A DNA stretch of 21,976 bases, from contig WELB01000039.1 of the NCBI GenBank assembly GCA_009602725.1, positions 100,518-122,493 on the forward strand, in the 5' to 3' direction. Position 1 is the stretch's first letter; each line of letters starts with the position of its first letter. The notes beneath the pieces are model-generated. The model saw nothing but the letters and a program-made list of their open reading frames with translations, was not told the DNA's origin and did not search any database. Origin of the DNA: Spirogloea muscicola (Eukaryota > Streptophyta > Zygnematophyceae > Spirogloeales > Spirogloeaceae). Position numbers and translations under genes: made by a program. Of this stretch, positions 1 to 21,976 are shown piece after piece.

Positions 1-306
1 GAGAGGGAGCCGGCAGCATTGAAGCCTGGCGAACCCTGCCGCCGCTCGATGGCCTCCCGGGCAAGCCGCTGGAGGAGATCCAACCAGCCACTGCCAAATG
101 CCCCGTGTACGTCAATGGCCAGTGCCGCGAAGGCATCGCCTGGAGGGTGGTCAGAGTACTTGCGCTCCTTACTCCGAGCCGCCAGAGCGACCGCGTGCCC
201 GACGAGCGTCGCGGACCTCGCGGGGTTGGCCGAATCAACGCAATCGGCAGTTACCACATCAGCGATGATGCGCGGACCTCCTCCGGGCGGGATGGCAACG
301 AGGTGA
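1..306 (-). mobile_element. Possible retroelement ORF fragment (C-terminal region), runs off the left edge
   Basis: The minus strand is open from about 306 to the window edge. It reads a segment with IIADVVTADCVDSANP, then a KERKYSD motif, then ALAIDVHGAFGSGWLDLLQR. A pattern of D-V-V/T, K-x-x-KY and F-x-x-L-A-x-D-x-x-G is typical of the C-terminal domain downstream of reverse transcriptase in many eukaryotic non-LTR-type elements; this is my recognition of the pattern and was not searched. No polymerase motif (YxDD) lies inside the window, so the element cannot be classified. The piece is GC-rich compared with the sequence after it, and it abuts a hairpin repeat at 306-363. It could instead be an unrelated GC-rich open frame. 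Confidence 0.35.
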
Positions 307-363
307 TAGGGGCTGGACAAGCCAGCCCAAAAAAGAATGAACAAAGAACAATAGGGGGCCAGA
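306..363 (+). repeat. Hairpin repeat, copy 1
   Basis: A roughly 57-bp module begins ATAGGGGCTGG and ends GGGGGCCAG, with AGAATGAACA in the middle. It contains a 7-bp stem: GGGCTGG at 310-316 pairs with CCAGCCC at 322-328 around a 5-base loop. A closely similar module lies at 21775-21832 on the same strand. Confidence 0.6.
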
Positions 364-591
364 GGAAGCCAGATGAATACCGGTCCGATGAGACTACTAG
401 AAGGACTTGATATGAGGATCGACTTGAAATGAGGTGCAGAAGTCTGGCGAGTCGCATATTCTCACATCCTTGTCCTTTTCCGAGTGCAGTCCCTACTCCT
501 GTCGACTTGTAAGTCATGGACTGGTGCTCGGAGACGTCAGGTCCACATCGAGTGCCTCTCTGAAAGCGCTCTGAACCTTGTCCATGCTTTT

Positions 592-632
592 CGAGCTGGC
601 TTTTCACAGCCCCTATCCTCAATGGGCGAGCC
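592..632 (-). repeat. Hairpin repeat, copy 2 (inverted)
   Basis: Read on the minus strand, 607-631 gives the module GCTCGCCCATTGAGGATAGG followed by GGCTG. It differs at one base of 25 from 21760-21784 on the plus strand. The stem is weaker here (GAGCTG against CAGCCC). A poly-C run follows at 631-637. Confidence 0.6.
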
Positions 633-739
633 CCCCCTTTTTCACAGCCCTCGCCCCTCGGAAAAGCTTGCTTCTTTTACGCTGTAGTCTCTTGCATAGC
701 TGTGTGATTCTAGTGCTGTTTGGCCCTTTGCACCTGGTC

Positions 740-771
740 CATTCTTTCTGGGCTGGCTTTTCACAGCCCTC
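740..771 (-). repeat. Hairpin repeat, copy 3 (inverted, shorter)
   Basis: GGGCTG at 750-755 pairs with CAGCCC at 764-769 around an 8-base loop. On the minus strand the sequence after the stem is AGAAAGAATGGAC, matching the AGAATGAAC part of copies 1 and 4. The loop sequence differs between copies while the stem is kept. Confidence 0.5.
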
Positions 772-950
772 TGTGAATTTGCTGAGGTAAATTATCAACT
801 AAGTAATGTCATAATAGGGAGGTCGTTGCCTGCGAGCGTTTCCTTTGAGCGATTGAGCAGCAGAGCTGACTAAAGGCCTGTGCTGACGAGAAGGCAGCCA
901 TAGCATGTTGAAGGCTCCTTACAAGATGACGGCCAAGGAACCCTGTAGTC

Positions 951-3900
951 TCATAATGAAAAATACAGCGATGTAAATATGCTGCTAATGACAATGATGC
1001 CGCACATTATGGCCATGGCATGTGCAAAGCTAAGGGGGTCAATGCCCAGCCATGCAGGCAGAGCAGTCACAGGCTTCTCGACACTTGTGTGCTGCATGAC
1101 CACACTCGGGGCGCCACTGGAGCCATGCCCGATTCCACCGTTGTGATGCATACATGGACCTCCATTCCGTCTGCTGCAGTCATCAGTATCGTCAGCTTCA
1201 CTTGAACATTCTCGAAGGGCCTCAACCTCCACCACAGTAGCTCTACGAGCTTGCAAGGCCTCGGCAGGACCCTCACGAAGTAGTGGCTGGGCCATAACAT
1301 GGTTCAGGGACGCCCCTTCCCTGTGTACTGAGTTTGGGCACGATTGGCTGCATGCTTGTACAGTCGAGTAACGCAGGAGAGCTGCTCTGTACAAGAGTGC
1401 TGGCACAATCAGATTGATGGTGCCCTGGAACAATATAGCCACCCAGTTGCAAAATTGCACAAGAATCTGCATGTTATACACAATGCTGAAGCCCTTGTCA
1501 ATGCAGGTTCAAGCCAATTGCCTCACCAGACAAGTAACTGGCAAGCTGAGGAGACCTCCGCAAGCGAGACTAGTCAGTAATCTGAAAAGCCTCAGCGATG
1601 AGGTGGTAGCTAAAAACCTGAGCTTGATAGCAGAACGCTGTGATGACCCAGGGGGCCACCACAGCAGCCAGGAAGGCTCCTTTGTGTCCAAGCAATCCCC
1701 CATTGTGTAAGTTGTACCGTACCATGATTGACAAGACCGGAATTCCAGGAACATAACCAAAGATGCCCCACATGTACACCGATGCTTCTGTAAGACGTGG
1801 TATCTGCAGCAGGGAATTGCAATCAGCAGATTGTGTCCCGGTATTGATAGCAATATGAGATTGGATGCTAAAAGCTGCCAGCACAAGTCAATGTAACGAG
1901 GACAAGAAGAGCAGCCACTGAATACATACGCAGAGTACCTGTCAGTAATTTAACACATGCTTGTTTGTCAGCTTTTACCTTAGCTGTGGTACATGTTGTC
2001 CCTGGTCCGACTCGCTTAGTGAGGACATTGAGGATGTTCTCGGTCCCTGAAATGGGGTGCCCTTCTTTGTCTAGTAGATTGTACGCCCACGCTCCTAAAA
2101 GGCCTGAAGCAACGGGCCGCAGGGTTGATTCAATGTAGCTGAAAACAGAGAAGCCCATCACTCTAGCATGGTCTCAAATGAGCTTGCTGGCAGGACCACA
2201 GCTCACATCAACGGACAGGCAGTATACCCAAGAGAACGTTCAAGGTTACTCCTGCAGTGGCTGGCGCCCACACTGCAGTATTTACATTGACGCCTGGCCT
2301 CTTCTCATTGGCCCATGATGGTATAGTGCTCACGTAGGAGTAGGAGAAGACACAAACACCTATCACCTGGTGTGAGTAGCAATCAGAGAGCAATCATGGG
2401 CTGCAATTGAGTAACAGCTTAGAGGCAGATCAGCTAATCAACCATGGTGGAACATTGCAAGCAGCTTGCCCTATGGACCTGGGCTATTAGAATCACAACA
2501 TGCCATCTGTCAGGCTCACAAGCTCCTGCTGAGATACCATTACTAAGATCTGTGTTCTTCTACAATTTTCAAGTTCGAGCACTCCTGGAATACATTTGGG
2601 CTTGAGCTCTGCTTGGGTGATTGTTTAATGTCCACGAGACTCTCAAAGACAACAGAAGCTGGGGACGAGCAAGGGCTCTCATTGAGCAGCAATGCCCCAT
2701 GGACCCAATGAGGAAAAGAGCAGGCAAGAGCAACATGCCTGGGAAATATCCAGGCCCCAGAAAGGGGTTCTTTGAGGCCCATTATCTGGGCAGTACGACT
2801 GAAATCCAGGCCACAAATTCGTGATAAATTGCCCAATGAATTCCAGCGAGAAGACTAGTTGGGCCACCATGCTCAGCCACTGAAAGCTCATGTTGTCATC
2901 TAGATTCAGGGTCCCAAATGGCACGCATATCACCATGCATGCCAGAAACCTGCACAATGCCAGCCGTTCACCTTCAAACATTGTGGAATAAGAGGGAGAA
3001 GAGGCTAGGCTTGATAAAGCAGCCAGACTTGCTCGGTGTCTAGATTGTACCCGAGGGATATGACTGAAGTCTTGCAGGAGCCAGAGCTATCTAACCCCCA
3101 CTGACATCCACTTGTTTCGAACATGCTGGCTGTGTACTTGGGTGGCCATGTATAATAGTCCAAGCCATAAGTCTTCCCAAACATTCTGTGAATGGTGGCG
3201 TCGAGGACCTGAGACAACGTAGACAATATCTGAATATATAAGACAGTGCACTAAGAAGTCTTCATGGTCGTTGCGAGGTGCTTTTTGCCTAGACTGTCTA
3301 CAATGAGCAGCACCAAATCATCACGTAGTACTCAAACGCATGAACCTGAAGACACAATTCTGACTTGCTCACCTGTGATGTAACGATCATGGCAGCGATG
3401 TTGGATGCCAGGAGACCTGCATTGAATCCAACCTGCAAGTGTGAAAGTACTTCTCAGTAATCTGCTGCACATCAAACAACTGCCTCTGAAGTCGACTATT
3501 GAGATGGAAGCACACAATTGAAGGGTCGTCTACAGCAGCCAGCTCAAGCCAGCTTAATACCTGAGCTGCTAGGTACCAGTGCTTGCCAAAGTAGTGCCGT
3601 ACAACACTGCAGTACTCGTACCTCTGCCCAAAGCTCTTGTTTCCAGGAATCAATTGCATGGATTCACAGATCATTGTAGCCGAGAAGCTGCTAATGATGT
3701 ACATTGCAAGGAGTCCAAGGGTAGGAAGAAACCAGCCCGCCTCCTGGTAAAGCAGCGGTAGCACAACCATTGCTGGGCCTGTGATATTGTTAAAGTTCAG
3801 CACACAGGACCTGCATTACAAGAGACAGCCACGTTACTGCTGGGCCTGTGATATAGTTAAAGTTCAGCACACAGGACCTGCATTACAAGAGACAGCCACG

Positions 3901-4555
3901 TTACTGGCATGACCTTAGTGACATGGAACTGGCAGTTCACAGCTGATGTTTTTGTGCTGTTGCTCAGATCAGCATGATCACTCCAGAGCATGCTGGCCAG
4001 GACATGAGCACCCATCCAAAAGCAAGCACAAACCTGGGAGCTATCTGCCTTTCACAAGCAACCCTGTTTGCTACAGTACAAGATACGATCGAACAGCAAG
4101 ACTCGACCTGATTCTAGCAAGAGTGGGATCCTAATGCAGGAACTTCACCCTAGCAAGCCGATGGTTTTGGTCCCAAACCCCACACCATGGTGGTGCAGGC
4201 GCACGTCCATGGGATCGGCACTCTGGTAGCTACAACTCAGCCCTTCCGGTGGTGATATACCTGTCAAGACCAGCAGGATTTCAGTAGCTTACAATTTTGT
4301 AGCGGCAGAAAGGTATGTCTCAGCCCTCATCGGAAACCTCAACAACCGAGGCCTGCCAGAAAATAGCGCCTGAATTCCGACAGGCAAACGTAGGCGCAAG
4401 CACCAGCTGCGTTCCCCGCCCTGGAGACCAGCAGACCAATGCTCGAGAGAATTGCTATATCTGCCGATATGACCAATTCTTCGACAGGGAGCAGAAAACC
4501 ACGTGCCCCGCGGGTCTTCGTCGTCCTCCCTCGCGGCAGCATCATCAGGAGCCAT
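951..4555 (-). CDS. Amino acid/auxin permease (AAAP) family transporter, 9 exons, about 552 aa
   Basis: Predicted polytopic membrane carrier that moves amino acids across the plasma or an internal membrane, probably with protons; substrate unknown. Exons in transcript order: 4555-4500, 3810-3561, 3432-3373, 3208-3051, 2949-2739, 2366-2228, 2094-2012, 1803-1618, 1466-951 (stop TGA). Their summed length is a multiple of three. Family marks: LNFNNITGPAMVVLPLLYQEAGW opens the first membrane segment (ITGPA...AGW like the AAAP GAGILxLPxAF...GW); TIPSWANEKRPGVN follows a segment ending FSYSY; GIPVLSIMVRYNL lies near the C-terminal third; a final hydrophobic helix ends the protein. About 11 helices are visible. 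A long hydrophilic loop, encoded around 1390-1100 and rich in acidic residues, separates the last two helices. Exon 1 (acidic, MAPDDAAAREDDEDPRGTW) is the least certain: it fits by phase and gives GTW-SCVLN, but its donor GTTTTC is weak. The intron after exon 5 has a GC donor. The gene is divergent from QOR. Confidence 0.85.
3771..3904. repeat. 67-bp tandem duplication over a splice acceptor
   Basis: 3771-3837 and 3838-3904 are adjacent copies of one 67-bp unit; I see a single difference (GATATT against GATATA). On the minus strand each copy holds the intron 1 acceptor TGTAATGCAG and the first bases of exon 2 of the permease. The downstream acceptor (exon starting at 3810) gives the open frame. 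The upstream one (exon starting at 3877) would insert 67 bases and reach a TAA. Confidence 0.92.
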
Positions 4556-4702
4556 GCGAGGTGGCCAGAGAGGCGCCCAGGACGAGCGCTCGGCCGCGGG
4601 CCGCTACGCTGGCGCCAGGCCGAGGGCGAGCCCTCCGGCGGCGCCGGCCGCTGCTCTCCAACGTCGAAGCTGTGATGCCGGCCAGCAGGAGCGCGCGGCA
4701 GA

Positions 4703-4730
4703 CGCGGCGGCGGCGGAGGCGGCGGCGGCN
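4703..4730. repeat. GCG/CGG trinucleotide run ending in an N
   Basis: Interrupted CGG units (one GAG interruption) end at an ambiguous base at 4730. On the minus strand this is a CCG run about 150 bases upstream of the permease start codon. The N probably marks low-quality reads in the run. Confidence 0.8.
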
Positions 4731-5042
4731 GCCAGGCTGACGAGGCTCGCCGCCAGACTTGGCGGCGCCGCTGGATCTAGCGGTGGCGCGCGGCGCCCAG
4801 GCCGCCAGCCATGCGGCGCGGCCCGCTAAAGTGGCGGGGGCCTGCCGCCAGCTCCTCCCCCCCTGTTTGGCCACTTGGCCACTGAGCCCGTCAATCCGAA
4901 GTGGGTAATGGACGTCATCAGACGTGCTGGCCTCTGTACCTGGCCTCTTTGGCCTTCCAGATACACGAAAAGCTGCATTGGCCGGAAAGCCTGCGCGGGA
5001 CGCACAGTCGCCTCGGGCATTCCCCAAGTGCGTATTGCGCGT

Positions 5043-5069
5043 CGCCGCCGCCGCCGCCGCCGCCGCCGC
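5043..5069. repeat. Nine-unit CGC/CCG trinucleotide run
   Basis: Uninterrupted CGC units, about 350 bases upstream of the QOR start codon, in the CCG sense on the coding strand. Confidence 0.9.
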
Positions 5070-5305
5070 GGGCGACCTCTGCCTGGCCTCTGCGCGCGCT
5101 GTCTCGAGGGTAACGGCCTGGCGGCGGACGCACGCCGGGCTGCCCGCTCGCGTGCCTGGAGCGCTCCTGCTGGCTTGCCAGCGTCCGCGCCCTGCTTGCA
5201 CCCGTCATGAGCCACGCGACGGCGAGCTGTTGCAACAGCCCTGCCCTTCACACAGAAGCGTCGTCCAGACAGAAGCTTTGCCAGAGTCTGTATCTGGCTG
5301 TCAGC

Positions 5306-5320
5306 ATTATCGATGATAAT
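5306..5320. promoter_or_regulatory. AT-rich palindrome upstream of QOR
   Basis: ATTATC and GATAAT flank a GAT spacer, about 100 bases before the QOR start. It stands out as AT-rich in a GC-rich region. It could be a protein-binding site or part of the 5' UTR; no function is shown. Confidence 0.25.
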
Positions 5321-5420
5321 CGGTCATTATTGATAGCACAGTCTTGACTGTCTAAATTCTTGCAGGCTGTTGGGGCCTGCATCTGCCAATCACTCGACAT
5401 ACACTGCTGAAGGCTGCACC

Positions 5421-7767
5421 ATGCGCGCGCTCGTCTGTCGCCGTCTTGGCAACCCAGCAGGGCCGCTGTCCGCGGAGGTGAGAGTGCAGTCATCTGTTAG
5501 GCAGAGCGCCTGCAGCATGGCGTGCCGTCGTGCTAAGTCCCAGATGCTGCGTGACCTTGTGCTACCTTCGCCTTCCCGTGCCCGCTCGACACCACTTTCA
5601 AGCTGTCAGTCAAGCCCACCTTAGGTCGGATATTTGGGCTGCCAGTAACCTAGTGCAGTAGGTGCAGGCAGAGGCACAACAAGATGGTCGTTGTGATTCT
5701 GCTGTGCGAGTTGCCGAGCAGGACTCGGTTCTAAGCCTAGAGGAGGACTTTCCCCGCCCGGAAAGGCTGCCGCACGAGAGTTCCGTTCGCATAAAGGTTG
5801 CTGCTGCTAGCATCAACTTTGCAGATGCTCTGATCATCATGGGCAAGTACCAGGTAAGCTCCACTCTGCAGATTGCTTGTGTACCTTGTCCACGCATTCA
5901 AAACCTTCTGTGCTTAGTCTTACAGAATCTTCAACACCTTAATAGCACCAAGAAGCAATCAAGAAGCAGCTGTTGCCTGTTTTTTCTGCTTATCGCTGAG
6001 CCGTGCGAGTCAGTAGGATTTGTCTGGTCAAGTCCCGCTGCGGTGCATGAGTCATTTCCTTATTTTGTTGTCTTCTGATCCTTCACAAGTATATCACTAA
6101 TTGTCGGCTTCTGACCACTAGTGCAACTTGCTGATCTAGGAAAGGCCGACCCTCCCTTACGTCCCTGGGTCTGAGGTTTCAGGAGTTGTGCTGGAGGTTG
6201 GGGCCAATGTGAAGAGCGTCAAAGCAGGTGACAGAGTGTGCGCAGTGACAGGAGGCGGCGGCTACGCGGAGGAGGTATTTGCTGACGAGGCAGCTGTGTA
6301 AGCATTGAGACTCCAGTCCTGCAGTTTGGATTGCTGCTGGTGGGGATTCGATTTTTGACTTCTCCTTGCGTGTCCAGCATCCCAGCTTAATTTCCAAATT
6401 TTTAGAGCATGAGCATATTATCAAACCTATGTTGAGCTTGCCATGTAGCACCATGGATCTCGTGCAATGGCCAGCTGATAATGTCCTTCGCAATTTTCCA
6501 GCTTTCCCCTTCCAGAGAAGTGCGACTTGCTGCCTTCTGCTGGATTGCCGGTAGCATTCGGCACTTCTCATGTTGGGCTCATCCACAGAGCTGGGCTGCA
6601 AGCAGGACAGGTGATCTATTCCAGAGCACCATCTTATCATGATGTGCATGTGCAGAGAGCGAGAAAGGTCTGATACAAACACACAGCAGATTGTGTTGCA
6701 AGTTACTGGTAATGCAAATAGTTCCCTTAAGCTGCAAGTGGGCTACTACTTTAGGCTTACTGGACATGTTCATGCAGGTGCTTTTGGTGCTAGGAGCAGC
6801 TGGAGGGGTTGGGCTTGCAGCTGTACAAATCGGGAAGCTATTCGGGGCTGTGGTAATTGCTGCTGCCAGGTCAGGCTGCCGCCAGATTTACCTGGATTTA
6901 CCTGGATTTACCTGGATAGTGCCCTTAAGCAAGTCCACTGCTCCACAAGTGACAGGGACACATTGTGTTAGCTTTCAATTCAAAGCTGTCTAGGCTGCGC
7001 ACAGTACCCATCAGTAGAGTGACGTCCTTGCACTCGCTGTGATAGCAGAGGACAGGAGAAGGTGGCTCTGCTTGAGAGCATTGGAGCTGATTGTGCTATT
7101 GATACTGGCAAAACGAACTTGCACGAAAGTGTCAAAGAGTTCCTTCGACTCCGGAAGCTGAGGGGCGTTGACGTTCTCTACGATCCAGTGGGAGGGTCTC
7201 AGTTCAAGGAGGCTTTGAGGCTCCTCAACTGGGGCGCTCAGGTCGTGATTATCGGCTTTGCAAGTGGAGACATACCGAGCATACAGGCCAACATTGCCCT
7301 GGTGAAGGTAACCTACTGTCCAGTCACTCCAGTCACCTTGAAGCTGCAAGTCAGCATATTTAGGTGTAAGCCTTCTGATTTTCAGGCATATTGTGTGGAT
7401 CAGTGGGAGGCCTTACGCGGTTGGGTTTGTGGCAGAATCTGACGATTCATGGGCTATTCTGGGGAAGCTATATGAAGAACAACCCGTCCGTCCTGCGCCG
7501 TAGTATGACACAGCTTCTCCAGTGGCTGGCAGACGGTTACCTCACCGTAAATATCTCTCACTGCTACGAGCTATCTGAGGTAAAGGGCATGGCATCTGAA
7601 TGGCCTGCCTCTCCAGAAGAGGGTCTGTGCACCTCATCAGCATCTGCTGGCTGGGCTTTCATCCATGTGTCTTTTATTGACAGGCTGACAAGGCGTTTCA
7701 AGCACTGCTGCATCGCAAAGCGATTGGCAAGGTTGTTTTCAAAATTGGTGCACCAGCAAAGCTCTGA
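5421..7767 (+). CDS. NADPH:quinone oxidoreductase-like MDR protein, 8 exons, 362 aa
   Basis: Zinc-free medium-chain dehydrogenase/reductase of the quinone oxidoreductase (zeta-crystallin, COG0604) type, expected to reduce quinones or reactive carbonyls with NADPH. Exons: 5421-5477, 5668-5853, 6140-6297, 6502-6610, 6778-6869, 7049-7307, 7436-7579, 7684-7767. All phases join and the total is 1,089 nt including TGA. Start MRALVCRRLG at 5421 is the usual family start. Motifs in order: INFADALIIMGKYQ and PYVPGSEVSGVV (catalytic domain, about residues 60-95), AVTGGGGYAEEV (about 120), the Rossmann fold GAAGGVGLAAVQIGK (about 176-190), VDVLYDPVGG, VIIGFASGDIPSI, GLFWGSY and C-terminal HRKAIGKVVFKIG. 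No structural-zinc cysteine cluster is present, as expected for QORs. Length matches the family (320-360). No clear transit peptide is seen, so cytosolic location is the default. It is convergent with MSH1. The exon 2 acceptor (GTGCAG at 5662-5667) is the least certain junction. Confidence 0.93.
6885..6914. repeat. Three tandem 10-bp units in QOR intron 5
   Basis: GATTTACCTG occurs three times in a row, followed by GAT. It lies 15 bases past the exon 5 donor. No function is apparent. Confidence 0.9.
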
Positions 7768-8303
7768 GAGCTCTGGAAGAAAGTGCAAGCAAACAAATGC
7801 AGTTCCACCACGGATCTACCACAGTACAGGCCTGTGACAATGCAAGCAAGAGGCCCATTGCCCATGGCCTCTCACCTCTTACTTGCACCCGACATCTTAG
7901 CTGCATCTCCAAAGCACGTTCTCAGTGGAAGATCATAGCAATCTTTTGCGCGTGCAATAGCAGTGCATCATTCAAGTGATCTCCTAGATCCTGCCATGGA
8001 CATGCAAGCTGTAGTGTGACGGTTCTTCTTTTTGCCATCCAGCTTTGCTGTGAGTAGAGCTGATTTGAGAATATCTTGACCAGGCCATGGCATCCGAGCT
8101 TTTTTGGATTGCTTCTGCTGCCGTCAAACCTAGCAATGATGGCCTTGCAATGGGCAATGGCACACTATCATTTAGACAGACACTTAGCTCTGGCGCAAAT
8201 TGTCTTAGCTACGCAAGACACACCTAAGTCACAGAAGGTGGTGATACACAAGTAAGACCTAAGCTAGACCAACAGTAAGCGGCGCGTTCAAGTGACAGGA
8301 TTC
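7768..8303. other. Convergent 3' spacer between QOR and MSH1
   Basis: This holds the 3' UTRs of two genes transcribed toward each other. I found no TGTAA poly(A) signal for QOR in it and no recognisable gene or RNA. The 60-aa open frame near 7797 lacks any motif. Confidence 0.5.
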
Positions 8304-11300
8304 TCAGAAGGGTGGTTCTGTGATGAGGACATTGCGGAGCCCGAAATGTCGGTGCGACGCATCCCCTGTGTTGGTCAGCAGAACCCCACGCGCCTGCAGC
8401 AGGCCAATCAGTACCGTCTCTAGAGAGCGCGCTGCGCTCATGTCCGGCATCCGCACATACGCAATGGTTGCCCCGCGTAGCCCCTTGGCGCGGTGCGCCC
8501 TGATCCTCCCCCAGATGTTGTCAGTCTGGATCACCAGCCCGCGCAACGGGAGGCCTCTTGTAAATGGCTTGTGGAGTAGCTAGGTTACCACAAATTGAGT
8601 CACCTTGCATGTATATGTGGTCCACACAATATACATTTTGACGCATCTGCTGAGAGCAAAACGATTGCAGTTCACCCCAGAATCATGCAGTGTGCTACGT
8701 GACCGCCTAGGCAATGGGTATATCACCTGGCCAACATAAAATCGGTTGTCAGGCCTGTGGATGACATAGACGCAGGACTGGCTGACGGCTCCTGGCGGTG
8801 GCACCTGACGCGGCATCACAATCTGCCACTCGAGCGCTTGGTTGCCGAAGCTCGCCAAGAGTAGGCCGCTCAGCTCAGCCAGGTTGAAGGAGACGGCCAC
8901 CTGCTGCGAGCTGGGATACTGCATCGAGGTTCCTGCGCAGGTTGATATATCAAGATGACCACAGACCGTCATCACCAAGTGCAGGTCTCCTATACAGACA
9001 CTAGGGCGGACCACTGGAAATCGAGTGTCTACTCAATGCTGAAAAATGTCATAAAGTCCCCTGGCCCTGAAGCTTGCACTACCCCATGTAAAGGAAACAT
9101 ACAGTACACAGCGCGTGTCATGGAGTTGGATATTGATAAGCAGCTTCAATAGCTATAGTTCCATAATAATACCCTTGCTTCTTGTATTGCATGCCACCGT
9201 GCTCTCTGCCGAGTTGCTCTTCTGTATTGCTTCTGTGACAGTGGCAGCCTCTGCTGGCCTGGTGTTATAGGTGCTGCATGTTGATGATGGTTCGACCTCA
9301 AAATGCATCAATGAGCCATTGGAGCCGATCAGCGTGTCCAAAGAGCTGAGGTAGCTTCCATTGCAACCGCCACCTTCCTTGTCAGTCTGTGACAACAAGG
9401 TACATTCAGCTTCCACCTGCTGTACTTGTGTGTCCACCACCTCCCCTCCTCCGTGGCTGTTGACAGCTAAATTCACCTCAACTTGTCCTTTAATATGCTC
9501 AGCAGCACTTTCAGGGTCAGGATAGGCTGTAAGCACAATGTCCTCCTCGAGCAAGACTGCCGCAGCCCGCCGGCCCCTGGCCCTGCCTTTGGCACTGTCT
9601 TTGACTACCTTCCGCTGCGTCACCTTACCAATGGCGTCGTTCTTGACAAGGGCCGCCGGGGCAGCTTGCACTGAAGCGTTTTCCTCCAACTGACTGAGAT
9701 GGTTCGTGTTCCTGGGCTTATCATGCGTCATCTCATGGTAGATCTCCTTGGCGCGCGTCACAAGCTCGCTGCTGACGCCCTCCTGCCGAGCAACCTCAAA
9801 TGCCAGGCTCTCGCGACACTCACCGTCGCTGAGAACCCACGTGGGCACACGCCGGCCATCATCCTGCACGGCTGTCCCCATGGCCTTTCGGACCACCTGC
9901 TGGCCACCATTGTTCCACCCGCTTGGCACTGTCCCGATGGCCCAGTGGTCGAGCAGGCCATGGAGATGCGTCGAGAAGATGCCAAGGCAACGGCGCGCTG
10001 CTAGCGCCTCCAGCACCGCCGCTGCAATGGCCGTGCCCTTGGTCACCTCCGTGCCCTTGCAGAGCTCGTCCACGAACACAAGGCTTCGCTCTGTCGCCTC
10101 CACCTCAATTGTCCGCAGCTCCGCCATCTCTACCTGCAATCCTTGTGCAATTGAGATATTCAGATTTCACCGTGATATCATGAAATTGTCTGTCCAATAT
10201 CTCCAAGGCATTAAGTGGACAATGACAGCAATATGTACTTTATCTTTTAACTGCTCTAGCAATGACTAGCTGACCTGCCGATGACCTGAGCAAGAGAGCG
10301 ACGGAGGCTAACGTCAATGTGATGAATTTCAACAATTACAGGAAACATTCATCAAAATAGTACCTGGAAGGAGCTCTTCCCATCAGCAGGGCTGTCAGCT
10401 GACATCATCCTGATTATCACCAAGTCCAGCGGCGGGACACTGCCGGACTTTGCCGGCACAGCCAGCCCACAGCTGGCCAGCAGCGCTGCTGCGCAAGTTG
10501 ACCGCAAGAGCGAGGACTTGCCACCACCGTTGGGCCCAGTGAGCAAGAAAATGGACGACATGGCAATGTCATTGGCCACCTGCCTGCCGCTGATTGGCTC
10601 CAGCCAGAAGGGCACGAGGCCCTCAAAGCGCACTTCTCGGTCTTCGGCAGCAGGGCTCTTCTGTTTGGAGCTAGGTTTGTCAACAAATGTGGGATACGTC
10701 CAGCCCTTACGTCGACTCTCACTGCATGGGGAAAACATTAACAGGCAGCAACAACGTCAGCGCTCAATAAGCGTCAGCAACAAAGTTCGAATGGCACCAG
10801 TCACTTACATCCATAACAAACGCTAGTGTCTACATAACTCCCTTGTCTAAATCAGGCTCTTAATCTGCAGGAAGTGAAGGAGGGCAGCAGCGTTGCTAAA
10901 TCCTACCGAACATGCTCAAATAGTGTCTTGCAGATCGTGGAGAATGCCGTGAGGGCAATGATGCTGTTCAACTTCTCCTGGAGGTCCCCAGTCAGATGGC
11001 GCAGGGTGCCCACCACAGCCTCTCCCGCCGCTTCAACTGCAGCGTGATACCTGGTCAGAAGGATGACAGGCCAGTCAGACTCATTGAAGCCATATGAGCA
11101 TGGCCATCATGACCAAGGGTTGCAGTCCAGGACTTAACAAGCCTCTCCTGAGCTTACCTGCGCACCGCACCATCAATGGTCGGCGTGGTGTGCCAGTCAT
11201 CGCCCATGCGCTTCCCCTTGTTGTCGACTGGGTGAATCAGCTGGGCAAACGTCTCCCGCGAGGCAGACAAGTGATCCGTGCTCACCCCCAATAGGCGGCG

Positions 11301-14300
11301 CAATCCCTTGGCCTTGAGCAGCACGAACCCCTGTTCCCGGTGGTAGCAGACCTCAGCGCGCCCAGCGATGGTAACTAACGCTGGTCCAACCAGGCTCCGC
11401 AGCCTCTCAATCACGGGGAGAAAGTCGGCGGTCACCTGGGAGCAGCCAACAAGAGCCAGAGCATCCACTTTGCTTGAAAGATATCAATCATGATAATAGT
11501 CGTTGGAATAAATACCTCAACCCATGAAGTATGCAGATACGAATGTGCAGTGGACACATATATCTTTCTACTAATTTACACAGAAGCAAGGAGCAAGCAG
11601 CACAAGTTATTCACCGTGTTGTGCAAGGCAGCTGCAGCCTCGTCCACATTTGCAAATGCCTCGGCAGCGTGCTTCCGCATAACCTTGCCCTTCCATGAGC
11701 GCTCATGATCCATGAAGAAGTCGTCCGGGATGTGCTCGCTCATGCTGACCGCTTGTTCAGGGTCCTCTGGCACCGCCAGCACATCATTCACCTTGGCCAC
11801 AATATGCTGGCAGTCCTCCAACTGCAGCAGCAAATAACAGGACCCTAAAGGTATTCAATGACCATGAGACTACAGTCTGACTGATATCTGCAGATTGTAT
11901 TGCTGTGCAAGGCACTGCCAGCGGACTAAGTGTACCAGGTTCGCTCATGATGTCAAGCCCACACGAAACTAGAACGATGCTAAAACGTTGCCTGACTGCG
12001 GATCAGAGGTAGTGGGCCACCAGCTGCTCATCGTTGAAGTGGATGCCAGCCGCGAGCCACGTTGGGTCAAGGAGCAACTCCGCAATGGGTCGCAGGTCGG
12101 CGCTGGCATGCATGCTGAGGAAGTCCTCGGCCAGCTGGCGCACCCGCGCAAGCTCCACATGATTGGCCTCCCTATCCCGGATAAGCTTCACCATCTGTTT
12201 CACTCTTGAGGTGCGACAAGAGGAACAGCAACAGATGAGAGAGCAGAGCAACAAATTCCAAGAATACTCGAAAGGAGTAGCCCGCTCTGTTGATTATTAG
12301 GTAATTTGGGGTCCTATGTTACATGAATGCTCCCACATCCTATTGGCCCTTCACATAGTCATAGACGATATTTGGCTGGCAAGAATAGCTGGCAAATGCG
12401 AAACTTAGTGGCTGATTCAAGTGTAAGTGCATGCTGGGGTGTACTCTGAGGAGATGCATCATTGGGCCCCTTATACTAGCAAGCGGCAACTGCACATTGT
12501 GATGGCTCAAGCACCCTCCAGTGGGGTTGTACCCGTGCTGCCGACAGGCCTCTTTGCAATGCACCATGTATACTGTTGGTGCACTTGGGCCACCACACTT
12601 TTCATGGTGCACTTGGGCCATCACACGGTTCAGCCTCCGCTTGCCAAGGAGGCAATCAGCTCCTGACAGAGTTTCCCAACACGCATATACACGTGGCTCG
12701 ACTACAGACTCAGCAATCTCCAGCCATCTCCCATGTTTGCAATATTGTGAGTCTGCTAAGTATTGCTCTTGTTTGTGAATCTATCTTACTAAGTGACGGT
12801 AGAGAGCAATTGCCGCAAACGCAACGCTATGCCTTAGTTCGTGTGACCACTACTCAAACCACCTCACCTTTGCACTAGAAACGCATGTGAAGGACGGCAC
12901 TGGCGTCAACAGTTGGCACATGAGTTTGCTCGCCGCCTGGATGGAGAGCGCAATTGGCTGCGGAGGTGGATTGAGAAGCAAGTCGCGTAAGTATCTGCAC
13001 ACCAGAAGCACATTCAGTTCTGAATGAAATCTTTCCCTCAGTGATCAACTATTCAAAGATCGATGATGACTCATAAGGTGCACTCACACTGGAATCACAG
13101 TGTTCCACAAAGATCAGCTAAAGTAAGATTGTGACCATGGCTTTTGAGGACGAGTGAGGTAGTAAGGAAAAATTGCTGATGCTGCAGGACAGGCTTGCCA
13201 ACATCAAGAGCACTGCAGCATATGGACAGGAGCCAAGGATTCACGCTTCGCAGAGGCCGCGGCTGTCGAGGTCTGCAGGGAGGAGGGAGCGGATGAGAGA
13301 AGGGACGCCGGGCGTTGTCAGGATGCCAATTTGACTGGCTGTGGAAACGTAGAGTGGCCGAATGCGATCGCCGGCTGGCGGGGCGATAAGCCGGAATGGC
13401 TCCTGCAGCGGCAGGTCAAACATGCGGCACACCTCGTCCTGTAGCTGCAGGAGCGGGTCCCCCTGATACCAGTCATAAGGCTTCCCATGGCACTCCGCCC
13501 ACAAGAGACCACCCTCGCCGGACTCTGTCCACTTGGCAGTCCCTGCCAGGTGCACCAGATCGGTCTGGTATTACTTACTGGAGACCTAATGTCTCGCATT
13601 TGCAAATTATCTACCAAGCCCATAAAGCCGGCCAGTTGCTTCCTCGCAGTGCATTTGCTCCAGCAGCAGTTAATATGCGCCTGAACTTTCACTGCTTGCA
13701 CAGGCAGGATAAGGAACACAAGCAATACCGTCCAACGTGTTTCCCATGGTCGAATGGAGGAAGAGCCTCTGGTAGCCCTTTGACCTGAGCTTGGCTATCA
13801 CGCCCTCCTCAGTCAAGCCTTCCTCCATGGAATATGTCCGAAGGAGCTCGGTGATGCTCACAACAATGTATCCACGACTGCTCCTGGCCAGTCCTGCATA
13901 TAAACATTGGCGTGACGAGGCTCTGTCTTAAGAGTAGCAATCAGTAACCACTTCAGCACATATACGTGACACAAGCAAGAGACGGTCCGCAACTAGGTAG
14001 GAAGCCAATGTGACTTGCACATGTTGCACAGGCAACAGGGCATAAACATCGCTAGACAGGTGAGGAGGGCATCCGAATACTAGCAAGGAGCACCACAGAA
14101 GCCTGCGGAAGCATTCTGTCGAGGTAATAGCATGCTTGTATTGGACTCACCAACAACTGGTAGCGGTTCTGGAAAGTGCACATCAATGTCAGCGGCCGCC
14201 AAGCCGTACACATAAGGACTCCCTGGGTGAGCATGCCTGATAAGACAACATTGGCAATCGCAGACCTGATGTAACATCCGGCAGCATAGTGAAAGTAGAC

Positions 14301-16027
14301 GGACAACCAGGACAAACACGTACTATATATCTGATTTTAGCTGCTGTGATAAAGGGGTTGGACTTGCAAATGCAATCCAGGACATGAGTGAGTGTAGCAG
14401 TTACCCAGAGATGAAGCGGTTCTTCCTCTGCCTGGCCACAGTAGGACCAGAGGCCTCCTCCATGATGCATACTGAGAGGCCCACACTGGTCAGCGAGTCC
14501 AAGGTCTGCCTCAGGTTCTGCAGAGAAGAAGGTGACGCAAGCTGAGCTCCTAAGCTTGTCGCTGCACTGGGCGAGAAGTCAGGCGCAGGCTTATTCGATA
14601 CAGCAGTCAGTGCCAAGCCAAGCAAGGGTCCAGCCAGAACATGTGCAGACCTTCTCTTTGACTAAAAATTGTGACTCTTGCATGACAACATTCAGACACG
14701 ACTCCCTGACCAGATATCTGTGGCGACGCAGTGCTCTACAACTTGTTTACTGCCGCATCTCTGGGTCTATCATTACAAACAGTACAGCTGCATGGCTTAC
14801 CAGGACAGGGCACCCGGCCTTGGGGATGTTGTCGGCACGAGCCCCGCCCATAGGATTGAGCCCCGCATGCTCCACAAGCATGCAGGCATCAAAACCCACA
14901 GCCTCGTAAAACTCCCCAATCTGCAGAGCAGCAAGAAAAATGGACCGTCTGAGGCAGCCAGTAGGTGACACGGTGGCTCCGCATGAGCTTGATAGCACTG
15001 AGCACTGGTCGAATCGGGCTGATGGATCTGAGTTTGTGCAGACGGGCAACAACGAAAGCAGGGGCTCACACTCCTCCACTACCACAGAAATTGGCAATGA
15101 GCAACCAACATTACATATTCATGGTGCCTCTTGCTTGCTGGGTCAGCGCTTACCCGGCAGAGGACAACCTCGCGAGGGAATTTGCGTTTGGTCTCCAGGA
15201 TCTCTGCGTTGATGGACCCCTCCTTGAGCGTCCCATTCTTGAGGCTGGCGTCAACTCCCAGCAAGTTGGTGTATGCTAAACGCTTCTGCATCTCCTTGAC
15301 TGCCGCCTTGCTGCACTGGGCCACCCTCTGGTCCAGCCACAATGCATCCAGATAGCAACATCTTGCTCGGTAATGCATTCCAAGCTTTCGTTTGCCCATG
15401 GGGGAATGACCTTATCTCGGAATCTGGGTCTTTGGGTGCTCAAATAGGTCACTGATTTGACAGCAGTGGAGCAGTGTCCAGTTGATGGAAGACACTTCTC
15501 ATCTGTCATGTGCACTTCAGACTTGAAGAGAGAGACTTCGACAACTCCAACTGACTGTTAGCCTCTCTTCAGAAGGCGGTTAAGTACGGGCAGAGAGTGT
15601 GAAGCTCACTACTCTACCGTACAATAAGGCACCTCTGACTAGCTGGAATGGACAATGTCAGCATTCCAGATCTCCTTTAGGCAACCCGCCTGACACTCCA
15701 AGCTGACTTGAGTTGCATCAGCCGAGGGTCGGACTGCAATCCCCTGCACCGACTTGCGGAGGCCAACACAGCGGCATTGCAGTCCCTCCTAGCACTGGCG
15801 AGCAGCTCCTCGGCTGGAGGCTTAACGTAATCCGAGGACGTGGAATATATCAGGACCTCAGTACCAGAGGCTGAGCGAGCATCGTGGTTGAGGTTCACGA
15901 CTGCTGACTTGTGATGGAGGAGAGGATCCAGGACGACGGTCCCTGATGGAGCAGAGCGGAACTGAGTGTTGAAGCAAAGGCTTCTGAGGACGAGGACGAC
16001 CTTAGCATTTAAGATGGATATTGACAT
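8304..16027 (-). CDS. MSH1: MSH1: organelle-type MutS homologue with C-terminal GIY-YIG nuclease domain
   Basis: MutS-family ATPase fused to a GIY-YIG endonuclease, as in land-plant MSH1, which acts in mitochondria and plastids to suppress repeat recombination and mutation. Phase-matched exons: about 15399-15154, 14920-14801, 14517-14405, 14236-14151, 13893-13729, 13542-13245, 12994-12868, 12194-12021, 11821-11615, 11435-11158, 11050-10907, 10721-10364, 10133-9173, 8932-8727, 8525-8304 (TGA). Counting from ATG 15399 this gives 1,234 aa. Motifs: YTNLLGVDASLKNG; mismatch-binding GEFYEA (Phe86, Glu88) with GLNPMGGARADNIPKAGCPV; HAHPGSPYVYG; Walker A GPNGGGKSS (about 715); SSFQVEMAELR; Walker B LVFVDE (about 790) with the STHLHG switch; GIY-YIG strands VYVI (1147) and YVG (1158), Arg1168/1170, Glu1197 and Asn1213. 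A roughly 230-residue linker precedes the nuclease. The N terminus is unresolved: an open frame from ATG 16027 (MSISILNAKVVLVLRSLCF, Arg-bearing and without acids, like a transit peptide) could be exon 1, or translation may begin at 15399. Confidence 0.9.
8727..8932 (-). other. Exon carrying the first half of the GIY-YIG domain
   Basis: Joins the exon ending at 9173 by phase 1 (SKG-TSMQYPS). It carries the end of the linker, then SCVYVIHRPDNRFYVGQ with both tyrosine motifs of the nuclease. The donor GTGATA follows YVGQ, and the rest of the domain (TDNIWGRIRAHR to the stop) is in 8525-8304. The intron therefore cuts the nuclease just after its second signature strand. Confidence 0.88.
12578..12633. 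repeat. Two tandem 28-bp units in an MSH1 intron
   Basis: GGTGCACTTGGGCCA starts both units (12578 and 12606); the copies differ at four positions. The repeat lies inside the large intron between the exons at 12194 and 12868. Confidence 0.8.
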
Positions 16028-16470
16028 CTGTAGATGTGTTTGAGAGCCAGAGGCTGAGCAGACCTCCTGCCAGAGCTGGAGGTGTGGGAGGTCCTCCTTG
16101 CGTAGCTGCTGCCCGGCGCCGGCGGCGGCGGCGTCGGCGACCCTGCGGCCGCTGGCGGCTCTCCCGGCCGCCCAGACGCGGTGGCGGAAGTGGCGCCTGG
16201 ACTCCCCCAGCGCGGGGAGGCTTGGCGGCCGAGCTCCCACCCCGAGGCTCCAGCAGCGCCGGCGACTGCAGCCACGCCGTGCAGCCGCCACCTCCGTCGC
16301 CGCCGCCGCCGCCGCNCGCGCCCAGCAGAGCCACCGCCCGCAGCCGCCGCCGCCGCCGCGGCGGCGGCGGCGGCGGCGGCAGCTCCTTGGAGCTCCGGTT
16401 ATGTGTTCCATGGTTCCGGCGCCCCGGATAAGCCTGGCAGATGCACGTACGGTCACTCGTGGGACTTGAT
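16028..16470. promoter_or_regulatory. GC-rich 5' region of MSH1 with CCG/CGG runs
   Basis: Strongly GC-rich stretch directly upstream of the most upstream candidate start codon of MSH1. It contains a CGC run ending in an N at 16316 and a CCG/CGG palindrome at 16343-16374. The open frames on both strands are runs of Ala/Arg/Gly/Pro caused by composition. Promoter or 5' UTR role is inferred from position and from the same signature near the other gene starts. Confidence 0.45.
16343..16374. repeat. Perfect 32-bp CCG/CGG palindrome
   Basis: A CCG run passes straight into a CGG run around a central CCGCGG. This gives 16-bp arms with no loop bases, which can extrude as a cruciform or fold in RNA as a long GC hairpin. 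Confidence 0.9.
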
Positions 16471-18296
16471 TAGAGTCCCCCTCGGTTGTGATTTCCGTTT
16501 TGCTTTGTTACCTTAGCCCCTGCATGATATATGCCTTCGTTCGTCTTACTTGGTCCTGTACTGGCCTGCCGTTGGCCTCCTCTGTAGCTGTGCTTGCTTG
16601 CTTCAGGCATGCCTCTGTATGTGCATACATTCATATACGTGGACATTCCCATGCTGCTCGAGCTTACTGCATGGGCAGCGTAACTTGCCTTATTGCATAG
16701 CAACAGCGCACATTCTCCCCAGCCTGAGACCTCTGCCTGCTGCTACGTGCCTGCTGCATGGTCTGCTTGCGGATGAAGGTGTGAGCTGATCATATGTGCC
16801 AGTCGAGGCACTGCACGGTGCCCTTGACGGAACCGCCACATGCATGGAAAACCTGCACATCATTACCCTTGGTGCAATGGCCACTCCCCATGATCCTCTG
16901 CAGTCGGGAGCCTTGTTGTGAGGCACAAAAGGTCTGCAATGAGGCGCCTTATCTACTTTCGGACCTATCGCCCACAGCCACAGCAAACACTGCAACTTGT
17001 CTGCACGTGCAAGCTTGTTTTTTACTCAATGTGATATTGCTGTAGCACTGGCACCAACAGACTGCAAAGAGGACATCTTTGCTGGCTGGCTTGACAGACA
17101 CACATGCCTGCACTTGGACAGACTGAGTCATTAGCTATAGGCAACTAAAAGAAAGAGAAGTTCAACTCACATGATCTTACACCAGTCCAGATCCCTGGTG
17201 TTCCTCTCAGCGCATGTTCTCAACACACGCATGCAACGAGGTAGCATGTCAATGGCACGCTCATGTTCTAATAATTCGTCTCTCGATCAATTGCTGCCGA
17301 ATGTCTCAATTTTGTGGAAAGCAGATGGCCTAGATCAGCTTATGAGTTTGAGCAATGTCACACATTATGTGATGTACCAGGAGTTTGGATCCCCAATTTC
17401 TTCAAAGAGTTAAGAATATTCCAGCATCACGTCGCAGTGCAACAGAAGCAAAAAGCCATATTTTGTCTGCTCAGATCCTATTGTGTATAATAACCACCCA
17501 ATACGTACAGTATTTTTGATGCTGCATGTAATCTTGTTAGACTGTGTTTGTTCAAGTCAGACATTGCAGACCGGAAAGAGAAATGTGCGCCCATAACGAA
17601 GAGTGGCTGCAGACCAGAAAGGGAGTGAGGAGAATAATAGCCAGATTTCAAAATCCCACCACTTGGTGAGGAGGTTGCTATTTGTTCATCAAATCGACGC
17701 TGCAGACCATATCATGTCACATTGTTTGGAATGGGACTTAGGAAAAGGTGATGTGCAAAGGAAAAGTCTAAATTCTTCAACAAACTATGTAACATATGAA
17801 AGGGACTTTTCAGGCATGATGCTGATGTGCAGAGTTGATTTTTGAACAAAACAGGCCACATGCAGTATATTTAAAATATGCTTTATTGATATCAAAAATG
17901 ACATTTAAGATGTGCCACGTTCGTAAATACGTTTTCAGAATGCATCAGCATCACGGACATCATTGTTAAAGACCAAAAAGTCTTGAGGATTTTGTACAAG
18001 CCATTCCTTGTGAGAAGGCCTGGAACTGTTTGCTACTTCTTTTATTGAGGAACTCTTGAGGAGTTCCGAAATATACAACAAAAGTCTCACAGGATGACTG
18101 CTGAAAAGAGGATGAACAGCATGTGCAACTTGGGGTACAGGTTTGCAGTACATGACCCACCATTCTATGCAACGTTGTCTACATGGCAGGGTGGTTTGTG
18201 AAGAATAAAGAATGGTGGTGCGGTTGCCATGTTCCACATGTTGTTCTCAGAGAAGGAGGGTAACAGGTTCAAGGAGGGTAAAAAGTTACTCTGACT
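16471..18296. other. Spacer without a recognised gene
   Basis: About 1.8 kb between the 5' region of MSH1 and the 3' end of the membrane protein gene. It becomes AT-rich after about 17130. Open frames are short, have no domain signature and carry no splice-consistent partners. Minor repeats: TGCAGACC-GAAAG at 17564 and 17609, and AAGGAGGGTAA at 18253 and 18271, just after the stop codon of the membrane protein. Part is likely the 3' UTR of that gene. Confidence 0.5.
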
Positions 18297-21024
18297 TCAC
18301 ACGGCAGCTGGTCCAGCATACCCAGGAGTGCCTGCTCCATAACCAGTGCCTGGAGCGCCAGCACCATAACCAGCGCCAGTTCCATAGCCAGTGCCAACGC
18401 CAGTGCCTGGGCCGCCTGCTCCACCAACGGAGCCAGTTGCATCGGCCACACCCAGGTTGGACGCCAGGTAGCAGGGCATGTAGGTGAGGGCAGTGATCAT
18501 AGGGATCATGTCGGCGGCAAGGTAAGTAGGTCCCGCAAGACCCACTTGGGTGAAGTCCATGACGACAACCTGCAATAGTGCATTTTGGTATATTAGAATA
18601 AGAGATATAGATTCTGCCACAAAACGTTCCTGTGAAGTATATGCAATAGTAGTATGTGCAGCAAACAAGGCTGTTGTCCGCCGCTCCACACCAACGACCC
18701 TTTCCATGCAAGCATAAGTCTGTTTTTCTACCTCCACGTGCTAGAAAGTTCAGGATTAAGATGAACATACCTGCCACAAGAAGATGAACGAGGCAATGGC
18801 GAAGTGCATGATAGGCTTGCCAATAGCTCCAGCACTGGCAAAGCAGTAGAGCGAGTAAAGGAGGAGCAGAAGTCCAGTGATGATGGTCAACGAGGCGTGG
18901 CCCATAACCATAGGACCAGACCAGTAGGCTGCAATTCCAACGAAAACAGGTGTGTGTCAGCACACATAAACAACAAACGGCATATCTTGGACTTCCTTTA
19001 ACGGGCAACACGTGCAAGTCGAACGTGGATGAATGCACATGGCGTCTAGCGAACAGCCACAAAACACTTACTGGATACAACGCGCGGGTTGTACTGGCCA
19101 TCACCCCTCTGCTCATTGGCTAGAGAGCCACCAATCAACTGCGAGGCTCCAGCCACGAAGACCAAGAATCTGCACAACCAAGTTCTCATACTTTTTAGTG
19201 GTCCATCCAATGGCTTCTAAAGTCCTGCAGTGTGCATGACATATTAAAAGTCCTGCATTGTGCATGACACCCAGTTGTGGAACAGCGCTTACGCGAAGAG
19301 GAGGACCAGCGGCCTGTAGAAGCTTCTCCGGAAGTAGTAGCCCGGGTTGCCGAATGAGCGGAACAACTTCCATACGAAGATGATTTGTGCCAGATGCAAA
19401 GCGCACTCGTATGCGAACAGACAAAAGATTCCCTGCAGCAAGACACAATGTAACCATGAGTTCTGCAAGGTGCACAAAGTTCACAGCAATAAGAAAGTCC
19501 TTGAGATTAAAAGCGTTGGTATACCAGACCAAAACCAAAGTTCTTCCGAGTATGTCAAGTTCCAAGTGCATACGCCACATCAATCTGTTGCAAGTGTGAG
19601 CACTCTTTCCTTGCTTCTGCAGGAAAGCTTACCATGGTGGTGATGCCGTTGCTGTAAGACTCCCTGATGCCAGGATACAGCGAGTCATTGCGGGCTTGTG
19701 TGTAGGAGGGTTCGATCAAACAGAACATGGGGAGGGTGAAGATCAGAGCAAGAAGTGCCCAGGCGAGGGTGTTCATGGCCAGCAGGCGGTGGTAGCCATC
19801 ATGGAAGAGCGTTGAGAGGCACAGGAAGAGTCCTGAAAGCGCAGCCAAGGCCTCAACCTGGACAGACCAAGTACAGTGCAAACATATTAGTACAACAAGT
19901 AACCCACATGTTGCAAAACCAGTTGCATGCAAATTGTGCACAAAGTCCTTCACATAATAGTCTGTGCTGCAGCTTAAAGTTCTCAGTATTATTGACCTTT
20001 GGGAATATCGTTTACACAAAGCAAGCAATTTTCTCATAGTTCAAGAACACAATCAGCTTGCAAGAAACTGGGCCCGCAGAAAAGATAAGTGACATCAAGC
20101 CGGGGTTGTGGTGAGCAGTGCTTACGAGTGCTGCTATGAGCATGGCCACTGCAACATCGCAACACAACAAGAACAAAGGCCAGTACAGTTGGTAAGACGC
20201 GGAACAATCTCTGAAACGACATAGGCACCACTGACTCATTGCAATAATACAGCTATTGGTAAGTTAATCTGTTAAGTATATAAGAGTAGCCGACAACTAC
20301 TTGTCAGCTTTGACCAGCGCTGACCGCTGACAATGTAGTGCTTGCCTTCTGACTTGGAAGGCACCAAGTCGCACACAACCAGGCGCGGAAACATACACAA
20401 AATCTGCTACTGGCTTCTGAATTCAGCTGGAAGCAAGAAGAAATGCGTAACTGACCAGGAGACACTTCTTGTGCAGTGTACACTGCAAGTAGTACTGCCT
20501 GAGACTGAGGACCGATGGGAGGAGGGCATAGTAAGAGGTCAGAGACAGGTCAAGTACCAGAGGAGAAGTTGTGGTGATTGCCTCCCCATGTGCCTGTGGG
20601 CTTCTGCGACCACAGAGCGACCCTCCAGGCGGCCTGTATGGCGTTGCACACGGTCATGTTACCTTGTCAGCAACCCTCTCTACATGCTGCCCTCACTATA
20701 CAGGCCAAAGTGAAGCTTCCACGCCAAGTACAGGGAGCTGCACGTGTATATCGAGTGCTTTGGCATGCCTCTGGAGTGGAGACACACGTCAGACGTCAAA
20801 TTGAAGGTGTGCACGCTCACCTGGACGAGGAGCAGGGCGGAGAAGAGGCTGCCGAGGGCGGCGTAGATGGGTGTGCCGCGGTTGACGGTGCCATAGGTGT
20901 CCGTGCTGCCGCCGAAGAGCTTGCCGCGGGGCTTGGACCCGGCGGGGGTGGTGGCCGCGGTCCCGGGCATGGCGGTGGTGGTCGGGCCCGTGTACGCCGG
21001 GTCGGAGGCCATGGTGGTGGCCAT
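18297..21024 (-). CDS. Unrecognised multipass membrane protein with Gly/Thr/Tyr-rich tail, 7 exons, 433 aa
   Basis: I do not recognise the family. Exons in transcript order: 21024-20702, 20210-20126, 19857-19633, 19432-19293, 19169-19072, 18928-18771, 18569-18297 (TGA). Phases join throughout and the total is 1,302 nt. The N-terminal 50 residues are Thr/Pro/Ala-rich and hydrophilic, followed by about eight or nine hydrophobic segments (roughly residues 52-70, 115-136, 137-155, 163-185, 212-232, 250-272, 290-312, 327-353, 362-384). The loop after the first helix has an NLT sequon and two cysteines. Short basic/aromatic loop: FRSFGNPGYYFRRSFYRP. The last 45 residues repeat G-T-G-Y-G-T/A-G units. 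Exon 1 contains a tempting donor at 20820, but splicing there breaks the frame, while read-through to CT|GTATAG at 20702 keeps it. The start codon chosen is the first of two close ATGs. It may be a carrier or an endomembrane protein; there is no evidence for either. Confidence 0.82.
18310..18425 (-). repeat. Degenerate short tandem repeat coding the Gly-rich tail
   Basis: Imperfect 12-18 nt units with the theme CCAGCACCATAACCAGCG on the plus strand encode GTGYGTGAGYGAGAPG-like residues at the C terminus. Such units change copy number easily, so the tail length is likely to vary between strains. Confidence 0.75.
19221..19269. repeat. Two 21-bp repeats spaced 28 bp in an intron
   Basis: AGTCCTGCAGTGTGCATGACA (19221) and its one-base variant (19249) lie in the intron between the exons ending at 19293 and starting at 19169. 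Confidence 0.85.
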
Positions 21025-21374
21025 GGAGGAGGACGCCGGGTGGCTCCGCCGCTGGCTGGCTGGCTGGCTGAGCTGCGCCGCGCCGCGCTGGCACTGACGG
21101 CGGCGGCGGCGGCGAGCGGCGGCGGCGTCGGCGATGGCGATGGGAAACGGGCGGGGCTGCGAGGCGGAGGATGGGCCTTTTGACTGTGGAGAGGGGGGGG
21201 GGGTCTCGTCTTGTCAGCCGCTGGCGCCGCGAGCCGAGGAGGGAGGTGGAGGAGGGGGGGAGGGGGGGGCAAGGCGGCCTCTTTGGGCCCGGCCCGCCAC
21301 GTGGCGCGCCGAGCGTCGCGGATGCGGCATCGCGCTGCAGGCCACGTCAGCCGCGGGCCCGCCTTCCTGCGCGC

Positions 21375-21398
21375 GCCACGCGTCCGCGAGGGGGCCCC
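21375..21398 (+). repeat. GC-rich 24-bp repeat, copy A
   Basis: GCCACGCGTCCGCGAGGGGG followed by CCCC; matches 21547-21570 at 22 of 24 positions. Confidence 0.8.
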
Positions 21399-21546
21399 GG
21401 CGCCCTCGGGCGCCAGGTGTCACTGTCCTCTGCGGGGCTTGAAGGCGACTCCACATCATTTGCCTTTCCAGAAACGGGGGATAAGGCTGCGACCCGGTCG
21501 AGGACCCCGCGCCCCGGGGGCCGCGGGGGCACGGCGCGTGTCCCCC

Positions 21547-21570
21547 GCCACGCGTCGGCGAGCGGGCCCC
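21547..21570 (+). repeat. GC-rich 24-bp repeat, copy B
   Basis: GCCACGCGTCGGCGAGCGGG followed by CCCC; the two changed positions relative to copy A are C/G swaps. The spacing between copies is 172 bases. Confidence 0.8.
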
Positions 21571-21749
21571 CGCGGCCGCCACGCCACGTCATGGCCGCAC
21601 GTGGATGGACACGCGGCGGGCCGCCCGGCGCCGCGGCTGGGTGGAGGGGGGCCACAAGCTTTTACTTGGGGCGGGGGCTGAAGCGGGGCTCGTGCGGAGG
21701 CAGTGCCTATCCATAGAGGAAGGGAAGAAGTGGGGCTTCTTCCGGGGAT

Positions 21750-21900
21750 AGAAGAAAGTGCTCGCCCATTGAGAATAGGGGCTGAACAACCAGCCCGAAA
21801 GAGAATGAACAGAGTACAAGAAGGGGGCCAGGCTCGCCCATAGAGAAAGAGGGGCTGGCAAAAGAAGAAGGCTCGCCCATAGAGAAGGCGCGCGGGGCGC
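21750..21900 (+). repeat. Hairpin repeat cluster at the right edge
   Basis: The module GCTCGCCCAT followed by A/T and GAGAA occurs three times (21760, 21832, 21871). The first copy continues as the hairpin module at 21775-21832, with GGGCTG at 21779-21784 pairing with CAGCCC at 21791-21796. These match the left-edge copies in both orientations. Just outside are two small inverted repeats: GAATTG/CAATTC (21903/21919) and CATTGTT/AACAATG (21934/21964). Confidence 0.6.
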
Positions 21901-21976
21901 ATGAATTGAAAGGGAGGCCAATTCAAGCCAATACATTGTTCAGGCAGAGTCGAGTGCAGACTAAACAATGCTACAT

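Follow-up and report, generated by a model that had tools for sequence, protein, structure and literature searches.

A revised gene model for plant-type MSH1, present in three copies, in the zygnematophycean alga Spirogloea muscicola

We examined a stretch of 21,976 nucleotides from Spirogloea muscicola (the window), the minus strand of which carries an intron-rich gene for a protein with MutS and GIY-YIG domains. In the form proposed by an earlier, sequence-only reading, the gene consists of 15 exons running from 15399 to 8304 that join into a single open frame of 1234 aa, with GT-AG ends at 14 of 14 introns. The genome holds three full-length copies of this gene, the window copy on contig C39 and others on C2 and C42, and the open frame that had been described as in phase from 15154 to the stop is kept in all three. 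The identification as a plant-type MSH1 also held: Pfam places MutS_V (PF00488, E 2.5e-35), MutS_I (PF01624, E 2.6e-8) and, at the C-terminus, GIY-YIG (PF01541, 22.9 bits, barely above the cut-off of 22.6) in this one frame. When 20 of the window's open frames were compared with Pfam, only one scored above a family cut-off, an amino-acid transporter exon at 3390-3803, and one further frame gave a sub-cut-off match.

The 5' end of the gene, which had been thought complete within 8304-15399, turned out to lie elsewhere. In an alignment of the three copies, the region 15399-15328 contains stops in the same frame, two of them in C42 and a single one in C2, and C42 also carries one-base indels there. 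Because both other copies hold in-frame stops at this place, the ATG at 15399, which we dropped as a candidate start, is most likely intronic as judged from the alignment, and the stops and indels together therefore put the exon start at 15327. Upstream, a conserved open frame reaches the same donor position, 16064, in all three copies and yields a matching exon, giving the junction ..LRKEDLPHLQLWQE | RVAQCSKAAV..; the gene therefore probably reaches as far as about 16411. The most likely partner of the exon starting at 15327 is thus this Arg/Ala-rich exon, which ends at 16064 and has a candidate ATG at 16411. The last 80 codons of this predicted exon 1 (16064..16411) can be aligned among the copies, with one whole-codon deletion in C2; its donor, GTCTGC, is weak, and an N lies at 16316 in a GC-rich repeat. 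Counted from the candidate ATG, the N-terminal 90 residues include 23 Arg, 17 Ala, 3 Glu and 0 Asp.

The corrected model, all on the minus strand, continues with exon 2 (15154..15327), which has the acceptor ..GGACCAG before AGG and supersedes the start at 15399. Exons 3 (14801..14920) and 4 (14405..14517) encode parts of MutS domain I, the former including GEFYEA. They are followed by exons 5 (14151..14236), 6 (13729..13893), 7 (13245..13542), 8 (12868..12994), 9 (12021..12194), 10 (11615..11821), 11 (11158..11435) and 12 (10907..11050). The first part of MutS domain V, with the Walker A motif TGPNGGGKS, lies in exon 13 (10364..10721), while exon 14 (9173..10133) contains DELCKGT, STHLHG and the end of domain V, and then a fast-evolving linker. 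The GIY-YIG domain is divided between exon 15 (8727..8932; CVYVI..FYVGQ) and exon 16 (8304..8525; GRIRAH..SLET..LTN and the stop codon).

Several motifs had been read as intact, and those we compared with a structure agree. The mismatch-binding F-x-E motif, GEFYEA, aligns with GDFYEC of the bacterial MutS chain 1fw6, albeit in a weak stretch (i-Evalue 0.85), and TGPNGGGKS aligns with TGPNMAGKS of the same chain; STHLHG is present in the translation. DELCKGT, CVYVI, FYVGQ, GRIRAH, SLET and LTN are present as well, and we take these to be the Walker B and GIY-YIG residues. Searched by sequence, a 112-residue piece of the GIY-YIG end matched no GIY-YIG chain in the PDB up to E 10, and a 110-residue piece matched no family in NCBIfam.

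A MutS of another subfamily (MSH2-6, MutS1 or MutS2), misjoined at its 3' end to an unrelated GIY-YIG gene, might look much the same. Domain V by itself indeed resembles that of many MutS proteins, being 50% identical over 126 aa to the product of another gene of this genome (on C91) and 34% identical over 223 aa to a bacterial MutS. A misjoin would nevertheless have to explain why the frame, order and splice sites of the exons are kept across three copies and why each of them shows strong conservation at its GIY-YIG end. Moreover, MutS genes with motifs like those of the other subfamilies exist separately in this genome. The 900-residue MutS part also stays far below the NCBIfam equivalog cut-offs for MutS2 (TIGR01069, 112.7 bits vs 400) and bacterial-type MutS1 (TIGR01070, 151.8 bits vs 641.7). 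We therefore consider such a misjoin extremely improbable.

We also built a phylogenetic tree of domain V with 19 rows. It left out L148, in whose longest frame the motif was not found, and L150, the second piece of the L149 gene, as well as broken virus-like copies, a piece on C6 and the genome's own copies beyond one per set. The MSH1 copies form their own clade (100/99), situated outside a MutS2 clade (100/98). They are joined weakly (82/96) to two MSH6/7-like proteins, and their deeper placement in this tree is tentative. Judged from its sequence, the window gene is a genuine MSH1 of the plant type, MutS plus GIY-YIG, which is a known kind of gene.

The genome also contains scattered copies of a giant-virus-like MutS gene, of which one is open and many are broken fragments. 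It is intronless and has, where MSH1 has GIY-YIG, a different C-terminal motif that is presumably HNH-like. A search for the capsid family PF04451 gave no match, and neither did its control. In the domain V tree, this virus-like MutS adjoins the MSH1 clade (90/93), possibly through a long-branch join. MutS7, found in some nucleocytoviruses and in octocoral mitochondria, is like MSH1 a MutS outside the usual set.

Could the window gene itself have come recently from a giant virus, instead of being the ancestral MSH1 of green plants? The genome holds giant-virus-like DNA that includes a MutS gene, and nucleocytoviruses carry MSH1 with GIY-YIG, according to an excerpt of Sloan et al. 2024 (PMC12292046). 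Against this, 15 introns are predicted in the window gene, which lies at matching places in all three copies, whereas the virus-like MutS has neither introns nor GIY-YIG and shares 38% identity with MSH1 across 165 aa. As weaker evidence, no MSH1 relative was found in IMG/VR by peptide and pattern searches: 125 MSH1 residues gave 52 stretches, none confirmed, and the pattern TGPNGGGK gave 12 loci, none of which matched MSH1 (tblastn, 1e-3). In a collection of genome contigs, the whole protein gave 8 pattern stretches, none confirmed, and TGPNGGGKSSL at least 120 stretches; none of the 120 listed matched MSH1 at 1e-4. A repeat of this last comparison recovered 3 of 3 control MutS loci; at a threshold of 0.1, 15 of the 120 listed loci matched, all of them over short stretches only. 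The published gammaproteobacterial and viral MSH1 proteins were not recovered by these searches, which do not thereby show absence. Altogether, we give a recent viral origin almost no credence, and treat the gene as the ancestral green-plant MSH1.

The three copies are 94-95% identical in coding DNA from 15327 on, with exon lengths that are equal except for one 3-base difference and introns that are 73-96% identical. Pairwise dN/dS values are 0.18, 0.25 and 0.20, and at the GIY-YIG end dN is only 0, 0.017 and 0.017 vs a dS of 0.18-0.21. All three full-length copies are under purifying selection. A truncated fragment on C32 consists of the MSH1 3' end only. This partial duplication has a counterpart in the moss MSH1L, which however lacks the GIY-YIG domain, while the C32 fragment retains precisely the 3' end.

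Grouped by eye, seven sets of MutS genes occur in threes in this genome, and GRAS genes are abundant, with several sets of three among them. The MutS sets and the abundance of GRAS genes therefore point to Spirogloea muscicola with its published genome triplication. Third-position GC, at 69.4-70.8%, agrees only weakly with that species. Of other species markers, the rbcL family PF00016 gave no match, and a search for 5S rRNA gave 33 matches that were of no use for identification; the lichen-alga assemblies of PMC11126685 were weighed as an alternative and set aside. The genome is probably tripled, and the three MSH1 copies are most likely homoeologs. It is unlikely that they are instead haplotypes or come from three mixed strains. 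The contigs have no chromosome assignment, and introns that are 73-96% identical could also separate related species; yet seven MutS sets have three members each, one of these sets has two of its members together on a single contig (C9), and homoeology agrees with what has been published on S. muscicola, a triplication and three copies of MSH1. In the sections of Bai and Guo 2023 (PMC10487979) available to us, S. muscicola is the only species with three MSH1 copies, which are attributed to a recent whole-genome triplication; these are >90% alike and probably the same genes as ours.

MSH1 in green algae, including the three S. muscicola copies, is thus already reported in that paper. As far as those sections go, MSH1 is present in all green-plant lineages sampled (the species surveyed include nine chlorophytes, and nine species are incomplete), and MutS_I, MutS_V and GIY-YIG occur in all of its green-plant MSH1 proteins. 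The transfer of MSH1 predates the common ancestor of all Viridiplantae, according to the excerpt of Sloan et al. 2024 (PMC12292046). The earlier suggestion was that an intact algal copy bears on the age of the system, a question that is largely settled in print. Like plant MSH1 (CHM; Arabidopsis AT3G24320), the window gene is a nuclear, intron-rich gene with MutS_I, MutS_V and a C-terminal GIY-YIG domain; it differs in being one of three copies and in having 16 predicted exons, as compared with 22 in most angiosperms (PMC10487979, same sections).

From published work on land-plant MSH1 we infer the targeting, nuclease activity and repair role of the algal protein. By this analogy, the product of this nuclear gene would most likely be imported into mitochondria and/or plastids, where its MutS part would recognise recombination intermediates or DNA that is distorted or mismatched, and conformational changes would be powered by the ATPase of domain V. 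The GIY-YIG nuclease would then cut the bound DNA, leading to repair by homologous recombination and, as an outcome, to less point mutation and ectopic recombination. We are highly confident in this explanation as a whole, namely one of three plant-type MSH1 copies, most likely triplication homoeologs, with organelle import and a cut-and-repair role as predictions from the land-plant protein.

The N-terminal exons of the copies differ in their low-complexity start and the linkers are fast-evolving, whereas little has changed in the MutS core or at the GIY-YIG end. It is improbable, though compatible with this pattern, that the three retained copies have split the work, for example by organelle; if so, the tripled alga would possess separate mitochondrial and plastid MSH1 proteins. 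The view of MSH1's age is unchanged by this gene. What the analysis provides is a revised structure for one MSH1 gene out of the three that this zygnematophycean alga, a member of the sister group of land plants, possesses.

On the minus strand, fifteen exons join into one open frame from window position 15399 to 8304, and all 14 of the introns have GT-AG ends. The sequence-only reading took this locus for a complete plant-type MSH1 (MutS plus GIY-YIG). The kind of gene stands, but the 5' end does not, as stops lie between 15399 and 15328 in other copies. In a sequence search of the PDB, the top matches were bacterial MutS proteins over domain V, and a weak second stretch (i-Evalue 0.85) placed GEFYEA opposite GDFYEC of 1fw6. 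The GIY-YIG end, searched as a piece of 112 residues, matched no GIY-YIG chain in the PDB by sequence, and the 900-residue MutS part fell far short of the equivalog cut-offs that NCBIfam sets for MutS1 and MutS2.

The window spans C39:100518-122493 of an assembly of 153 Mb in 471 contigs. Searching this assembly with the protein, we found that two more sets of matches, on contigs C42 and C2, cover it whole, and that a lone last-exon match lies on C32. When the fifteen exons of the window copy (C39) were aligned with those of C42 and C2, their lengths were equal throughout, except that exon 14 (10133-9173) is 3 bases shorter in C2. All three copies retain the intron GT and AG ends, with intron identity of 73-96%. 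From 15327 to the stop, identity among the three is 94.3-95.0% in coding sequence and 93.7-94.6% in protein. Nei-Gojobori dN/dS was 0.18 for C39-C42, 0.25 for C39-C2 and 0.20 for C42-C2; by region, it was 0.11-0.13 in the first 880 codons, 0.58-0.68 in the linker and 0-0.09 in the GIY-YIG end, where dN was 0, 0.017 and 0.017 against a dS of 0.18-0.21. All three copies are therefore constrained, the nuclease end included.

The copies also bear on where the gene begins. In the frame of the sequence-only reading, 15399 to 15328 holds one stop in C2 and two in C42, and C42 has one-base indels there in the copy alignment; for these reasons the segment is most likely intron. Further upstream, a frame that no stop interrupts in any of the three copies runs to 16064, where GTCTGC follows (GTCCGC in C42). 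Its last 80 codons, ending ..QQLRKEDLPHLQLWQE, are alignable with one whole-codon deletion in C2, and the 736-760 bases that follow carry indels of 1, 2, 4, 8, 10 and 15 bases, among others. Joined to 15327, the frame reads LPHLQLWQE-RVAQCSKAAV. A candidate ATG lies at 16411 in the window, 116 codons ahead of the donor, and C2 has an in-frame ATG 131 codons ahead of it; C42 has no ATG within its open upstream frame. Two single bases of the window, 4730 and 16316, are unread; the second falls within predicted exon 1 (16064-16411, minus strand), where the sequence is a GC-rich repeat. Because predicted exon 1 of C42 and C2 likewise has an unread base in a GC-rich repeat, the start codon remains a candidate only. 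The first 90 residues from 16411 include 23 Arg, 17 Ala, 3 Glu and no Asp, a composition that would fit an organelle presequence. In predicted exon 1, pS is 0.031 and pN 0.052 for C39-C42, and pS is 0.140 and pN 0.053-0.058 for the other two pairs. With this exon the predicted protein has about 1326 residues, inside the range of 1040-1584 given for green-plant MSH1 (Bai and Guo 2023, PMC10487979).

A domain V tree of 19 rows comprised the three MSH1 copies, a virus-like MutS, six further MutS genes from the same assembly, each put together from its exons, and nine MutS proteins of bacteria, with no plant MSH1 among them. The three copies formed one clade (100/99) and stood apart from another (100/98), which united four bacterial MutS2-like rows with the genome's own C159 gene; a fifth bacterial row, also labelled MutS2-like and very long, was placed elsewhere. 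Next to the MSH1 copies stood the virus-like MutS, at 90/93; the program warns that this join may be a long-branch artefact. Their grouping with two MSH6/7-like genes from the same assembly was weaker (82/96). Within these 19 rows, then, the copies lie neither inside MutS2 nor with the bacterial MutS1 rows, and the tree does not separate them firmly from MSH6/7. By BLAST, the closest other protein to domain V is encoded on C91 (50% over 126 aa), followed by a bacterial MutS (34% over 223 aa). Subfamily names of the other MutS genes are presumptive, coming from their motifs or from our own assignment.

Grouped by eye, the 69 MutS matches contain seven sets of three: C67/C9/C9, C13/C45/C87, C253/C10/C162, C59/C157/C148, C159/C1/C70, C91/C160/C53 and C39/C42/C2. 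The remaining matches are virus-like (C31 twice, C54, C179, C6) or single and weak (C20, C18, C152). GRAS genes account for 92 matches, which include several triplets; the 14 prokaryotic control genomes yielded none. Among the green plants of Bai and Guo (PMC10487979), S. muscicola is the only one with three MSH1 copies, which they ascribe to a recent whole-genome triplication; its triplicate DCL genes have been ascribed to whole-genome triplication as well (PMC7994812). On each of C91:345551-351872, C160:126238-132284 and C53:670585-676663, some 4 kb separates GRAS from MutS matches, a neighbourhood conserved across the triplicated regions. Two members of one MutS set sit about 640 kb apart on a single contig (C9:332946 and C9:970471), so that either the subgenomes were rearranged there or the contig is misjoined. 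Third-position GC of the MSH1 copies, without exon 1, is 70.3, 70.8 and 69.4%. Published values span 70.06-75.59% in streptophyte algae, 71.45-77.90% in charophyte algae and 44.11-91.52% in chlorophytes (PMC10487979), which makes GC content weak evidence for S. muscicola here.

The match on C32 is a truncated extra MSH1 3' end (L007:3697-5530, L007 being a stretch of C32). It sets in at about 3697, where a GC repeat gives way to the latter part of exon 15, and continues through the intron and exon 16 into 3' flank. Its nearest relative is the C42 copy (93% over 761 bases), with 85% over 1866 bases to the window, downstream sequence included, and 83% over 1055 bases to C2. A zinc-binding dehydrogenase frame adjoins it on the opposite strand. 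Partial MSH1 duplications are reported in over a third of the species sampled by Bai and Guo (PMC10487979).

A different MutS occurs on C31, where a long intronless frame of 1122 residues (L003:2835-6173, in a stretch of C31; C31:7335-10064 and on) resembles giant-virus MutS. It is open across the 910 residues searched, and its first 833 residues match MutS domains I, III and V over the cut-offs. A CxxC..H..CxxCH stretch, which we take to be HNH-like, follows these domains, and the gene is presumably of the MutS7 type. Beside it, an intronless frame (L003:1066-2052) matches RNA polymerase Rpb1 domain 5 (E 2.5e-9), in keeping with integrated nucleocytovirus DNA. A partial second copy (99%) lies about 60 kb from the first (C31:69291-70718), and broken pieces occur on C179, C54, C43, C78, C6, C95, C253 and other contigs; by eye, these copies are not in threes, unlike MSH1. 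All this has the appearance of endogenous giant-virus DNA that includes a MutS gene distinct from MSH1.

The sequence-only reading, which saw in an intact algal copy a clue to how old the system is, was right about the kind of gene, and the finding is one already known: MSH1 is described from all green-plant lineages sampled by Bai and Guo, who report three copies in S. muscicola (PMC10487979). What the present analysis may add to this is a revised 5' end, estimates of selection and the fragment on C32. According to Sloan et al. 2024 (PMC12292046), land-plant MSH1 is dual-targeted, lowers organelle point mutation and suppresses small-repeat recombination; in the route proposed, double-strand breaks arise at mismatches and homologous recombination follows. 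They also describe recent work in which purified MSH1 was active on recombination intermediates and had no preferential mismatch binding. Given the shared architecture and the selection on all three copies, MSH1 would most likely have the same role in this alga as in land plants.
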